This document shows, piece after piece, positions 1 through 64,000 of a DNA stretch of 64,000 nucleotides. The position numbers and the translations under genes were made by a program. The stretch's first letter is position 1, and each line of letters opens with the position of its first letter. The stretch is taken from positions 1 to 64,000 of the forward strand of contig JAJCXM010000014.1 of assembly GCA_029263455.1 (NCBI GenBank). Reading direction: 5' to 3'. Below the pieces are notes generated by a model, which did not search any database, had not been told where the DNA came from, and saw only the letters and a program-made list of their open reading frames with translations. Origin of the DNA: Holophagae bacterium (lineage in GTDB: Bacteria > Acidobacteriota > Holophagae > Acanthopleuribacterales > Acanthopleuribacteraceae).

Positions 1-1
1 T

Positions 2-159
2 CATGTTGATTCCTGTCTATACGCTAGACTTTCACTCTCGATCTCAAACTTCATCCCGTTTGAGTCGTCTCTCACCTTATCCATCTGTCAACGAACCCGG
101 CCGTACCGATGTACTGCCGACAAGGACGAGATGGTAGCAAAGCTCCTGCTGACTGTCAA
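2..159 (-). promoter_or_regulatory. Promoter and 5' leader of a gene leaving the left edge
   Basis: On the minus strand a TTGACA -35 box (154-159) and a TACCAT -10 box (131-136) are separated by exactly 17 nt. The transcript would run left through a leader of about 120 nt. The leader contains a 7-bp hairpin (CTCAAAC at 58-64 pairing with GTTTGAG at 43-49). It ends with AGGA followed by an ATG whose complement is at 2-4, so a coding region probably begins there and leaves the window. Nothing can be said about its product. The promoter also separates this gene from the pabA operon just upstream on the same strand. Confidence 0.5.
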
Positions 160-170
160 CGACGTTCTCT

Positions 171-782
171 CTAAAAAGGGCCAGATATTTTATTGGCGGA
201 CATAAGTGCCATATTTTCAATGATTTGCATTCCGCACTTTGTCATGATCGATTCAGGGTGAAATTGAACGCCATACCAATCGTAGCGCGGCACCTCAATG
301 GCCATCGCCACATGGTCACTCAATGATCTTGCAGTTATCTTGCAATAAGACGGCAATGTTTCCGTATTTATCATTAAGGAATGGTATCGGACAACCTCTA
401 GCGGATTGGGGAGTTGATTAAACAGCCCACAACCGTCGTGTTTCAGCTGGGAAACTTTTCCATGCATCAAGCGAGGAGCATGCACGACTTCGGCCCCTAG
501 AGCCACGCCCATGGCCTGCATGCCCAAACATACGCCGAACACCGTGACCTGCCCCCTAATACGGCTCAGGAACCGCACATCGCTCGTTTTGGAGGAAGGA
601 CGGCCCGGACCTGGACTGAGAACAACGAGATGAGGTTGCCAAGCTTCGTATGTGTCGTCTAAAGGACCATCGTTTGTGCAGACGGTTACTTGGCTGCCAG
701 CGATTTCGAAGTATTGAACCAAGTTATAAGTAAACGAATCATAGTTATCGACCATCAGCACCCGATGGGGATGCCTATTCAT
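171..782 (-). CDS. pabA: Glutamine amidotransferase of anthranilate/aminodeoxychorismate synthase (component II)
   Basis: This 203-residue class I glutamine amidotransferase releases ammonia from glutamine for a chorismate-aminating partner, in the cytoplasm. The N-terminus VDNYDSFTYN, the oxyanion loop SPGPG, the nucleophile Cys85 in GVCLGMQ and the His175/Glu177 pair in QFHPES are all present, and the length is normal for TrpG/PabA. Whether it serves tryptophan or folate synthesis cannot be read from the sequence. No trpE or pabB partner is in the window, so the symbol is provisional. Its start overlaps the stop of the upstream exosortase-associated gene by 4 nt. It is therefore probably the last gene of that operon, an unusual setting. 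Confidence 0.88.
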   Translation of the reverse strand: MNRHPHRVLMVDNYDSFTYNLVQYFEIAGSQVTVCTNDGPLDDTYEAWQPHLVVLSPGPGRPSSKTSDVRFLSRIRGQVTVFGVCLGMQAMGVALGAEVVHAPRLMHGKVSQLKHDGCGLFNQLPNPLEVVRYHSLMINTETLPSYCKITARSLSDHVAMAIEVPRYDWYGVQFHPESIMTKCGMQIIENMALMSANKISGPF

Positions 783-1363
783 GACTTCTTGCGTTTGGCC
801 TTAAAGGTAAAACTCGAAAAAACCAACGCTAGGCCAAACACAGGAAAGCCTGCCCAGAATCGCAACAAGAATTTATCAAATGCAGCCACGTTCTTTACGA
901 CGCGAAACCACCAGGACGACTCCCACATAATATGCTGCTGATTCGCAAAATCAGGGCCGATTTCTAAGCTATAGCACTGTATGAACAAAGAAAAAACGTG
1001 ATAGAAGATCAGCCACAGCAAGCACCATCCCAATAATTTGAAGGCCGCCTTTGCGGACGAATGCTGCCAAGCAGCGAACAATGTCACAAACTCTAGGAAG
1101 GTGAGATTGAGCTGGTTAACTTGATAGACCAAAGCCGACGTACCGCCTAGCTCTAAAGGCACGGCATAGGTGAATTCGCGTCCATTAAAAGCGATTTCAG
1201 TCCAGAAGATCAATATTTTGGCTGGGATCAGCAAAAAACTTCCCCACCAAGCTGCCCCACCGACGTACCACAGATAGGCGGCAAGCATACCTGCAGGCAG
1301 TCCAAACAGGCCTAGGCGGATGAGTATGACGCGCGATAAGGCGGCATACTCGCGATCCGTCAC
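779..1363 (-). CDS. Exosortase H-associated membrane protein
   Basis: This 194-residue integral membrane protein has about four hydrophobic segments (roughly residues 15-35, 40-58, 105-128 and 165-185) and a basic C-terminus ending KAKRKKS. I see no catalytic motif. It overlaps the exosortase gene upstream by 4 nt (ATGA) and pabA downstream by 4 nt, so the three are translationally coupled. The assignment is by position and general character: exosortase H genes are typically followed by a membrane protein of this size annotated as exosortase H-associated. Its job in sorting is not established in the family, and a role as a partner or stabiliser of XrtH is inference. Confidence 0.6.
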   Translation of the reverse strand: MTDREYAALSRVILIRLGLFGLPAGMLAAYLWYVGGAAWWGSFLLIPAKILIFWTEIAFNGREFTYAVPLELGGTSALVYQVNQLNLTFLEFVTLFAAWQHSSAKAAFKLLGWCLLWLIFYHVFSLFIQCYSLEIGPDFANQQHIMWESSWWFRVVKNVAAFDKFLLRFWAGFPVFGLALVFSSFTFKAKRKKS

Positions 1364-1947
1364 GTGGACTCCTCCAGTTTGTTGGCATCTATAACTTGAT
1401 GTTTACTCACTTGGTGAGCGCAAAAGAGAAAGATACCCAAAGTCACAATCACAAGCGCGTATTGCCAGAAGGTTTCGTGAAAAAAGACGAAGGTTTCGTG
1501 GGAGTAACCTGAACCTATGATGAAAAGACTAATCAACCTCATTTCGTTGACCATATGAAAAAGCAAAAAACCTATGGCAACCCATCCAATCTTTCGCCGC
1601 CACGGGATTTGAATCGCAATGAAGGCGGCCAAAAACACGATGGACTCATAGACACCATTGCAGTTATTGCGTACTTCCATCCTAAAAGGATTACCCTTTG
1701 TGCCTATCAGCACGTTGCCTTTTTGACGGTTCGGGTGTTTTAGAATAGGCGAGTTCAAAACTAGACTTGCCACATAGGTTTCCGCAATTGTAATTGGAAG
1801 TATGACGCTATCTGCCACTGTCTTGTTATAAACCAACTTAAAACTAACCCCAAGCAATATCGAGAAGATCAAAACAAACTTGATTTCGGGTCGGTATTTG
1901 CGGTGAAAGGACTTGAATCGGCTCGTATTATCCTTTTGATCAATCAT
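1360..1947 (-). CDS. xrtH: Exosortase, probably XrtH type
   Basis: This 195-residue polytopic membrane transpeptidase of the exosortase/archaeosortase family cleaves C-terminal sorting tags of exported proteins at the inner membrane. The expected catalytic triad is visible: Cys96 in NNCNGVYES, Arg137 in NEMRLISL and His157 in FFHETFWQ, embedded in hydrophobic helices. The small size and the adjacent associated membrane protein point to XrtH, whose known substrates carry IPTLxxWG-CTERM tails. No protein in this window ends with such a tail. The gene sits 22 nt after sppA and overlaps the next gene by 4 nt, so it is in an operon with a signal peptide peptidase. Confidence 0.82.
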   Translation of the reverse strand: MIDQKDNTSRFKSFHRKYRPEIKFVLIFSILLGVSFKLVYNKTVADSVILPITIAETYVASLVLNSPILKHPNRQKGNVLIGTKGNPFRMEVRNNCNGVYESIVFLAAFIAIQIPWRRKIGWVAIGFLLFHMVNEMRLISLFIIGSGYSHETFVFFHETFWQYALVIVTLGIFLFCAHQVSKHQVIDANKLEEST

Positions 1948-1969
1948 AATCTTATATTTCGCCTTTCAC

Positions 1970-3784
1970 TTACTCAATATCGATCAGAAATGGCATCAGT
2001 ACAGAAGGTGCACCTTGTGCCTCAGGGCTATTTAACATATCAAATACTAGCCGCTGAGAGCGAGGTATTATGGCCCTTAGGCGTGCCTCAGAAGCATGGC
2101 TCTCAACAAGACTTTGATCGCGAATCATATCCCAAAATTCCTTTTCTTCGGGCATCAATCGTACGCGATAGTGCTCAGAGATGCCTGCGAGTTCGGCTGC
2201 ATAACTGATGGCATCTTTCATGCCGCCCATTTGATCGACAAGCCCATGTTCAGCAGCTGCTGTTCCAGTCCAGACGCGACCTCTGGCAAATGGTTCGAAT
2301 TCATCAAAGCTGACGCCCCGCGACTGCGCGGCCTTGGTTACAAACGATGTATAAAAGGAACTAGTTCGATCCAAGAACTCTTGCCTTTCGTTTTCCGTCA
2401 AGTCCCGGTACGGGTCATAAAAATCAGCTAAGGGCTCGGTTTTGATGACATCTATATGTAATTTGAGTTTTTGGTAGAGTTCCTTCATGCTGACCCGCAT
2501 GCTGATAACGCCAATGGATCCAGTTATGGTAGTAGGTTGCGCAAAGATAGCGTCGCAGGCCATTGCCATGTAATAGCCACCCGATGCAGCCACGGTTCCC
2601 ATGGATGCGACCACGGGTTTACCAGACTCTGACGTAAGACGTATTTCCCGCCAAATAACATCACTTGCCAGCGCAGAACCACCCGGCGAATCTATGCGAA
2701 TCACTATAGCTTTGACACGATCATCTTCTCGCGCCGCCCGTAGGTCCCGTACGAAGAGATCAGAGCTAATCACAGGATCCCCAAACGCGCCACGTTCACT
2801 CGCGCCAGATTGAATTCCGCCAACCGCCACCAGCAAGGCAATTTGATCGGATCCAGAACTCGACTTGCGGTTAGGTACGTAGTAGCGCTCAGCTTTAACC
2901 AGCTTCAACTTAGCGTCTGGGCTTTGACCACTTCGTTCCCGTAATTCTGCTTCAACCTGATCCAAATACAAGGCCTTATCAAATATTCCGAGGTCAACAC
3001 CTTGTTGTGCGCTGTCGATCGTCACTGCTAAGCCATCCCTTAGTCTCTGTGGTTCGATCTTTCTTGTTTCGCAAACTTGTTCAATGAACACATCATGGAT
3101 GCCTTGTAGAAGTTCTGTCGTTGCTTCACGGTGACTGTCAGTCATTTCACTGAAGCGATAGGGATCAGCAAAATTCTTGTATTCCTTAAACGCGGCAACA
3201 TCAACACCAATTCCGGCCCAATCGAGTGCGTCTTTGTAAAAAGTAACCCGTGACATTAAGCCGTCTAACATCACGATGGCTTCGGGCGCGACGTAAACCT
3301 GATCACATCCGGAGGCAATGTAGAGTTCTTTCTCTGTCCAGATTTCGCCAAAAGCAGCTATCCACTTCCCTTGCGCACGGAATGCGATGCAGGCATCACG
3401 GAACTCTTGAGCTTGGGCCCAACCCAAGGAAACCGGTTCGACTCGTAAAAGAATGCCTCGAATTTTCTCGTCGTCTGCTGCCTTTTCTAATAGGTCCAAA
3501 TAGTCATGAAAATAGAGACGATTCTCGGCAAACAACACTTCCAAACCCGAAGGTGCCTGGTATTCGGTCATTTCAGCTGAAATTCTGATTTCAAGAATAG
3601 AGTTCTTACTCGCTTTGACGGCCTTGGGACTGGAACTAAACGAAAAAGCCAAAAGGGCAGCGCCAATCAGACCCACAAAAATGAATAAGAACACGCCCAA
3701 TACCAGCAACGGCAAAACGAGACTACGTTTCTCCGGCCTCGGTTTAGGCTGGGGAATATCGTCTAAATGCTCGTTTTCCTGCAT
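1970..3784 (-). CDS. sppA: Signal peptide peptidase SppA (long, two-domain form)
   Basis: This 604-residue membrane-anchored serine protease digests signal peptides left in the inner membrane. After a proline-rich cytoplasmic tail, a single transmembrane segment spans about residues 22-48. Two tandem S49/ClpP-fold domains follow. The catalytic Lys203 lies in EYKNFADPYR of the first domain and the nucleophile Ser401 in VAASGGYYMA of the second, as expected for the 67-kDa E. coli type. It lies 46 nt after trmFO and 22 nt before xrtH on the same strand. The link to an exosortase is suggestive, since sorting leaves cleaved membrane peptides, but a joint role is inference. Confidence 0.93.
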   Translation of the reverse strand: MQENEHLDDIPQPKPRPEKRSLVLPLLVLGVFLFIFVGLIGAALLAFSFSSSPKAVKASKNSILEIRISAEMTEYQAPSGLEVLFAENRLYFHDYLDLLEKAADDEKIRGILLRVEPVSLGWAQAQEFRDACIAFRAQGKWIAAFGEIWTEKELYIASGCDQVYVAPEAIVMLDGLMSRVTFYKDALDWAGIGVDVAAFKEYKNFADPYRFSEMTDSHREATTELLQGIHDVFIEQVCETRKIEPQRLRDGLAVTIDSAQQGVDLGIFDKALYLDQVEAELRERSGQSPDAKLKLVKAERYYVPNRKSSSGSDQIALLVAVGGIQSGASERGAFGDPVISSDLFVRDLRAAREDDRVKAIVIRIDSPGGSALASDVIWREIRLTSESGKPVVASMGTVAASGGYYMAMACDAIFAQPTTITGSIGVISMRVSMKELYQKLKLHIDVIKTEPLADFYDPYRDLTENERQEFLDRTSSFYTSFVTKAAQSRGVSFDEFEPFARGRVWTGTAAAEHGLVDQMGGMKDAISYAAELAGISEHYRVRLMPEEKEFWDMIRDQSLVESHASEARLRAIIPRSQRLVFDMLNSPEAQGAPSVLMPFLIDIE

Positions 3785-3830
3785 ACGGGCTCCTTCAAAC
3801 TCGACATATTAACCTATTGCGGCAAAGCCA

Positions 3831-5210
3831 TCAAACTGGCTGAGCCGTTAATGATTCCAATTGTTGATTCAGGTATTCGTCATCAATATTTTCATCAATC
3901 GACGCGGCAAAAGCACCCAAATCACGAAGCGATCGTATCGCATGTAGCCTTCGCCTGTCAGATTTTTTGGTTTTCTTTTGTGTCTCCAACGGCGGAAAAA
4001 TTCCGTAGTTAACATTCGTAGGTTGTAATTCTTTGTGACCTTCGTGAGACACATAGTGCGCCAACGCGCCCATTGCCGTAGTTGCGGGAAACGCTTTAAG
4101 CGGCATGCCTTTAAGTAGCCGGGACATGTGGACGCCTGTCATCAGTCCAACGGCAGCAGATTCTACATAACCCTCTACTCCGGAAATCTGGCCTGCCAGC
4201 ATCAAATCGCGACGTTTTCTAAACTGGAATGTCGGCAACAAATGTTTCGCACTATTCACATAGGTATTACGATGAATCATACCAAAACGCACAAATGAGG
4301 CCTTTTCCATGCCTGGCAGTTTACGCAGGATCCGCTTTTGCTCGCCCCATTTAATCTGAGTTTGAAAGCCCACCATATTCCAGAGGGAACGCGCAAAGTT
4401 ATCTTGGCGCAACTGAACGACAGCATATGGCCGTTGCCCGGTGTTAGGGTCGCATAACCCCACTGGTTTCAGTGGACCAAAGCGCATGGTATCCACGCCG
4501 CGATCGGCCATCACTTCAACCGGTAAGCAACCTTCAAAATACTTCAATGAGTCATGTTCCCTAATGCCGACTCGTTCTGCCGTCATCAAATCATGATGCA
4601 ATTCAAGATATTGATCCTTATTTAGGGGTATGTTCAGGTAGTCGTCACCCTCACCTTTGTCATATCGCGACTGGGCAAAAATGACGCTGTGATCTAGGGA
4701 TTCAAATTCAACGACTGGCGCAATCGCATCGTAAAAATAAAGAGCTTTGTCGCCCAAGAAACGGTATAGAGATTTAGCCAAGAGATCGGAACACAGGGGG
4801 CCGGCGGCTAGAATCGTTGGTCCTTGGGGAATCTCTGTCACTTCTTGACGCATTAACTCTATGAATGGTTCTCGACTCAACGATTCTTCAATCGAATGGC
4901 TGAAGGCATCGCGATCAACAGCTAACGCACCGCCTGCAGGCAATGCCGCTGCACGCGCGCAGCGAATAATAAGCGAATCAAACGTCATCATTTCGCGTTT
5001 GATAAGACCCACCGGGTGATTCAGCTCATCAGATCGGAACGAATTAGAACAAACAAGTTCAGCAGGCGCCTGTGTTTTGTGAACCGGCGTGCTTACTCCT
5101 GGGCGCATCTCGAACAGCTTCGAGTGAATCCCACGTTTGGCCAGTTGCCAGGCAGCTTCACATCCGGCTAGACCGGCTCCAATCACATTTACCACAGGGT
5201 GGTTCATCAA
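3831..5210 (-). CDS. trmFO: tRNA (uracil-54-C5) methyltransferase, folate-dependent TrmFO
   Basis: This 459-residue FAD protein makes ribothymidine at position 54 of tRNAs, using 5,10-methylene-tetrahydrofolate and a reduced flavin. The N-terminal dinucleotide-binding motif VIGAGLAGCEAAWQLAKRG is followed by family-specific stretches such as ELVCSNSFRSD, the FEGCLPVE segment and the C-terminal AGQISGVEGYVES region, with full family length. The start overlaps the stop of the upstream small gene by 4 nt. TrmFO occurs in Firmicutes, alphaproteobacteria, Acidobacteriota and others, but gammaproteobacteria use TrmA instead. The gene therefore argues against a gammaproteobacterial origin despite the neighbouring gene order. 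Confidence 0.95.
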   Translation of the reverse strand: MMNHPVVNVIGAGLAGCEAAWQLAKRGIHSKLFEMRPGVSTPVHKTQAPAELVCSNSFRSDELNHPVGLIKREMMTFDSLIIRCARAAALPAGGALAVDRDAFSHSIEESLSREPFIELMRQEVTEIPQGPTILAAGPLCSDLLAKSLYRFLGDKALYFYDAIAPVVEFESLDHSVIFAQSRYDKGEGDDYLNIPLNKDQYLELHHDLMTAERVGIREHDSLKYFEGCLPVEVMADRGVDTMRFGPLKPVGLCDPNTGQRPYAVVQLRQDNFARSLWNMVGFQTQIKWGEQKRILRKLPGMEKASFVRFGMIHRNTYVNSAKHLLPTFQFRKRRDLMLAGQISGVEGYVESAAVGLMTGVHMSRLLKGMPLKAFPATTAMGALAHYVSHEGHKELQPTNVNYGIFPPLETQKKTKKSDRRRLHAIRSLRDLGAFAASIDENIDDEYLNQQLESLTAQPV

Positions 5211-5419
5211 GAGTCTTTCGACTCCTTGACATGATCAAGCGCCACGAGTTCGGTTTCTTCGACCCACTTGGCAAAGATAGCCTTTCCGTCTCGCATTTCA
5301 GAAAATGGGATTTCGGCACGCTGAGCATCGGTTAGATTGACACATTCTACTCGAATGCGGCTCCCTGTTCGATCAATCGGCGTGACTAAAACGCCTTGGT
5401 AAACAACGGTCTGAGTCAC
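5207..5419 (-). CDS. Conserved-context small protein of unknown function
   Basis: This 70-residue soluble acidic protein has no recognised domain. The middle (about residues 10-45) alternates charged and hydrophobic residues in a way compatible with a small beta-barrel or SH3-like fold, but that is only an impression. It overlaps the DUF6677-like gene upstream and trmFO downstream by 4 nt each (ATGA at both junctions). This is good evidence that the frame is translated. Function unknown. Confidence 0.62.
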   Translation of the reverse strand: MTQTVVYQGVLVTPIDRTGSRIRVECVNLTDAQRAEIPFSEMRDGKAIFAKWVEETELVALDHVKESKDS

Positions 5420-5784
5420 TTGCGATCCATGGCGATATCAAAACAGTCAACAACGGATAACCAGTTGACCATGCCAGCAATAAGGAAATAGGTAGTGCCA
5501 TAGTCATAGGTCAAGCTTAAAGGAGAACCGCGATCGATTAACAAACGAGTAATCAATTGAATGCCTCCGAATCCAAATTGACAAAATGCACCAATCGAAC
5601 GAATCATGCCTTCGCCGCGAACGGGAAACAAATCGCCACCCTGCAATAGTCCCATGAGGAAACAGACAGCTAAACAAGTGGCCAGAATAGCGGCTGTACG
5701 CTTACGCTTTAGATACCAATGCCCTGCGCCGGGTAGAACCCAGGCAAGGGCACAGCTAATGACCGTTCTCGGTGCGATAAACAA
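5416..5784 (-). CDS. DUF6677-like small membrane protein
   Basis: A longer open frame runs back to 5976, but that would overlap rpsR. A TTG at 5784 preceded by GAGGA with 7-nt spacing gives a 122-residue protein starting just before the conserved segment, and I take that as the start. The protein opens with a hydrophobic helix containing ALAWVLPGAGHWYLKRKRTA, the typical beginning of small DUF6677-like proteins common in Acidobacteriota. Two or three more membrane segments follow. Its function is unknown. It lies about 65 nt after rpsR and overlaps the next gene by 4 nt. Confidence 0.68.
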   Translation of the reverse strand: MFIAPRTVISCALAWVLPGAGHWYLKRKRTAAILATCLAVCFLMGLLQGGDLFPVRGEGMIRSIGAFCQFGFGGIQLITRLLIDRGSPLSLTYDYGTTYFLIAGMVNWLSVVDCFDIAMDRK

Positions 5785-5848
5785 GGCAGGATCCTCATAT
5801 TTATACTCGATTTTCTTTCGCGAAAACAAAGATCCCGCCCGAATATCC

Positions 5849-6205
5849 TTACTCAGTTGTGTAGGGTAGCAAAGCCAAATGACGTGCGCGTTTGATCGCG
5901 ATCGCCAACATGCGTTGATACTTAGCACTTGTGCCGGTGGCACGTTTCGACATGATCTTGCCGCGCTCAGGTACAAAGCCCCTCAGCAAATCGACATCTT
6001 TAAAATCGATAAAATCGATTTTTTCTGCCTGAAACTTGCAGAACTTGCGACGGCGATAGAAAAATCGACGGCGACGTCGTCCGCCACCACCTTGTCCTCC
6101 GCCACCACCACCACGTCGACGGTCGTCTTGGCCACTGCTGGCGCTAGGACTTGCGCCGCCTTCTGGCGGTCTGCTACGGGTTTCGGTTGGTCTTTCTTCG
6201 CTCAT
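5849..6205 (-). CDS. rpsR: 30S ribosomal protein S18 with Gly/Arg-rich N-terminal extension
   Basis: Residues from about 46 on carry the S18 core: RRRKFCKFQ, the [13 protein letters not shown] segment, [17 protein letters not shown] and the end [11 protein letters not shown]18 binds S6 on the platform of the small subunit. The protein is 118 residues long against about 75 in E. coli. The extra N-terminal 45 residues are a low-complexity tail rich in Glu/Ser/Pro, then Gly, then a run of Arg. Its start overlaps rpsF by 4 nt. The usual neighbours ssb and rplI are missing from this locus. Confidence 0.95.
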
Positions 6206-6600
6206 GCTCGTTCCTCACTGGACGTTTTTTCAGAAGTCGTTGTGCGCTTACGCTTACGAGCTTCCTTTTGTTTTTTGCGAGCATTGCCTTTTGCAACAAG
6301 TTTCGCTTTACGATCAACGCGCACTGTCAAATAACGTATGACAGAGTCGTTGAGACGATAACGGCGCTCGAGTTCGTTAACGGTTGCCCCGTCACCTTCA
6401 AACTCAAACACTGTATAGACGCCTTCTCGGAAATTATTAATCATATACGCAAGTTTGCGACGACCCCATTTGTCGGTGGTCATCAATGTCCCGCCGTTCG
6501 TGGTAATAATTTCTTCAAAGCCTCCGACTAGTTTTGCAACTGAGTCTTCGGAAATATTAGGTGCGGCGATGAACACCGATTCGTATGTCATGGAACTCAT
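6202..6600 (-). CDS. rpsF: 30S ribosomal protein S6
   Basis: This 132-residue S6 protein binds S18 and the central domain of 16S rRNA. It has the single ferredoxin-like fold of the family ([12 protein letters not shown] at the start, [20 protein letters not shown] in the middle, RYLTVRVD near residue 95) and a basic C-terminal tail of about 35 residues. The start at 6600 has GGAGG ten nt upstream. A second in-frame ATG is three codons in. It overlaps rpsR by 4 nt and lies 79 nt after hppA, with a long hairpin between them. Confidence 0.95.
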
Positions 6601-6626
6601 CTCTAGAGTGCCTCCTCACAATCGTA

Positions 6627-6660
6627 TGCCCACGTAAACGCGACTGCATTCACGTGGGCA
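6627..6660 (-). promoter_or_regulatory. Long hairpin in the hppA-rpsF intergenic region
   Basis: The minus-strand RNA would fold into a 15-bp uninterrupted stem (TGCCCACGTGAATGC pairing with GCGTTTACGTGGGCA, two G-U pairs) closed by a four-base AGUC loop. No T-tract follows, so it is not a standard intrinsic terminator for hppA. It lies just 5' of the rpsF ribosome binding site. A role in mRNA processing, attenuation or autoregulation by S6:S18 is possible. The known S6:S18 leader motif with a CCG bulge is not visible here. Confidence 0.5.
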
Positions 6661-6679
6661 CAAGCCAAAGATCGTCATT

Positions 6680-8815
6680 TTACCCGATTAGTGGCGCAAT
6701 CACAACAGCAACAATCGACATCAACTTAATTAGAATGTTGAGCGACGGTCCCGCCGTGTCTTTGAATGGATCACCAACGGTGTCACCAATGACTGCCGCG
6801 TGATGTTTATCAGATCCTTTGCCGGAAATCTGAACGCCATCGGCGTTCATTTCAACGGGTTCTTCTTCGATCTGCTTTTTCGCGTTATCCCAGGCTCCGC
6901 CTGTGTTTGACATGAATATGGCCAGCAGAACGCCAGTCACAACACAACCAGCTAACAGACCGCCAAGCACATTGGGACCACCAATAAAGCCAACGAGAAC
7001 AGGTGCCGATATAGCGAGTAAACCGGGCACCATCATTTGACGAATGGCCGCTGCCGTGGAGATATCCACGCATTTGGCATACTCTGCCGTGGCCGTGCCT
7101 TCTAATAAGCCCGGTATTTCACGAAACTGACGTCTAACTTCTTGAATCATTTCGTTGGCAGCAAGACCGACTGCCTTCATCGCCATGGATGAGAACAAGA
7201 AGGGCAACATGCCGCCGATAAAGACACCAATGATGACATGGGGATCTGTCACATCAAGCGAGATTTCTCCGCCCTTAAATATGATCGCAGCACGATAGGC
7301 GGCAAACAACGAAAGCGCGGTTAATGCGGCTGAAGCAATGGCAAACCCTTTGCCAATTGCCGCTGTCGTGTTGCCCACGGCATCCAAATTATCCGTGCGC
7401 TGACGTACTTCTGGCGGTAATTTGCTCATTTCTGAAATACCGCCCGCATTGTCTGCAATCGGTCCGTAAGCGTCAACAGCCAACTGGATGCCGGTTGTTG
7501 AGAGCATGCCAAATGCGGCGATCGCGATGCCATAAACACCCGCATAGTGGTGAGAGACGCCGATCGCGATGGCAATATAAATGACAGGCAGAGCGGTGGA
7601 CCGTAGACCCACACTCAAACCGGAAATGATGTTCGTAGCTGGTCCCATAGAGGAGCTATCAACAATTTCCTGAACGGGAGGTTTGTCTTTGGCACAGTAA
7701 TATTCAGTAGTGAACCCGACAGCCAAGCCAGCCGCTAGTCCCACAACCGTCGCCAAGAACAAGGCCATCGTGGTGACCGTTATCATTTGCCCTGAATCAT
7801 CCGTGAAATCAGAGAAATGGAACCCGCCAACGACGAAATGATCAATGATGAAATATGACGCCACTGTCATCAGAACAGCAGCCGTCAAGGTTCCCATATT
7901 GAGTGCATTTTGTGGGTTCCCGCCTTCGGACGTGCGCACAAGGAAAGTACCCAAAATCGATACAATGATTCCGACACCAGCGAGCGTAAGTGGCAACATG
8001 ATTGAATTCACTTGCTCTGTGCTATCAGCGATGTAAACCGAACCAATAACCATGGCAGCGATAATACAACCGACGTAGCTTTCAAACAGATCCGCGCCCA
8101 TACCAGCAACATCACCTACGTTGTCGCCAACGTTATCGGCGATCGTCGCTGGGTTACGTGGGTCATCTTCAGGGATACCAGCCTCAACCTTCCCAACAAG
8201 ATCTGCTCCAACGTCAGCAGCTTTGGTATAGATACCTCCACCTACTCGAGCAAACAAGGCGATGGAAGACGCGCCCATTGAGAATCCAGTTAATACATTA
8301 ACTATACGGATCCAACTGGCATCGCCCAAAACTCCGCCATGTTCGGGAGAATATAGGAGCAGCAGGGAGCCAAGCCCCAATATACCAAGCCCAACAACGC
8401 ACATGCCCATCACGGTGCCACCACTAAAAGCGATGCCTAGCGCTTTGTTGAGACTTGTACGCGCAGCATTAGCGGTCCGTACGTTCGCTGAGGTCGCGAC
8501 GCGCATGCCGAAATAGCCGGAAAGTCCTGAACAAACGGCACCAGTTACAAAACTGACCGCAATCATCCAGCTAGAGTTTTCATCGCCTGCGTATTGCCAG
8601 GCCAAAAGACCGGCAACAACAACCACAAAGATCGCAAGAACTTTGTATTCGCGTGCCAGGAAAGCCATTGCGCCTTCGCGAATATAGCCTGCGATCTCTT
8701 TCATTTTGTCTGTGCCAGCGTCTGCTTTATTTACCGAACTTGCTTTGATAAAAGCAAACACTAAAGCTATCACCCCAAAAATGGGGAAAGCATACATCAA
8801 GGTTGATGGTTGCAA
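6680..8815 (-). CDS. hppA: Membrane-bound pyrophosphatase, K+-dependent type
   Basis: This 711-residue polytopic membrane protein (about 16 helices) couples pyrophosphate hydrolysis to H+ or Na+ export. The substrate signature [11 protein letters not shown], the acidic [21 protein letters not shown] region and the C-terminal [19 protein letters not shown] motif are intact. The K+-dependence position is readable: GNTTAA has Ala485 where K+-independent enzymes carry Lys (GNTTKA). This indicates a K+-activated enzyme, a group containing both Na+ and H+ pumps, so the pumped ion is not settled. It lies 42 nt after pth. Confidence 0.95.
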
Positions 8816-8857
8816 GGTACTCCTCCCTTAATATTCACGAAATTTACGTGCTCAAGA

Positions 8858-9442
8858 CTATACCTCAACGGCAAGGCCATTAAATTGAGACATTAAATAA
8901 TCTGTGGACTCAAAGAGCCACATTCTCGCTGCTTTTGACGCGATTTCCAAGACATTTCCAACAAGGGACTGTTCGTTAACCGTAAAGTCAGACAGCACAA
9001 ATTCCGCTAATTCCCCGTCAACAGCCATTTCTGTACCAATTCCTAAGCGTAATCGCGGTATTTCTGTTGTCTGCAGCTTTTCAACGATATCACCCATACC
9101 ATTGTGGCTTCCGGCAGATCCACACGAGCGAAATCGCATACGTCCAAGTGCAAGGGCTACATCGTCATAAACGATCAACAAACGGTCGGTCGGAACAGAA
9201 TATCGAGACAAAAATGATGCCACAACCGACCCACTTCGGTTCATATAGGTCAGCGGCTTTATTAATGCGATTCGATGTTCTTCGATCTGGATGCTGGTCA
9301 AACTCATATCAGCGCGAAGGGAGACGGCCTGGGCTTGATTAGCCAAGGCCATCCGATCGATCAGTCGAAATCCGACGTTGTGTCTAGTGCAAACAAAACG
9401 TGGGCCCGGATTTCCCAGGCCCACGATCGCATGTGTAAACAA
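8858..9442 (-). CDS. pth: Peptidyl-tRNA hydrolase
   Basis: This 194-residue cytoplasmic esterase releases tRNA from peptidyl-tRNAs dropped by the ribosome. It starts with the family signature VGLGNPGPRF, followed by the catalytic His21 in TRHNVGF. The LTYMNRSG loop, IVYDDVAL and GSAGSHNGMGDI are also in place, and the length is standard. It lies 10 nt after rplY, the common rplY-pth arrangement, and before hppA on the same strand. Confidence 0.95.
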   Translation of the reverse strand: MFTHAIVGLGNPGPRFVCTRHNVGFRLIDRMALANQAQAVSLRADMSLTSIQIEEHRIALIKPLTYMNRSGSVVASFLSRYSVPTDRLLIVYDDVALALGRMRFRSCGSAGSHNGMGDIVEKLQTTEIPRLRLGIGTEMAVDGELAEFVLSDFTVNEQSLVGNVLEIASKAARMWLFESTDYLMSQFNGLAVEV

Positions 9443-9452
9443 TGAACTGAAC

Positions 9453-10079
9453 TTAGTCCTGATCGGCTACGACTTCTTCTACTACGTCGTCGCCTTCCTC
9501 TTCTTCTTCTACCGCTTCAGCATCTGGAGCATGAACGACGGCGATTGTTCTTTGGGCTTCCAATTTATATTCCACACCAGGAATACTCGGCAAATCTGAA
9601 ACGCGCAGCGCCTCATCAATGCCCAGGTTGGATACGTCCATATGAATACGGCCGGGCAGATCGCTTGCCAAACACTCAACTTCAATTTCGTGGCGAACCA
9701 TGGTCAACAACCCGCCTAGTTTGACGCCAATGGGTGATCCATCTAATTCGATCTGTACCGTGGCGGTAACTTTCTTGCTCAAATCGATGCGCAAGAAATC
9801 GACGTGTGAGAGCCGACTGGTTACGGGATGTCGGGTGATATCTCGAATCATTACATGGCGTTCCTGGTCAGTGCCTTCCATTTTCAAAAGCAAAACTGTA
9901 TTCATGCCAAGATCTGATTTGATAATTTGATTCATTGTTTTGGGTGCAACAACAACCGAAATGGATTCACCCTTGAGACCATAAACTACGGCAGGGATCA
10001 TACCTTGTTTTCTGATGCGACCGCTTTCCTCTTTACCTGTGATGAGACGGGGTTTCACCACCACTTCTTCAATTGCCAT
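9453..10079 (-). CDS. rplY: 50S ribosomal protein L25, CTC form
   Basis: This 208-residue two-domain L25/TL5/CTC protein binds 5S rRNA. The N-terminal L25 domain (about residues 1-95, with GKEESGRIRKQGMIPAVVYG) is followed by the beta-rich CTC extension. A Glu/Asp/Val-rich acidic tail of about 25 residues closes the protein. The start has AGGAGG a few bases upstream. It sits between prs and pth, as in many bacteria. Confidence 0.94.
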   Translation of the reverse strand: MAIEEVVVKPRLITGKEESGRIRKQGMIPAVVYGLKGESISVVVAPKTMNQIIKSDLGMNTVLLLKMEGTDQERHVMIRDITRHPVTSRLSHVDFLRIDLSKKVTATVQIELDGSPIGVKLGGLLTMVRHEIEVECLASDLPGRIHMDVSNLGIDEALRVSDLPSIPGVEYKLEAQRTIAVVHAPDAEAVEEEEEGDDVVEEVVADQD

Positions 10080-10119
10080 TTTGGCCTCCTGTTATTATCC
10101 GTTTCATGCTCGTATTACC

Positions 10120-11067
10120 TTAAACAAACAACGAGCTAATAGATGTTTCAAGGTGAATTCGATTGATGGCATCTGCCAGCATATCACCCACCGAAACGAC
10201 CTCAATAAGTTCTGATTCCTGTGCTTTGCCTCGCAGCGGTATGGTGTCCGTAACGAACACTTTCCTCAAAGGCGAGGCTTCAATTCGGTCCATGGCCGGA
10301 TCCGAGAGTATCGGATGCACACAGGCGGCATAAACGGAACGGGCACCCTTATCGACAAGGGCCTGAGCCGTTTGCGTCAAGGTCCCGGCCGTATCGACAA
10401 TGTCATCCACAATGATGCAGTCTCGATCCCGCACTTCACCGATGATATTCATTACTTTGGAAACGTTGGCCCGCTCTCGTCGCTTGTCTACAATCGCTAA
10501 GGACACGTTATTCAATCGTTTTGCCATCGCTCGGGCTCTTTCAACGCCGCCAGCATCAGGCGCAACCACCATAAAATCACGATCACTTTGGCGGATGCGA
10601 TCCAACATGACGCCTGCCGCGAATAAGTGATCGACGGGTTTGCGGAAAAAACCTTGAATCTGGTTGGCGTGTAAATCGATGGTCAAGACTCGGTCGGCGC
10701 CAGCTGCATCCAGGAGGTCAGCCACCAATTTAGCCGAAATAGGGACACGTGCTCGGTGTTTTCTATCTTGTCGTGCATAACCAAAATAAGGGATAACGGC
10801 GGTTAGACGAGCGCAAGAGGCTCGCTTGAAAGCATCCAACATCACCAATAACTCGACCAAATTGTCGTTCACTGGGTAGCAGGTACTCTGAATCACAAAA
10901 ACATCCGCGCCACGGACATTTTCCTCGACCTGGCAGCAAACCTCACCATCCTTGAAACGCCCGATATCCATATCGCCCAGGGGTTGGCCCAGAGCTTCGG
11001 AAATGCGCTTGACAAGTTGAGGGTTTGAATTACCCGAAAAAATCTTCAGTTCTTTGCAATCACTCAT
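10120..11067 (-). CDS. prs: Ribose-phosphate pyrophosphokinase
   Basis: This 315-residue enzyme makes PRPP from ribose 5-phosphate and ATP for nucleotide, His and Trp synthesis. It has the ELKIFSGNSNP start, the RQDRKHRARVPISAKLVADL catalytic flexible region, the VVAPDAGGVERARAMA segment and the PRPP-binding loop DDIVDTAGTL. It is transcribed after tRNA-Gln (106 nt gap) and before rplY (40 nt gap). The order ispE, prs, rplY, pth is conserved across many phyla. Confidence 0.96.
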   Translation of the reverse strand: MSDCKELKIFSGNSNPQLVKRISEALGQPLGDMDIGRFKDGEVCCQVEENVRGADVFVIQSTCYPVNDNLVELLVMLDAFKRASCARLTAVIPYFGYARQDRKHRARVPISAKLVADLLDAAGADRVLTIDLHANQIQGFFRKPVDHLFAAGVMLDRIRQSDRDFMVVAPDAGGVERARAMAKRLNNVSLAIVDKRRERANVSKVMNIIGEVRDRDCIIVDDIVDTAGTLTQTAQALVDKGARSVYAACVHPILSDPAMDRIEASPLRKVFVTDTIPLRGKAQESELIEVVSVGDMLADAINRIHLETSISSLFV

Positions 11068-11173
11068 AAGGTTTTACCGAGCCTCGGCTAAGGGTTGTGG
11101 GCGCCAACCAGCGCGTCCTCGATATTATTGATTTGGGTTCTGCCTCGTCGGATCCGTAACAAAGCAGCAGAAG

Positions 11174-11248
11174 TGGCTGGGGAGGAAGGAATCGAACCCT
11201 CGTATGGCAGGACCAAAACCTGCTGCCTTACCGCTTGGCGACTCCCCA
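11174..11248 (-). tRNA. tRNA-Gln (anticodon UUG), CCA encoded
   Basis: The minus strand folds as a full cloverleaf of 75 nt. The acceptor stem TGGGGAG pairs with CTCCCCA, and the T-arm carries GGGTTCGATTCC. The anticodon loop TTTTGGT gives anticodon TTG, which reads CAA (Gln). The 3' CCA is encoded. It lies between its promoter and prs and may be co-transcribed with prs. Confidence 0.95.
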
Positions 11249-11292
11249 AGAACGAAGCGATGCATCACCCGAGTCTCGGGGACACGTCGCGT

Positions 11293-11321
11293 ATGATCTC
11301 TAAATTGACCTACCCTGTCAA
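11293..11321 (-). promoter_or_regulatory. Promoter for tRNA-Gln (and perhaps prs)
   Basis: A perfect TTGACA (11316-11321) is followed after 17 nt by GATCAT (11293-11298), a four-of-six match to TATAAT. Transcription would start near 11286, about 38 nt before the tRNA. The leader holds a short palindrome (cccgagtctcggg on the plus strand near 11268). Confidence 0.55.
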
Positions 11322-11392
11322 GCCCAATTTAACCATGAGTTTCGTGATGTTGTGATAGGATCCGGGCCAATAACAATCAGCGAGTGCGGAAC

Positions 11393-11944
11393 ATGCGATT
11401 GATGTTACTCATTTTCGGCCTATTCTTGGTATGCAATGACATCATTGGCCAGGAGTTGCGGCCAACAGCTTTTATCGGATTTAGACTGGGCTACTTAGAG
11501 CTGGTGGATGTGGACGAAGGCAGTTTGAACGTAGGTCTAACCGCCGGTTATGACTGGGGTCGACTATTTGAGGTCGAAGCCTCAGTGGACTATCACACGG
11601 CTGAATACGATCTCCAAAACCGATCCACATATGCGTTACAGTTCTCAGTTATGCTCTTGCCGTGGCGTCACCCTCACATTCATGCCTATTTGGTAGGCGG
11701 TGTGGGCGCCTATTTCTCGGACTACGATGAGGTGCCCGGGCTCATCGACATCAGCGATTCATGGAGCACCGACGCTGGCTATCACGCTGGATTTGGGGGT
11801 GATTTTTTCATCACAGGTGGGACGCAAGAAAGGATCTTCATTACGATTGACGGTCGTTGGTTGTTCACACAAGAGGAACCTGAGAACCAAGCCATCAAAT
11901 CAGATGGACGCCTGGTTACGGTGGGAATCAAGTACAGGTTCTAG
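11393..11944 (+). CDS. Small outer-membrane beta-barrel protein
   Basis: This 183-residue exported protein has a hydrophobic signal peptide (about residues 1-20, MRLMLLIFGLFLVCN at its core) and then alternating amphipathic strands. It ends in Tyr-Arg-Phe, the terminal aromatic expected by the BAM machinery. The overall look is that of an eight-stranded OmpA/OmpW-like barrel. A GTG at 11384 and an ATG at 11402 are alternative starts, and the ribosome binding site is weak for all. It is divergent from tRNA-Gln and its last 4 nt overlap the end of ispE tail to tail. Its specific role is unknown. Confidence 0.72.
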   Translation: MRLMLLIFGLFLVCNDIIGQELRPTAFIGFRLGYLELVDVDEGSLNVGLTAGYDWGRLFEVEASVDYHTAEYDLQNRSTYALQFSVMLLPWRHPHIHAYLVGGVGAYFSDYDEVPGLIDISDSWSTDAGYHAGFGGDFFITGGTQERIFITIDGRWLFTQEEPENQAIKSDGRLVTVGIKYRF

Positions 11945-12738
11945 CGAAACCTGAAAGCAGTAGTCCGGCAACCTAACTGTGTCGCTAGTTTTCTCAACGG
12001 CGCAAGGTTATCCGAGGTTAAACAAACGAGCGTGCTGCCCGATCCTGACATAAAAACAGGCGTTGGTGTTTGTTGCACCAATTCATCAAATATCAGGCGC
12101 AGTCGTGGCTCAACCATACAGGCAGCCAAAAATAAGTCATTTTCACCGATTTGAGGCTCATGGTGAGACGGCTCTCGGGCCGTTTGCGCCCACTTTGAAA
12201 AACACAGTGCGGTGGACACCCCAAAAGGAGGCATGATTAAGAGTCCCTGAGTGGCTGTATCCACCGGAACACAAGCCTTTTCAAGTAGTTCCCCACGTCC
12301 GCGACCTCGCTGGCACCCCCCTTCTACAAAAAAGGGAACGTCCGAGCCAATCGTCAAAGCTAGCTCCAGTAGTCCTTGTTGCGTTAGTGGGAGATCAAAG
12401 TGACGATTCAAAAGGTTAAGGGTTGCTGCGGCATTGGATGAACCCCCGCCTAGCCCTCCACCCACGGGGATTTTCTTGATTAACAGTATGCTGCCGCCGA
12501 TTTTGTGGCCTGTCGCTAGCGAAAACGCTTGGGCCGCAGCCAATACTAAGTTTTCAGAATTGTTATCTATAGCGATGCCTTTCACATCAAGCGAAAGTGG
12601 GTCATTGCCAGGGAGCCAGCTCAATTCGTCACAGATATCAATTTCTTGGAAAATCGTATCTAGTTCGTGGAATCCATCTGCCCTTTTTTCTTTAACTCGA
12701 AGGTAAAGATTGATTTTGGCGTGACTGGATATTTTCAT
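11941..12738 (-). CDS. ispE: 4-diphosphocytidyl-2-C-methyl-D-erythritol kinase
   Basis: This GHMP kinase of the non-mevalonate isoprenoid pathway phosphorylates CDP-methylerythritol on the 2-hydroxyl. The motifs AKINLYLRV near the start, PVGGGLGGGSSNAAA (phosphate loop) and the C-terminal FMSGSGSTLVCL are all present in about 265 residues. I place the start at the ATG at 12738, two nt after the stop of the upstream gene. A TTG at 12753 would also be in frame but overlaps that gene. The reading frame ends tail to tail with a 4-nt overlap of the OMP gene. Confidence 0.95.
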   Translation of the reverse strand: MKISSHAKINLYLRVKEKRADGFHELDTIFQEIDICDELSWLPGNDPLSLDVKGIAIDNNSENLVLAAAQAFSLATGHKIGGSILLIKKIPVGGGLGGGSSNAAATLNLLNRHFDLPLTQQGLLELALTIGSDVPFFVEGGCQRGRGRGELLEKACVPVDTATQGLLIMPPFGVSTALCFSKWAQTAREPSHHEPQIGENDLFLAACMVEPRLRLIFDELVQQTPTPVFMSGSGSTLVCLTSDNLAPLRKLATQLGCRTTAFRFR

Positions 12739-12740
12739 TG

Positions 12741-13256
12741 TCACTCTTGCCAAAGTAAAGGAAGGTCATCCAACGCGTGGCGAACGGCCTGATCACTGAT
12801 ACGGGGACGAAATATTTTCTCATCAATCTGGCGTGACAGTGACTTTGATTTTACTCGCCAGCGCATTTCACAACCTGAGCTAGCATCATGCCAGACCATC
12901 CAGTCTTCGTCGTGGCGCACGTCTATGGAGTCGGGCATTGAGGACTGCAGTAAAAGGGCAATCCATTGTTCGGCCAAAAGTTCTGGAAGGTTGGGAAATA
13001 GTGCAAACCGAGCATCTCCAGGACCAATAAACACATGACTCTTATCCTCGAGTGCAAGTACCACTAGTTCATCTGACAACCATATCTTAAAGAGACTTCC
13101 GCTCATGGATTTGCGACAGACCAATACGACTCGGCCATCCTCTGCTTGGTTCAAATGGATACGGGCAGAAAATTCACGCTCCGTCTGTTTCCATGCAACA
13201 TCAATCTGAAAACGCTGCGTCTCTCCTACAAGTGCCCACAAACATAAACAGATCAA
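12741..13256 (-). CDS. Exported protein in the LolB position, function uncertain
   Basis: This 171-residue protein has a short hydrophobic N-terminus (MICLCLWALVG) that could be a signal peptide or lipoprotein leader with Cys3 or Cys5. The rest is beta-rich with an alternating pattern (FSARIHLN, GRVVLVCRKS, LFKIWLSDELVVLAL) reminiscent of the LolA/LolB/DUF4292 half-barrel. In gammaproteobacteria lolB directly precedes ispE and prs, and this gene has the same place. The LolB idea rests on fold impression and position only. It overlaps the TPR gene upstream by 4 nt and ends 2 nt before ispE. Confidence 0.55.
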   Translation of the reverse strand: MICLCLWALVGETQRFQIDVAWKQTEREFSARIHLNQAEDGRVVLVCRKSMSGSLFKIWLSDELVVLALEDKSHVFIGPGDARFALFPNLPELLAEQWIALLLQSSMPDSIDVRHDEDWMVWHDASSGCEMRWRVKSKSLSRQIDEKIFRPRISDQAVRHALDDLPLLWQE

Positions 13257-15052
13257 GGAGCAGGATCCATTTTGTTGAGAATGGCGAGGTATTGATCATT
13301 GATGGCGAAATCAGACATGTTCTGCAACGCTTCACTCCAGGCTCGCCGAGCCCCATCATGATCTCCTAAATGCCATAAGGTATCACCCAAATGTTCCAAT
13401 TTCTCTGGATCATCAGCATCGCGTTCTAGAGCTCTACGTATTAATTGTTCAGCGCGGTTAAAGTCACCTAATTTGAAGAAGGCCCAGCCTAAGCTATCAA
13501 GACAGGCGCGACAATCTGGGTCCAACCTTAATGATTCCTCAATGAGTTCCCGCGCAACCATTGGGCTTCTTTCTGACATCAACATGAAATAGCCATAATT
13601 ATTTAACAAATCAGCAGATGGCCCCAACGCTTTGCGCGTGGTCTCGTAGAGCGCAAACGATTCATCGTATCGTCCCATCATCGACAAAGCGTCAGCATAT
13701 GTGAGCCGTAACTCCAATGGTGCTGACTTTTTGCTGGCCAACTCGTCGATGATATTTGCAGCCGCATCAAAGTGGTGATAACGCCAAAAAAGTCCAGCTA
13801 CAAATAACCTGGAGGCGGTTTGAGGATCACTTTTTCGCACCGCTCTAACCTGACTAACAACCAATTCATCGCTGGCCCAAATTGATTCTAATTCCGCCAG
13901 ACTACGTGGTGCGCCCTCACCTAACACGTCTAGGACCCATTGCATCCAGGCTCCATTTGCACTATCCTCCGCCATTGCACGCCACGCGGTTGGGACGCGG
14001 TCCCAGGCCGCATAATCACCGCTCAAAAGCACGGCTTCAAGTGCAAATTCCAACAGACGCTGACGAATCGATGGCACGCTTGCCTCGGCTAGGGCAGACT
14101 CTGTGCGCTTCAATGCTTCGTCGTACTTGCCTAAAGACATCAATGCCACGAACATCCTGACGTGAAAGAGCCCATGCCGAGGACCCGAATGCGGCGCCTC
14201 CAATAGCACTTTGTAAGAAGCGTCAATACGGTTACTGCGGAACAGCTCGCCGGCAGCATCAAGATATTGACCGACGCTCGCTTTTCTTTGTCGCAATTCC
14301 ATTAGCAGACGATCAATTTGTGACGCTGATGGGTCTAGCTTCACTTCGATTAATCTTAATGTTTGACGCAGCGATGCTTCGGTGGGGTTGGGTAGATAAC
14401 GGGTCCTCAGTTTGAATTCCTGATAATGGCTTTGCGCAGAGCGCAAGAAGTGAGCCATTTCGAAGCCTTGTCCGGCGTAGAACCAAGCCCAGGTCATTTC
14501 GGGATTGAGTAGAACCACTTGATGGAATGCTTGTGACGCGTCGTAGTACTGCTTCTTCTTCAAAAGCCACTGGCCTTTGAAATAATGAATTTCAGCCTTT
14601 TCCCGTTGATCATCAAGACCGTTCTGTTCCATTAAGTCAACGGCTAGCTCTAAATAGCGTTGGGCTGAATCCAATTCGTGGCGATCAGATAACGTCTCGT
14701 CCCGTGCTAGTAACATGCCTAGTAGTTTCGGAAATCGATATTCCTGTGGAAACTGACCCATCTCCTGTTTCAACTCTAAAGTTAATGAGTCGTTATCAAT
14801 GGTGTTCTCGCTGCCAAAGCGCTCCCGACGAGACAGTCGAAGCTCCATTCTTAAGACACGTGCGTCGCAGTTTTCAACGTCGATTCTGATGGCCTCATCA
14901 GCCAGCGTTTCAGCTAAAACCAATTGGTTTCGCTGTTGCGCCATGCGTGCCCTCAGCATTAAACCCAAAACTTCGCTATCTAGTCCAGTATCCCATGGCG
15001 TACTGGAGATCAAGGTGAATAGCAAAATAATCATAAAACCAATGCTCGCCAT
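13253..15052 (-). CDS. TPR-repeat protein, exported or membrane-anchored
   Basis: This 599-residue protein has a hydrophobic N-terminus (residues 2-17) followed by helical tetratricopeptide repeats along most of its length. Recognisable units include AEIHYFKGQWLLKKKQYYDA, AWFYAGQGFEMAHFL, LNNYGYFMLMSERSP and the strongest pair near the C-terminus (CLDSLGWAFFKLGDFNRAE, KLEHLGDTLWHLGDHDGARR). It probably acts as a periplasmic scaffold. It overlaps aroB upstream by 22 nt and the LolB-position gene downstream by 4 nt. A TPR protein followed by a possible LolB-like protein would fit outer-membrane lipoprotein handling, but this is inference. Confidence 0.82.
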   Translation of the reverse strand: MASIGFMIILLFTLISSTPWDTGLDSEVLGLMLRARMAQQRNQLVLAETLADEAIRIDVENCDARVLRMELRLSRRERFGSENTIDNDSLTLELKQEMGQFPQEYRFPKLLGMLLARDETLSDRHELDSAQRYLELAVDLMEQNGLDDQREKAEIHYFKGQWLLKKKQYYDASQAFHQVVLLNPEMTWAWFYAGQGFEMAHFLRSAQSHYQEFKLRTRYLPNPTEASLRQTLRLIEVKLDPSASQIDRLLMELRQRKASVGQYLDAAGELFRSNRIDASYKVLLEAPHSGPRHGLFHVRMFVALMSLGKYDEALKRTESALAEASVPSIRQRLLEFALEAVLLSGDYAAWDRVPTAWRAMAEDSANGAWMQWVLDVLGEGAPRSLAELESIWASDELVVSQVRAVRKSDPQTASRLFVAGLFWRYHHFDAAANIIDELASKKSAPLELRLTYADALSMMGRYDESFALYETTRKALGPSADLLNNYGYFMLMSERSPMVARELIEESLRLDPDCRACLDSLGWAFFKLGDFNRAEQLIRRALERDADDPEKLEHLGDTLWHLGDHDGARRAWSEALQNMSDFAINDQYLAILNKMDPAP

Positions 15053-16122
15053 TCCTGCAATGCCATTTTGATCTGGTCCTCAGAAATATCCGTACAGAGC
15101 CGCACATCACCTGGTTGCATAGCAATAACCCAGGTAAGTACGCCTGATCGGCGTTTTTTATCTCTCGAAATGACGTCGATCAGTTGTTGATCGCTCGCAC
15201 ACCCGTGGATTTTAGGCAGTGCCAGCTTAATACGTGAGTTCATTTGGCTCCAATCGTATTCGCTTCCTCGCGCTCGAGCTAACAAAGACGCAAATATGAG
15301 GCCATAACCGACGGCCTCACCATGCAGAAGCTGATAATCCATCGTTGTTTCTAATGCATGCGCTAACGTATGACCCAGATTGAGCAACTTACGGTCTCCA
15401 GATTCACGGGGGTCTCGCTCAACGATTTGAGCCTTAACATCCACGCCCTGCGCTAAAACCGGCGCAATTGACGCGCAATCTTCGGGCGGCCATGGCAAAG
15501 CCATGATCGCGGTCATCAGCTGTTCACTATGTAGGACCCCATGCTTTAGTAACTCCATGAATCCAGCATTCAGTTGACGTAAGGGCAAACTCGAAAGGAA
15601 GTCCGTGTCAATAACGACATCGTTAGGTGGCCAGAAATGGCCCACTAAATTCTTGCCCTGTGGCAGATTGACGGCTACTTTCCCACCGACAGATGCGTCT
15701 TGTTGACTTAAGAGTGTGGTTGGAACATAGAACCAATCGATCCCACGCATATAGCTAGCGGCCACAAAACCCACCAAATCACCGGCCACGCCTCCGCCTA
15801 AGACCAATAACCCCGATCCGCGGTCCGCTCCTTGATCCGCTAACCAAGCGTGGAGTTGAGCAAACACTTCCAAATTCTTGATAGCTTCGCCATCTGGCAA
15901 TACATAAACCCGTTCTTGAGGGATACCTGTTGCTTGTAAAAAACGGTGGCCATAGAGCTGCCAGACCGGTGCTGGTGAGAACACATATAGATCTGAGTTT
16001 ACTTTACAAATACGCTTTACAGCCGCCATCCAGATTTGAGAACCAAATTCAACTTGGCTGCGGCCAATAATTCGCTTGTCAATGGGTGTCTGAGGCCTGT
16101 GATCTTTGAGTGGTGTGACCAT
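15031..16122 (-). CDS. aroB: 3-dehydroquinate synthase
   Basis: This 363-residue second enzyme of the shikimate pathway converts DAHP to 3-dehydroquinate with NAD+ and a divalent metal. Clear motifs are LPDGEAIKNL, LGGGVAGDLVGFVAASYMRG, VPTTLLSQQDASVGGKVAVN, the ELLKHG segment and the metal-ligand motifs LNLGHTLAHALE and LHGEAVGYG. AAGGAG lies 5 nt before the ATG at 16122. It overlaps the TPR gene by 22 nt. No other shikimate gene is nearby. Confidence 0.95.
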   Translation of the reverse strand: MVTPLKDHRPQTPIDKRIIGRSQVEFGSQIWMAAVKRICKVNSDLYVFSPAPVWQLYGHRFLQATGIPQERVYVLPDGEAIKNLEVFAQLHAWLADQGADRGSGLLVLGGGVAGDLVGFVAASYMRGIDWFYVPTTLLSQQDASVGGKVAVNLPQGKNLVGHFWPPNDVVIDTDFLSSLPLRQLNAGFMELLKHGVLHSEQLMTAIMALPWPPEDCASIAPVLAQGVDVKAQIVERDPRESGDRKLLNLGHTLAHALETTMDYQLLHGEAVGYGLIFASLLARARGSEYDWSQMNSRIKLALPKIHGCASDQQLIDVISRDKKRRSGVLTWVIAMQPGDVRLCTDISEDQIKMALQEWRALVL

Positions 16123-16189
16123 ACAAACTCCTTAATCATGCCGAGCATAACCGCGACGTGATCTAGGATCAAGTTAAGCAGGAGATAAT

Positions 16190-16587
<398 letters not shown>

Positions 16588-16592
16588 ACGTC

Positions 16593-16598
16593 ATTATA
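16593..16598 (-). promoter_or_regulatory. -10 box of rnpB
   Basis: A perfect TATAAT on the minus strand ends 5 nt before the predicted 5' end of RNase P RNA, which is correct spacing for transcription starting at the mature end. No good -35 hexamer is seen at 16-18 nt upstream. Confidence 0.6.
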
Positions 16599-16738
16599 GA
16601 CCATTAATTGAAATAGGAATGAACCAAGTCGAGAGATTCAAGCCCTTCAAAAAAGAGGACATGACTCCAATCAACAGTAACCTTGTGATATGATTTGCGG
16701 TAATTTCCAAATGCGGCCGAAAGCGAGTATCGAGGCTC

Positions 16739-19048
16739 ATGAGCGCCAAGACGATCTTAGTCATTGACGATGACCGAAAACTGATATCGCGAGCCCAGAA
16801 ATTCGCAAAAACTGTGGCCTTCCAAGTAAATGTGGCTAACTTGGGTAACGAAGGTTTACAGATCGCCGAATCGACGGCTCCTGACCTCATCATTCTGTGT
16901 GCAGAACTGGCCGACATGAACGGCTATATGGTTTGCAAGAAACTGCGTGACAACGCTGTCACTCAGAAAATACCCATTATCTTCACGTCTTCAAAGGCGA
17001 AGCAGGAAGATTTTGACAAACACAGCAAACTAAAAGCTCGAGCTAATGAGTACATACTGAAACCGGTCACTAAAGATCAGTTGCGAACAAGTATCGGCGA
17101 CGCCTTGGGTGTTGATCCTTCCTCTTTTGAAAACGATACCGGTGACTACACAGATTTGTCGGAAATTTTTGAATTTGAAGACGAGAATGTCCCAAAAGTC
17201 ACACCTTTCGGCGAAGAATCTGAGGCCAGTCCAAAGACTGGGGATTCGTCTTTGGAAGAAGAATTAGCGAGCAAAGAGCGCGAGCTCGATTATCTGAGAA
17301 AAGAAGTCGCTGCATTTAAGCCCTTCATGAATCAGATGAATCATTTGGAAAAAGAGCTTAAGAAAAGCAAAGATGAACTGCAAAATGCGTTGGCCTCTGC
17401 TTCGGATGGCCAAGCATCTGATGAACAAAAGCAGGAAATTGATCGCCTCCAGCAAGAAAAGAAGACGCTTGAGCTTCAAAACCAAGAACTTGACGATAAC
17501 TTAAAGACCCAGCACGAACAACACACCGCGCAGATAAACGAATTACAGGCAGAGTTAGAGACGCAAGTTCACGAGTTGAGCTTGCAAATTCAAAAGGCAA
17601 CACAAGAACGGGATCAGATCTCTGCTAGTGGAGATCGGGCAAGTGGCGAACTTGACGCTCGTGCTAAGGAAGTTGAAGAGTTAAAGCTTCAACTCAAAAA
17701 CATCGAATCCAAGCAAAGTGAACAACAAGATATATCGTCAAGACGGCAGGAAGCGCTGCATGAAGAGCTAAGTGAACTTGAACAGGCTTTGGAAGATTCA
17801 AAGAATAACAATATGGCGCTGGAAGCTCAGCTTAAAGATAAAGAGCAGGCCGCCGAAGCCTTCCAAGCAGAGTCGAAGCAGTTACAAAGTGAATTGGACC
17901 ACCTGCAGCATAATTTACAGAGCAAGGACGACGAATCAAAACAGGCTCGAGAAGAGATGTCACGTTTAAGGGAGAGCATCAAAGAAGAGCTCCAAGGCGA
18001 CATCGAGCAGTGGCAAACAAAAACAGAAGGCTTGGAATCACAGGTCGGTTCACTAGAATCTCAGCTCATTGAGAAACAGTCCGCACTAGATGCAGCTTTC
18101 GGGACGCTTGAGACCACCAAACAAGAGTTAACAAAAACGGCTCAGGAAGAGCTGGAAAACAAAGAAGCCGAATGGCAACTTGCTCTTGACTCCCTCCAAG
18201 AGGAGCTCGAATCAGAGCGCACCCAGAACCAAGAGACACGAACCGCGACTGAAGAGAAACTTACCGAATTCAAAAGTAAATCAGACCAGCTTGAGGAAGA
18301 GCTTGAAAAGGCCAAATCAGATCACCAAAGCGAAGTAGAAAAAATCAATTTGACTCACCAAGAAGAACTTGAGCGCTACCTACAAGCAGTTACGGCTCAA
18401 AAAGGCGAGCTTAAGAATCAACTTGAGCAAGCTGAGGAGCGCAGTAACCAGTTACGAATCGAGTTGACCGAGCACAAATCTCGAGTAGACGAGCTTGAAT
18501 CTAAGAGTCAGCAAATAATTGTCGACTTAAAAACAGAGCTCGAGCAGTCACAGCAATCTGCCCAGTCAGCGCAATCAGAACTCTCAGCTTTGCAAACGGA
18601 AAACCAGAACATCCAAGCATCGTTAGATGAAGCGTTAGCTCAAGCCGAACGCGGACGTACCTGGGCAGTGGAGTTGCAAGAAACGCGCACTTTCTTAGAA
18701 GAAGCGGAAACGCAATTGGCGGCAGGTCACGTGGACGCCGACAAACTGCGGCTAGAGCTAAGCGAAGTGAACGCCGAAATGACGACAGTCAGAGATCAGC
18801 TTGAGACCAGTCAGGAACAGAAAACGGCTTATGAAGCGGATCTAAAGCAGTTACAGTTAAGCCTCGCATCTATGCGTCAAGAGAATGAAACAGAAAATGA
18901 AAAAAGCGCAGAACTAAATGCCGAAGTCGAAAAGTTACGATTGGGCCACGAAACATTAAAAGCGCGCATCGAAAGAGCTGCGTTCGCCCTTGAGAGCGGA
19001 CTTCGTGAACTTCAGGGCACGACAGAAGAATTGACGTTCGAAGAATAG
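16739..19048 (+). CDS. Pseudo-receiver domain protein with a very long coiled coil
   Basis: Residues 1-122 form a CheY-like receiver (ILVIDDDRKL at the start, Thr in IIFTSS, Lys in YILKPV). The residue at the phospho-acceptor position is Cys54 (LIILCAELADMNG aligned to LIILDxxxPxMNG; codon TGT at 16898-16900), so phosphorylation there is not expected. An acidic linker follows, then about 600 residues of Gln/Glu/Lys/Leu-rich heptads forming an extended coiled coil. The architecture resembles FrzS of Myxococcus, a polarity/motility protein that also has an atypical receiver and a coiled coil. A similar spatial scaffold role is inference. GAGG lies 3 nt before the ATG. It ends two nt from convergent recR. 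Confidence 0.85.
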   Translation: MSAKTILVIDDDRKLISRAQKFAKTVAFQVNVANLGNEGLQIAESTAPDLIILCAELADMNGYMVCKKLRDNAVTQKIPIIFTSSKAKQEDFDKHSKLKARANEYILKPVTKDQLRTSIGDALGVDPSSFENDTGDYTDLSEIFEFEDENVPKVTPFGEESEASPKTGDSSLEEELASKERELDYLRKEVAAFKPFMNQMNHLEKELKKSKDELQNALASASDGQASDEQKQEIDRLQQEKKTLELQNQELDDNLKTQHEQHTAQINELQAELETQVHELSLQIQKATQERDQISASGDRASGELDARAKEVEELKLQLKNIESKQSEQQDISSRRQEALHEELSELEQALEDSKNNNMALEAQLKDKEQAAEAFQAESKQLQSELDHLQHNLQSKDDESKQAREEMSRLRESIKEELQGDIEQWQTKTEGLESQVGSLESQLIEKQSALDAAFGTLETTKQELTKTAQEELENKEAEWQLALDSLQEELESERTQNQETRTATEEKLTEFKSKSDQLEEELEKAKSDHQSEVEKINLTHQEELERYLQAVTAQKGELKNQLEQAEERSNQLRIELTEHKSRVDELESKSQQIIVDLKTELEQSQQSAQSAQSELSALQTENQNIQASLDEALAQAERGRTWAVELQETRTFLEEAETQLAAGHVDADKLRLELSEVNAEMTTVRDQLETSQEQKTAYEADLKQLQLSLASMRQENETENEKSAELNAEVEKLRLGHETLKARIERAAFALESGLRELQGTTEELTFEE

Positions 19049-19049
19049 A

Positions 19050-19652
19050 TCAATTCATGGGTCTTCGGTTATCCATAGCGCTGGCCATGGTGACGTCGTC
19101 ACAATAATCCAGCGACCCGCCCATGGGAATCCCGGTTGCGATTCGAGTCACCTTGACGTTTCGAAGCTTTAACGATTCCGCTAAAAAGGACGCAGTAGCC
19201 TCGCCTTCAACGGTCGGATTAAGCGCTAGGATGACTTCGTCATAGGAGCCTTGAGCCACGCGGTCTAGAAGTTCATCATATCGAAGTTCTTTTGGGCCGA
19301 TTCCGTGCATCGGTGACAGAACCCCCTGCAGCACATGGTAGAGGCCCAAGTAACGGGCTGATCGTTCGATGTTCTTGATACTCGATGCATCCTCGACGAC
19401 ACACAACAAAGAGGGATCACGTCTCGTGTCAGCACACAACAGACATAATTCAGCCGACGAAAAGTTAAAACAGCGTGAACAATACCTGAGCTTCTCTTTC
19501 AATGCCCTGATACTTTCGCTTAGTTCAAAAGCGTATTCGTTTGGCAACTCCAAAATACGATAAGCCATCCGCTGGGCGGACTTCTTACCGACCCCGGGCA
19601 TTTTGCTAAGTAGGTCGATGACGCGGTCTAGGTGATCACTACCTTGATTCAT
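19050..19652 (-). CDS. recR: Recombination mediator protein RecR
   Basis: This 200-residue ring-forming protein works with RecF and RecO to load RecA at gaps. It contains the N-terminal helix-hairpin-helix (MPGVGKKSAQRMAYRIL), the four-cysteine zinc finger (YCSRCFNFSSAELCLLC), a Toprim domain with VVEDASSI and the C-terminal GIPMGGSLDYCDDVTMASA segment. Start and stop of recR and ebfC overlap by 4 nt. It is the last gene of the tRNA-Ser, SRP RNA, dnaX, ebfC, recR cluster. Confidence 0.96.
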   Translation of the reverse strand: MNQGSDHLDRVIDLLSKMPGVGKKSAQRMAYRILELPNEYAFELSESIRALKEKLRYCSRCFNFSSAELCLLCADTRRDPSLLCVVEDASSIKNIERSARYLGLYHVLQGVLSPMHGIGPKELRYDELLDRVAQGSYDEVILALNPTVEGEATASFLAESLKLRNVKVTRIATGIPMGGSLDYCDDVTMASAMDNRRPMN

Positions 19653-19960
19653 GCACCAAACATCTTCGATATCATAGAAGGGTCGATGCCAGCCATGGCA
19701 GATCCAAACCGCTGCTTTAATTGGTTATTGACATCTTCATAAGCGCGGTTGAGGGCCGCTTGGATTAGGTCCGCTAGCATATCTGCATCGCCAACAGCGG
19801 CTGGACTCAAGTCCAACTTGGTCAATTCTTTGTGGCCATTGACCACCACTCTAACAGCACCACCGCCACTACTGGCTTCCACGACCATGGATTCCAAATC
19901 TGAACTCAGCTGTTTTTGCATGCCTTGAGCTCGTTCCATCATCTCTTTAAAATCAAACAC
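19649..19960 (-). CDS. ebfC: Nucleoid-associated protein of the YbaB/EbfC family
   Basis: I place the start at a GTG at 19960 preceded by GAGGAG with 7-nt spacing, giving 103 residues that begin FDFKEMMERAQGMQKQL, the normal start of the family. The GTG lies inside the end of the dnaX tau frame, and the two overlap by 8 nt. The protein is a small dimeric DNA-binding factor with a long N-terminal helix and the VNGHKELTKLDLSP strand region. Longer frames back to 20059 would intrude on dnaX and are unlikely. Confidence 0.92.
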   Translation of the reverse strand: MFDFKEMMERAQGMQKQLSSDLESMVVEASSGGGAVRVVVNGHKELTKLDLSPAAVGDADMLADLIQAALNRAYEDVNNQLKQRFGSAMAGIDPSMISKMFGA

Positions 19961-21538
19961 CGTCTTGCTCCTCATTCTCGAGGGGTTCGCACTTGATAAT
20001 GCTGCCCTTGAATAGTTCCAAAGCATATCGCACTTTCGGATCGTTCTGGACAAAATCAAGTGCCTGACTCACCTCTCGTTGGGCTTCAGCGACAGCCGGG
20101 TTTTGTGCTATTGCGAATCGGATTTCCAACTTACGACCCATCCATTCTCGACAAGTGTGCCTTAGTGCTTCCAAATGATGGTCACTCTTAAGCATGGGAA
20201 TAATGTTTTGATCTGCCTCGTCAAAAACGACCTCAACCTGGTTCGCTGATACTTGGGTCGAAAATGCTCTAGCCAATAGCGAGGCTGTTGCAGGTTTCTT
20301 GTAGTCGTTAAGCGCTTCAATCCAGCCAGAAAAATCATTCGCTTCTGACTTGATGGGCGGCGTTACGTTAGTTTTTTTTTTGCGGGCTCAACCACGGCTG
20401 CAGTCGGTAATTCCTGGATTTGCGCGAGCACTTCTTCGAGCGGCGCAAGTTTCCGAATCTCGATCAATTTCAGCAGGATCAGTTCCAACGCGAATCGCGG
20501 TTCAAAAGCGTGCCGAAAAATCGGCTCCTGTGTGACTAATACATCCAATACACGGACAAGGTCGCCGCGACTAAACTGATCAAGCAAGTCTTGATGTCGT
20601 GTTCCATGTCCATAACTACGTTGCACCAGCTCACTGGCGTCTTCGACGCTCTTCATGACCAGTGAATCTCGCACAAAAGCTGTCAACGCATCGTAAACTT
20701 GCTTTAAGTCGTGCCCAAAATGAACCAAATCCGAGATTCGACTCAATACTTGAGCAGCTGACGCCTTAAGAACGCCTTCCAGTAAATCCAACAGATTTGC
20801 GTCTTCAACGACGCCCAAAATGGACTGCACATCCAAACGAGTCATACGCTCGCCGGTCGCTGCCACCACCTGATCAAAAACGCTCAGAGCATCTCGCATC
20901 GAGCCGCCTGAAGCTTGGGAAATGAGCGCAATAGCTTCAGCCTCCACGTCCAAGCCTTCTGACTCGACGATTTCCTGAAGCCTCTGCTCGATTTTGAAGA
21001 GAGGGATCTGGCGAAAATCGAATTGTTGTGTGCGTGAAAGAATGGTGGCCGGGATCTTGTGCAGCTCTGTTGTCGCGAGAATAAAGATCACGTTTTCCGG
21101 CGGTTCTTCTAACGTCTTCAACAACGCGTTAAACGCACTTGTTGAAAGCATATGTACTTCATCGATAATGTAAATCTTGTTGCGATCGCGCGCCGAATTG
21201 TACCTAATCCATTCACGCAACTCTCGGATGTTATCCACGCTATTGTTTGACGCCGCATCAATCTCAACCACGTCGAGCGAGTTGCCATCACGAATTTCTG
21301 TACAGGAAGAACAGGTTAGACAAGGAGTTGGCGTTGGGCCCGTTTCGCAATTCAAGGCTTTGGCTAGTATTCGGGCAGTTGATGTCTTACCCGAACCACG
21401 TAGCCCCGAAAACAAAAATGCGTGGTGAAGCCTACCAGAAGTAATCGCGTTTTTTAACGTTCGCGTGATTACATCCTGGCCAACCAATTCATCGAATGTT
21501 TGTGGGCGCCATGTTAACGCCGTTACGCGTGATCCCAT
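19953..21538 (-). CDS. dnaX: DNA polymerase III subunits tau/gamma, needs -1 frameshift at an A10 run
   Basis: This is the clamp-loader ATPase. The first frame (21538 to 20363) gives a gamma-like product of 391 residues. It has Walker A GLRGSGKTSTARILAKALN, a four-Cys zinc module (CETGPTPTPCLTCSSC), DEVHMLS and the sensor-2 and collar domains, and stops right after Pro-Ala-Lys-Lys-Lys-Leu-Thr. At 20381-20372 the mRNA has ten A in a row. Re-reading one A (-1) enters a frame that continues 139 codons to 19953 and encodes a DnaX domain III-like C-terminus (SGWIEALNDYKKP, CREWMGRKLEIRFA). The full tau would be about 528 residues. The start ATG has AAGGAG upstream. It follows SRP RNA and precedes ebfC. 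Confidence 0.92.
20363..20383 (-). other. dnaX slippery site followed by zero-frame stop
   Basis: The minus strand reads GC, then ten A (20381-20372), then CTAACGTAA. In the zero frame this is GCA AAA AAA AAA CTA ACG TAA. A -1 slip gives ACT AAC GTA and onwards into the tau frame. E. coli uses a shorter A6G heptamer with ribosomal slippage, and Thermus dnaX uses a long A run with transcriptional slippage. The ten-A run here is compatible with either. I do not see an obvious strong stem-loop just downstream. Confidence 0.8.
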
Positions 21539-21576
21539 GGGCTCCTTCCCTTGCGTCTGTACGCCTGGATTAACAA

Positions 21577-21663
21577 TCAGACACCGGCACACATAGACAA
21601 AAGCTTAGTGCTGCTCCCGTCAGGGCCTGACACGGTTCACAAGCCAATGTTGCCGATGCCTGA
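21577..21663 (-). ncRNA. ffs: Signal recognition particle RNA, small 4.5S type
   Basis: A 13-bp end-to-end helix (TCAGGCATCGGCA with TGCCGGTGTCTGA) encloses the conserved SRP core GTCAGGCCCTGACGGGAGCAGC. This aligns position by position with the classical GTCAGGTCCGGAAGGAAGCAGC. The apical loop is UGAC, a URRC-type tetraloop, instead of the usual GGAA. The RNA binds Ffh for co-translational membrane targeting. Ends are approximate (about 87 nt). It lies between tRNA-Ser and dnaX, a commonly seen order. Confidence 0.88.
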
Positions 21664-21685
21664 CTCTTATGCCAGACATACACAT

Positions 21686-21776
<91 letters not shown>

Positions 21777-21787
21777 AAGGACGTGAG

Positions 21788-21816
21788 AGATTAGCACAGG
21801 CCAATGACCTTGGCAA
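21788..21816 (-). promoter_or_regulatory. Promoter of the tRNA-Ser/ffs/dnaX cluster
   Basis: TTGCCA (21811-21816) and TAATCT (21788-21793) are separated by 17 nt on the minus strand, and the -10 box ends 11 nt before the tRNA 5' end. It is the likely promoter for tRNA-Ser and possibly for the RNA and protein genes downstream. Confidence 0.6.
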
Positions 21817-21956
21817 GAATGGCAATTTCCAAGTTATTAACCCTGCTTTGGATTGGCTATAATATGAATAAGGCGACACATCGGCTGCCATGAATTATTG
21901 CTTTTTTTTCACTAAAGGATCCGGAACGAGACACTTGGACTTCAAATGGAGGCACG

Positions 21957-22862
21957 ATGGAGCCCGAGAAACTTCAGGCGCTAATAGATCTCAGCAAATC
22001 AGCCGCGCGTAAAGCTGGCCGGCGGATCATGGAACACTACGGTGGCGATTTTGTCATTTACGACAAGGCCATTGGCACACGCACTGGCGATGTCGTTACT
22101 CAAGCGGATCATGACGCGCAAGACATTATTTTCGAGGAGCTTGACCACCCTCAACACCAATACATCATGGCCGACGTCGCAATCTTGGCAGAAGAAATGG
22201 AAGATCACGGCGTTTCCGAACGTTTTGAGAAGCCATACACGATGATCATCGATCCCATGGACGGGACCCGTGGTTTCATTGATCACACCAATTCGTTTGC
22301 GGTTTCGATAGGGTTAATTGCGCAAGATGGCACGCCACTTTTTGGCGTCGCCTATCTGCCAGCACTAGATGTATTTGCGGTTGGCATTCATCAAACTGAA
22401 ACCGCCATCAACGGGAAATCCGTACGCTTTGAGCCTCAATGGGGCGATCGACTAACTATGTGGCTATCAGAGGCCGAGTTCTTTCCTCGCGAGCGAAATG
22501 CGGTCTGGCACAAACTCTCGGACGCGCTCAAGTCCGAATGTGATATCCATCGAATTTACCCAGTGGTGGTTGGCTCACCGGTTCACAAGGGTTGCAACCT
22601 ACTGACCCACCAAGGTCCCTCAATCTATGTGGGCTTACCACGTCGTGAAAAGGGTGTATCGCTGTGGGACTTGGCAGCCATTGCCTCGATCGTCAGCGGA
22701 GCTGGCGGATGGGTTTCCGACCTTTACGGCGAACCCTTAGAGTTAAATCGTAAAGAATCTACGTTTGCGCACCATCGAGGCTTTGTATTCGCCACCCACG
22801 CGCCACTAGCGAAAACCGTTATACGTACATTTCGAGATCATTATGGACGTCAACTATTTTAG
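21957..22862 (+). CDS. Inositol monophosphatase family phosphatase, CysQ-like
   Basis: This 301-residue Mg2+/Li+-type phosphatase has the metal-binding set: LAEEMEDHG (acidic pair near residue 80), IDPMDGTRGFI near 100 and SLWDLAAIASIVSGAGG near 240. The IDPMDGTRGF form is close to CysQ/3'(2'),5'-bisphosphate nucleotidase, which clears pAp from sulfate assimilation, but inositol-1-phosphatase activity is also possible. GGAGG lies 4 nt before the ATG. The gene is followed at once by the RecQ fusion gene on the same strand, so the two look co-transcribed. Confidence 0.86.
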   Translation: MEPEKLQALIDLSKSAARKAGRRIMEHYGGDFVIYDKAIGTRTGDVVTQADHDAQDIIFEELDHPQHQYIMADVAILAEEMEDHGVSERFEKPYTMIIDPMDGTRGFIDHTNSFAVSIGLIAQDGTPLFGVAYLPALDVFAVGIHQTETAINGKSVRFEPQWGDRLTMWLSEAEFFPRERNAVWHKLSDALKSECDIHRIYPVVVGSPVHKGCNLLTHQGPSIYVGLPRREKGVSLWDLAAIASIVSGAGGWVSDLYGEPLELNRKESTFAHHRGFVFATHAPLAKTVIRTFRDHYGRQLF

Positions 22863-22873
22863 AAAGTTCATCT

Positions 22874-24961
22874 ATTAAGCCAACCAAAGAACAATTAAGC
22901 CAGGCACTTAAGGATCAATTTGGATTCGATTCATTTAGACCGGGCCAGCTTGCGATCATTCAGGCACTATTTGAGCAGCGAAGAGTTCTATGCATCCAAC
23001 CCACAGGCTATGGAAAGAGTCTATTGTACCAATTGCCCGCTTCGCTCTTGACCGGCGTAACCCTGGTCATATCGCCACTCCTAGCGTTGATGCGCGATCA
23101 AATCAATCACTTAACCAACCGTTTCAAGCTCACAGCCGTTTCGGTGAATTCTGATCAAAGCGCAGAAGAAAACGAGAAGGCCATTGAATCCGTTCGCAGG
23201 GGAAAAACAAAGATTCTCTTCATTGCCCCTGAAAGGCTGGATGACCTTAATCTGTTTGAGTTTGTTCAATCACTCAATATCGATTTATTCGTTATTGATG
23301 AGGCGCATTGTATTTCAACATGGGGCCATGACTTTCGACCCTCGTATCGACAAATCGTTCATGCGCTTAAACGTCTGAGCCAACGGAGCGAACCCCCGCG
23401 AGTATTGGCTTTAACCGCTACCGCCAACGAAACCACTGAGAGCGATATCGCGGATCAATTGTCGGCCGCACAGGGCCATGACTTATGTGTCAAACGTTCC
23501 TCGATGAACCGCGCGAATCTGCAGTTGGCTGTCATGCCAGTGGTTGGATTAGGTGATAAATTGGCCTATCTAGCCGAACTGACACGCGAGCTCAAGGGCA
23601 CCGCTCTTCTGTACTGTGCCACTAGAGAACGCAGCGAAACCGTCGCTCAATATTTACAGCAGCAAGGCAGGAATGCTCTGGCTTATCATGCCGGTATTGC
23701 TAGCGAAAAGAAAATCCAGTTACAACACGATTTCATTCACGACGAAGTTCAAATTATTGCCGCAACAAACGCTTTGGGAATGGGTATCGACAAGCCTGAT
23801 ATCCGACTTATTGTCCACGTGGATATGCCTGGCTCGATTACGGCCTATTATCAAGAGGTTGGAAGAGCCGGACGCGATGGCCAGTTTGCACGAGGCATTC
23901 TCCTTTACGATAAGAAGGATCGAGACATACAAGATTATTTCATCCGCAACGCACAGCCAGCGCCCGACGATTTTCGATTGATTCTTTCATCATTAAAGCT
24001 AGGACCAGACGGCCAACCACCCAAATTGACGCAGATCAAAACAACAACAGGTCTGCACCCAACCCGGGTCTCGGTTGTGATGGCAGAACTAATCGAACAA
24101 GGATTTGTGGCTAAACAGCGCGCCAAGAACAGCCAAGTCTATGTGCGGCTCGTTCGCAATGATGCCCCGGATTTGACACGATACGAGCGCCAGCTAAAGG
24201 TTCGCCAGACAGAACTTAAACAAATGATCACCTACTGCGAGCAAGCGAATCATTGTTACATGCAGGTTCTGCGCGCTCGCTTAGGCGAGAACAAGCCCGG
24301 CAAGTGTGAGCATTGTGCGAGCTGTGCGCCCGATCTTTGGACAAATCAGCTCATCCAACCGGATTCAAAACAGGCTTGGGCTTGGACATCAAGGCGTGAA
24401 ATCCCCATTGCAGCCAGCAAATACCCACCCATGGCTGAAGGTCAAAGCGTCGTCTCGGCCGAAGTTGGCTCCCCTTGGTTTAGCACGTTCATGCGACAAC
24501 GCCAGGAAATGGTTGAGATGGACGCAGAATTGCTAGATTTCACCCTGAGCCGCGTCGTCTCATTAACGTGGAAACATCGCTTTGGCGCGATTGTGGTTAT
24601 TCCCTCGCAATCGTGGTTACAAAGGGAATCCGTTGCCAAACGTATCGCAGAGAAACTTAAGCTCCCGCTCTTTTTGGATGAACTGTTTTGGTCACCGCCG
24701 CCTCGTCTCCGTCAGGGACAGCTCAAGAATAATGACCAACGTCGACAAAACGTTAAAGGTCATCTGATGTCCGAAGGTCGAATCGATCTGCCCAAACATA
24801 CGGCGTTATTGGTAATGGACGACTACATTGGTTCGGGCGCTACCTTTAAAGAAGCTGGTCGCGTCTTAAGTCAGCAATTAGGCAAGAAACAGATTATTGT
24901 GCCCTTCAGCGTGGCTCGCGTTCGCTGGCGTCTGGGCGCCGCCGGCATGGTTAACTATTAA
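22874..24961 (+). CDS. RecQ-type DNA helicase fused to a C-terminal phosphoribosyltransferase domain
   Basis: The frame encodes helicase motif 0 (FGFDSFRPGQ at about 22919), Walker A PTGYGKS (Tyr where most RecQ have Gly) and DEAHCISTWGHDFRP. The second RecA domain includes AYHAGI, ATNALGMGIDKPDIR and YYQEVGRAGRDG. A RecQ zinc module with CEHCASC follows, then a winged-helix part. The last 130 residues or so contain a PRPP loop (LLVMDDYIGSGATFKE) of the ComF/phosphoribosyltransferase type. No ATG, GTG or TTG precedes motif 0 in frame. An ATT at 22874, 7 nt after AGAAAG, is the best start I can offer (about 695 residues). A sequencing error there is possible. Confidence 0.85.
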   Translation: MKPTKEQLSQALKDQFGFDSFRPGQLAIIQALFEQRRVLCIQPTGYGKSLLYQLPASLLTGVTLVISPLLALMRDQINHLTNRFKLTAVSVNSDQSAEENEKAIESVRRGKTKILFIAPERLDDLNLFEFVQSLNIDLFVIDEAHCISTWGHDFRPSYRQIVHALKRLSQRSEPPRVLALTATANETTESDIADQLSAAQGHDLCVKRSSMNRANLQLAVMPVVGLGDKLAYLAELTRELKGTALLYCATRERSETVAQYLQQQGRNALAYHAGIASEKKIQLQHDFIHDEVQIIAATNALGMGIDKPDIRLIVHVDMPGSITAYYQEVGRAGRDGQFARGILLYDKKDRDIQDYFIRNAQPAPDDFRLILSSLKLGPDGQPPKLTQIKTTTGLHPTRVSVVMAELIEQGFVAKQRAKNSQVYVRLVRNDAPDLTRYERQLKVRQTELKQMITYCEQANHCYMQVLRARLGENKPGKCEHCASCAPDLWTNQLIQPDSKQAWAWTSRREIPIAASKYPPMAEGQSVVSAEVGSPWFSTFMRQRQEMVEMDAELLDFTLSRVVSLTWKHRFGAIVVIPSQSWLQRESVAKRIAEKLKLPLFLDELFWSPPPRLRQGQLKNNDQRRQNVKGHLMSEGRIDLPKHTALLVMDDYIGSGATFKEAGRVLSQQLGKKQIIVPFSVARVRWRLGAAGMVNY

Positions 24962-25048
24962 CATTAAGCGCAAATTTTGTTTGCCGCGGTCAAACTTCGT
25001 GATTAACATCGCGTAAGTAAAACGAGTAATTAAGCATGGGGATGCAAC

Positions 25049-26425
25049 ATGATTCAATTGTTGGCGGCGAACTGCTTGTGGACACTATTTGGACAGATAT
25101 CCATGACCACGGGGCAGAACATCGTGGAAAAAGGTGTCGTCATACCCAAGGTCATATGCAAAGAAGTGCCTGAGCAATCATATGCACTTTACCTGCCCTC
25201 GTTTTACGATCCAGAAACCGACTGGCCGGTCATCATTGCCTTTGACCCTCAAGCGCAAGGTTCCGTTCCAGTCGAATTGTTTCATGAGCTTGCCGAACGC
25301 TATGGGTACATTGTCGTCGGCTCAAATAATTCCCGAGACCACGCTTGGAAGTCATCGACCTCGGCCGTTGACGCTATCTGGTTGGATCTCAAAGAAAGAT
25401 TCAAGCCCGACCCATTCCGACTCTATTTATGTGGTTTCTCCGGCGCGACAGAAGCCATTAGCAAGATCGGGTTCCTAACAAAAAAGCCTGCGGCTCTCTT
25501 GATGTGCGGTGGCGTTTTTGACGGCGAAGTTGATGTGGACGAGACACTTCCGTTTGCGGTTGTTACCCTGGTTGGCCAGCTTGATTACCATCTCGAGGAC
25601 GCACGGGACCTTGACGAGCGCTTAACTAAACTAAACATTAGCCATCACCACATCGAAGGTGACTATGAGCACCAATGGCCAAATCGCCATGATTTGGATC
25701 AAGCTATTGCTTGGCTTGAGTTAAGGGCACAGGTTGAAGGGCTTCAAAACAAAGCGCATCCCATGGCCGAAGAACGTTTGCGCACGTACTTGGAGAGCTA
25801 TGAAAGTAACGGGCGCTATTTGCAGGCCGAGGGTTTGGCCCATTCATTACTACGCCTTCACGCTTCGAAATACTGGTCCAGCAAAAGCCAACACATCGAT
25901 GAGCTAGACCTAGCTAAGCCTGAAAAAAAGTCACGCAAAAGGGTTTCAAGCATTGAGAGCCCCATCCAGCGTTCCATCGATCGTCGCATCGAGAAACTGC
26001 AAAAAATGAAGATCACGGACAAGAGTATGCAACGTGAACTGGAGTGGTGGAAGGCGCTGTCTCTGACCGTTTCCTCACATGTCGATCCAGCCCTACCAGA
26101 AACTAAGCAAATGGTAGCTCGAATTCATGATCGTTTGTGGAGAGAACCCCACGATATGGCACTACGCAGTTTATTGATGAAAGACTACGATCGGGCTCAA
26201 CTCTTCGCTCGTATAGCGTTTAGTACCAATCCCAAATCAGCTCAAGCTTGCTTTCGACTAGCTCGCGCGTATGCCCTAAACAACCAATTAGATGACGCTT
26301 TACTAGCCATTAAGACCGCCATCGATCTTGGTTATCGCTCTGATCAGTTAACGATAGATCCCGATTTCATAAATGTGCGGTCGCATCACGAATTTCAAAA
26401 CATGGCCCGAGAGTTAGCCAACTAA
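25049..26425 (+). CDS. Exported alpha/beta-hydrolase-fold protein with C-terminal helical repeats
   Basis: This 458-residue protein has an N-terminal hydrophobic stretch (residues 1-20) that may be a signal peptide. It is followed by an esterase-like fold: PVIIAFDPQAQG, then the nucleophile elbow CGFSGATEA (G-x-S-x-A) near residue 135, an aspartate-rich strand and a His in YEHQWPN near 220. From about 235 on the chain is helical, ending in a TPR-like pair (ACFRLARAYALNNQLDDALLAIKTAID). Substrate unknown. It stands alone on the plus strand, 88 nt after the RecQ fusion, and ends 10 nt from a convergent gene. Confidence 0.72.
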   Translation: MIQLLAANCLWTLFGQISMTTGQNIVEKGVVIPKVICKEVPEQSYALYLPSFYDPETDWPVIIAFDPQAQGSVPVELFHELAERYGYIVVGSNNSRDHAWKSSTSAVDAIWLDLKERFKPDPFRLYLCGFSGATEAISKIGFLTKKPAALLMCGGVFDGEVDVDETLPFAVVTLVGQLDYHLEDARDLDERLTKLNISHHHIEGDYEHQWPNRHDLDQAIAWLELRAQVEGLQNKAHPMAEERLRTYLESYESNGRYLQAEGLAHSLLRLHASKYWSSKSQHIDELDLAKPEKKSRKRVSSIESPIQRSIDRRIEKLQKMKITDKSMQRELEWWKALSLTVSSHVDPALPETKQMVARIHDRLWREPHDMALRSLLMKDYDRAQLFARIAFSTNPKSAQACFRLARAYALNNQLDDALLAIKTAIDLGYRSDQLTIDPDFINVRSHHEFQNMARELAN

Positions 26426-26435
26426 TTGATATTGA

Positions 26436-27206
26436 TTAACTCGACGCCTGAGCCGCGAGCCTCAATCCAATCAAATTAATTTCGCCGCTCTGCCCTGCCT
26501 CTTCTTCAGCTGATCTCAAAGATTGGACAAAACGAGCCGCTTCCCTGGTTTTGGGCAACACTCTAATTAAATAGCGGTAAAGGTACGGCGCATCGTTCAC
26601 ATCAACGCAGCCAAACTCTTTGAAAACAGCGTCACTCATAACACGAGCACCATGTAAGTGATGACCACGGTAAATTGTCTTGATAGATTCAGGATCGCTT
26701 CGAGACACTAAACAGGCGATGAGTTCGTCATCACTTTTCTGTAAAAGAGGCCAAAAGTGCGTCGAACGCATCTTCTCATAAAGCCAGTTGATTGAATGTT
26801 GATCTAAAGCTTCAAAATCGAAGTCTTCAACGATCAAAGAACCGCCCACACGTAGCAGCTTTCTCGCCTTTGCCAGACTCGCATCCAGTTCGTGCATATG
26901 GTGTAAGGATCGTGTGAACAAGACCGCATCGGCGGCTGTTCCATCAAAGGACAACCAGTCCGAGTGATGCGCATTGACGCCTCTGCTGACGGCTAATTCC
27001 ACCGCCTCTTTATTTTGGTCGAGCGCAGTAACTTGGTAGCCCAATTGACTCATCGCCACCGCCAACTCACCCGAACCACAGCCCACTTCCAAGACCTGGC
27101 CAGAAAGCACATGAGGACGAACGAAGTCGACGGTATGTTGGGTCGCCACCGCGACAGGACTATCAAGAATTACGCTTTGCATTAAAGAACATAATAACGT
27201 ATTCAT
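26436..27206 (-). CDS. Class I SAM-dependent methyltransferase, substrate unknown
   Basis: This 256-residue Rossmann-fold methyltransferase shows motif I VLEVGCGSGELAVAM, the acidic end of strand 2 (VTALDQN), a DAVLFTRSLHHMHEL motif and LLRVGGSLIVEDFDFEALD. The C-terminal half has no residue pattern that reveals the substrate. I use the ATG at 27206 with GGTGAG upstream rather than the preceding GTG. It is divergent from the small lipoprotein gene at 27282. Confidence 0.85.
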   Translation of the reverse strand: MNTLLCSLMQSVILDSPVAVATQHTVDFVRPHVLSGQVLEVGCGSGELAVAMSQLGYQVTALDQNKEAVELAVSRGVNAHHSDWLSFDGTAADAVLFTRSLHHMHELDASLAKARKLLRVGGSLIVEDFDFEALDQHSINWLYEKMRSTHFWPLLQKSDDELIACLVSRSDPESIKTIYRGHHLHGARVMSDAVFKEFGCVDVNDAPYLYRYLIRVLPKTREAARFVQSLRSAEEEAGQSGEINLIGLRLAAQASS

Positions 27207-27281
27207 CACATGCTCACCTTTTGCTCACGTCGATTTTCTTGTTCTAGGTTGCAATAGGCGTATAACTTATTGGAGGCAATT

Positions 27282-27749
27282 ATGCGTTTCATCATTCCGT
27301 TTTGTTTATGCTTTATGGTTCAATGCCGTATTGAGCCATCCTCCCTCGTTCAAAGCGATGTTTGGGTGTCATTTGAAGAATCAGACCTATTCAGCTGTGA
27401 TGTCCCTCAGGCCTGCGTTATTTCTCGTCGAGAAAACGGCCGTTTTTTTGTGATTGAACATCAAAATCAAGTGCTGGCCAAAATACACTGGTTAAGCGAG
27501 GACGAAGGACAAGGTCGCGGCCTTTGGTTTGAACACGAGCCAGTTAACGAAGAATGGCTGGGAGGGATCCAGGGTAAGGCCTATCACTATAAGCATTCTG
27601 ACGGTCCGTTTTATGCCCAAACATCTTCGGTGGTTGTGCCATATGGTGAACGTTATTTGGCACTCGAATTCATCATCGAAGATGCTCGTTCAGCCGTGCA
27701 ACAACACATTGCCGACTCTTTTCAGTTTATCGGCCAAAAAGGCATTTAG
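27282..27749 (+). CDS. Small exported protein, possible lipoprotein
   Basis: This 155-residue protein has a signal peptide (RFIIPFCLCFMVQC) and may be lipidated at the Cys ending that stretch, though the residues before it do not form a strict lipobox. The mature part is beta-rich and acidic with two Cys (SCDVPQAC) that could form a disulfide. GGAGG lies 6 nt before this ATG, which favours it over an in-frame start four codons upstream. No family recognised. It ends 5 nt from a convergent hydrolase gene. Confidence 0.65.
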   Translation: MRFIIPFCLCFMVQCRIEPSSLVQSDVWVSFEESDLFSCDVPQACVISRRENGRFFVIEHQNQVLAKIHWLSEDEGQGRGLWFEHEPVNEEWLGGIQGKAYHYKHSDGPFYAQTSSVVVPYGERYLALEFIIEDARSAVQQHIADSFQFIGQKGI

Positions 27750-27754
27750 GGCTG

Positions 27755-28375
27755 TCACAGCGATTGGGAATATTTGACGACAGCCTGCATGGCATCTTCG
27801 ATCATTTGTTCGGCTGTGTAACCCGACGATTTGAGCGGTTTCAATGAGTGATCGCCTGTCTTTACCCAGTGGTATCGAATATTTGACGACAGGGACAGAG
27901 CCTCAAACTCTGCCTGCGTTCCAAATGGATCACGTTGGCCCTGCACGATGAGCCTTGAAGTCCTGATGTTGAGTAAATGATCGATACGTAACTTGAGTGG
28001 TTTCCCGGGTGGGTGTAATGGATAGCCCAGGCAAATAAGACCACGCACGCCTAGATCGTCGGCAACCATGCTGGCGACTCGGCCACCCATAGATTTGCCG
28101 CCGATAAGCCAACCACTAGCGTCCCCCAATTCTTCGACGACGGATCGCCAGTGTTCTATCAAAACGGGCATCCTATCGGGAGGTCGACGCGTTCCTTCAA
28201 GCCGTCGTTTCATCATATAAGGAAATTCAAAACGGACGACTCGAAATTCCTGATTTACAAGATATCGAGCAGTCAGGTTCATGAATTCAGAATCCATAGT
28301 GGCTCCCGCACCATGCGCTAGGATAATCTTCTGTTTCGCGTCTTTAGGTCCCTCATCAATCCATGTTTTCTGCAT
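27755..28375 (-). CDS. Alpha/beta hydrolase of the KANL3/Tex30-like family
   Basis: The 206-residue hydrolase starts at the ATG at 28375, which has AGAGGTGG upstream. It contains ILAHGAGATMDSEFM (oxyanion region), the nucleophile elbow GGKSMGGRVAS near residue 100, an Asp in VQGQRDPFG and the catalytic His in TGDHSL. This pattern (HGAGA near the N-terminus, KSMGGR elbow) is typical of the small dienelactone-hydrolase-like family of proteins found next to unrelated genes. Substrate unknown. Confidence 0.83.
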   Translation of the reverse strand: MQKTWIDEGPKDAKQKIILAHGAGATMDSEFMNLTARYLVNQEFRVVRFEFPYMMKRRLEGTRRPPDRMPVLIEHWRSVVEELGDASGWLIGGKSMGGRVASMVADDLGVRGLICLGYPLHPPGKPLKLRIDHLLNIRTSRLIVQGQRDPFGTQAEFEALSLSSNIRYHWVKTGDHSLKPLKSSGYTAEQMIEDAMQAVVKYSQSL

Positions 28376-28474
28376 CAAGCCACCTCTACGGAGCAAAACA
28401 AAATTAGCACGGATCGGTGACTTCATAGATTGATCTTGTTTTAGAATGAGAGGCAACTTGCAGGTGAAGATATC

Positions 28475-28852
28475 TTGAAGCTTCAACAAACATACATCGT
28501 CATTTACGCCATTCTTTGCGGCTGTGCTGGCTTATGTCTGTTATTTGTTCCCGACGAAGTCGCGAATCGCTTGGGCGCCCCGGGGTCGCTTGCCGTGTCA
28601 CTATGGGGTTGCGCGCTTTTGGGATTTGCTTCGATGAATTGGGTGGCACGGCACGCCTTATTAGGCGGTATTTACGGTCGCTCATTGATTGTCGGAAATC
28701 AAGTCCACAGTCTGACCGGTTGCCTCATATGGCTCAAATACCTCATCAATACAAACCTCACGCTATTGAGCGTCGGGATGTTGGCAATCTACGTTTACGG
28801 GTGCGCACTATTTAGCTTGCTCATGTTCCGTCGTCCTAATCAAAATTCATGA
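28475..28852 (+). CDS. Small integral membrane protein
   Basis: This 125-residue protein has about four hydrophobic helices (residues 7-25, 38-58, 70-88 and 95-116) and a basic C-terminus. The start is a TTG at 28475, with AGGTGA some 10 nt upstream. Function unknown. It is divergent from the hydrolase at 27755, separated by about 100 nt, and may share its regulatory region. Confidence 0.6.
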   Translation: MKLQQTYIVIYAILCGCAGLCLLFVPDEVANRLGAPGSLAVSLWGCALLGFASMNWVARHALLGGIYGRSLIVGNQVHSLTGCLIWLKYLINTNLTLLSVGMLAIYVYGCALFSLLMFRRPNQNS

Positions 28853-28980
28853 CGACAAGGCCGAATTAGAAGTGAGACCATGAATAGGTTTCCAGGTTTC
28901 TTAAACCCATCATCACCCTTCACTTACACGTGGCTGGCCTCGATCACGAAAATTACGTCACCAATTGAGGAGCCGCTTCC

Positions 28981-29277
28981 ATGAGCTACGACACGCCAGA
29001 CTCTTTGACCATAGAACTATCAGCTCCATGTGTCAGCGAGAGCGAGTTGATCGATTCATTAATTGATCAGTTTGGTTTTCCACGCCTGTATGAATCAAGC
29101 TGGTTTGGATTTCGTGAGCATCTATTTTACGATCCTGGCATAAAGACGCCAAAAAAACTGGTGGTAAATGGATTTAGTGAATTGATGCGTAACCAGGCTC
29201 AAGTCGCGTCGATGCTGCGTTCTTGTTTCGATGAATACATTGAAGACAACCCAGACCGAACTGTGGCGTATGAATAA
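28981..29277 (+). CDS. Barstar-like protein (putative RNase inhibitor fold)
   Basis: This 98-residue acidic protein has the order of elements seen in barstar-type inhibitors: an N-terminal strand and helix (ELIDSLIDQFGFPRLYESSWFG, read from residue 21), an aromatic-rich loop with Trp, a central strand KKLVVNGFSEL and a C-terminal helix. Similarity is to the fold pattern only, and the cognate RNase contacts cannot be judged. No RNase toxin gene is adjacent. If barstar-like it would be an orphan immunity protein. An ordinary unknown is equally possible. Confidence 0.45.
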   Translation: MSYDTPDSLTIELSAPCVSESELIDSLIDQFGFPRLYESSWFGFREHLFYDPGIKTPKKLVVNGFSELMRNQAQVASMLRSCFDEYIEDNPDRTVAYE

Positions 29278-29327
29278 GGCATAGTCTTAAGGCAGATGCC
29301 GCAGACTACGCCAATCCACGTCGGTTT

Positions 29328-29525
29328 TCAGACAGTTCCCACTTCTTCCTTAAGAGCCAGGATGACTAGATAAACAAGCGCGAAAGGCGGGATAAAAGAA
29401 AGCAGGAGTCCAATCATGGCAGCCATACGGGGATTATCGGTCTTTGTGCGACCCAACAAATAGCTCAACCCTGCCATTAAGCCTGCAAAAGCCATGAATC
29501 CAATAATTACAAAAACGAGCCACAT
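29328..29525 (-). CDS. Two-helix small membrane protein paired with an HTH gene
   Basis: This 65-residue protein has two transmembrane helices (residues 3-25 and 38-60) joined by a short basic loop (GRTKTDNPRM). It is divergent from the HTH gene at 29666. The promoter of this gene lies at 29561-29589 and shares the palindrome described separately. Family unknown. Confidence 0.62.
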   Translation of the reverse strand: MWLVFVIIGFMAFAGLMAGLSYLLGRTKTDNPRMAAMIGLLLSFIPPFALVYLVILALKEEVGTV

Positions 29526-29560
29526 ACAATTCTCCTCGTCGGTTTAATGTTGTCATTATC

Positions 29561-29628
29561 AACTTAAGACGATATTTATCGTTTGTCAATAATTTTTTAT
29601 TGATAAACGATAAATTGTTCACTATGAT
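29561..29628. promoter_or_regulatory. Divergent promoters overlapping a shared palindromic operator
   Basis: An 18-bp inverted repeat with one mismatch (ATTTATCGTTTGTCAATA at 29574-29591, and its complement at 29598-29615) is centred between two divergent genes. The rightward promoter is TTGATA (29600-29605), 17 nt, TATGAT (29623-29628). The leftward one is TTGACA (complement at 29584-29589), 17 nt, TAAGTT (complement at 29561-29566). Each -35 box lies inside one arm of the palindrome, so a dimer bound there would shut both genes off. Confidence 0.72.
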
Positions 29629-29665
29629 TACCTCAAAGGTAAAAGGGTCAGGTGAGGTTGGAATC

Positions 29666-29893
29666 ATGACTACAAATATTAGAGTAAACCTCGACGTATT
29701 GTTGTTGCGTGAACAAATGTCGCTCACCCAACTATCGGATGCCGTTGGCATAACGCTGGCCAACCTATCAATTCTGAAACGCGGCAAGGCGCGGGCCATT
29801 CGCTTTTCTACCTTGCTTGCGATCTGTCAGGCGTTGAATTGCGAACCAGGTGATCTCTTGCAGTTAGACAAGCAACAGTGGCTGGCTTCATAA
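29666..29893 (+). CDS. Small XRE/Cro-type HTH regulator (YozG-like)
   Basis: This 75-residue protein is a single helix-turn-helix domain. Residues 7-70 hold NLDVLLLREQMSLTQLSDAV, then GITLANLSILKRGKARAIRF, with the rest continuing to EPGDLLQL, as in the YozG/xre family of minimal Cro-like repressors. I use the ATG at 29666 with GGTGAGG upstream. It is divergent from a two-helix membrane protein and probably binds the palindrome between them. In other bacteria such small HTH proteins are commonly found with a DUF2975-type membrane protein, but the partner here is shorter and different in sequence. Confidence 0.8.
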   Translation: MTTNIRVNLDVLLLREQMSLTQLSDAVGITLANLSILKRGKARAIRFSTLLAICQALNCEPGDLLQLDKQQWLAS

Positions 29894-30140
29894 AGACGGT
29901 GCCGGGATTCCCACGAAGGCTTGTTTCGCTATGGAAAACGAGACTGCTTGCCATTCTTGAAAGTAAGTGACATGTAACCTTTTTTAGGATTCGAGGCGTA
30001 AGAGGCCCTATGATCAGCGATGACACAAGACGTAGATAAGGATCTTGAAACAGCCAGCCAGTAATACCCAAATTACCGTCGACTGTTAGACAACGAAGCG
30101 TTACTTGACCGTTTCATGATTCAAATATTGAGGAAAAAAT

Positions 30141-31691
30141 ATGCGCCCACCCATTCACATGAACAACTGGTTAGCTTGCCTGACACTCGGTTATTTGATG
30201 AGCTTGGGAAACCCCGTAACGGCTCAAACGCTTGATGTCGAAAGCTCGTTCCAAAAAGCCAGCGAAATCATAGAACAGTCCTTGGAAGCTTATGGCGGAC
30301 GTGAACGTATAGAAGCTATTCGCCGATTGTCGTTAAACATTGAAGGCGAGCAATTTTGGGGTCCAGAGCTCAGTAATACAGTAATTGCTCCATTCCTCGT
30401 CACACCGAAGGGTTACCGCATCCTAATGGACAGGGAACAAGGTTCTTTTTATCACGAATTTAGCGGCCAATATGGTGGCTACAACAATTGGAAGTATTAT
30501 CAATTTCAAAAGGGTCATGACGAGCCCGGGTTTTCTATCGGCACGGAGGGTTTTGATTGTGGCTGGTTCCAACACATAGACAACACATCCGAAGATGGTA
30601 GTAGGTATTTCAAGCGCTGGTTCACACCTTATGTGGCGCTTGACGCCGCCGACAACATTGAAGGCGCTCAATGGCAAGGAACTGTCAATATTGACGGACA
30701 ACCAAACGATCACCTGGTGCTGGCCGATAAAAGCGGTCTTTATATTGACCAGAAAAGTCATTTCATCACTAAAACAGAGTCTTTTGGGAGACCCCACCCG
30801 CTCAAAGGCGATGTCCTTACTGAACGGTACTACAAGCTTCACATCACGGCGAAGGGATTGTTCTTTGCTTCAGAGGTTACGCACATCCAAGCGGGAGACG
30901 TGATTGACCTATTAAAGATAGAGGCCGAAATAGACGAACCCATCGACAGCTCATTCATGATGAAGCCTGAACATTATCGACTTCGACCCGACGTTTTCCC
31001 TACAGGTGAAGCCAGCATAAAAAAGGTTGCCGAAGGTATTTATGTCGTCGAAGTTGGTCCTAATGCCTACATGGGAGTGATCGAATTCGACGACTTTATT
31101 GCCATCATATGGTCACCATTCAACCCAGATTTCACGAAAGGCGGCATCGACTTAATTAAAAAAACCATCCCTCATAAGGAAATCAAATACTTGGGACAAA
31201 CCCATCATTGGTGGGACTCCAGCGGTGGACTGGTTGCAGGAATTGATGCGGGCGCGACCGTGATCACAACCGCAGGAAACAAAGCCTATTTTACGCAGAT
31301 GGCAAGTGCTATGCACACCGCCTATGACTACGCGCCAACATTCACTGCAAACGAAATCAAGTTTGAAATGGTTGAAGACAAGATCAGCATCAGCGATGGT
31401 AAGAGAGATCTGATAGTTTATCGAAAACACCCAGAGAAAGGCGTCAATGACGTTTTGTTATTTTACGTGCCTGACCAAAAGGCTCTGTTCTCTTCCCACT
31501 TCTTTGAGGCAATTGTCGATCCCGAAACAGCGGTTGCCGACGAAGGCACGGTTTGGGCATATAAACATTTAGCTGAGATGGGATTGGACGTCGATATAGT
31601 GACTCATTACAACGGTGGATCTGGGCATTGGTCAGATGTCAAGAAATCAATCAAACGTCGTAAAAAATGGGACAAACGCCACTCAAAATGA
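30141..31691 (+). CDS. Exported metallo-beta-lactamase-fold protein with a degraded metal site
   Basis: This 516-residue protein has a signal peptide (to about residue 28) and an N-terminal domain of about 260 residues containing YGGRERIEAIRRLSLNIEGE. The C-terminal domain looks like a metallo-beta-lactamase fold. The expected metal-binding run HxHxDH is here THHWWDSSGG (residues 354-363): His355 and Asp359 remain, but the second His is Trp357 and the last is Ser360. Canonical two-zinc chemistry is therefore unlikely. A binding or altered-metal role is possible. GAGGA lies 7 nt before the ATG. A 386-nt gene-free gap follows. Confidence 0.7.
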   Translation: MRPPIHMNNWLACLTLGYLMSLGNPVTAQTLDVESSFQKASEIIEQSLEAYGGRERIEAIRRLSLNIEGEQFWGPELSNTVIAPFLVTPKGYRILMDREQGSFYHEFSGQYGGYNNWKYYQFQKGHDEPGFSIGTEGFDCGWFQHIDNTSEDGSRYFKRWFTPYVALDAADNIEGAQWQGTVNIDGQPNDHLVLADKSGLYIDQKSHFITKTESFGRPHPLKGDVLTERYYKLHITAKGLFFASEVTHIQAGDVIDLLKIEAEIDEPIDSSFMMKPEHYRLRPDVFPTGEASIKKVAEGIYVVEVGPNAYMGVIEFDDFIAIIWSPFNPDFTKGGIDLIKKTIPHKEIKYLGQTHHWWDSSGGLVAGIDAGATVITTAGNKAYFTQMASAMHTAYDYAPTFTANEIKFEMVEDKISISDGKRDLIVYRKHPEKGVNDVLLFYVPDQKALFSSHFFEAIVDPETAVADEGTVWAYKHLAEMGLDVDIVTHYNGGSGHWSDVKKSIKRRKKWDKRHSK

Positions 31692-32077
31692 CAACGTAAT
31701 CCGTTCGCTATTCGGCCACCATGCCTAGCTCCTCCGCTGTAATCCTTCAGCTTGCCCGACAATAGAATTGAAACCGCATTAGCCAGTTGATAGACATGTG
31801 CCTACAAATTCAGGGTTGGTTCATGGGTCTGGTCAAGTTAACATGGAAATACTTTACAAAATATTACTTAGGTGAATCCGTGTGCCACACAGGCTTTGCC
31901 GCCAATCTTGGCCACAAATTGGTGTCCCATTTGACCATCCTGATCAGATATGAACTAAACGGGTAAACCCCATATGATCGTTAACAAGGACAATACGATT
32001 GAATCATTCCATTGCCGCTGTGCGTCAAGCACAAGAGACAAGTACCTCAGCAAAATAATCACCGCAGGGTGGCTCTA
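31692..32077. other. Intergenic stretch, no gene seen
   Basis: This is a 386-nt gap between two plus-strand genes. I find no coding frame of convincing length, no tRNA shape and no strong hairpin terminator. It probably contains the promoter of the DUF3667 gene downstream, but no convincing -35/-10 pair stood out. Confidence 0.5.
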
Positions 32078-33136
32078 ATGACCGTTGAAGATGTTCCTGA
32101 CCTGATCCCCGAACCCGATCACCCCGAAATTGACGAGCTACCAGAACAAGACTGCAAGGAACATGTCTGCCTCAATTGCGATACCATTGCCAACGAAAAG
32201 TTCTGCGCCAATTGTGGTCAAAGTACGCGCGACATCCGCATCTCGTTCAAGAGCCTCGCCTTGGATTTCTTGGGTGATGCCCTGACATTTGATTCCAAAC
32301 TCTTTCGTACCATCAAACCGCTTATTTTGAAGCCAGGACTATTAACGGCTGACTTTATGGAAGGCAAACGAATACGTTATGTGCCCCCTCTTCGGCTTTT
32401 CATTTTCTCTAGTTTAGTTTTTTTCGTGACCGTGCACTATGCCATGCCGATCAATCGCACGACTGCAGAAGAAGAAATCGCATCAGCTCTAGACGGTGAA
32501 AAAATCGACTTAGAGTCATTAAATTTGCAATCGCTAAATCCTGACAGCGAAGACGAATCCGCGCCCTCCGATGTTAATGACGACCCAACAAAAAGCGAGC
32601 GCACCTCCAGGAAGAGTCGCGGTTTTAACGTAGACGCGGGCTCACTGCAATCAGGCGACACATTTTGGCAAAAGGCACTCGACCGTGCCATCAAGCGACA
32701 AGAGGCTCGATTCCAGGACATGGACAGTGATGAAGCAACCAAAATCTTTGTGAACCAGTTATTTCAAGTGCTCTCCAAGGCAATCCTGCTATTGATGCCG
32801 CTCTTTGCCTTAATGCTGAAGCTCCTCTATGTGCGACGTGATCCCTATTATCTGGATCACCTGATTTTTGCCTTTCATTACCACGCATTTTTGTTTGCCA
32901 TGATTACGGTATTAATCTGGTTGAACCTCATTTTTGACGGACCTTGGATCATCGTGCCAACGGTTTTCATCTCGATCATTGTGCCTTTGGTACATATGTT
33001 CAAGTCGCTCCGCCGTGTTTACGGACAGGAGTTTTTCAAAACACTGGTCAAGTTTTTTGTACTGATGGCCTGTTATTTCGGCGTCATGTTGCCATTCGCC
33101 GGCTTCATCACCCTACTCGCCTTTATTACCGCTTAA
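32078..33136 (+). CDS. DUF3667 membrane protein with N-terminal zinc ribbon (paralog 1)
   Basis: This 352-residue protein opens with an acidic tail and then a four-Cys ribbon (CLNCDTIANEKFCANCGQ, about residues 31-48). The DUF3667 signature follows (FDSKLFRTIKPLILKPGLL and KRIRYVPPLRLFIFSSLVFF). A hydrophilic insert of about 130 residues precedes four or five C-terminal membrane helices. The family is of unknown function. A second copy lies at 46582-47499. I chose the ATG at 32078 with AGGGTGG upstream. Confidence 0.85.
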   Translation: MTVEDVPDLIPEPDHPEIDELPEQDCKEHVCLNCDTIANEKFCANCGQSTRDIRISFKSLALDFLGDALTFDSKLFRTIKPLILKPGLLTADFMEGKRIRYVPPLRLFIFSSLVFFVTVHYAMPINRTTAEEEIASALDGEKIDLESLNLQSLNPDSEDESAPSDVNDDPTKSERTSRKSRGFNVDAGSLQSGDTFWQKALDRAIKRQEARFQDMDSDEATKIFVNQLFQVLSKAILLLMPLFALMLKLLYVRRDPYYLDHLIFAFHYHAFLFAMITVLIWLNLIFDGPWIIVPTVFISIIVPLVHMFKSLRRVYGQEFFKTLVKFFVLMACYFGVMLPFAGFITLLAFITA

Positions 33137-33170
33137 ATGACAACGCCCATTTCATGGGTTGATTCAGTCA

Positions 33171-34721
33171 TTAGGGACAGACTGGCCACGAGGGTAACAG
33201 GAATTGGATGTCGAGCAGATCGACGAGGCCGTTCTCGTCCATATCTGACGGTCCACCCGTTTGCCCAAAATCAGCGACGATTTGGACAAAATCAAGCACA
33301 TCAATTGCGCTATTGCCATTCAAATCACCGATACACACTTGACCCATGATTACGTCAAGTTCCTGTCCGCTGGCTAACGATAAGGAAACGGTTCTATAGA
33401 CGGGATCATAGCCATCGGCGCTGAATTCGAGCTCCATCTCACCAGCTGGGGCAAAGAGGTAATAGCGACCAAATGGTCCACCGCTGGTGATCTGCTCTCC
33501 GTTGGGAAAAGGGGTGCCGACCACCTTGATTTCGGCTGCAATGGGGTTGCCAGTGGAAGCATCCAAGACATGTCCCGTCAACTGAATCGATCGCTCCAAG
33601 AAATAGAGCGTCCCGGGCCAAACCAAGTCGGCCTCTGCCTGAGCGCTTGCAAAAGAGGGTTGAAAGGACAAAGCCGTTTCGGTTAGAAATGAAAGTGCCC
33701 CGCGTTCAGCGACCTGCCAATGAAAGTGTTCCCCATCCGCGCTAGGGCTGCGAACGTCACCGAAATAGCCTGATTGCATAGATAATTCGATCGCTTCTGA
33801 TTCCCAAAAATTGCTCCAAGGGTGAGACAAACAGGCATAGCCGTAAAGTGTTTCTCGCCCAGAAGAGTGGAAGTCGATGACTTTACTGAAGTGGCGATCC
33901 TGCGACCAAGCTATCATGGTTTGAGTTTCGGGCTCCGAATTAGCGGAAGGACCCTTATAAGTTTCGGAACTTGGAGAAGTTGACCCTGAACAACCCGACG
34001 TCCAGCCAAATCCATAATTACGATTGGTATCAACACCGATGCCCGTGGTAAAAACGCGACGGTTCTTGCGCCACAGGTTGTCAGTACTGAACACATACTC
34101 ATAGCCGTCTGGGTTCCAAACAGGCGCGATCCAAATCTCATACTCATCAACCAGCGCCGTTATTTGAGGATCCGTCCCATAAAGAGACGTCAAACGCGAT
34201 ATGGCATCCAGAGCAATGACAGGCGTGACAATTTCCCGACAGTGGTGGGCAGAAACCATCAAAAAATTAGGTTCGTCCTCATCGACGGTTACATTGTCGG
34301 AAATCTTGAGCGCATACATGGAGCGACCTTCAAATGTGGTGGGCATACCGTAAGTTGCGGTCAGATCTACTAATTGGCACAGTCCGGGGAAATCATTCTC
34401 AGCGGCGATCATAACGGCCAGAATCTGGCTCAGATCTAAATAGCCCGCAGGCACCGTTCCACTCTTCGCCAATTGCTCTCGCAAGGGCGAACCATGCTCC
34501 AAAATATCCACCACAAAACCCTTAAGTTGGAGTTCTGAAAGTTCCTGGTCGTTTACGACGACTTCCACCGAATCGCCTAACTTTTCCAAGACATCAAAAC
34601 CCGCTTGCTCAAGCTGAAGCGCCAACGTATCTGGGTTTGCCGTAACGATTCGACCTCGCATCAAAGGTATCTGTGCCCATAACGAGCCCTGAATAAATAA
34701 GCAGGTAATCAAAATACGCAC
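33171..34721 (-). CDS. Secreted M14 zinc carboxypeptidase with regulatory-like and dockerin-like C-terminal parts
   Basis: This 516-residue secreted protein has a signal peptide (residues 1-16) and a propeptide of about 80 residues, then an M14 catalytic domain. Zinc-ligand and active-site motifs are SAHHCREIVTP (His/Glu pair), DTNRNYGFGW, VIDFHSSGRE and the catalytic Glu in SFLTETALS. A carboxypeptidase-regulatory-like beta domain (GHVLDASTGNPIAAEIKV) follows. The last 55 residues contain two Ca2+-loop-like dockerin type I repeats (GDLNGNSAIDVLDFVQIV and DMDENGLVDLLDIQFLL). It is convergent with the DUF3667 gene, 34 nt apart. Confidence 0.9.
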   Translation of the reverse strand: MRILITCLFIQGSLWAQIPLMRGRIVTANPDTLALQLEQAGFDVLEKLGDSVEVVVNDQELSELQLKGFVVDILEHGSPLREQLAKSGTVPAGYLDLSQILAVMIAAENDFPGLCQLVDLTATYGMPTTFEGRSMYALKISDNVTVDEDEPNFLMVSAHHCREIVTPVIALDAISRLTSLYGTDPQITALVDEYEIWIAPVWNPDGYEYVFSTDNLWRKNRRVFTTGIGVDTNRNYGFGWTSGCSGSTSPSSETYKGPSANSEPETQTMIAWSQDRHFSKVIDFHSSGRETLYGYACLSHPWSNFWESEAIELSMQSGYFGDVRSPSADGEHFHWQVAERGALSFLTETALSFQPSFASAQAEADLVWPGTLYFLERSIQLTGHVLDASTGNPIAAEIKVVGTPFPNGEQITSGGPFGRYYLFAPAGEMELEFSADGYDPVYRTVSLSLASGQELDVIMGQVCIGDLNGNSAIDVLDFVQIVADFGQTGGPSDMDENGLVDLLDIQFLLPSWPVCP

Positions 34722-34854
34722 ACGTCACTCCCGATTGAATAGCCCACCATAACGCGATCCTAGACCCTTTCGTCAATCCAAAATCGACGGATTGTTCAAT
34801 TTCCCAGTGATTCGTGCCAGACTAGAGGCACAAAATATGGATCAAGGTGGCAGC

Positions 34855-35172
34855 ATGCGTTGGACATTCCTCATCACCCTCTTTCTAATAGGTTGCGGCA
34901 CCGTACCCAGCGATACCGAAGTTATAGGGGTAACCAGAAAACATAACGCTTTTAAACTTGATGATCTATTGGCACGCGGCGGCAACGTAGATGCGCTTGA
35001 TCGCTTCAGCAATACGCCACTAATGATTGCGTCATACAACGGTGACTTGGAATGCGTGAAAGTGCTTCTTAAGCACGGGGCAGACACCCAACACACTGAC
35101 GACCGTGGAAATACGGCTTATACGGTTGCTGAGGCACAGGGCTACTTAGAAATCGCAGCCCTGGTTCGTTAG
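34855..35172 (+). CDS. Small ankyrin-repeat lipoprotein
   Basis: The ATG at 34855 has AAGGTGG 4 nt upstream and gives a 105-residue protein. A signal peptide ends in the lipobox-like IGC (Cys14 in LFLIGCGT). Two ankyrin repeats follow (LDRFSNTPLMIASYNGDLEC and the next starting DDRGNTAYTVAEAQGYLEIA). It probably sits on the inner face of the outer membrane or in the periplasm as a binding partner. It ends 10 nt before the convergent cysteine synthase gene. Confidence 0.75.
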   Translation: MRWTFLITLFLIGCGTVPSDTEVIGVTRKHNAFKLDDLLARGGNVDALDRFSNTPLMIASYNGDLECVKVLLKHGADTQHTDDRGNTAYTVAEAQGYLEIAALVR

Positions 35173-35182
35173 CTATTTACCT

Positions 35183-36169
35183 TTATTCGAGAGGTTGAGG
35201 TTGCAATCCCTTTTCGTCGCGCCACTCCGATGAAAGTAACTTTGACGCGTATCTGGAACCGTGGTCGCACATGAATGTGACGATATTCTTGCCTGACCCC
35301 TGGAATCGCTTGGCCATTTGGTAAGCGCCAAAAATATTTAAAGCTGAAGACGTGCCAAGGAACAAGCCATCAAACTTGGCCACATGAAAAAGCATATCTA
35401 TCATTTCTTGGTCACTGATCCTAATCGCTTCGTCAATCACTGCGCGCCTTAGATTAGCCGTCAAACGTTTGAGGCCGATGCCTTCGGTGACGCTGGAGCC
35501 TTCGCCGGTAAATTCGCCTTTGGTGACATAGTCAAATACGCCCGATCCTTCAGGATCTGCCGCAACCACATGCACGTTGGGGTTACATTCCTTTAAGAAG
35601 CTACTGACACCGGCAAGCGTACCTCCAGTTCCACTTGCCGCGACCAATACGTGAACGTTGCCGTCAAGCTGACGCCAAATTTCGGGGCCCGTTGTCTCTC
35701 GGTGGGCATCGGAATTAGCCGTATTTTCAAATTGATCTGCCCAAATCGCATGAGGAGTCTCTTCAGCGATGCGCCGTGCACGGTGATAAAAATGATTGGG
35801 ATCGTTAAAGGGACATGGCGGCACGGGACGCACTTCAGCGCCTAATGCTTCTAACATCTTGTACTTCTCTTGTGCTTGGTTATCAGGCATCGAAATAATG
35901 ACGCGATAGCCGCGTTCGGCGGCCAAAGTCACCAAACCAATACCTGTATTACCAGCGGTACCTTCGACAATCACACCTCCTGGCTCAAGTCTCTTTTCCT
36001 TTTCAGCCTGAGCGATGATGCCTTTGGCGGCGCGGTCCTTAATACTGCCGCTGGGATTGGTGAATTCCGCTTTGCCAAATATATTGCAACCCGTTCGTTC
36101 CGACAACGATTTGAGCTTAATCAAGGGTGTATTTCCTACTGCATCCCAAACCATGCCAATTCGTTTCAT
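35183..36169 (-). CDS. cysK: Cysteine synthase, PLP-dependent
   Basis: This 328-residue fold-type II PLP enzyme probably makes cysteine from O-acetylserine and sulfide. The PLP lysine is in NPSGSIKDRAAKG, and the phosphate-binding loop SGTGGTLAG and C-terminal FLGTSSALN are present. The substrate loop reads EGTAGNTGIGL, with Thr-Ala-Gly-Asn instead of the Thr-Ser-Gly-Asn of classical CysK. That variant occurs in a separate cysteine synthase clade, so a side specificity is possible. GGAGG lies 5 nt before the ATG at 36169. No cysE or sulfate genes are adjacent. Confidence 0.88.
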   Translation of the reverse strand: MKRIGMVWDAVGNTPLIKLKSLSERTGCNIFGKAEFTNPSGSIKDRAAKGIIAQAEKEKRLEPGGVIVEGTAGNTGIGLVTLAAERGYRVIISMPDNQAQEKYKMLEALGAEVRPVPPCPFNDPNHFYHRARRIAEETPHAIWADQFENTANSDAHRETTGPEIWRQLDGNVHVLVAASGTGGTLAGVSSFLKECNPNVHVVAADPEGSGVFDYVTKGEFTGEGSSVTEGIGLKRLTANLRRAVIDEAIRISDQEMIDMLFHVAKFDGLFLGTSSALNIFGAYQMAKRFQGSGKNIVTFMCDHGSRYASKLLSSEWRDEKGLQPQPLE

Positions 36170-36219
36170 CGAAGCCTCCAAAAATGATTAACGCTGTACC
36201 GATCCTGTTTAATGGTCAT

Positions 36220-36927
36220 CTAATGTCCCGAATCTGGTGAAATGACGTATTTGCCCCTATCAACTATAACGCTGGGAACCCGTCGTGTTGTTTCAAATAT
36301 GTCAAATCCTGGCTTTATCTCTCGCCAGAACCCTAACCACGCTGATTGTTCGTAGTTGGATAGGTTCTTAGTTGTCATCCTAAATGGATAGACATCCACT
36401 CGAACCTTTCTCTGACCGTGCTGAAATGCTGAGGCGACCATCGAGTAGATAACCTCAATAGGTTCATCGCGCATGGCAAAACAACCTAGCGAAGCACAAC
36501 GACCATGGACCATGATTAAACCGCCAGTACGACCCAACTTGCGGTCGTAGCCATTAGGGTAGCCAATATTGAACGATAAGTGGTAGCTACTCCAAGGATT
36601 CATGAGCTGCGGACCCAATTCATAAAATCCTTCGGGTCCTTGCAAGTCGCCTTCCTTCTCCTTTGGCCCCAATGTGCCCGATAACGAACAAACCTCATAT
36701 TGGCCAAATAGTTTGTAGTCTCCTTGGGCATCGCCGACCCAAAGTTCAAGCACCATCTCTTGCTTAAAGATACGCACATAAACCGGGCAACCCCAAGACA
36801 GTTTCAATTCTTCCAAACGCGTCTCGAGCGCGGGTTTCACCCGAGCCATGGCATTGCGTGACCGCGAATTCTCCGCAGGCTCTGTAGGCAACAGGGACCA
36901 CAAACACATCAACCACATCATAAGCAT
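36220..36927 (-). CDS. YafK/DpaA-type L,D-transpeptidase-fold protein
   Basis: This 235-residue exported protein has a short hydrophobic N-terminus (residues 1-13). The conserved core includes PEGFYELGPQLMN, SSYHLSFNIGYPN and the catalytic region IMVHGRCASLGCFAM (His and Cys) of the YkuD fold as seen in YafK-like proteins. In E. coli YafK (DpaA) detaches the Braun lipoprotein from peptidoglycan rather than making cross-links. A role in peptidoglycan or lipoprotein remodelling fits but is inference. It is divergent from the methyltransferase gene at 37016. Confidence 0.86.
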   Translation of the reverse strand: MLMMWLMCLWSLLPTEPAENSRSRNAMARVKPALETRLEELKLSWGCPVYVRIFKQEMVLELWVGDAQGDYKLFGQYEVCSLSGTLGPKEKEGDLQGPEGFYELGPQLMNPWSSYHLSFNIGYPNGYDRKLGRTGGLIMVHGRCASLGCFAMRDEPIEVIYSMVASAFQHGQRKVRVDVYPFRMTTKNLSNYEQSAWLGFWREIKPGFDIFETTRRVPSVIVDRGKYVISPDSGH

Positions 36928-37015
36928 ATAAATAAGTTAACTCTGTTCAAGAGAACGTGCCGTAAAAGGTGCGTAAATCTCAGGTAGAATAGGACTCTTT
37001 CTTTGGAGGTCCAAC

Positions 37016-38182
37016 TTGTTTCCTGACATTGTGTTGAAGCAGAAACGCGCAGATATGATGCGAGCTTATGCCCATCCTTGGGTGTTCTCAAACGGCTTGG
37101 TCGAACAACCTAATCTGCAGGCTGGAACACTCGTGCGTGTCCTCGCTCAGGCAGGCAACCAACTAGGTTGGGCAATGTACCATCCACAAAATACGATCGC
37201 ATTACGAATGGTGGGTTTTGACGAGTCACCGCTGAGCCCAAACTGGATAGCGGAACGCATTCGTGCCGCCCACCAAATGCGCCAAATTGGGTTTCAGCAG
37301 ATGCCTACTAGCTATCGATTGGTACATGGCGAGAACGATTTATTGCCAGGATTAACCATTGATGTTTATGAAGACAGCGGCGTGATTCAAATAACCTCTG
37401 CAGGCATGGATTCATTGCGATCTGAAATCGAAGCCGCACTGATAGAGCTTGGTATTCACACCATTTATGAGCAGAGTCAATCATCGGCACGCAAAATTGA
37501 AGGACTTGCACCAAGAGCTGGATTTTGGCGCGGCGAAAAAAGCTTTCCAATGAGAATTAGTGAGGGCGATATTCTCTACGATATTGATCCTGAAAAAGAT
37601 CAAAAGACAGGTTTCTTCTTAGACCAACGCGATGCTCGATCTTGGGTGCGCGCCAGAAAATTCCAGCATGTGCTTGATCTCTTTTGTAATAGCGGCGGCT
37701 TCAGCATAGCAGCAGCTAAGAACGGGGCCCAGGTTTTGGGATTGGATTCATCAGCCCATGCACTTGAGCGTATGGCCCATAATATTGCACTCAATCAGCT
37801 CAACTCAGAACAAGTGACAATGGAAAAGCAAGACGTCTTTCGCTGGTTGGAACATCCAAAAAATGGCCCGTATGACCTGGTGATATTGGATCCGCCTTCA
37901 TTGGCAAAATCAAGGAAGGCCCAGAATCAAGCGACACGTGCCTATCGCAAACTCAACTCACAGGCCGCCAGTTTAGTCGCCCCGGGCGGTGTCTTATTGA
38001 CCTTTAGCTGTAGTGGGTTGATTGCGGCTGACACCTTTCATCACAGCGTGTTTCTCGGTTTCCGAGACAGCCGAAGGCAAGGACGCGTCATACAAAGATT
38101 TGGGCCAGGACCTGACCATCCTGAACATCTCCAATTCCCGGAAGGTCGCTATTTCAAGGGCATCGCGATCGTGGTTGATTGA
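37016..38182 (+). CDS. RlmI-type 23S rRNA (cytosine-C5) methyltransferase
   Basis: This 388-residue protein begins with a PUA-like domain (residues 1-80) and continues with the RlmI/YccW Rossmann domain. It contains GFFLDQRDARSW, motif I VLDLFCNSGGFSIAAA, the DPPSLAKSRKA loop, and SCSG carrying the catalytic Cys near residue 335. E. coli RlmI modifies C1962 of 23S rRNA, and the same target is likely but not certain here. The start is a TTG with GGAGG 6 nt upstream. It is followed by a cupin gene on the same strand. Confidence 0.9.
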   Translation: MFPDIVLKQKRADMMRAYAHPWVFSNGLVEQPNLQAGTLVRVLAQAGNQLGWAMYHPQNTIALRMVGFDESPLSPNWIAERIRAAHQMRQIGFQQMPTSYRLVHGENDLLPGLTIDVYEDSGVIQITSAGMDSLRSEIEAALIELGIHTIYEQSQSSARKIEGLAPRAGFWRGEKSFPMRISEGDILYDIDPEKDQKTGFFLDQRDARSWVRARKFQHVLDLFCNSGGFSIAAAKNGAQVLGLDSSAHALERMAHNIALNQLNSEQVTMEKQDVFRWLEHPKNGPYDLVILDPPSLAKSRKAQNQATRAYRKLNSQAASLVAPGGVLLTFSCSGLIAADTFHHSVFLGFRDSRRQGRVIQRFGPGPDHPEHLQFPEGRYFKGIAIVVD

Positions 38183-38244
38183 ATCCCGTGCATCTCAAAA
38201 ACGCCTAGTGTATGATGGCAGGATGCGCTAATGCGGAGTCATTT

Positions 38245-38613
38245 ATGCCAACGTTGATTTCTTCGCCTACATTGATCCACGCGGCGGGTAATAAGCCCAA
38301 GACCATTCGAGAATACATTGGTCACGTGAATTCAGGAACGAGTGAATTGAGCATAGCTCATATGCAAAGTCCTGAAGGATGGGTCGAGCCGGGCCAAACC
38401 CCTTTATTCGAAGAGTATACGCTTGTCCTCAAGGGGACCTTACGTATTGAGTCCGAACACGATGAGGTCTTAGATGTTAAAGCTGGCCAAGCCGTCATCT
38501 CGCGTCGCGGCGAGTGGGTACGATACAGCTCTCCGTTTGAAGGTGGCGCAGAATATGTGGCAGTTTGTTTGCCCGCATTTTCACCGGAATCGGTACACCG
38601 CGACTCTGTTTAG
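38245..38613 (+). CDS. Single-domain cupin protein
   Basis: This 122-residue protein forms one cupin beta-barrel. The segment EYTLVLKGTLRIE followed by VLDVKAGQAVISRRGEWVRYSSPFEGGAEY matches cupin motifs 1 and 2, but I see only one plausible metal-ligand His/Glu set. Function unknown. The ATG at 38245 has GGAG upstream. It lies between the RlmI-type gene and rapA, all on the plus strand. Confidence 0.78.
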   Translation: MPTLISSPTLIHAAGNKPKTIREYIGHVNSGTSELSIAHMQSPEGWVEPGQTPLFEEYTLVLKGTLRIESEHDEVLDVKAGQAVISRRGEWVRYSSPFEGGAEYVAVCLPAFSPESVHRDSV

Positions 38614-38647
38614 AGTAAAAAACATCTCAGAATAGTGAGGAGAGCGC

Positions 38648-41509
38648 ATGGCTTGGTCCATCGGACAACGCTGTATGAGCTTGGGAGAACCGAGCCTCGG
38701 ACTAGGAATAATCAAAGAAGTTATTGGGCGCCAGCTAAAAGTAGCTTACCCTGCTGCCGACGCGATCAGAACCTATCCGTTCAATAGCGCCCCGCTACAT
38801 CGTGTCGTTTTTCAAGCCGGTGAAGTGATCAGTAATAGACATGGAGTATCGATCACAATTGAAGAAGTCAAAGAAGAAGGGGATCTCGTTTTTTACGTTG
38901 AAGGGGATCAGATAATTCCCGAGACAGAGCTAGCCGCTAATCTTAGCCACGACCATCCTGATCAGATCTTGCTTGCAGGTCAGCTGCAAACACCCCGTAG
39001 TTACGACGTTCGTCGTCAAGCGTGGGAAGTGAAATCCGCAGCGATTGGTACCCCGATGCGCGGCCTAGTCGGGGCGCGTATCGAACTTATCCCCCATCAG
39101 CTCTATATAGCCTGGAGTGCGGGCCAACGAATCCAGCCTCGTATTCTCTTGTCTGATGAAGTGGGCATGGGTAAAACGATCGAAGCCGGACTCATTTTTC
39201 ACCAACTATGGGTTACAAGTCAGGTTCGCCGTGTTTTGGTTCTCACGCCTCAATCACTCATCCATCAGTGGCTAGTAGAACTCTATCGCAAATTCAATCA
39301 TCTGTTTCATATTGTTAACGACGAACATTGGGACGAACTTCAAGCTTCCGAACCCGAAACAAACCTATACGAATCTCACCATCGCATTATCGAGAGTCTC
39401 GACACGCTCATCAGTCAACCGGACCGCATGCAAGCAGTCCTTGACGCAAATTGGGACTTAGTCATTGTGGATGAGGCGCATCATCTTGCCTGGCATCCAG
39501 AGGGTGTTACGGATGCGTATGCTTTAGTTGAAGAGCTGTCGGAACGTTGTGGAAGTTTGATTTTGATGACAGCAACGCCACGCCAATTAGGTTTAGAAGT
39601 CCACTACGGATTACTGAGGCTTTTGGATGCAGATCGTTTTCCCAGCTTGGCGGCATTTGAAGAAGAGACACGCCATTATTCGCAGTTAGCTGGATTGATG
39701 GACCGCATTGAGACTGGAGACATAAAGTCCGTCATCCCCGATCTTCATCGTATGTTCCCAGGCGATGAAGATTTAGAGGAAGCGCTATCTAAACCAACAC
39801 CGGTTGCACGCCAACGAATTGTCAAATCACTGGTCGACAGACACGGAACGGGCCGCATGGTGTTTCGCAATAGACGTGAAGTTCTTTCATCTCTGCTTCC
39901 TCAACGCAGACCCCACCCCATCAAGCTGCCCACCAACAAAGCTTGGGACGCCTACCTGAAAGCCTGCGGACCGATCAAGGACACAGGGCAAGCGCAACGG
40001 CAATTGGCAGGTCCAGCCGGCGTGACCACTCGAGACATGAAACGCAGTTCGGCAACGGCCATTAAAGCTGCGATCCCACAAGACCCACGCCTTCATTGGT
40101 TAATAGATCTACTAAAGAAGAATCCAAGCGAAAAGATCTTACTCATTTGTTCCAGCCCGCATGTCGTGCTCTCGCTTCAAGAAGCATTATTCCCGCACCG
40201 ACAAATAGAAACAGCCACCTTCCACGAAGGGATGGCCCTCTTAGAACGAGATCGTCAGGCCGCCTATTTTGCCAAGGAAGATGGCGCACAAATCTTGTTA
40301 TGCTCGGAAATAGGTAGCGAGGGTCGTAATTTCCAATTCGCTCATCATTTGGTGCTTTACGACCTGCCCATTCATCCAGGTCTGCTTGAGCAGCGTATTG
40401 GTCGTCTTGACCGTATTGGCCAACATTCCGAAATTCACATCCATATCCCGTTTGTTCCGGGCGGGCTGCACGAACGTCTGTACAGATGGTTCGATGCAGG
40501 GCTGAACGTTTTTTCAGCTCCATCCACCTGTTCAGATCAGCTCCACGAGTTGTTAGCAGAAGAGTTAGCAGACGTGGTCATGATTGACGATGAAACGGTG
40601 TTGGACGACGTCATTCGACGCACGTCTCGCAAGATTGAAGATCTCAAACACAGAATGGAACAAGGCCGCGACCGTTTGCTTGAACGCAACTCATTTGACC
40701 CTGCTATGGCGGACCAAATCATCGATTCCATTCAAAAATCGCAGCTAGATCTTGATCTAAGATCGTTTATGGATGCGCTTTTCGAGATTTTTGGTGTCGA
40801 CGTCCAAGACGTCGATGAACACATCCAATATCTCGAGCCAGGCACGCACATGTTCATTGAGTCGTTCCCTAACCTTCCGCGCGAAGGCGTTCAAGTCACT
40901 TATTCCCGTGAGGTTGCGGTTGCACGCGAAGATGTGGAATACCTGACCATTGACCATCCCATCCTTTCCGGTGGCTTGGATCTAATGCTTACTCAGGACC
41001 GCGGTATCGCCAGCGTTGGAATCTGGAAAAATGCGCCCGAACCCGGACTCCTGCTTCAAACACTCTTTGCTTTGGAAGTGCCCGGCGCCGAGAATACGGC
41101 ACTTGAGCGCTTCTTACCGACGCTTGCGGTGGATCTTCTCATTGACCAAGACATGAGAATTCGCGATGACCTTCACCAGATCATGCAGGATGTCAAACTT
41201 GAAAAAGGCCCATCCGGATTAATCAGGCAGCAAAGAACCGCTCTAAGGGATATATTTGTCCGCTTGCTACCGGTCTCGCGCGCTGCATCTAAAGATCGAG
41301 TTCAAAAACGACAAATAGGATTCGTCAAACAAGCCTTGGAGCAGCTGCAACAGGAACGAGATCGACTCGCCAATTTAGCGCGTATCAACCGTTCCATTCG
41401 CGAAGAAGAAGTCTTTGCCTTTGACGACATGATTGAGGGATTACGGGGCGAGGCCGATAATGCAATTCTTCGACTGGACGCAGTGAGACTCATCCTCATG
41501 CAGCCATAA
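38648..41509 (+). CDS. rapA: RNA polymerase-associated Swi2/Snf2 ATPase RapA
   Basis: This 953-residue protein is close to the 968 residues of E. coli RapA, which recycles stalled RNA polymerase. It begins with tandem Tudor-like segments (SLGLGIIKEVIGRQLKVAYP). The Snf2 ATPase follows with Walker A DEVGMGKTIEAG, VIVDEAHHLAW and motif VI QRIGRLDRIGQHSEI, then the RapA C-terminal linker domains. RapA is best known from gammaproteobacteria. The start has GAGGAGAG upstream. It follows the cupin gene by 34 nt. Confidence 0.93.
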   Translation: MAWSIGQRCMSLGEPSLGLGIIKEVIGRQLKVAYPAADAIRTYPFNSAPLHRVVFQAGEVISNRHGVSITIEEVKEEGDLVFYVEGDQIIPETELAANLSHDHPDQILLAGQLQTPRSYDVRRQAWEVKSAAIGTPMRGLVGARIELIPHQLYIAWSAGQRIQPRILLSDEVGMGKTIEAGLIFHQLWVTSQVRRVLVLTPQSLIHQWLVELYRKFNHLFHIVNDEHWDELQASEPETNLYESHHRIIESLDTLISQPDRMQAVLDANWDLVIVDEAHHLAWHPEGVTDAYALVEELSERCGSLILMTATPRQLGLEVHYGLLRLLDADRFPSLAAFEEETRHYSQLAGLMDRIETGDIKSVIPDLHRMFPGDEDLEEALSKPTPVARQRIVKSLVDRHGTGRMVFRNRREVLSSLLPQRRPHPIKLPTNKAWDAYLKACGPIKDTGQAQRQLAGPAGVTTRDMKRSSATAIKAAIPQDPRLHWLIDLLKKNPSEKILLICSSPHVVLSLQEALFPHRQIETATFHEGMALLERDRQAAYFAKEDGAQILLCSEIGSEGRNFQFAHHLVLYDLPIHPGLLEQRIGRLDRIGQHSEIHIHIPFVPGGLHERLYRWFDAGLNVFSAPSTCSDQLHELLAEELADVVMIDDETVLDDVIRRTSRKIEDLKHRMEQGRDRLLERNSFDPAMADQIIDSIQKSQLDLDLRSFMDALFEIFGVDVQDVDEHIQYLEPGTHMFIESFPNLPREGVQVTYSREVAVAREDVEYLTIDHPILSGGLDLMLTQDRGIASVGIWKNAPEPGLLLQTLFALEVPGAENTALERFLPTLAVDLLIDQDMRIRDDLHQIMQDVKLEKGPSGLIRQQRTALRDIFVRLLPVSRAASKDRVQKRQIGFVKQALEQLQQERDRLANLARINRSIREEEVFAFDDMIEGLRGEADNAILRLDAVRLILMQP

Positions 41510-41775
41510 ATCGTGACTGGCTAACACAATTGCGAAATGAAAGAAAAGGGGGCGGATGCGTTGTTTAAAACGAGCTGACATAAAGTCGCTCAAGGGTGAA
41601 TTTCACCATGCAGTCGCGTGACGCGCTGCCAACGCCCCATCCCCCCACACAAATCTGCAACCCAAAACGCAAAAAAGCAAGTCATTCCATCACATTTTTG
41701 CATTTAGCCTATGGTTTAACTAAGAAACACGAAAAGTCGACGACCGATTGCCAAAGCAACCGATCGCCTTCCACT

Positions 41776-44700
41776 TCATTGACCCGGCGTGAATGTCATT
41801 CCTAGCTCTACCATCTTTTCCTCGATCTTATCGATTTGGTTTTGCAGAAGTTCATGCTTGGGTTGCCATGCCGCAAACTCATTACCTGCAATGACGACTT
41901 GGTCGCGGTGGGTTTGTGTGACCGCACCGGTACTGTTCCAATGACCATAAACAACCGTAGCGACACGACTATAAAATCCAGGTAACGACTCAGTTTGATA
42001 CTTGCCCTTGAGCCCATCGCCATTAATGGCCAGGTTCAGCTCGTCCCAAGTCTTTTGCGCTGCTTTAATCTCAACCAATAACTCATGAGCAATTGCTGGT
42101 GTCTCGAGTGCCCCCTGGACAAGGTACTTAAGGCTTTCTTCTATGTCACCAAATTTTGCTCTGGCCGCAGATATCTCCTTGAATAGAGCGGAGGTTTCGT
42201 TTTGAAACGCAAAAACTTCATCTGCTGATTGATCCACCGTATTAACCGGGCCAGCGATTATCTTAAATGACTGTTTCTGGCCCAACGCCGCGAGAACGCC
42301 TCCCTTACGCAGATAGAGCTGCGCTGAGTAAGTGCCCGGAGCTACCAATGGTCCTTGTGGTGGATCGACAAAAGGATTGTCGAGGGTTGGCGGTGCTAGC
42401 CGTACAGGATGTGGATCAGGCAAGCGTAAATCCCAATTTGCCCTTTGAATGCCTTTCTTCGCACCGATCGTGACACGTTTAACCGTGGCACCTTGGTCGT
42501 CGCTTATCTCAACAAAAGCAGACGGCGCTAGCTCTTGTTCTTCCGCTCTTAGTTGATCCCAATCGGGGTAGCCCGGATCCTTTTTCTCATCAAACGCTTT
42601 CTTTTCGGATTCATGTCGCTGGTCGCGAGTACTTTCGTGATCCTCTTTAAGGTATACCGTGAATACCGCGCCATATGGCGGATTCGCAGCCGTGTAGTAT
42701 TGGTCACCTTGAAATGATTTATCTCGCAAGCCCAAAGGAAGACGGGGAACGTATCGTCGTGTGTCCTTTATCGCGAAAAGATGGCCCGCGCTGTTTAATA
42801 CTTCACTTGTCATGGAACGAAGACTCGAATAGTCATCTAAGACATAAAAACCACGGCCGAAGGTTCCCAATACCAAATCGTTCTCGCGTTTCTGAATGGC
42901 CATATCGCGAATGGCAATCGTAGGTAGTCCGGCTTTGTGGTTTTTCCAGTTATTGCCCCCATCGATACTGAAGTAAAGACCAAACTCGGTACCCACGAAG
43001 AGTAACTTGGGATCCGTGTGATCTTCAGCAAAAGCATAGATTGATCCTCGTTCCGGCAGCCCTTTCGCAATTGACGTCCATGTCTTGCCTAAGTCTTTGG
43101 ATTGCAATAGATAAGGGTTGAAATCGCCGCGTTTATGATTGTTAAAACTGGCATATATCGTTTTCTGGTCATGTTGCGAGAAGGCGAGCGTCTGAACGTA
43201 AGTCATGTCAGGAACCTTGCCGAATCGCTCCATGCGATTCCAGCTCTGACCGGCGTCATGACTCATTTGCACGAGCCCGTCATCGGTTCCAACGGCGACT
43301 AATTTTTCATCAAACGAGCTCTCTGCAATCACGACAAGGTTGCCAAATATGGATGTGCTTACGTTTTTGGCAACCGAATCAATAGGCCAAATCTGTCCCA
43401 TAACAACAAGCTTATTGCGATCGAGTTGGCGGGTGAGGTCACCGCCAAGCGCAGTCCATGATTGGCCACGATCGTCACTACGAAATAAGACGTTAGATCC
43501 AAAATAGAGGCGACTTGGCTGGTGGTGTGAGATCAATAACGGAGAGTCCCAATTCCACCTGAGTGCAGGTCCTGCAGGATCCGGTTGGGGTTGAATATCC
43601 GTAATTTCGCCAGTCGCCCGATCGTGACGGACCAAATATCCGTATTGAGCCTGACCATAAACAATATTTGGATTCTCCGGATCGATTTGAGGTTCAAAGC
43701 CATCGCCACCAACCACAACAAACCAATCTGAGTTAACAATGCCATGTTGGTTTTCGGTACGAGAGGGTCCACCTAGAGTGAAGTTGTCTTGCGTGCCCCC
43801 ATAAATATTGTAATAGGGTTCGGCATTGTCGACGGCTACCCGATAAAACTGCGTCACCGGGAGATTAGCCTTAAAGTTCCAGGTCTTTCCGCGATCAAAC
43901 GTTTCGTAGACACCACCGTCGCAGCCAGCCAACAGGTAGTCCGTTTGCTTGGGATCAATCCACAACGCATGGTTGTCGACATGTTTGGTTGTTTCCCCAA
44001 CCCGAGCGAAGGTTGCGCCAGCGTCATAGCTAACTTGCATCCACGTATCCATGGCGTAGATGCGATTGGCATCCACAGGATCCACAAATATTTCCTGGTA
44101 ATATTGCGGACTGCCAGTGACATAGTCACTCATTTTTTTCCAACTCTCACCGCGATTAAGTGAACGGAAAAAGCCGCCCTTGTCTTGAGCCGCTTCAACC
44201 ACCGCGTAAAGCGTGTCGGGTTGGCTGGGCGCGATGGCTAGTCCAATGCGTCCCATGTGAACTTCGGGCAATCCTTGATTAATCTTACGGAAACTGGTTC
44301 CGCCATCGGTGGATTTATAGACAGCTGATTCTGGTCCGCCATTAATCAATGTCCAAACGTGTCGTCTGCGTTGATATGAACTGGCATAAATGGTTTGCGG
44401 GTCACGAGGGTCTAACATGACTTCATTGATACCCGTTTTTTCAGATACCTGTAAGATGGGTAGCCATGTTTCTCCACCATCAGTTGATTTATACAAACCA
44501 CGATCACCACCGTCTGACCACAGCGGCCCCTGGCTAGCCACATAAAGGGTGTTGGAATCTGTGGGATGGACCACGATTCGGCCAATGTGTTCAGAATTCT
44601 TAAGACCTTTATGAGTCCAGGACTTACCGCCATCTAACGAAACATAAATTCCATCGCCATAAGCGACACTCCGTTGACTGTTATTCTCCCCTGTACCCAC

Positions 44701-44985
44701 CCAAATAGTATTTGGATTCGAAGGATCGATGGTAATGCAGCCGATAGAATACGAACCTTCGCTGTCAAAAATAGGTTCAAATGTTGTTCCTGCATTGTCG
44801 GTTTCCCATACGCCACCACAAGCAACGGCCACATAGTAGTGAGCCCGGTTACGCGGATCAACTGCCAGGTCTGAAATTCGGCCCGAAGTTAGGGCGGGGC
44901 CAATACTTCGTAGTGCCAGACCGCGCAATTCGGTATCTTTAAATTCAACTTGGCAGAAAAAGGCTAGTGCCATCAACAACGACAT
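41776..44985 (-). CDS. Large secreted beta-propeller protein of the sortilin/VPS10-BNR type
   Basis: This 1069-residue protein has a short signal peptide at the ATG at 44985 (GGAGG 4 nt upstream). Its first 700 residues are rich in Asp-box/BNR units (STDGGETW, SLDGGKSW, TFDRGKTW, SHDAGQSW), giving one or two propellers like the 10-bladed sortilin fold. A C-terminal region of about 350 residues holds a proline-rich linker (SAFVEISDDQGATVKRVTIG) and helices. Similar exported proteins are common in Acidobacteriota and Bacteroidota, and their role is not established. A 266-nt gap separates it from rapA, without a gene. Confidence 0.82.
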   Translation of the reverse strand: MSLLMALAFFCQVEFKDTELRGLALRSIGPALTSGRISDLAVDPRNRAHYYVAVACGGVWETDNAGTTFEPIFDSEGSYSIGCITIDPSNPNTIWVGTGENNSQRSVAYGDGIYVSLDGGKSWTHKGLKNSEHIGRIVVHPTDSNTLYVASQGPLWSDGGDRGLYKSTDGGETWLPILQVSEKTGINEVMLDPRDPQTIYASSYQRRRHVWTLINGGPESAVYKSTDGGTSFRKINQGLPEVHMGRIGLAIAPSQPDTLYAVVEAAQDKGGFFRSLNRGESWKKMSDYVTGSPQYYQEIFVDPVDANRIYAMDTWMQVSYDAGATFARVGETTKHVDNHALWIDPKQTDYLLAGCDGGVYETFDRGKTWNFKANLPVTQFYRVAVDNAEPYYNIYGGTQDNFTLGGPSRTENQHGIVNSDWFVVVGGDGFEPQIDPENPNIVYGQAQYGYLVRHDRATGEITDIQPQPDPAGPALRWNWDSPLLISHHQPSRLYFGSNVLFRSDDRGQSWTALGGDLTRQLDRNKLVVMGQIWPIDSVAKNVSTSIFGNLVVIAESSFDEKLVAVGTDDGLVQMSHDAGQSWNRMERFGKVPDMTYVQTLAFSQHDQKTIYASFNNHKRGDFNPYLLQSKDLGKTWTSIAKGLPERGSIYAFAEDHTDPKLLFVGTEFGLYFSIDGGNNWKNHKAGLPTIAIRDMAIQKRENDLVLGTFGRGFYVLDDYSSLRSMTSEVLNSAGHLFAIKDTRRYVPRLPLGLRDKSFQGDQYYTAANPPYGAVFTVYLKEDHESTRDQRHESEKKAFDEKKDPGYPDWDQLRAEEQELAPSAFVEISDDQGATVKRVTIGAKKGIQRANWDLRLPDPHPVRLAPPTLDNPFVDPPQGPLVAPGTYSAQLYLRKGGVLAALGQKQSFKIIAGPVNTVDQSADEVFAFQNETSALFKEISAARAKFGDIEESLKYLVQGALETPAIAHELLVEIKAAQKTWDELNLAINGDGLKGKYQTESLPGFYSRVATVVYGHWNSTGAVTQTHRDQVVIAGNEFAAWQPKHELLQNQIDKIEEKMVELGMTFTPGQ

Positions 44986-45129
44986 ACGTCCTCCAACATT
45001 GTTCGGGTCCAATCCAGCTAGGACCCCATAATCATTTGCATGATCATATGTCGAATGATTTCACTGTCAAGGAACTATCAAAAAAAGAGTTAGTTGCTTT
45101 TGTAAAAAGACGGCTTGTTTAGTCCTGAA

Positions 45130-45804
45130 TCAAGTGCGAGGCAACTCCACCGCACCACCTCTTTCAATGGCTTTCCGAAAAGCTCGTCGGTCCCTAATAC
45201 GAGCGATAAATTCAGTGATATTTGAGTGTTTCGACAGATCGGAACGACCCGCAGCTGCCATAAGTGGATAACTCATTTGCACGTCAGCACCACTAAAGGA
45301 TTGACCGGCGAACCATGTCCTCTCGCTCATGAATTCATTGATGTGATTCACATGGAGCCCTATCTGTTTGTCTATGTAGGTAGAATTCACTTTTTTCGCC
45401 AAACCCTTGACAATGGGCCTAATGAAAAAGGGCATGTCAGACTTTGGTAGCCGATCAAAGACAAGCTTCAATAGCAGCGGTGACATAAAGGATCCTTCAG
45501 CGTAGTGTAGCCAATAGATATAATCACGATGATCGGCTGTTCCTCGTGGCGGAGAAAACTGCTGGTCGGCATCGTACGTTCCCAGCAAATACTCGATGAT
45601 GGCACCCGATTCCGCTACATGGATTTCCCCGTCCGTTATGACGGGCGATTTGCCCAAGGGATGAATTTGTTTGAGTTCATCTGGCGCTAATAATGTCTTA
45701 GGGTCGCGCTGATAGCGTTTGATCTCATACGGCAAACCCAGCTCTTCAAGCAGCCAAAGAACCCGATGGGAACGTGAATGTTCTAGGTGATGAACAGTAA
45801 TCAT
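45130..45804 (-). CDS. Glutathione S-transferase family protein
   Basis: This 224-residue protein has an N-terminal thioredoxin-like domain (SRSHRVLWLLEELGLPYE, then LGKSPVITD and the Glu-Ser pair in VAESGAIIEYLL) and an all-helical C-terminal domain (residues 90-220, containing FSGADVQMSYPL). The ATG at 45804 has TAGGAG upstream. Which electrophile it uses is unknown. It lies 57 nt downstream of a lipoprotein gene on the same strand. Confidence 0.9.
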   Translation of the reverse strand: MITVHHLEHSRSHRVLWLLEELGLPYEIKRYQRDPKTLLAPDELKQIHPLGKSPVITDGEIHVAESGAIIEYLLGTYDADQQFSPPRGTADHRDYIYWLHYAEGSFMSPLLLKLVFDRLPKSDMPFFIRPIVKGLAKKVNSTYIDKQIGLHVNHINEFMSERTWFAGQSFSGADVQMSYPLMAAAGRSDLSKHSNITEFIARIRDRRAFRKAIERGGAVELPRT

Positions 45805-45861
45805 ATCGACTCCTAATTGCTTTCCAATACGGGAGTATAAACATATTAATCGCCTGCACAA

Positions 45862-46437
45862 CTACCTATCGCCCATTCCCCATCGAAGTCCTACCCCCAG
45901 ATCCAACGTGCTATATCCCGGCGAATACAATAGATCCTTCACTTTTTCCCGCTGGGTGTGGCGTACAAATACACGCACGTGGCGCCAAACCTGTGATGCA
46001 GCTTGTACATAGAAATGTTCGGTTTTTTCGTGCACAGGATCTGAATCAAAACAATGATCAGGTGAAGGGCAGTTATTTGAGTTATGCGCCTTCCAGGATA
46101 GTTTGGTGATGCCAAGCCCTAGTTCCAAGTCCAGAAAGCGATGGACGCGAAAGCCACCCGAAGCGCTCCAGTCGATTAATCCTAGATCCACTCTCGTATT
46201 CGATTGCCCCGCATCATCAAACAGGCGATCCGCGATATTAAGTCCAAAATGGACTTGTTTAATACGGTACCCAAGAAAGAGGTTTCCAGCTAAGGTGTCG
46301 TGGAACCGTTCGCCATTTACTGAAGCGTGGACCAAGTCGAGCGCCAACACAAAACGCCTTGTCTCTCCAGATTGCGACTGTGAAAAAGCGCAGCCTGACA
46401 AAAGCCCGATCACAATAATCAAAAAAATCGCCTTCAT
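45862..46437 (-). CDS. Outer-membrane lipoprotein with a small barrel-like body
   Basis: This 191-residue protein starts at the ATG at 46437, which has AAGGAG upstream. The signal peptide ends in the lipobox LLSGC (Cys16). The body alternates aromatic strands (VLALDLVHAS, LFLGYRI, LDLGVGLRWGMG), resembling a small outer-membrane barrel, with a Cys pair in NNCPSPDHC. A lipid anchor and a barrel rarely occur together, so either the Cys is not lipidated or the body is a soluble beta fold. Function unknown. Confidence 0.62.
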   Translation of the reverse strand: MKAIFLIIVIGLLSGCAFSQSQSGETRRFVLALDLVHASVNGERFHDTLAGNLFLGYRIKQVHFGLNIADRLFDDAGQSNTRVDLGLIDWSASGGFRVHRFLDLELGLGITKLSWKAHNSNNCPSPDHCFDSDPVHEKTEHFYVQAASQVWRHVRVFVRHTQREKVKDLLYSPGYSTLDLGVGLRWGMGDR

Positions 46438-46581
46438 TGAAGCACTCCTTCGTCTATTAACCCAAATGCTGGTCAACATGCATGCCAACAAAAAAATGGA
46501 AGTCAGTAAATGATAAAACTTTGGTGAAATTCTTAGTGATAGGATTCGAAGATCAAGCAGGCGCAATCTGAGGCAGGGAAA

Positions 46582-47499
46582 ATGGAACGATCCAATGGTG
46601 GTACACACCAAATCCAGGCGGTCTGTGTCAATTGTCAGACAAAACTTCAAGGACCCTATTGTTATCATTGTGGTCAAAAAGAAGTTGAACTTAACCTAAC
46701 CCTTAAGTACATGCTTTCGACTTTTTTTGGCGACCTCTTTTCCTTTGACTCCAGAGTTTGGCGCAGTCTTAAACCGCTTATTTGCCGGCCAGGCTTCTTG
46801 ACCACCGAGTATATCCAAGGTCGCCGAGCGCCTTTCATACCGCCCTTTCGATTATTTTTGCTAGTGGGGCTGGCCTATTTTTTTGTACAAGCGGTTTACG
46901 TAAGTTTAGACCTGGATCTAAAGACGTCGAAAATTCAGTCCGAATTCTCAGACAAAATGTTAGAAATCAGCGAAGGGGCCGGAGAGCAACGAACCAAAAA
47001 ACAGCGTGAGATGGTCGATGGCACCGTCGATAGAGAACAGGTTGCGCAGAAGTTCCGTGATGCTGCTCGTCGCCTTAAGGAACCCGAAGTCCGGCGCCAC
47101 GTGAAACAGAACGTCAGCCGTCAGATGAATCAAGCCATGTTTTTCTTGATGCCTCTATTCGCCTTATTCCTACACGCACTTTACCGAAAACGGGAACGTT
47201 ACTATGCCAACCACCTCGTGTTTTCGCTGTATTTTCATGCGCTCGCCTTCTTAATCTTCACCATCAACCGCGTTTTGCAGTTCCTGCCCTTGCCGGAGAC
47301 TGTGAGCAATCTATTGAGTCTATTCACCAACCTATACATCCTCTACTACCTATATAGGTCGATGCGCGAGGTTTATGGTCAATCCAGATGGAAAACCAGT
47401 CTCAAATTCATGGCTCTCTTTTTGGTCTATTTCTTTATTTTTTCCGTCGTTTTCATGGTATTCGTATTTCGCTTGCTAGGGCTATCCTTTACGAATTAG
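46582..47499 (+). CDS. DUF3667 membrane protein with N-terminal zinc ribbon (paralog 2)
   Basis: This 305-residue protein has a four-Cys ribbon (CVNCQTKLQGPYCYHCGQ, residues 15-32). The family signature follows (FDSRVWRSLKPLICRPGFLT and RAPFIPPFRLFLLVGLAYFF). A charged helical insert of about 80 residues precedes several transmembrane helices. It is clearly related to the gene at 32078-33136 but diverged strongly, so this is not a recent duplication. The start has GGCAGGG upstream. Confidence 0.84.
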   Translation: MERSNGGTHQIQAVCVNCQTKLQGPYCYHCGQKEVELNLTLKYMLSTFFGDLFSFDSRVWRSLKPLICRPGFLTTEYIQGRRAPFIPPFRLFLLVGLAYFFVQAVYVSLDLDLKTSKIQSEFSDKMLEISEGAGEQRTKKQREMVDGTVDREQVAQKFRDAARRLKEPEVRRHVKQNVSRQMNQAMFFLMPLFALFLHALYRKRERYYANHLVFSLYFHALAFLIFTINRVLQFLPLPETVSNLLSLFTNLYILYYLYRSMREVYGQSRWKTSLKFMALFLVYFFIFSVVFMVFVFRLLGLSFTN

Positions 47500-47573
47500 A
47501 CCTTGAGGCATTGAGACGGCAAACAGGCCAGCTTAAACGACTTGCTGAACCCGAAAAAAAAGGGGCTAGAGAT

Positions 47574-47813
47574 CTATACGAGCGCAGGCTCGCGCTCCAG
47601 CATATGGCTCTTATGAATGTAGCGTAGATGGGAGCCCTCTTCGGCGATGACTAGGCCCGTAGCCAGCAATGCTTCCAGAGCATAATCCGCTTCACTTTGG
47701 GCACCCAACGTCTGCATAACGCAACGGTCCAAATCGGCCTGCTCAATTCCGTGGGGACCTGCATCAAAAATCTTCTGCGTAACAAACACATAAGCAGGTG
47801 TGAACATCATCAT
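47574..47813 (-). CDS. Small acidic protein, possible winged-helix fragment
   Basis: This 79-residue protein has a GAGGT upstream of its ATG. Residues 20-65 (QADLDRCVMQTLGAQSEADYALEALLATGLV) look like two helices plus a wing, as in small winged-helix domains, but I cannot name a family. Gene status rests on its ribosome binding site and composition. Convergent with the second DUF3667 gene. Confidence 0.45.
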   Translation of the reverse strand: MMMFTPAYVFVTQKIFDAGPHGIEQADLDRCVMQTLGAQSEADYALEALLATGLVIAEEGSHLRYIHKSHMLEREPALV

Positions 47814-47977
47814 AATTTACCTCGAGATACCCTGAACAAAAATCCACGGTCACATAAGAAGTACGGCCCTCATCTGAAATGAGTTGCAAGTGGCGTTAGA
47901 TGATGTGATCCATCACACGATCCGGAGCGGGATTATAGCTCAAAAGGAGGCGTTAATCCAAGCCTCATTTGCGGCTA

Positions 47978-48520
47978 TCATGACACCAGGTCAACGGATT
48001 CAATCCCTGCCACAGTAAGTGGCATTAGCTTTAGCGTATTTTCAAGTTCGCGCATGTCATTTACACGAAAATACCAGTGCTGAGGCAACGCGTCGCCAGA
48101 CACGGTCAGGGCAAGATTGGGCTCCTGGCCAAGCAGCAAATATTGCTTATGTTGGCGCATCTCTTTCGACCAGGGTGCATGAGCCATGGGGTCAGGCGCT
48201 TTGACGCCGTCACCAAAACGGACGTTCGCTAATTGGTCCCATGTCACTGTTCGTTTTAGACGCATGCCGAATTGAAGATACACACCGTCTTCCAACACCT
48301 CCAGATAGGCGTATCTCAGCGTCCAAGTATCCAGTAAGACAATCATTAATGAAACGAATTCCAAACTGCCCCATAATGCGTGTATCCACAGCCGAGCGTT
48401 TGCCGAATGCATCCAAACATGCGCAATCACGCCCTCAATGGCTACGACGGTCATCAGCACAGCGAGCACGGGCCAGTATGCGTTCATGTCTGAGAGCGCG
48501 AACTTGTTTTTCATGGGCAT
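47978..48520 (-). CDS. Two-helix membrane protein with cytoplasmic PH-like part
   Basis: This 180-residue protein has two transmembrane helices (about residues 14-34 and 43-65) followed by a beta-rich soluble region (DGVYLQFGMRLKRTVTWDQL and FRVNDMRELENTL). This is the layout of bacterial PH-domain membrane proteins. An open frame runs on upstream to 48619, but the ATG at 48520 directly precedes the first membrane segment. Unknown function. Confidence 0.55.
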   Translation of the reverse strand: MPMKNKFALSDMNAYWPVLAVLMTVVAIEGVIAHVWMHSANARLWIHALWGSLEFVSLMIVLLDTWTLRYAYLEVLEDGVYLQFGMRLKRTVTWDQLANVRFGDGVKAPDPMAHAPWSKEMRQHKQYLLLGQEPNLALTVSGDALPQHWYFRVNDMRELENTLKLMPLTVAGIESVDLVS

Positions 48521-48777
48521 ACCATAACTCAATCTGCGGATGACCTGCATACAACACGTGCTTCTCAAAAATTCAGTGACAGCCAACGTATGTGCGAAAC
48601 CGGGTTCATAGCAGCACAAGAATTAGGCAAACCAGGCATGAAATCTGCTATCCTTTTTGGATTCCTTCGTGTTCACGACGAATCGTTTTTATTTGATGGC
48701 CCCAAAACCATCTATATATCGCGTACTGCATTTGAACACAGGGTTTTTGGCCCCATCCAGGAAACTTAGGAGTATCT

Positions 48778-51192
48778 ATGCGTAGGCAATTCGTTCTGAT
48801 CTTTCTCATGACCATCGGGTCACTATTTGCGGCGACAGCGCCTGATATTTACCATACTGATCACCGAGCATCCTTGGTGAAAGTAGACTTCGTCGACTTC
48901 AGTCATTTAGCCAGCAAACAATTTACGACCCAGGACGCTTTGTCTTATATACAAGAACATCATCAAAAGTATGGCTTGCCCGCAGATTTACTAAACCTGG
49001 AATACGCCTACACCAAACACAGCTTATTAGGGAGCCATCATCATTTCCAACAAATGATTTCAGGCGTGCCTGTCCACATGGCAAGCATCATCGTATCTGT
49101 CAACCATAAGGGACAAGTCTATATGGTTTTTAATGGCACATTTCCCGAGGGAGAAAGAGACAAACAAACTTTTCAGCCAGAATTCTCGCCAGATGAAGCC
49201 ATGGAAATCGGTTGGCAAGATTTAAAAGTACATGGCGACTTGATCCTCCAACCCTCGTCAAGAATGGTCTATTACCCCGACGGCGAGACATTCAAACTTA
49301 CCTACTTAGTTGAAATTGCCACACATGCTCCATTCGGGTACTGGGAGCAACGCATTGATGCCATCAGTGGTGAAGTCCTCGATACTCGTCAAACAATCAT
49401 TTCTCGTAAACCTTTTGAGTCACAAGAAGATGATTACCGTGGACCAGTATGGGACAGAACAAAAACAACGGACGCCTATCTCAGGCATCAAGTGTCACAG
49501 AAAGCAGTCATCGGTAACAAAGCAACCGGCAGTGGGGATGTTTTTGATCCAGATCCGGCGACTACATTGCAGTCGACGACTCTTCAAGACACAACGCCAG
49601 CAAGTACGTTTACAACTGCTTATGTGAATCGAACTCTCCAGGACATCACTGAATCAAGCGGCCAATTCTCACTTACAGGCCCTTGGGTTAGCATCGTTGA
49701 TTTTGAAGCACCCAGTACGGCACCAAGTACGACTTCAGATGGGATGTGGACGGCCAAACGCGGCGATAACGCGTTTAATGACGCCATGACCTATTTTCAT
49801 GTTGACCAAAATCAACGTTATATCCAGTCACTGGGTTTCACCGGGGCCACAGGAATCCAGTTTGTATCAATATCCGCCGACAGCGATGGCGTTGGTGGGG
49901 CTGACAACTCGTTTTTCTCATCTAATGGCAACCGGATTTCGTTTGGACACGGTTGTGTCGACGATAACGAAGATGCCTTTGTCATCCTCCACGAATACGG
50001 GCATGCCATTCAATTTAGTATCAACAATCAATGGGTTGGTGGTGACACGGGCGGCATGGGCGAAGGCTTTGGCGATTACTGGGCGGGCTCGTATAAATTC
50101 AGCACACCCAATGGCGCTTCCTTTCGGCCTGAATGGGCCTTCCCATGGGACGGTCACAATAACTGCTGGGACGGCCGTCTTATGAACGTGACTTCCGCTC
50201 AATACAATTCGAATCTTACTTACGGCGCCCACCAATTTGTTGGCGGCGCGTTGTCTGACGAACTCTGGTCGACACCTCTCTTCCAATCATTGATAACTCT
50301 GACTCAGATGGGCGTGGCTCGCAGTGAAGTTGACCGCTTGATCTTACAAGCCCACTTTGGCCTGGGATCAGCCGTGCGTATTTCGGAGATGGCGCAAGCT
50401 ATTGTTAATTCGGCACAGATGCTTTACCCCAATGGACCTCACGCAACGGTATTCAATCAAAAGTTTGCGGGCCATAACATTCAAACAACAGTAGACAACC
50501 CACCACCCGCCGCGGCACGTACGCTTGTTTACGCCTGGGTTTCTAATAACTCTCAATATGAAAGCATTGTAGTCGTCAATAACTATGGCAGCACGACCGC
50601 TAACTTGACGCTCACGGCACAACGTTCAACGGGACCATCAGCCTCCGCTTCTCGCAGTATTTCAGCCAATGGCTATCTGCAAGAGAAAGCCTCTTCTCTA
50701 TTTCCTGGCCTCGGAGACGGCATCGGCTACACCGTCAAAGTAGAGTCCGATGTCACCCATGTTCGTGGCGGTTGGGTCACCAATAACCTGGAAGCCGCGT
50801 CAGGTCGCTCACCCTCTCAGGGAGTGGCTGTCACGGTTCCTGCCAGTGGTACAGGAGAAGGCGTAGGCACCAAGCTCTTATTCAGCTATTTGCCGATCAC
50901 AAACGGCCTCACCTCCGCTCCGGTCCTGGTGAACTTAGGTTCCAGCAACACCAACGTCACCATGCGTTATTACAACCAACAGGGCACCTTAATCGCAACC
51001 GATAGCTCGACACTTAGCAATATGGCCCCCTTTCGTCCCTTTGCGGCCGTCGCCAATAACTTGGTACCGCAGGGATCGCCTGACGTCTACATGATTGCCG
51101 AGTCATCTGGTGAACCAATCACCGGTGTCGGTTTTGTGTTTAACAACTTTTCAGAACCTGCCATTGGCAATGTCGTCTCCATCACCGACTAA
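48778..51192 (+). CDS. Secreted zinc metalloprotease, fungalysin/M36-like
   Basis: This 804-residue exported protease has a signal peptide (residues 1-20) and a propeptide of about 200 residues of the FTP/PepSY type (IVSVNHKGQVYMVFNG). The catalytic domain holds the zinc site HEYGH (His405, Glu406, His409) and a third ligand Glu429 in GGMGEGFGDYWAG, the M36/M4 arrangement. Residues 560-804 are repeated beta units (VYAWVSNNSQYESIVVVNN and the later LLFSYLPITNGL region) likely to bind cell wall or substrate. AGGAG lies 5 nt before the ATG. No partner inhibitor is visible. Confidence 0.88.
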   Translation: MRRQFVLIFLMTIGSLFAATAPDIYHTDHRASLVKVDFVDFSHLASKQFTTQDALSYIQEHHQKYGLPADLLNLEYAYTKHSLLGSHHHFQQMISGVPVHMASIIVSVNHKGQVYMVFNGTFPEGERDKQTFQPEFSPDEAMEIGWQDLKVHGDLILQPSSRMVYYPDGETFKLTYLVEIATHAPFGYWEQRIDAISGEVLDTRQTIISRKPFESQEDDYRGPVWDRTKTTDAYLRHQVSQKAVIGNKATGSGDVFDPDPATTLQSTTLQDTTPASTFTTAYVNRTLQDITESSGQFSLTGPWVSIVDFEAPSTAPSTTSDGMWTAKRGDNAFNDAMTYFHVDQNQRYIQSLGFTGATGIQFVSISADSDGVGGADNSFFSSNGNRISFGHGCVDDNEDAFVILHEYGHAIQFSINNQWVGGDTGGMGEGFGDYWAGSYKFSTPNGASFRPEWAFPWDGHNNCWDGRLMNVTSAQYNSNLTYGAHQFVGGALSDELWSTPLFQSLITLTQMGVARSEVDRLILQAHFGLGSAVRISEMAQAIVNSAQMLYPNGPHATVFNQKFAGHNIQTTVDNPPPAAARTLVYAWVSNNSQYESIVVVNNYGSTTANLTLTAQRSTGPSASASRSISANGYLQEKASSLFPGLGDGIGYTVKVESDVTHVRGGWVTNNLEAASGRSPSQGVAVTVPASGTGEGVGTKLLFSYLPITNGLTSAPVLVNLGSSNTNVTMRYYNQQGTLIATDSSTLSNMAPFRPFAAVANNLVPQGSPDVYMIAESSGEPITGVGFVFNNFSEPAIGNVVSITD

Positions 51193-51571
51193 AACGTCTC
51201 GCACTCCGGCCACCTGCAAGGGTGGCCGAGGTAGCGGCGCCGGGCCGTCATTTGGGCTTTGCTAGGAAGTCCCAATTCTGTGTTTTTTGCATCATGACCG
51301 GAGTATATTTAGGTAACGATGCCTGCCAGATCTTTATTGCACCATCATGCTTAGGCTGATCTAGCGAAACATCTTATGCGTTTGATGAGCACTAGCATTG
51401 TCGCTCGTCGAGTAAGCTCATCGATGTTTGCTCTTCATCACCAACGACGCACCTGCCAAAAGCGGCGGCAAGCCGCAGCATTCCATATCGGAAATCGAGA
51501 TGCCTTGCGAAATATAGCGTCAAATGGACTGCTTTGATTCGTGATTCAATCCACGCCAAAATACTCAGTCT
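51193..51571. terminator. Gene-free convergent region with an 8-bp hairpin
   Basis: This is the gap between the M36-like protease and dnaE2, which end toward each other. Fifteen nt past the protease stop an 8-bp stem (51207-51214 with 51221-51228) encloses a 6-nt loop but has no T-tract. A smaller 5-bp stem (GCGGC/GCCGC) lies near 51461. The region has no convincing frame. The first hairpin may end or protect the protease mRNA. Confidence 0.4.
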
Positions 51572-54500
51572 TCAACGGTAGTTGCGTTCTTTGGTGAAGC
51601 CTTTCTTGGGTACGCTGGTCTGTGTTCCCTGGTCTTGTTGTTGGCGGTCGATGGTAATCACTTCCGCACGTTTCTCGTCCGGCTTATAAAAATGCCGTGC
51701 CATCACCGAAAAGGCATCTTGTTCTCTCTGCAAAACCCCACTCACACATAAAAAGCCCTGGCTCTCAATGATTTCTCGGTAGGTGGTGTATATGTTGGGC
51801 GGGATGACCAAGTTGTGAATACCTGTCTCATCCTCGACCGAGGCAAACAACATCCCATTAGCCGTGGGCGGTGACTGTTTCACGATCACCATGCCAAACA
51901 CCACCACACTTTGGTTCCTGCGGCAGCGTCCTAAATCACTGGCTAAAATGACTTTCTCCACCGGCACCACATAATGCCAAAGATCTTCACGAACGACCTT
52001 GGCCGGGTGATCACGTAACGAGGTGGTGGTCGCACGGAAATCGGCTTGGATTGCTTCTAGCCTTTCTTCAGCCTCAAAACGCACGCGATCTTCATGCTCG
52101 TCGAGTAAATCACAGTATGGCGCTGCTTCGGCTAGCCACAGCGCCGAGCGTCGTGGCAACCCAAACACCGAAAAGGCATCCGCTGCCGCTAAAGCGGTCA
52201 GATCAGCACGACCTAGTCCGCAGCTACGCATCAACGCTTCCAACGATCGCCAACTCCCCTGTTTAGTCCTTGCGAGCAAAAGTCTCTTAGCACCACTTTC
52301 GCTGAGACAACGCACCAGCCGTAAACCTAATCTCAAAGCACAAACAGGGCGACCACGTTGTTCGTCCACTTTCTCCAAAGTGGTGTCCCAATGGGAGTGA
52401 TTGACACAAATAGGCAGGATCGGGATACCGGCTGTCCTGGCCGTCTGAATTAAGGTATGGGGTTGGTAAAAACCCATAGGCTGGGAGTTGAGGACTGACA
52501 CAAAAAAAGCCGCCGGGTAATGGCACTTCAAATAACAAGAAGCATAGGCAATATGCGCAAAACTGGCCGAATGACTTTCCGGGAACCCATAAGAAGCGAA
52601 TCCACGTAATTGCGTCACCGTCGATTCAATAAAAGCCTCATCAATACCATTCTGGCGCATGCCTTCTTTCAGTTTAGGGATCCACAAATCCACATCGCCA
52701 CGAATGGCGAAGCTGCCAATATTACGGCGTAACTCATTGGCTTCACCAGGACTGAACCCGCCAACGGCCATGGCAATACGCATCACTTGTTCCTGAAAAA
52801 TAGGCACGCCCATGGTGCGCTTCAGGATCGGTTCCAAACGCGCATCAGGAAAAGTGACCGGCTCTTTGCCATACCGGCGTCGCAAAAAAGGATGGATCAT
52901 TTTGCCTTGGATCGGGCCTGGCCGGATAATCGCGATCTCAATCACCAGATCATAAAAATTACGCGGTTTCATACGCGGGAGCATGGACATCTGAGCGCGT
53001 GACTCAATTTGAAACGTACCCACGGTGTCTGCCTTTTGGATCATGGCATAGGTGTCTGGGTCGCCTTGAGGAATACGGGCCAAACTAACCTGCTCACCAT
53101 AATGTTCCTGTACCAAAGCAAAACATTTCCGTAAGGCTGTCAACATGCCCAAACCTAAGATATCGACCTTGAAGAAACCCAAGGCTTCGATATCGTCTTT
53201 ACACCACTGGATAACCGTCCGCCCTGCCATCGTCGCCGGTTCTAGAGCCGTTAAACACGTAATGGGTTTGTCGGCCAATACAAAACCACCCGAATGAATA
53301 CCCAAATGTCTTGGGAAACCTATCAACCGATCCGCCAAACGCGACCATTGTTCCCAAGGCAAGCGCTCACCCAGCTCTTGGTTCAGGTCACTGCGGACCT
53401 CAGCCAATGTCTTCTCCGAACTTTGGCCACGGTAGGCGCGTGTGCCCAGTAACTTGGCGGCACGGTCCATGGCGTCATCGGCCACGCCTAAGGCTTTGCC
53501 TACGGCTCGAATCGCACCACGGCGGCGGAAGGTGATCACATTGGCAACCATGGCCGCTTTATCTCGACCATAGTGACGATAGATGTACTGGATCACCTCT
53601 TCACGGCGCTCATGCTCAAAATCCACGTCGATATCTGGCGGATCACCTCTTTCCACACTGATGAAACGCTCAAAGAGCAAGTCAAATAGCGAGGGATCCA
53701 CCGCCGTCACCCCTAACACAAAACACACCGCTGAGTTGGCAGCCGACCCACGTCCCTGACACAAAATATGCCGTTGACGAGCCCAATGGACAATGTCCCA
53801 CACAGTGAGGAAATAGTCGGCGAATTGTAACTGCTCAATCAGTTCTAGTTCATGACGTAAGACCGCTGCAATCTTATCGGGAACCGGTTCACCATAATGT
53901 TTGATGGCCCCTTCCCAAGTGAGCTTCTCCAGGAATGTCTGAGCGCTATAACCATCAGGGATCATCTCTTTAGGGTAGTGATAGCGCAAGCTAGCCAAAT
54001 CAAAGACACAAGCCGCATCCAGTTCACGTGAGGCGCGTAACGCATCGCGAAAAACTGGCAGGTCACCATAACGCCGCACCAACTCCGTATGTGGGTGTAA
54101 GCAGCGTTCGTCGTTAACGAACATATGCGGGACCGCCTCTTCCATGGTCAGGTTAGTGCGGATGGCGTGAACCAAATCACTCATTTCAATCTGGCCACGA
54201 TCATGGAAAAAAGCGTCTTGGGCGATGAGAAAACGAGCCTCCAAGCGTTTACCCAAAGCCAGGCTTTCTTCTAACCAACGATCCTCGCCTGGATGACGAT
54301 GCCGACTCAGTGCTAGGTAAAAACGACCGCGAAAATGGCGCTTAAGTAAGGCGCTTTGACTCTCTAATTCTGCCAAACCATGCCGCCGAATCAGGCCCCG
54401 CATAGGCTGGATGGCCGCCAAACCCTTAACCTCAGCGGCAAGTAGTTGATCTAATGAAAGCCAGGCCCCGTGTTTTCCGCCACGATGGGCTTCCGTGATC

Positions 54501-54841
54501 AAGGCACATAGGTTGCGATAACCTATTGAATCTAAAGCGATAAGTGCAATTGTCCGGCGTAGGGTCACAGCTAACTCATGATCTTGAGCCAGATGTATTT
54601 CTGCGCCATAACGCAAACGCAGATTAGATGTTTCGCGTTTGGCCAACCACTGTTGAGCTCGCCAGGTACGAGCTAAGCCATAAACGCCGTCAAAGTCATT
54701 GATAGCTAACGCGCCATAACCTAGGCGGTGGGCCCGGGCCACCATCTGAAAGGCATGAGAAGCCCCGGTTAAAAAACTAAAGTTGGTTTTAGCCAACCAT
54801 TCACACCAAGACTCACGTAGGAATTCAGGAGAATAGACCAT
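51572..54841 (-). CDS. dnaE2: Error-prone DNA polymerase DnaE2
   Basis: This 1089-residue C-family polymerase performs damage-induced mutagenic synthesis with ImuA and ImuB. It has the PHP domain (residues 10-230), the palm with the catalytic acids of PDIDVDFEHERREEVIQYIY, FRRRGAIRAVGKALG and EQVMRIAMAVGGFSPGEANE, the helix-hairpin-helix region and a C-terminal OB-fold part. The start at the ATG at 54841 is supported by GGACGGTGG upstream and overlaps the imuB end by 17 nt. A slightly longer start at 54862 also exists. It is the last gene of the lexA-imuA-imuB-dnaE2 operon. Confidence 0.95.
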   Translation of the reverse strand: MVYSPEFLRESWCEWLAKTNFSFLTGASHAFQMVARAHRLGYGALAINDFDGVYGLARTWRAQQWLAKRETSNLRLRYGAEIHLAQDHELAVTLRRTIALIALDSIGYRNLCALITEAHRGGKHGAWLSLDQLLAAEVKGLAAIQPMRGLIRRHGLAELESQSALLKRHFRGRFYLALSRHRHPGEDRWLEESLALGKRLEARFLIAQDAFFHDRGQIEMSDLVHAIRTNLTMEEAVPHMFVNDERCLHPHTELVRRYGDLPVFRDALRASRELDAACVFDLASLRYHYPKEMIPDGYSAQTFLEKLTWEGAIKHYGEPVPDKIAAVLRHELELIEQLQFADYFLTVWDIVHWARQRHILCQGRGSAANSAVCFVLGVTAVDPSLFDLLFERFISVERGDPPDIDVDFEHERREEVIQYIYRHYGRDKAAMVANVITFRRRGAIRAVGKALGVADDAMDRAAKLLGTRAYRGQSSEKTLAEVRSDLNQELGERLPWEQWSRLADRLIGFPRHLGIHSGGFVLADKPITCLTALEPATMAGRTVIQWCKDDIEALGFFKVDILGLGMLTALRKCFALVQEHYGEQVSLARIPQGDPDTYAMIQKADTVGTFQIESRAQMSMLPRMKPRNFYDLVIEIAIIRPGPIQGKMIHPFLRRRYGKEPVTFPDARLEPILKRTMGVPIFQEQVMRIAMAVGGFSPGEANELRRNIGSFAIRGDVDLWIPKLKEGMRQNGIDEAFIESTVTQLRGFASYGFPESHSASFAHIAYASCYLKCHYPAAFFVSVLNSQPMGFYQPHTLIQTARTAGIPILPICVNHSHWDTTLEKVDEQRGRPVCALRLGLRLVRCLSESGAKRLLLARTKQGSWRSLEALMRSCGLGRADLTALAAADAFSVFGLPRRSALWLAEAAPYCDLLDEHEDRVRFEAEERLEAIQADFRATTTSLRDHPAKVVREDLWHYVVPVEKVILASDLGRCRRNQSVVVFGMVIVKQSPPTANGMLFASVEDETGIHNLVIPPNIYTTYREIIESQGFLCVSGVLQREQDAFSVMARHFYKPDEKRAEVITIDRQQQDQGTQTSVPKKGFTKERNYR

Positions 54842-56258
54842 GCTCAAACCACCGTCCTTCATGGTCGCGATAGAGCCAACGCCGACAAGGCCCTATGCGC
54901 ATACGGTAATAATCACGACTTGAAGGTTGTGCCTCTTTTGTGCGCCACCACTTTGTCTGGATCCTTTCTAGGAACTCACCTTGACGTTCAGTCACTTGCG
55001 TCATGGCCTTGGGGGTCTGATAGATATAGAGCGGTCGTGTGCTAGCCACTTGTCGCCATGTCTCATTCAATGAGATATCCTCGCCGCTGTTCTCCCCTGC
55101 TTGATAACTGTCTTCAGGTAAAAAGTCTTGGGTGGAAACGTAACGTTTTAGGGGCACATGTAGCCGGTTCTCCATGGACTGGATACGATGACAGTCCACC
55201 GAGCTACGGAGCGTGAATAGCGTGTTTTGGCGTTCAGGTACTCTGAACCAGGCGCTGACTTCCAGTTTCCAAGAGATCAAAGCGGCAGCTGCGACATCCT
55301 CTCCACGTTGGGCTTGCCATGTCTTGATGACGGAAAAATAGCGCTCACGGGCTCGTGTGACCGTGGTTTTGTGGTGGCCTTTTTCCGAATGTAAGTGATG
55401 GGGATGGCGAAAACCAACCTCCACTTGGAGCTCTTCCATATCTTCAAAAACAAGACGCCACTGGATCTGCGTCAAATGGTCACTGCGGTCCCAAGCCGGA
55501 TGACTACATAGGCGATCCAGGTCTTCAATCAGGAAAGGCTCAATCTGAGCCCAATCCCAACAGGCATGGTCCAAGACACGCAACCGGTTGGGTCGCACAA
55601 CAGGACACCAAGCCACCCAGGGGAAGCCATCCAGCGAAGTGCCCTCTTTGGCATGCGTCCATCGCCACATAGACGCGATCATGGCACCGTAGCGACGCTT
55701 AACCGAGGCGGCCTGAACCCCTGCAAACCCGCGCAAGCTTTTTAAGCCCATCCGTTCAACAGCTCTTTTCAACTGGGCTAGCTCGCAGGTTATGTCATGT
55801 TTACGGCTGTGTAATTGCGCGTCCATGTGGATACGTAACTGATCGGCAGCCGCCAGCCAGATAGACCAATTGAGCTCACGATAGAGACGTTCCCCAAATG
55901 CGCTTGTTTTGAGCACAAGGCCCGTCACTTTCCTAACCCTTAAAGCCGCAATCATGAGCGCCGCTTGCCACGGGTGATCGGCCCCTGCCGCATAAAACTC
56001 GGCTACCCCAAAATGATGACGCAATAGGCGCTGGATCAATGCCAAAGGAGCTAAGTTCTCACTTGCCGCACGGCGACGCCAAAACTCATGGCATGAACGT
56101 AAATCGAAAATCCACACACGGGTAGACCATTTCATGGCATGCGGCGTCAATAAAGCCGACTGGGCTAGCAGACTAGGCGTATCCGCTCCGGCGCTCAAGG
56201 CCAAAAAGGCGGGTAGATCCTGACGACTGTGGTTATGTAAATGTAAGAGCATGCTCAC
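54825..56258 (-). CDS. imuB: ImuB, Y-family polymerase-like SOS protein
   Basis: This 477-residue member of the DinB/Y-family in the mutasome acts as a bridge to the beta clamp rather than as an active polymerase. The N-terminal fold (DLPAFLALSAGADTPSLLAQ, then WSTRVWIFDLRSCHEF) lacks the paired acidic residues of true Y polymerases, consistent with ImuB. The gene start overlaps the imuA stop by 4 nt and its end overlaps dnaE2. A clamp-binding motif is expected in the C-terminal part, but I could not pick it out with certainty. Confidence 0.85.
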   Translation of the reverse strand: MSMLLHLHNHSRQDLPAFLALSAGADTPSLLAQSALLTPHAMKWSTRVWIFDLRSCHEFWRRRAASENLAPLALIQRLLRHHFGVAEFYAAGADHPWQAALMIAALRVRKVTGLVLKTSAFGERLYRELNWSIWLAAADQLRIHMDAQLHSRKHDITCELAQLKRAVERMGLKSLRGFAGVQAASVKRRYGAMIASMWRWTHAKEGTSLDGFPWVAWCPVVRPNRLRVLDHACWDWAQIEPFLIEDLDRLCSHPAWDRSDHLTQIQWRLVFEDMEELQVEVGFRHPHHLHSEKGHHKTTVTRARERYFSVIKTWQAQRGEDVAAAALISWKLEVSAWFRVPERQNTLFTLRSSVDCHRIQSMENRLHVPLKRYVSTQDFLPEDSYQAGENSGEDISLNETWRQVASTRPLYIYQTPKAMTQVTERQGEFLERIQTKWWRTKEAQPSSRDYYRMRIGPCRRWLYRDHEGRWFEHGLFS

Positions 56259-56899
56259 ATCCGTAAACTATCTGGCTTAACGCCACCGATGCCTCCTCTA
56301 ATGACATCAATCACATGTTCACTACGACGCTCGTCGTACCAACCGTTCAGGCGTAAACGCGCCCAGACATTGCCTTTCTCCGAGCGTAATAAATAGGGCC
56401 TTAACACCAGAATGAGGTTGTGGTTGTCACGGGCTCGGGTAGCTAAATAAGCTTGATCATCGACACTAAGAGCGCGTGGTGTATCCAAGATAATGGCATC
56501 AAAAACCGGCTCCACAAAAGCCGCCTTAAGGTCACGCAACACCTCATCTGTGATGGCGAAATAGGTGCGCGATAGATCTAAACCACGCGCTTCCCAAGCA
56601 GGTGGGTATACCGAAAGCTCACCCTCTGGCATGATCCACAACAACAAACCAAGCTCATGACGCTGCTGTGCTCGAGCTAATATGTTCAACACCAGTTCCC
56701 GCCCGCCACGACCTAATGGCAGACCCCACTCGCTAAGCTCACCGCAACGTAACCCGCCGCCACTAATCCGGTCCAACTTGGGATGGCCGGTCACAATCCG
56801 AGTGGACCGCGACCGCTTCATAAAAGCAGAACCCATCACAATCGATCCGTTATCGAAAGCTGGCAATTGAGACAGGGATTCAGACAGGGGTCGGGTCAT
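56255..56899 (-). CDS. imuA: ImuA, RecA-like SOS mutagenesis factor
   Basis: This 214-residue RecA/SulA-like protein (ImuA) works with ImuB and DnaE2. The segment HPKLDRISGGGLRCGELSEW resembles the RecA N-terminal ATPase fold start, but the following phosphate loop (PLGRGGRELVL) is degenerate, as known for ImuA. AGGAGG lies 4 nt before the ATG. It follows lexA by 26 nt and overlaps imuB by 4 nt. Confidence 0.85.
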   Translation of the reverse strand: MTRPLSESLSQLPAFDNGSIVMGSAFMKRSRSTRIVTGHPKLDRISGGGLRCGELSEWGLPLGRGGRELVLNILARAQQRHELGLLLWIMPEGELSVYPPAWEARGLDLSRTYFAITDEVLRDLKAAFVEPVFDAIILDTPRALSVDDQAYLATRARDNHNLILVLRPYLLRSEKGNVWARLRLNGWYDERRSEHVIDVIRGGIGGVKPDSLRM

Positions 56900-56925
56900 A
56901 GAGCCTCCTGACGTCGTGTAACGTT

Positions 56926-57525
56926 TTAGGTACGTCGAATAATGCCGCGTAGAATGCCAATGATTTGGACTTGATCTGCGGGCTCCAAACGTACAGGGTA
57001 GTCAGGATTAGACGGAATAAGCTCCACCCAACTACCTCGCAAACGAACACGCTTCAAAGTCACTTCATCGGCTCCTACACGAACCGCTGCAATCTCATGG
57101 GGAGCCGCTTCTTGTTGGGGCTGGATGATGGCTATATCACCATCGGCGATCGCATCTCCAGCCATGCTCTCTCCTGAAATATGCACCGCTACCAGGTCGC
57201 CTTGAGCAAAAAAAGAAGGCGATAAATCCACATATCGATCAGCCTGATCATAGGTTGTTTGTGGGGGACCTGCAGGTATGGTAGCCAGTAGTGGCAGACC
57301 CCGGGGTTCAGCCCTGTTGGGGAGTTTAAAGGCACTGGTATTGGGATGTTGGCGTTTGAGATAACCTTTTCGCTCTAACGCTTTGAGATGGCCCATCACC
57401 CCATTCGGGCTTTTGATGCCCAGCTCATCGGCCAGTTGCCGCACTGACGGCATACTGCCCTGCTCCCGCAGAGCGCGTTGAATCCTTTGCATTACTTGTT
57501 GCTGTCGAGCTGTCAACTTGTCCAT
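56926..57525 (-). CDS. lexA: LexA repressor
   Basis: This 199-residue SOS repressor starts at the ATG at 57525. An N-terminal winged HTH (residues 1-65, with PSVRQLADELGIKSPNGVMG) is followed by the autocleavage site Ala85-Gly86 (IPAGPP). The protease domain holds the nucleophile Ser120 (SGESM) and general base Lys158 (EVTLKRV). Its recognition helix differs from that of E. coli LexA. A palindrome and promoter lie directly upstream. Operon lexA-imuA-imuB-dnaE2, so it probably controls this cassette and itself. Confidence 0.95.
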   Translation of the reverse strand: MDKLTARQQQVMQRIQRALREQGSMPSVRQLADELGIKSPNGVMGHLKALERKGYLKRQHPNTSAFKLPNRAEPRGLPLLATIPAGPPQTTYDQADRYVDLSPSFFAQGDLVAVHISGESMAGDAIADGDIAIIQPQQEAAPHEIAAVRVGADEVTLKRVRLRGSWVELIPSNPDYPVRLEPADQVQIIGILRGIIRRT

Positions 57526-57537
57526 GATCTCACCGAT

Positions 57538-57582
57538 GTGTACTCTGTACACCAATATACGTTGTTCACTATATCAATGCAA
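57538..57582 (-). promoter_or_regulatory. LexA-regulated promoter and operator of the SOS mutagenesis operon
   Basis: On the minus strand TTGCAT (57577-57582) is followed after 17 nt by TATATT (57554-57559). Just downstream, over the expected start site, lies the perfect palindrome GTGTACAGAGTACAC (57538-57552), two 6-bp arms around a 3-nt centre. It ends 12 nt before the lexA ATG. It matches neither the E. coli CTGT-N8-ACAG nor the Gram-positive GAAC-N4-GTTC box. It is closest to the GTAC-containing boxes reported for the LexA2 of imuA-imuB-dnaE2 cassettes. Confidence 0.78.
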
Positions 57583-57860
57583 GTGCTAACTGGGGTTTAC
57601 CTCGTGAGTCTCACCTATCTCATTGCCAGCCATTGTCATAAATAAGGTGATTGCACTCGCCTATTGCGCTAAAGACGCAGCCCTAATAGGCCATCACGCG
57701 TGGCGTTAGCTTGTATGACATCGGCAATCAATGGTTTTATGTTGGATTACGGTATTTGGCGTGTTTCTGGACAGCTAATGGCCTCCACACGGATGTGATT
57801 ATCCCCAGTCCATTCCCATCATGCTAGACATCAGCCATCATCTCCTTAACAATACAGAGC
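57583..57860. other. Intergenic region upstream of the propeller kinase, no gene seen
   Basis: This 278-nt stretch lies between the lexA promoter and the divergent sensor-kinase gene. I see no frame of convincing length and no strong hairpin. It probably contains the rightward promoter of the kinase gene. No second copy of the LexA palindrome is visible here. Confidence 0.5.
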
Positions 57861-60644
57861 ATGCGCATATGGACCATGCTCTACCTGGCGTTGCTGGCTA
57901 GCTACGGTCTAGCGGAGCAAATGCCCTTTCAGACCTATACGATTGAAGACGGATTACCACAATCCACGGTGCAGTCGATGGGTCAGGATGCCCAAGGTTA
58001 TCTTTGGTTTGGAACCCAACAGGGGATCTGCCGTTACGACGGTGTGCGTACGGATTATCCTGACCAGGATCGTTTGATCAATGCTGTGCGCAGTTTCTTG
58101 CTTGATGCACAGGGACGGCTTTGGATCGCCAGCGATCGAGGACTCTTTGTTTATGACGGCCGCGAATTGGTCGCTTTCCCCTATCAACCCCTTGTTTCGG
58201 CATCCATTTGGAAGCTTGACTTAGATAATTCTCATAATCTGTGGGTCGCGTCATCAAGCGGTCTTTACCGTATTGATCCGTCCTTAACTTGCCACAGTGT
58301 GTGGGATCAACAAGCGGTTATCAGGACCTTAGTGTGCGGCAAAGACCATCTTTTGTTTGCTGTTGGACGTCATTTAAATGCCCTAGACCGTAACCACCGC
58401 GTTGTATTTAGTCACGAGCTTCCGGCACCCATCACAGCCCTAAATGAGGTGCCAGATTTGGGTTTACTGATAGGGACGAGTTTAGGCATGTACAAACTGA
58501 GCCCATTAGACAACGAGCTCATACCCGTGCCAGGTTTTGAGTCACGCTCACTAAATAGCATCTCCATCCTGGATGACCAGATATGGATAGGCACGGACAA
58601 TGGAGCTGTCCGTTGTTCACCAACGTTGACACGCCCTTTTGAGGTAGGTGTGGATCAAGGTCTTAGCCATGACACGGTTTACGTGATTTTCCGTGACCGT
58701 GAAGGCTCCATTTGGCTTGGAACGGATGCGGGTGCCTGCCGCCTCAAGAATCAGGCATTCACCCAGTTTCTACGCCGCGATGGGCTTCCCAGTGAAACCA
58801 TTTGGTCTTTGTATGAACAAACTGACGTCGGTATCTGGGTGGGCACAGATCGCGGCTTAGCGCGCATTACGAATCATGTAGTTGAAGTGCCCGTAGAACT
58901 TAATCGCCGTCTACCTTCAAGTGTTGTGCGCGCCATTGAAACCGATGGCGCTCAATCAATTTGGATTGGCACAACACGTGGTTTATGGCATCAAGAAGAG
59001 GGAGCTAGGCCTGAGTTTGACGGCCTCTTTATCCGTTCATTGGCCTTTTTTGAACAAAAACTATGGATCGGAACAGATGCTCAGGGTGCCTTCCAATTGG
59101 GTGCTGAAGGTTTACAGGTCGTTGAAGGACTGCCACATGCCCGCGTTTATGCCATCGAGGCGAATGAGCATGGCGTTTGGTTTGCCACCGAGCGCGGTCT
59201 TGCCCATTTATGGCAAGGACAGCTCATGGTCTTGGACGAGGACGACGGTTTACCCCACCACCGTGTTCTTTCCGTATTGGCAAATGACGACGGGGTTTGG
59301 ATAGGTACGGATGACGGGCTTGCTCACTTCAAAGACAAGCTGACACGGCGCTACACGACCGCTAACGGCATGCTAGATGCCGTCTGTTACTTTCTGTTAC
59401 GCGATTCGCAGCAAAAGCTATGGGTGGGCACCAATCGAGGCTTGTCACGGCTAGAAAAAACGTCTTTTAGCCATTTCTCTGACCGTGATGGTCTAAGTTA
59501 TAGCGAAATGAATGTGGGCGCCGGACTAACTGCCCGTGACCAATCATTATGGGTAGGTAGCTTTAGAGGTCTGACGCGGGTTGATGTGAACGCGCTGGTC
59601 AAAGAACGCTTACCACACGATGTTTTCATCCATCAATTTGACGTCTATGGAACCTCGATTCCCCTAAACGATGTGCTGACTTTAGAGCACCATCAAAACT
59701 ACATACGCATTGGTTTTACAGCACCATGTGGCCAAAGTGGTGACGGCATTCAGTTCCGCACCCAATTGCGGGGCCTTGACGCTACCTGGCACCTTGGCTC
59801 TGAACGTTCCGTACAATACGGCGCGCTTCCCCCAGGTAAATACCAATTTGTGGCGCAAGCTCGAGGACATGATGGTTCGTTTAATGGCCACGCCGCACAC
59901 CTCGATTTTGAGATCGAACCTCAGTTTTGGGCCACAGCTTGGTTCAGGGTCTTAATTATCCTGACAATGCTTAGTTTGCTGACGTGGCTATTCATTGATC
60001 TGCGGCAAAGAAACTTGATCCTGGCCAAGACCATCGAGACTGAACGTGCGGATATGCTGCGTCAGGAAGCTGAAATCAGGCTGATGCATGCACAGATGAA
60101 TCCACATTTTGTTCAGAACACCCTCAACAATGCCATTTTCTTTACCCACGATGAGCCCGATAAAGCGGAATCGATCCTGACACGACTGTCATACATGCTG
60201 CGACGTACTTTTGATAGTGCTCAAAAAGGATGGTCATCACTTGAGGATGAGTTCACATTGTGTCGCAATTACCTTGAAATTCAGCGCATCCGCTTTGAAC
60301 AGCGATTGCAATACCATATTGAATTGCCTTCAGCTTTGAGCACAATCCAGATCCCCACCTTCACGGTCCAACCATTGGTCGAAAATGCAGTGGTACACGG
60401 ATTCAAACAGTTAAGGACAAACCAGGACGTGCAGCTGTTTGTATCAACAACAGAGCGCGGTTGTATGATTACCGTCAGTAATCCGGCTCCGCCTCTAAAA
60501 GTTGATTTTGAATCCTTAATTCGCTCGGACCACGCGCTCGGTAACATCGACACGCGTCTGCGTATCTTATTGGGCAGCGGGCTTCACTACGAGTATCGTG
60601 AGGGTCGTCACCATATTTCTTTCGCGGTCGAGGTTGAGCCATGA
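57861..60644 (+). CDS. Two-component sensor: Reg_prop beta-propeller, Y_Y_Y domain, LytS-type histidine kinase
   Basis: This 927-residue sensor has a signal peptide (1-18) and then about 14 Reg_prop/two-component propeller repeats with motifs such as GYLWFGTQQGICRYDG and LWIGTDAQGAFQL (to about residue 580). A Y_Y_Y beta-sandwich (about 600-685) is followed by one transmembrane helix (about 693-713), a His_kinase domain with phospho-His749 (QMNPHFVQNTLNNA) and an ATPase part with ENAVVHGF. The periplasmic propeller senses an extracellular ligand. It overlaps its regulator by 4 nt. Confidence 0.92.
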   Translation: MRIWTMLYLALLASYGLAEQMPFQTYTIEDGLPQSTVQSMGQDAQGYLWFGTQQGICRYDGVRTDYPDQDRLINAVRSFLLDAQGRLWIASDRGLFVYDGRELVAFPYQPLVSASIWKLDLDNSHNLWVASSSGLYRIDPSLTCHSVWDQQAVIRTLVCGKDHLLFAVGRHLNALDRNHRVVFSHELPAPITALNEVPDLGLLIGTSLGMYKLSPLDNELIPVPGFESRSLNSISILDDQIWIGTDNGAVRCSPTLTRPFEVGVDQGLSHDTVYVIFRDREGSIWLGTDAGACRLKNQAFTQFLRRDGLPSETIWSLYEQTDVGIWVGTDRGLARITNHVVEVPVELNRRLPSSVVRAIETDGAQSIWIGTTRGLWHQEEGARPEFDGLFIRSLAFFEQKLWIGTDAQGAFQLGAEGLQVVEGLPHARVYAIEANEHGVWFATERGLAHLWQGQLMVLDEDDGLPHHRVLSVLANDDGVWIGTDDGLAHFKDKLTRRYTTANGMLDAVCYFLLRDSQQKLWVGTNRGLSRLEKTSFSHFSDRDGLSYSEMNVGAGLTARDQSLWVGSFRGLTRVDVNALVKERLPHDVFIHQFDVYGTSIPLNDVLTLEHHQNYIRIGFTAPCGQSGDGIQFRTQLRGLDATWHLGSERSVQYGALPPGKYQFVAQARGHDGSFNGHAAHLDFEIEPQFWATAWFRVLIILTMLSLLTWLFIDLRQRNLILAKTIETERADMLRQEAEIRLMHAQMNPHFVQNTLNNAIFFTHDEPDKAESILTRLSYMLRRTFDSAQKGWSSLEDEFTLCRNYLEIQRIRFEQRLQYHIELPSALSTIQIPTFTVQPLVENAVVHGFKQLRTNQDVQLFVSTTERGCMITVSNPAPPLKVDFESLIRSDHALGNIDTRLRILLGSGLHYEYREGRHHISFAVEVEP

Positions 60645-61366
60645 GAGTTGTTTTAGTTGATGACGAAAGAGCTGCTCGTGGCGCAATGAAACGGCGCTTG
60701 CATGCGTTTCCTGAGTTCACCGTTATTGCCGAAGCCAGCGATGGTTTTGAAGCCATTGCTGTCATTAATAGTCAGCAACCGGAGTTGGTTTTTTTAGATG
60801 TGCAGATGCCTCTTTTATCAGGATTTGAAGTCTTGCCCTACTTAAAACATAAACCGATGATTGTATTTTGCTCGGCACATGATCAGTACGCCGTTCAGGC
60901 GTTTGAGGAACATGCTTTGGATTATTTGCTTAAGCCCGTTGATGCCGAACGCTTAGCTAAGTGCTTGGCCCGAGTTCAAAGAGAACGCAACCATCGTGCA
61001 CTCATTAGGCTGGCAGCTCGCCATTTAGAAAAAGTGGTCTGTCATGCAGGGGGCGACAATCGCGCCATTTGGATATCCGAGGTACGTAATTTTCGTAAAG
61101 TCGGTCGTTATGCAGAACTAACGACCGACGAAGGGAAATCCTATCTAACCGACCTAACTATGGACTATTTGCAGACAAACCTAGATGATCGTTTCTTTCG
61201 TGTTAATCGTTCATTGATTTTGCGTAAGGATTGTATTGATGGCTATCGCATGAAGCGCTCGGGTAGTGCGACTCTGACGACAGACGATGGCGAGACCGTG
61301 CCGCTCTCGAAATCACGAATCAAGCTTTTCAGGGTCTGGTTTCATGAACACACAATCTCAGATTGA
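60641..61366 (+). CDS. LytTR-family response regulator
   Basis: This 241-residue protein is a receiver (residues 1-120) with the acid pocket VVLVDDERAARG, phospho-acceptor Asp53 (VFLDVQMP), and the conserved DYLLKPVDAERL. A LytTR DNA-binding domain (about 140-240, including FRKVGRYAELTTDEGKSYL and FFRVNRSLILRK) follows. It is the likely output of the propeller kinase upstream, which it overlaps by 4 nt (ATGA). Confidence 0.94.
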   Translation: MRVVLVDDERAARGAMKRRLHAFPEFTVIAEASDGFEAIAVINSQQPELVFLDVQMPLLSGFEVLPYLKHKPMIVFCSAHDQYAVQAFEEHALDYLLKPVDAERLAKCLARVQRERNHRALIRLAARHLEKVVCHAGGDNRAIWISEVRNFRKVGRYAELTTDEGKSYLTDLTMDYLQTNLDDRFFRVNRSLILRKDCIDGYRMKRSGSATLTTDDGETVPLSKSRIKLFRVWFHEHTISD

Positions 61367-61577
61367 CGCCTAAATATTGGCAAATGCGGCCATTCGCGTC
61401 AGTTATTCGTACGCTCGCACCATTGGCGATTGTCTTTATTGGCCCTGCTGTTAGGATCGCCTTCGATCCCCCTCCCAGACAATTTATCGGTGCAATTTGA
61501 GTCCCAGCTATTGGGCCAATTTGCGTTCGGTCCTGTGCGTTGGGGTGGTCAAATCAGTATGGAGGATAGATCCACTC

Positions 61578-63362
61578 ATGGAGTTTAATTTTTCGTTGTT
61601 ACACCGAACCACATTGCTCATATGTATTGCCAGCTTGTTTTCATTTGGCGGCGATCCTACGGCTACAAAACTGACGCGACTAGTCAATCAATTGCACCAT
61701 TTGGATAAGGGACCCAACGTCGTAGCGTCCGCGCAAGTACAATACCCAGATGACGATCCTGACTATTTGGCCAATAAAGAAGCCAATACAAACTGGTGCG
61801 CTGCACCTAATCTAATGGACGTCGTGACGGCAGCAAGAGTTGCCGGTCACAAGATGATGACATGCGAACTCATCGTTGAAGAATGCGACAACGCCAACAC
61901 TCGAGATAACACCCCTTTAGCCCCTATCGAAATCAACGTTGTATTTCACGTGATACGAGGAAATGGTGGCGGTTGGGGCGTCAATCAGGCAACGGTTGAT
62001 GCCACTGTCAGCTCGATGAATGATTATTTTCAAGGAACAGGTATCGAGTTTCGCTTAGCTGACACCCAGTTCCACACGGACAATGAGCTGTCGTGCATTG
62101 AAGAAACAAGTCTCACGGAAGATCTGCAAACCATGAAGAACCGCTATGCGACTAACCCTGCAGAGCAACTCAATATTTATGTTTCTTGTTCCATCCCGGC
62201 CCAGGCGAACAGTTATATTGCCGGCAGTGCGACGATCCCACAGATGGTGAATTATGGCTGGGACGATCCATTGAGTAATTTAGGCGGACTTTGGTTACGC
62301 GACACAGTGGTCGGCGCCAATAGTCAGACAGCCGCACATGAGATTGGTCATTGTTTGGGGCTTTGGCATACTCATGTAGCCGTGTCCGATTTTGAGTATC
62401 CGTGCAACCACGAGTGCGCCGAGTTTGCCAGTGGCGTGCAAGGAAATACACGTGGTGACTTATGTGCCGATACACCCGCAACCCCGATCAATTTCCCCAA
62501 TCCCAGTTGTGAGTCCGCTGCCGGGTCGGATTGCCAAAATACGCCTTGGGGCGACACCATGCCAGAGAACATGATGGGCTACGCCTCTGGCTGCTCTGGT
62601 TATATCTTCACAGAACAGCAAGCGCGCAGGATGCAGTGTTACGCACGCGGCATGTTATCAGGCTGGTTACACGAAACCGATGACGAAACGCTGGATAACG
62701 ACGTCACCGAGAATTATGTTGCAGCTGAAGGTGCCTTATTGCATTACACGGTTACGCTCCCCAATGACGTATCTGAATTCGATGTGGACATTACGGGCAG
62801 CGGTGACGCCGACCTTTATGTCAAACGAACGCCCATCAATTGGCCAGCTGATGAAGGCAAGCATGATCTAGCTGAATTTAAGTCGCCTTACATTGGTGGC
62901 TCGGCGGAATCGGTTAGCTTTACGAATCCGGCTGCTGGTATTTGGCACGTCTACATTCATGGCTATGATCCAGCAAATGGAACCGTAACCGCGTCTTGGC
63001 AAATCAGCGAGGACGATCCGCAATGGTTTACTTCTGCATTGTCAGAAAACTCACCTCACCCTTATGGCCACGATCAAGTCTATCAATTCAATTACGCGCA
63101 TGCTGGGGCCGAGCGTGTGGCTGTTCACTTTAATGAACTGGACACGGAATCTGGATATGATTTTGTGGAGGTTTATGATTCTGGCGGGAACCTGGTTTAT
63201 CGGGTCTCGGGTGACCTGATCGCCAATGGATCGGGAAGTGCGTTTTCACGCACCGACGGCTGGTGCATCGTGAACGGCAGCAGCATGACGGTTCGTTTAG
63301 TTACGGACTACAGTGTTAATGACTACGGTTACGCCGTTGATGGCGCCGCCTATTATCAATAG
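61578..63362 (+). CDS. Secreted M43-like (pappalysin-type) zinc protease with PPC and CUB-like C-terminal domains
   Basis: This 594-residue protein starts at the ATG at 61578, and its signal peptide covers about residues 8-24. A propeptide is followed by the metzincin domain. It has HEIGHCLGLWHTH (His254, Glu255, His258, third ligand His264) and a Met-turn region ENMMGYASGC about 80 residues later. The C-terminal part has a bacterial pre-peptidase-like PPC domain (VDITGSGDADLYVKR) and a beta-rich CUB-like domain. It lies 212 nt after the LytTR gene and may be a target of that system, but this is only positional. Confidence 0.88.
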   Translation: MEFNFSLLHRTTLLICIASLFSFGGDPTATKLTRLVNQLHHLDKGPNVVASAQVQYPDDDPDYLANKEANTNWCAAPNLMDVVTAARVAGHKMMTCELIVEECDNANTRDNTPLAPIEINVVFHVIRGNGGGWGVNQATVDATVSSMNDYFQGTGIEFRLADTQFHTDNELSCIEETSLTEDLQTMKNRYATNPAEQLNIYVSCSIPAQANSYIAGSATIPQMVNYGWDDPLSNLGGLWLRDTVVGANSQTAAHEIGHCLGLWHTHVAVSDFEYPCNHECAEFASGVQGNTRGDLCADTPATPINFPNPSCESAAGSDCQNTPWGDTMPENMMGYASGCSGYIFTEQQARRMQCYARGMLSGWLHETDDETLDNDVTENYVAAEGALLHYTVTLPNDVSEFDVDITGSGDADLYVKRTPINWPADEGKHDLAEFKSPYIGGSAESVSFTNPAAGIWHVYIHGYDPANGTVTASWQISEDDPQWFTSALSENSPHPYGHDQVYQFNYAHAGAERVAVHFNELDTESGYDFVEVYDSGGNLVYRVSGDLIANGSGSAFSRTDGWCIVNGSSMTVRLVTDYSVNDYGYAVDGAAYYQ

Positions 63363-63371
63363 TTCCTCTTT

Positions 63372-63398
63372 GTTAGGGGGAAGTTCATTCCCTCTAAC
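63372..63398 (+). terminator. Hairpin after the M43-like protease
   Basis: Nine nt after the stop codon an 11-bp stem (GTTAGGGGGAA with TTCCCTCTAAC, one G-U pair) encloses a 5-nt loop and is followed by a pyrimidine-rich run. It is a plausible transcript end for the protease. Confidence 0.55.
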
Positions 63399-63409
63399 CT
63401 CTTGCTAGG

Positions 63410-63479
63410 TTGATAGCCACATGCACTTGTGTCTTCGCAAACAAGAATTCCCAGCAACAAGTGAAGTCAGTGCTATCAA
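63410..63479. repeat. 8-bp inverted repeat flanking about 54 nt
   Basis: TTGATAGC (63410-63417) and its exact complement GCTATCAA (63472-63479) enclose a segment with a smaller inverted repeat. The pairing could create one longer folded structure between two transcript ends. It carries no coding sign. It could be chance. Confidence 0.3.
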
Positions 63480-63492
63480 TAATTGGTCATGA

Positions 63493-63518
63493 CGAAGGCC
63501 CGCCGGAGCGGGCCTTCG
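63493..63518. terminator. Strong bidirectional hairpin after the outer-membrane receptor
   Basis: A perfect 11-bp GC-rich stem (CGAAGGCCCGC/GCGGGCCTTCG) with a 4-nt loop lies 13 nt beyond the receptor stop (read on the minus strand). No long T-tract is present, but stem strength makes termination plausible for both converging genes. Confidence 0.7.
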
Positions 63519-63531
63519 CTTGGTGGTTGGA

Positions 63532-64000
63532 TTAGAATCGTACACCCAGGTCGAGTGTATAGGTGAAAGGTTGTTGGTAGGCGTTGTCTCCGGTCACGCC
63601 ATTTCCTTCCAGTGGTGTACCGAAACCAGGATTAAAGGTGTAATGAACACCTTCAACGGGTGTTTCGGTATTCAGGTTGAAGGGTGTCCCGGTTGAACTA
63701 ACCGTCGTATTGACCCAGCCATTGTTGGGATAGACAATCGCATCTTCGTCGAAGATGTTGTACAGGTTCAATTCGGCGAAGAACTCAATCTTCCAAAGCT
63801 TCAATGAATAGTTCACGCCTAAGTCGGTCTGAGTCATGTCTTCGCCATTGAACTGGCCACGTTTACCATCTACAAAGTAAGTGGTTGTCGTGCCAGGGCT
63901 GGCATAGCTCAACTCACTAGTCGAGGGAAGACCCCAAGCGTTGGGATCATTGCGGAAGTTAACGGTGAAGGCAGCACTGTATGCCGCACCTGATTCAAAA
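63532..64000 (-). CDS. TonB-dependent receptor-type outer-membrane protein, C-terminal part (truncated by window)
   Basis: The frame stays open from its stop at 63532 to the window edge (156 codons). The sequence has short aromatic alternating strands (SLKLWKIEFFAELNLYNIFD) and ends in LDLGVRF, a terminal Phe typical of outer-membrane barrels recognised by BAM. The NIFDEDAIVYP element is common at the last strands of TonB-dependent receptors. The substrate cannot be told. It is the only outer-membrane receptor evidence in the window. Confidence 0.72.
   Translation of the reverse strand, partial: FESGAAYSAAFTVNFRNDPNAWGLPSTSELSYASPGTTTTYFVDGKRGQFNGEDMTQTDLGVNYSLKLWKIEFFAELNLYNIFDEDAIVYPNNGWVNTTVSSTGTPFNLNTETPVEGVHYTFNPGFGTPLEGNGVTGDNAYQQPFTYTLDLGVRF

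Follow-up and report, generated by a model that had tools for sequence, protein, structure and literature searches.

Tau, a product of dnaX, keeps the replicase assembled and is probably essential. It is normally the unshifted product of the gene, the second, gamma, being made in E. coli by a ribosomal -1 shift at A_AAA_AAG with an upstream Shine-Dalgarno (SD) element and a downstream stem-loop, and in Thermus thermophilus by slippage at a run of nine A's (A9) (PMC1088944). A 2016 review describes a minority of bacteria in which tau itself arises from the shift (PMC5009743). In Antonov et al. (2013), 17 dnaX genes from 12 genera were reported to require recoding for tau, nine of them with ten A's, and transcriptional realignment, or slippage, was proposed for these two-ORF genes (PMC3711429). 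The dnaX locus analyzed here shares the A10 junction and the reversed roles of the two products with this last group.

The window, a 64,000-nt stretch of contig JAJCXM010000014.1 from a Holophagae bacterium, carries on its minus strand, in the direction of transcription, tRNA-Ser(GGA), the small SRP RNA gene, dnaX, ebfC, and recR (Table 1). From its ATG at 21538, the zero frame of dnaX runs for 391 codons, and the mRNA across the junction reads GAG CCC GCA AAA AAA AAA CTA ACG TAA. The ten A's and the zero-frame stop reached through CTA ACG TAA are thus as the earlier note had read them, and so is the -1 frame, which stays open for 139 codons as far as the TGA at 19955-19953, inside the overlap with ebfC starting at GTG 19960. 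Adding one A to the run gave a tau of 528 aa in the computed translation. Elsewhere in the window, positions 16739-19048 of the plus strand encode a 769-aa protein in which a response-regulator receiver domain precedes a very long coiled coil; we take it to resemble the FrzS/AglZ-type motility proteins.

Table 1. Features of the dnaX region, in positions of the window
Feature	Position	Strand	Remarks
tRNA-Ser (GGA)	21687..21776	-	
Small SRP RNA gene, upstream of dnaX	21571..21666	-	Rfam RF00169, 57.9 bits
dnaX zero frame, gamma-like product, 391 aa	20363..21538	-	AAA+ ATPase (PF13177), lid, domain III (PF12169)
A10 slippery run (T10 on the plus strand)	20372..20381	-	
Zero-frame TAA ending gamma	20363..20365	-	Two sense codons past A10
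-1 frame, putative tail of tau, domain V-like	19953..20372	-	139 codons + TGA
ebfC (YbaB/EbfC family)	19649..19960	-	Probable GTG start, overlapping the tau stop
recR	19050..19652	-	ATG overlaps the ebfC stop

Pattern searches found A10 or T10 once in the 6.25-Mb assembly, at the dnaX site, and counted 1310 runs of A7, 191 of A8, and 23 of A9. Extrapolation from these shorter runs gave about 3 A10 expected genome-wide and about 2e-5 for any given 100-nt hinge. Because of this low expectation, and because exactly A10 was found at the dnaX hinge in all seven genomes of family f1, the family of the source genome (G000 to G006, five genera, with G000 the source assembly), the run at this place is beyond chance. 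The zero-frame DnaX product shares 66-80% identity with those of the other six members. In each of the seven genes a zero-frame stop lies no more than two sense codons past A10, and the -1 frame is open for 133-180 codons; the stop varies by genus (TAA, TAG, TGA) while its position is unchanged. Within the family A10 occurs in all three codon phases, and therefore it is the length of the run that has been kept, not its phase. A single uninterrupted dnaX frame, a hinge lacking the run, or a run of 9 or 11 A's, any of which would have spoken against the earlier note, was found in no member of family f1.

The tail encoded by the -1 frame matched the NCBIfam gamma/tau model PRK14965 over the model's final 130 positions (E 1e-5), and in a profile comparison it matched the tau tails of other families with 98.4% probability (E 6e-15). 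Because of these two matches, the tail is identified by sequence as the C-terminal, domain V-like region of tau. The earlier note had mistaken it for a domain III-like sequence; domain III (PF12169) occupies residues 235-373 of the zero-frame product. The search of the tail against Pfam gave no real match, a profile search by sequence found no solved structure, and the predicted structure of the tail alone had a mean pLDDT of 37. Judged by its substitutions the tail is under purifying selection: differences among family f1 members are concentrated at third codon positions (P = 9e-9 to 1e-3), and dN was lower than dS in the three pairs with measurable dS (dN/dS ~0.2-0.46).

The best explanation, to which a probability of about three in four is given, is that dnaX yields a 391-aa gamma and a 528-aa tau through programmed recoding at A10, with slippage of RNA polymerase giving tau. 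Gamma would come from transcripts that keep the ten templated A's and from those with nine, because the zero and +1 frames both stop within a few codons. Where RNA polymerase lengthens the run to 11 A's by one addition (or to 14, and so on) or shortens it by two, the AAA+ and domain III part would be joined to the -1 tail as tau, so that tau, normally the unshifted product, would here be the slippage-dependent one. The earlier note had proposed both the pair of products and a Thermus-type mechanism in preference to the E. coli design; the first is supported by the layout and the selected -1 tail in all seven genomes, and the second gains support short of proof. Three features favor slippage during transcription: the length of A10 is fixed while its codon phase takes all three values; both non-tau frames close early, which would be useful where the register changes in several ways but is unnecessary for a ribosomal -1 shift; and neither a well-placed SD-like element nor a consistent stem-loop accompanies the run. 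Shuffling within each genome of family f1 gave P values of 0.0004-0.10 for the early closure of both frames, which is weakest in G002 (10 codons). The family f1 genes had no SD-like stimulator in good register at A10, and downstream of it no consistent stem-loop, with z mostly between -1 and +1. As in Thermus-type slippage, a homopolymer of at least nine is combined with close stops in both non-tau frames; a zero frame encoding tau, a further mark of that type, is lacking here, where the frame ends at 391 aa, and is present in family f3. Against this reading, an A_AAA_AAA heptamer is available in every phase, through which a ribosomal -1 shift could give tau here and gamma in family f3, and the direction is -1 in all family f1 members, although these count as a single evolutionary event. 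That slippage occurs, that it is transcriptional, and in what ratio it would give the two products are inferred from the sequence.

Ribosomal -1 frameshifting on A_AAA_AAA or A_AAA_AAC within the run, giving tau from uniform transcripts, is unlikely though far from negligible. An in-phase A_AAA_AAN heptamer and the -1 direction are found in 7/7 family f1 genes, the 2016 review attributes the reversed arrangement to frameshifting by the ribosome, and it mentions a Chlorobium candidate with stimulators like those of E. coli (PMC5009743). Besides lacking the placed SD-like stimulator and the consistent downstream structure, however, the family f1 sites do not have the E. coli-optimal A_AAA_AAG, and the review rates their heptamers, A_AAA_AAA and A_AAA_AAC, as far less prone to shifting in E. 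coli (PMC5009743). A shift by the ribosome would also leave the closed +1 frame unexplained, and ten A's are more than a heptamer requires.

The other alternatives are very improbable. A sequencing or assembly error hiding a true run of 9 or 11 A's, or a decayed dnaX that has lost tau, might be suspected since homopolymers are error-prone and the source assembly is in 40 contigs; it was rejected, being strongly disfavored by A10 in 7/7 assemblies from five genera, among them the single contig of G003 (11,786,365 bases), by the selection on the tail, and by the different stops that adjoin the run at one position in different genera. Equally improbable is that the tail is translated on its own as a small protein, from an internal start or by reinitiation past the gamma stop: a TTG ORF of 107 aa is listed within the tail, but comparison across family f1 found no internal start with a plausible SD consistently ahead of the conserved tail block, the first in-frame start of G000 and G001 falls within that block, and A10 would go unexplained. 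Phase variation at the DNA level, with the tract changing length between cells and tau being switched on and off, would draw on the slipped-strand mispairing by which long homopolymers can mutate, but contingency tracts are expected to vary, exactly ten A's were found in 15/15 genomes of two families, and switching off a probably essential tau is unlikely.

The second of these two families is f3, of the same class, in which A10 lies at residue 363-364 in 8/8 dnaX genes where the hinge was reached. In f3 it is the zero frame that encodes tau (498-518 aa), and the two remaining frames close within five codons. A maximum-likelihood tree built from the N-terminal part that the sequences share grouped families f1 and f3 at 90/87, and f3 is likely the sister family of f1. 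The simplest history suggested by these sequences is a single ancestral A10 with later indels nearby that switched the tau frame. The balance tips slightly toward a run kept at exactly ten since the common ancestor of f1 and f3, with the surrounding indels flipping the default subunit; against this, support for the grouping is only moderate, and the runs could have separate origins.

Families of the phylum other than f1 and f3 were represented by 66 complete dnaX genes, 17 from family f2 of the same class and 49 from others. The hinge carried no run of nine or more A's in any of the 66; an A_AAA_AAG site with a stop close by in the -1 frame was present in one. Short dnaX frames in the phylum were considered as further split genes and rejected, those of G031 and G045 being compact single frames and that of G047 being cut by a contig end. 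Two genomes of family f2, each about 1.2 Mb in size (L147 and L149, genus g12), encode DnaX in a single frame of only about 406 aa that lacks almost the whole tau C-terminal region, keeping a short final motif, LLKMTGGTI, common to relatives; these reduced genomes may have lost tau function.

In a named collection, A9-A10 was found in the hinge of 8/77 complete dnaX genes, one of which (Chlorobiaceae, L060) had the two-frame layout. Single-frame dnaX genes with A9 or A10 in the hinge and the other frames soon closed (L043, L055, L062, L078, L079, L085, and L087) belong to Bacteroidota, Verrucomicrobiota, Ignavibacteriota, Desulfobacteraceae, Spirochaetota, and Planctomycetota. Because of these genes, spread over several phyla, Thermus-type dnaX slippage may be commoner than reported. 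The dnaX gene of one member of Desulfobacterales (L034) carries A10 at residue 524, about 36 codons ahead of its stop and outside the usual hinge.

The position of the ebfC ribosome binding site within the tau-only part, also claimed in the earlier note, holds for this genome, where the SD GAGGAG lies at about 19973-19968; the coupling of ebfC and recR translation to the slippage region does not extend safely to the family. The ebfC start is probably the GTG at 19960, assigned by comparison with the MDFQ/MDLQ starts of relatives, and recR overlaps ebfC by ATGA. Ribosomes making gamma would stop about 400 nt upstream of ebfC, and therefore any coupling depends on the translation of tau. Since the spacing from the tau stop to ebfC differs among relatives, for example +15 in G002 and +3 in G004, such coupling may not hold family-wide.

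Like E. coli dnaX, the gene has two products, a shift in the -1 direction, and a site past domain III; unlike it, the locus has no A_AAA_AAG, upstream SD, or stem-loop, its heptamers being A_AAA_AAA and A_AAA_AAC, and gamma and tau have exchanged roles. With T. thermophilus it shares a long A run in the hinge and the immediate closure of both non-tau frames, but the products are exchanged: unshifted reading gives tau in Thermus, where slippage makes gamma, and gives gamma here. The genes of family f3 are laid out like that of Thermus, with A10 in place of A9. The Chlorobiaceae gene (L060, a MAG) likewise has A10, a zero frame that stops after about 400 aa, a -1 frame encoding tau, and closure of both non-tau frames; it comes from an unrelated phylum and probably had an independent origin.

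The closest match is the two-ORF dnaX of Antonov et al., an architecture with A10 that is already published (PMC3711429). The likeness extends to the -1 shift between two ORFs, a zero frame that gives gamma with its stop at the site, a poly-A stretch (7-10 A), a conserved tau C-terminus downstream, and the need of a shift for tau. In comparison to the set in that paper, the locus probably represents another lineage, the trait is present in every family f1 member examined, the codon phase of the run takes all three values, and in a likely sister family the roles are reversed. Automatic annotation may label such dnaX genes as truncated or frameshifted, and yet tau, probably essential, seems here to depend on a homopolymer "error." The fixation of A10 together with the role reversal in f3 supports the idea that at about 50% slippage one nucleotide can swap the default product (PMC5009743). 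If a run of ancestral origin did have its roles flipped, the two families would form a natural experiment in which slippage efficiency lies near the level at which gamma and tau become interchangeable. What appears new here, from the sequences compared, is the family-wide fixation of A10 and the use of one run by likely sister families with the roles of its products reversed.
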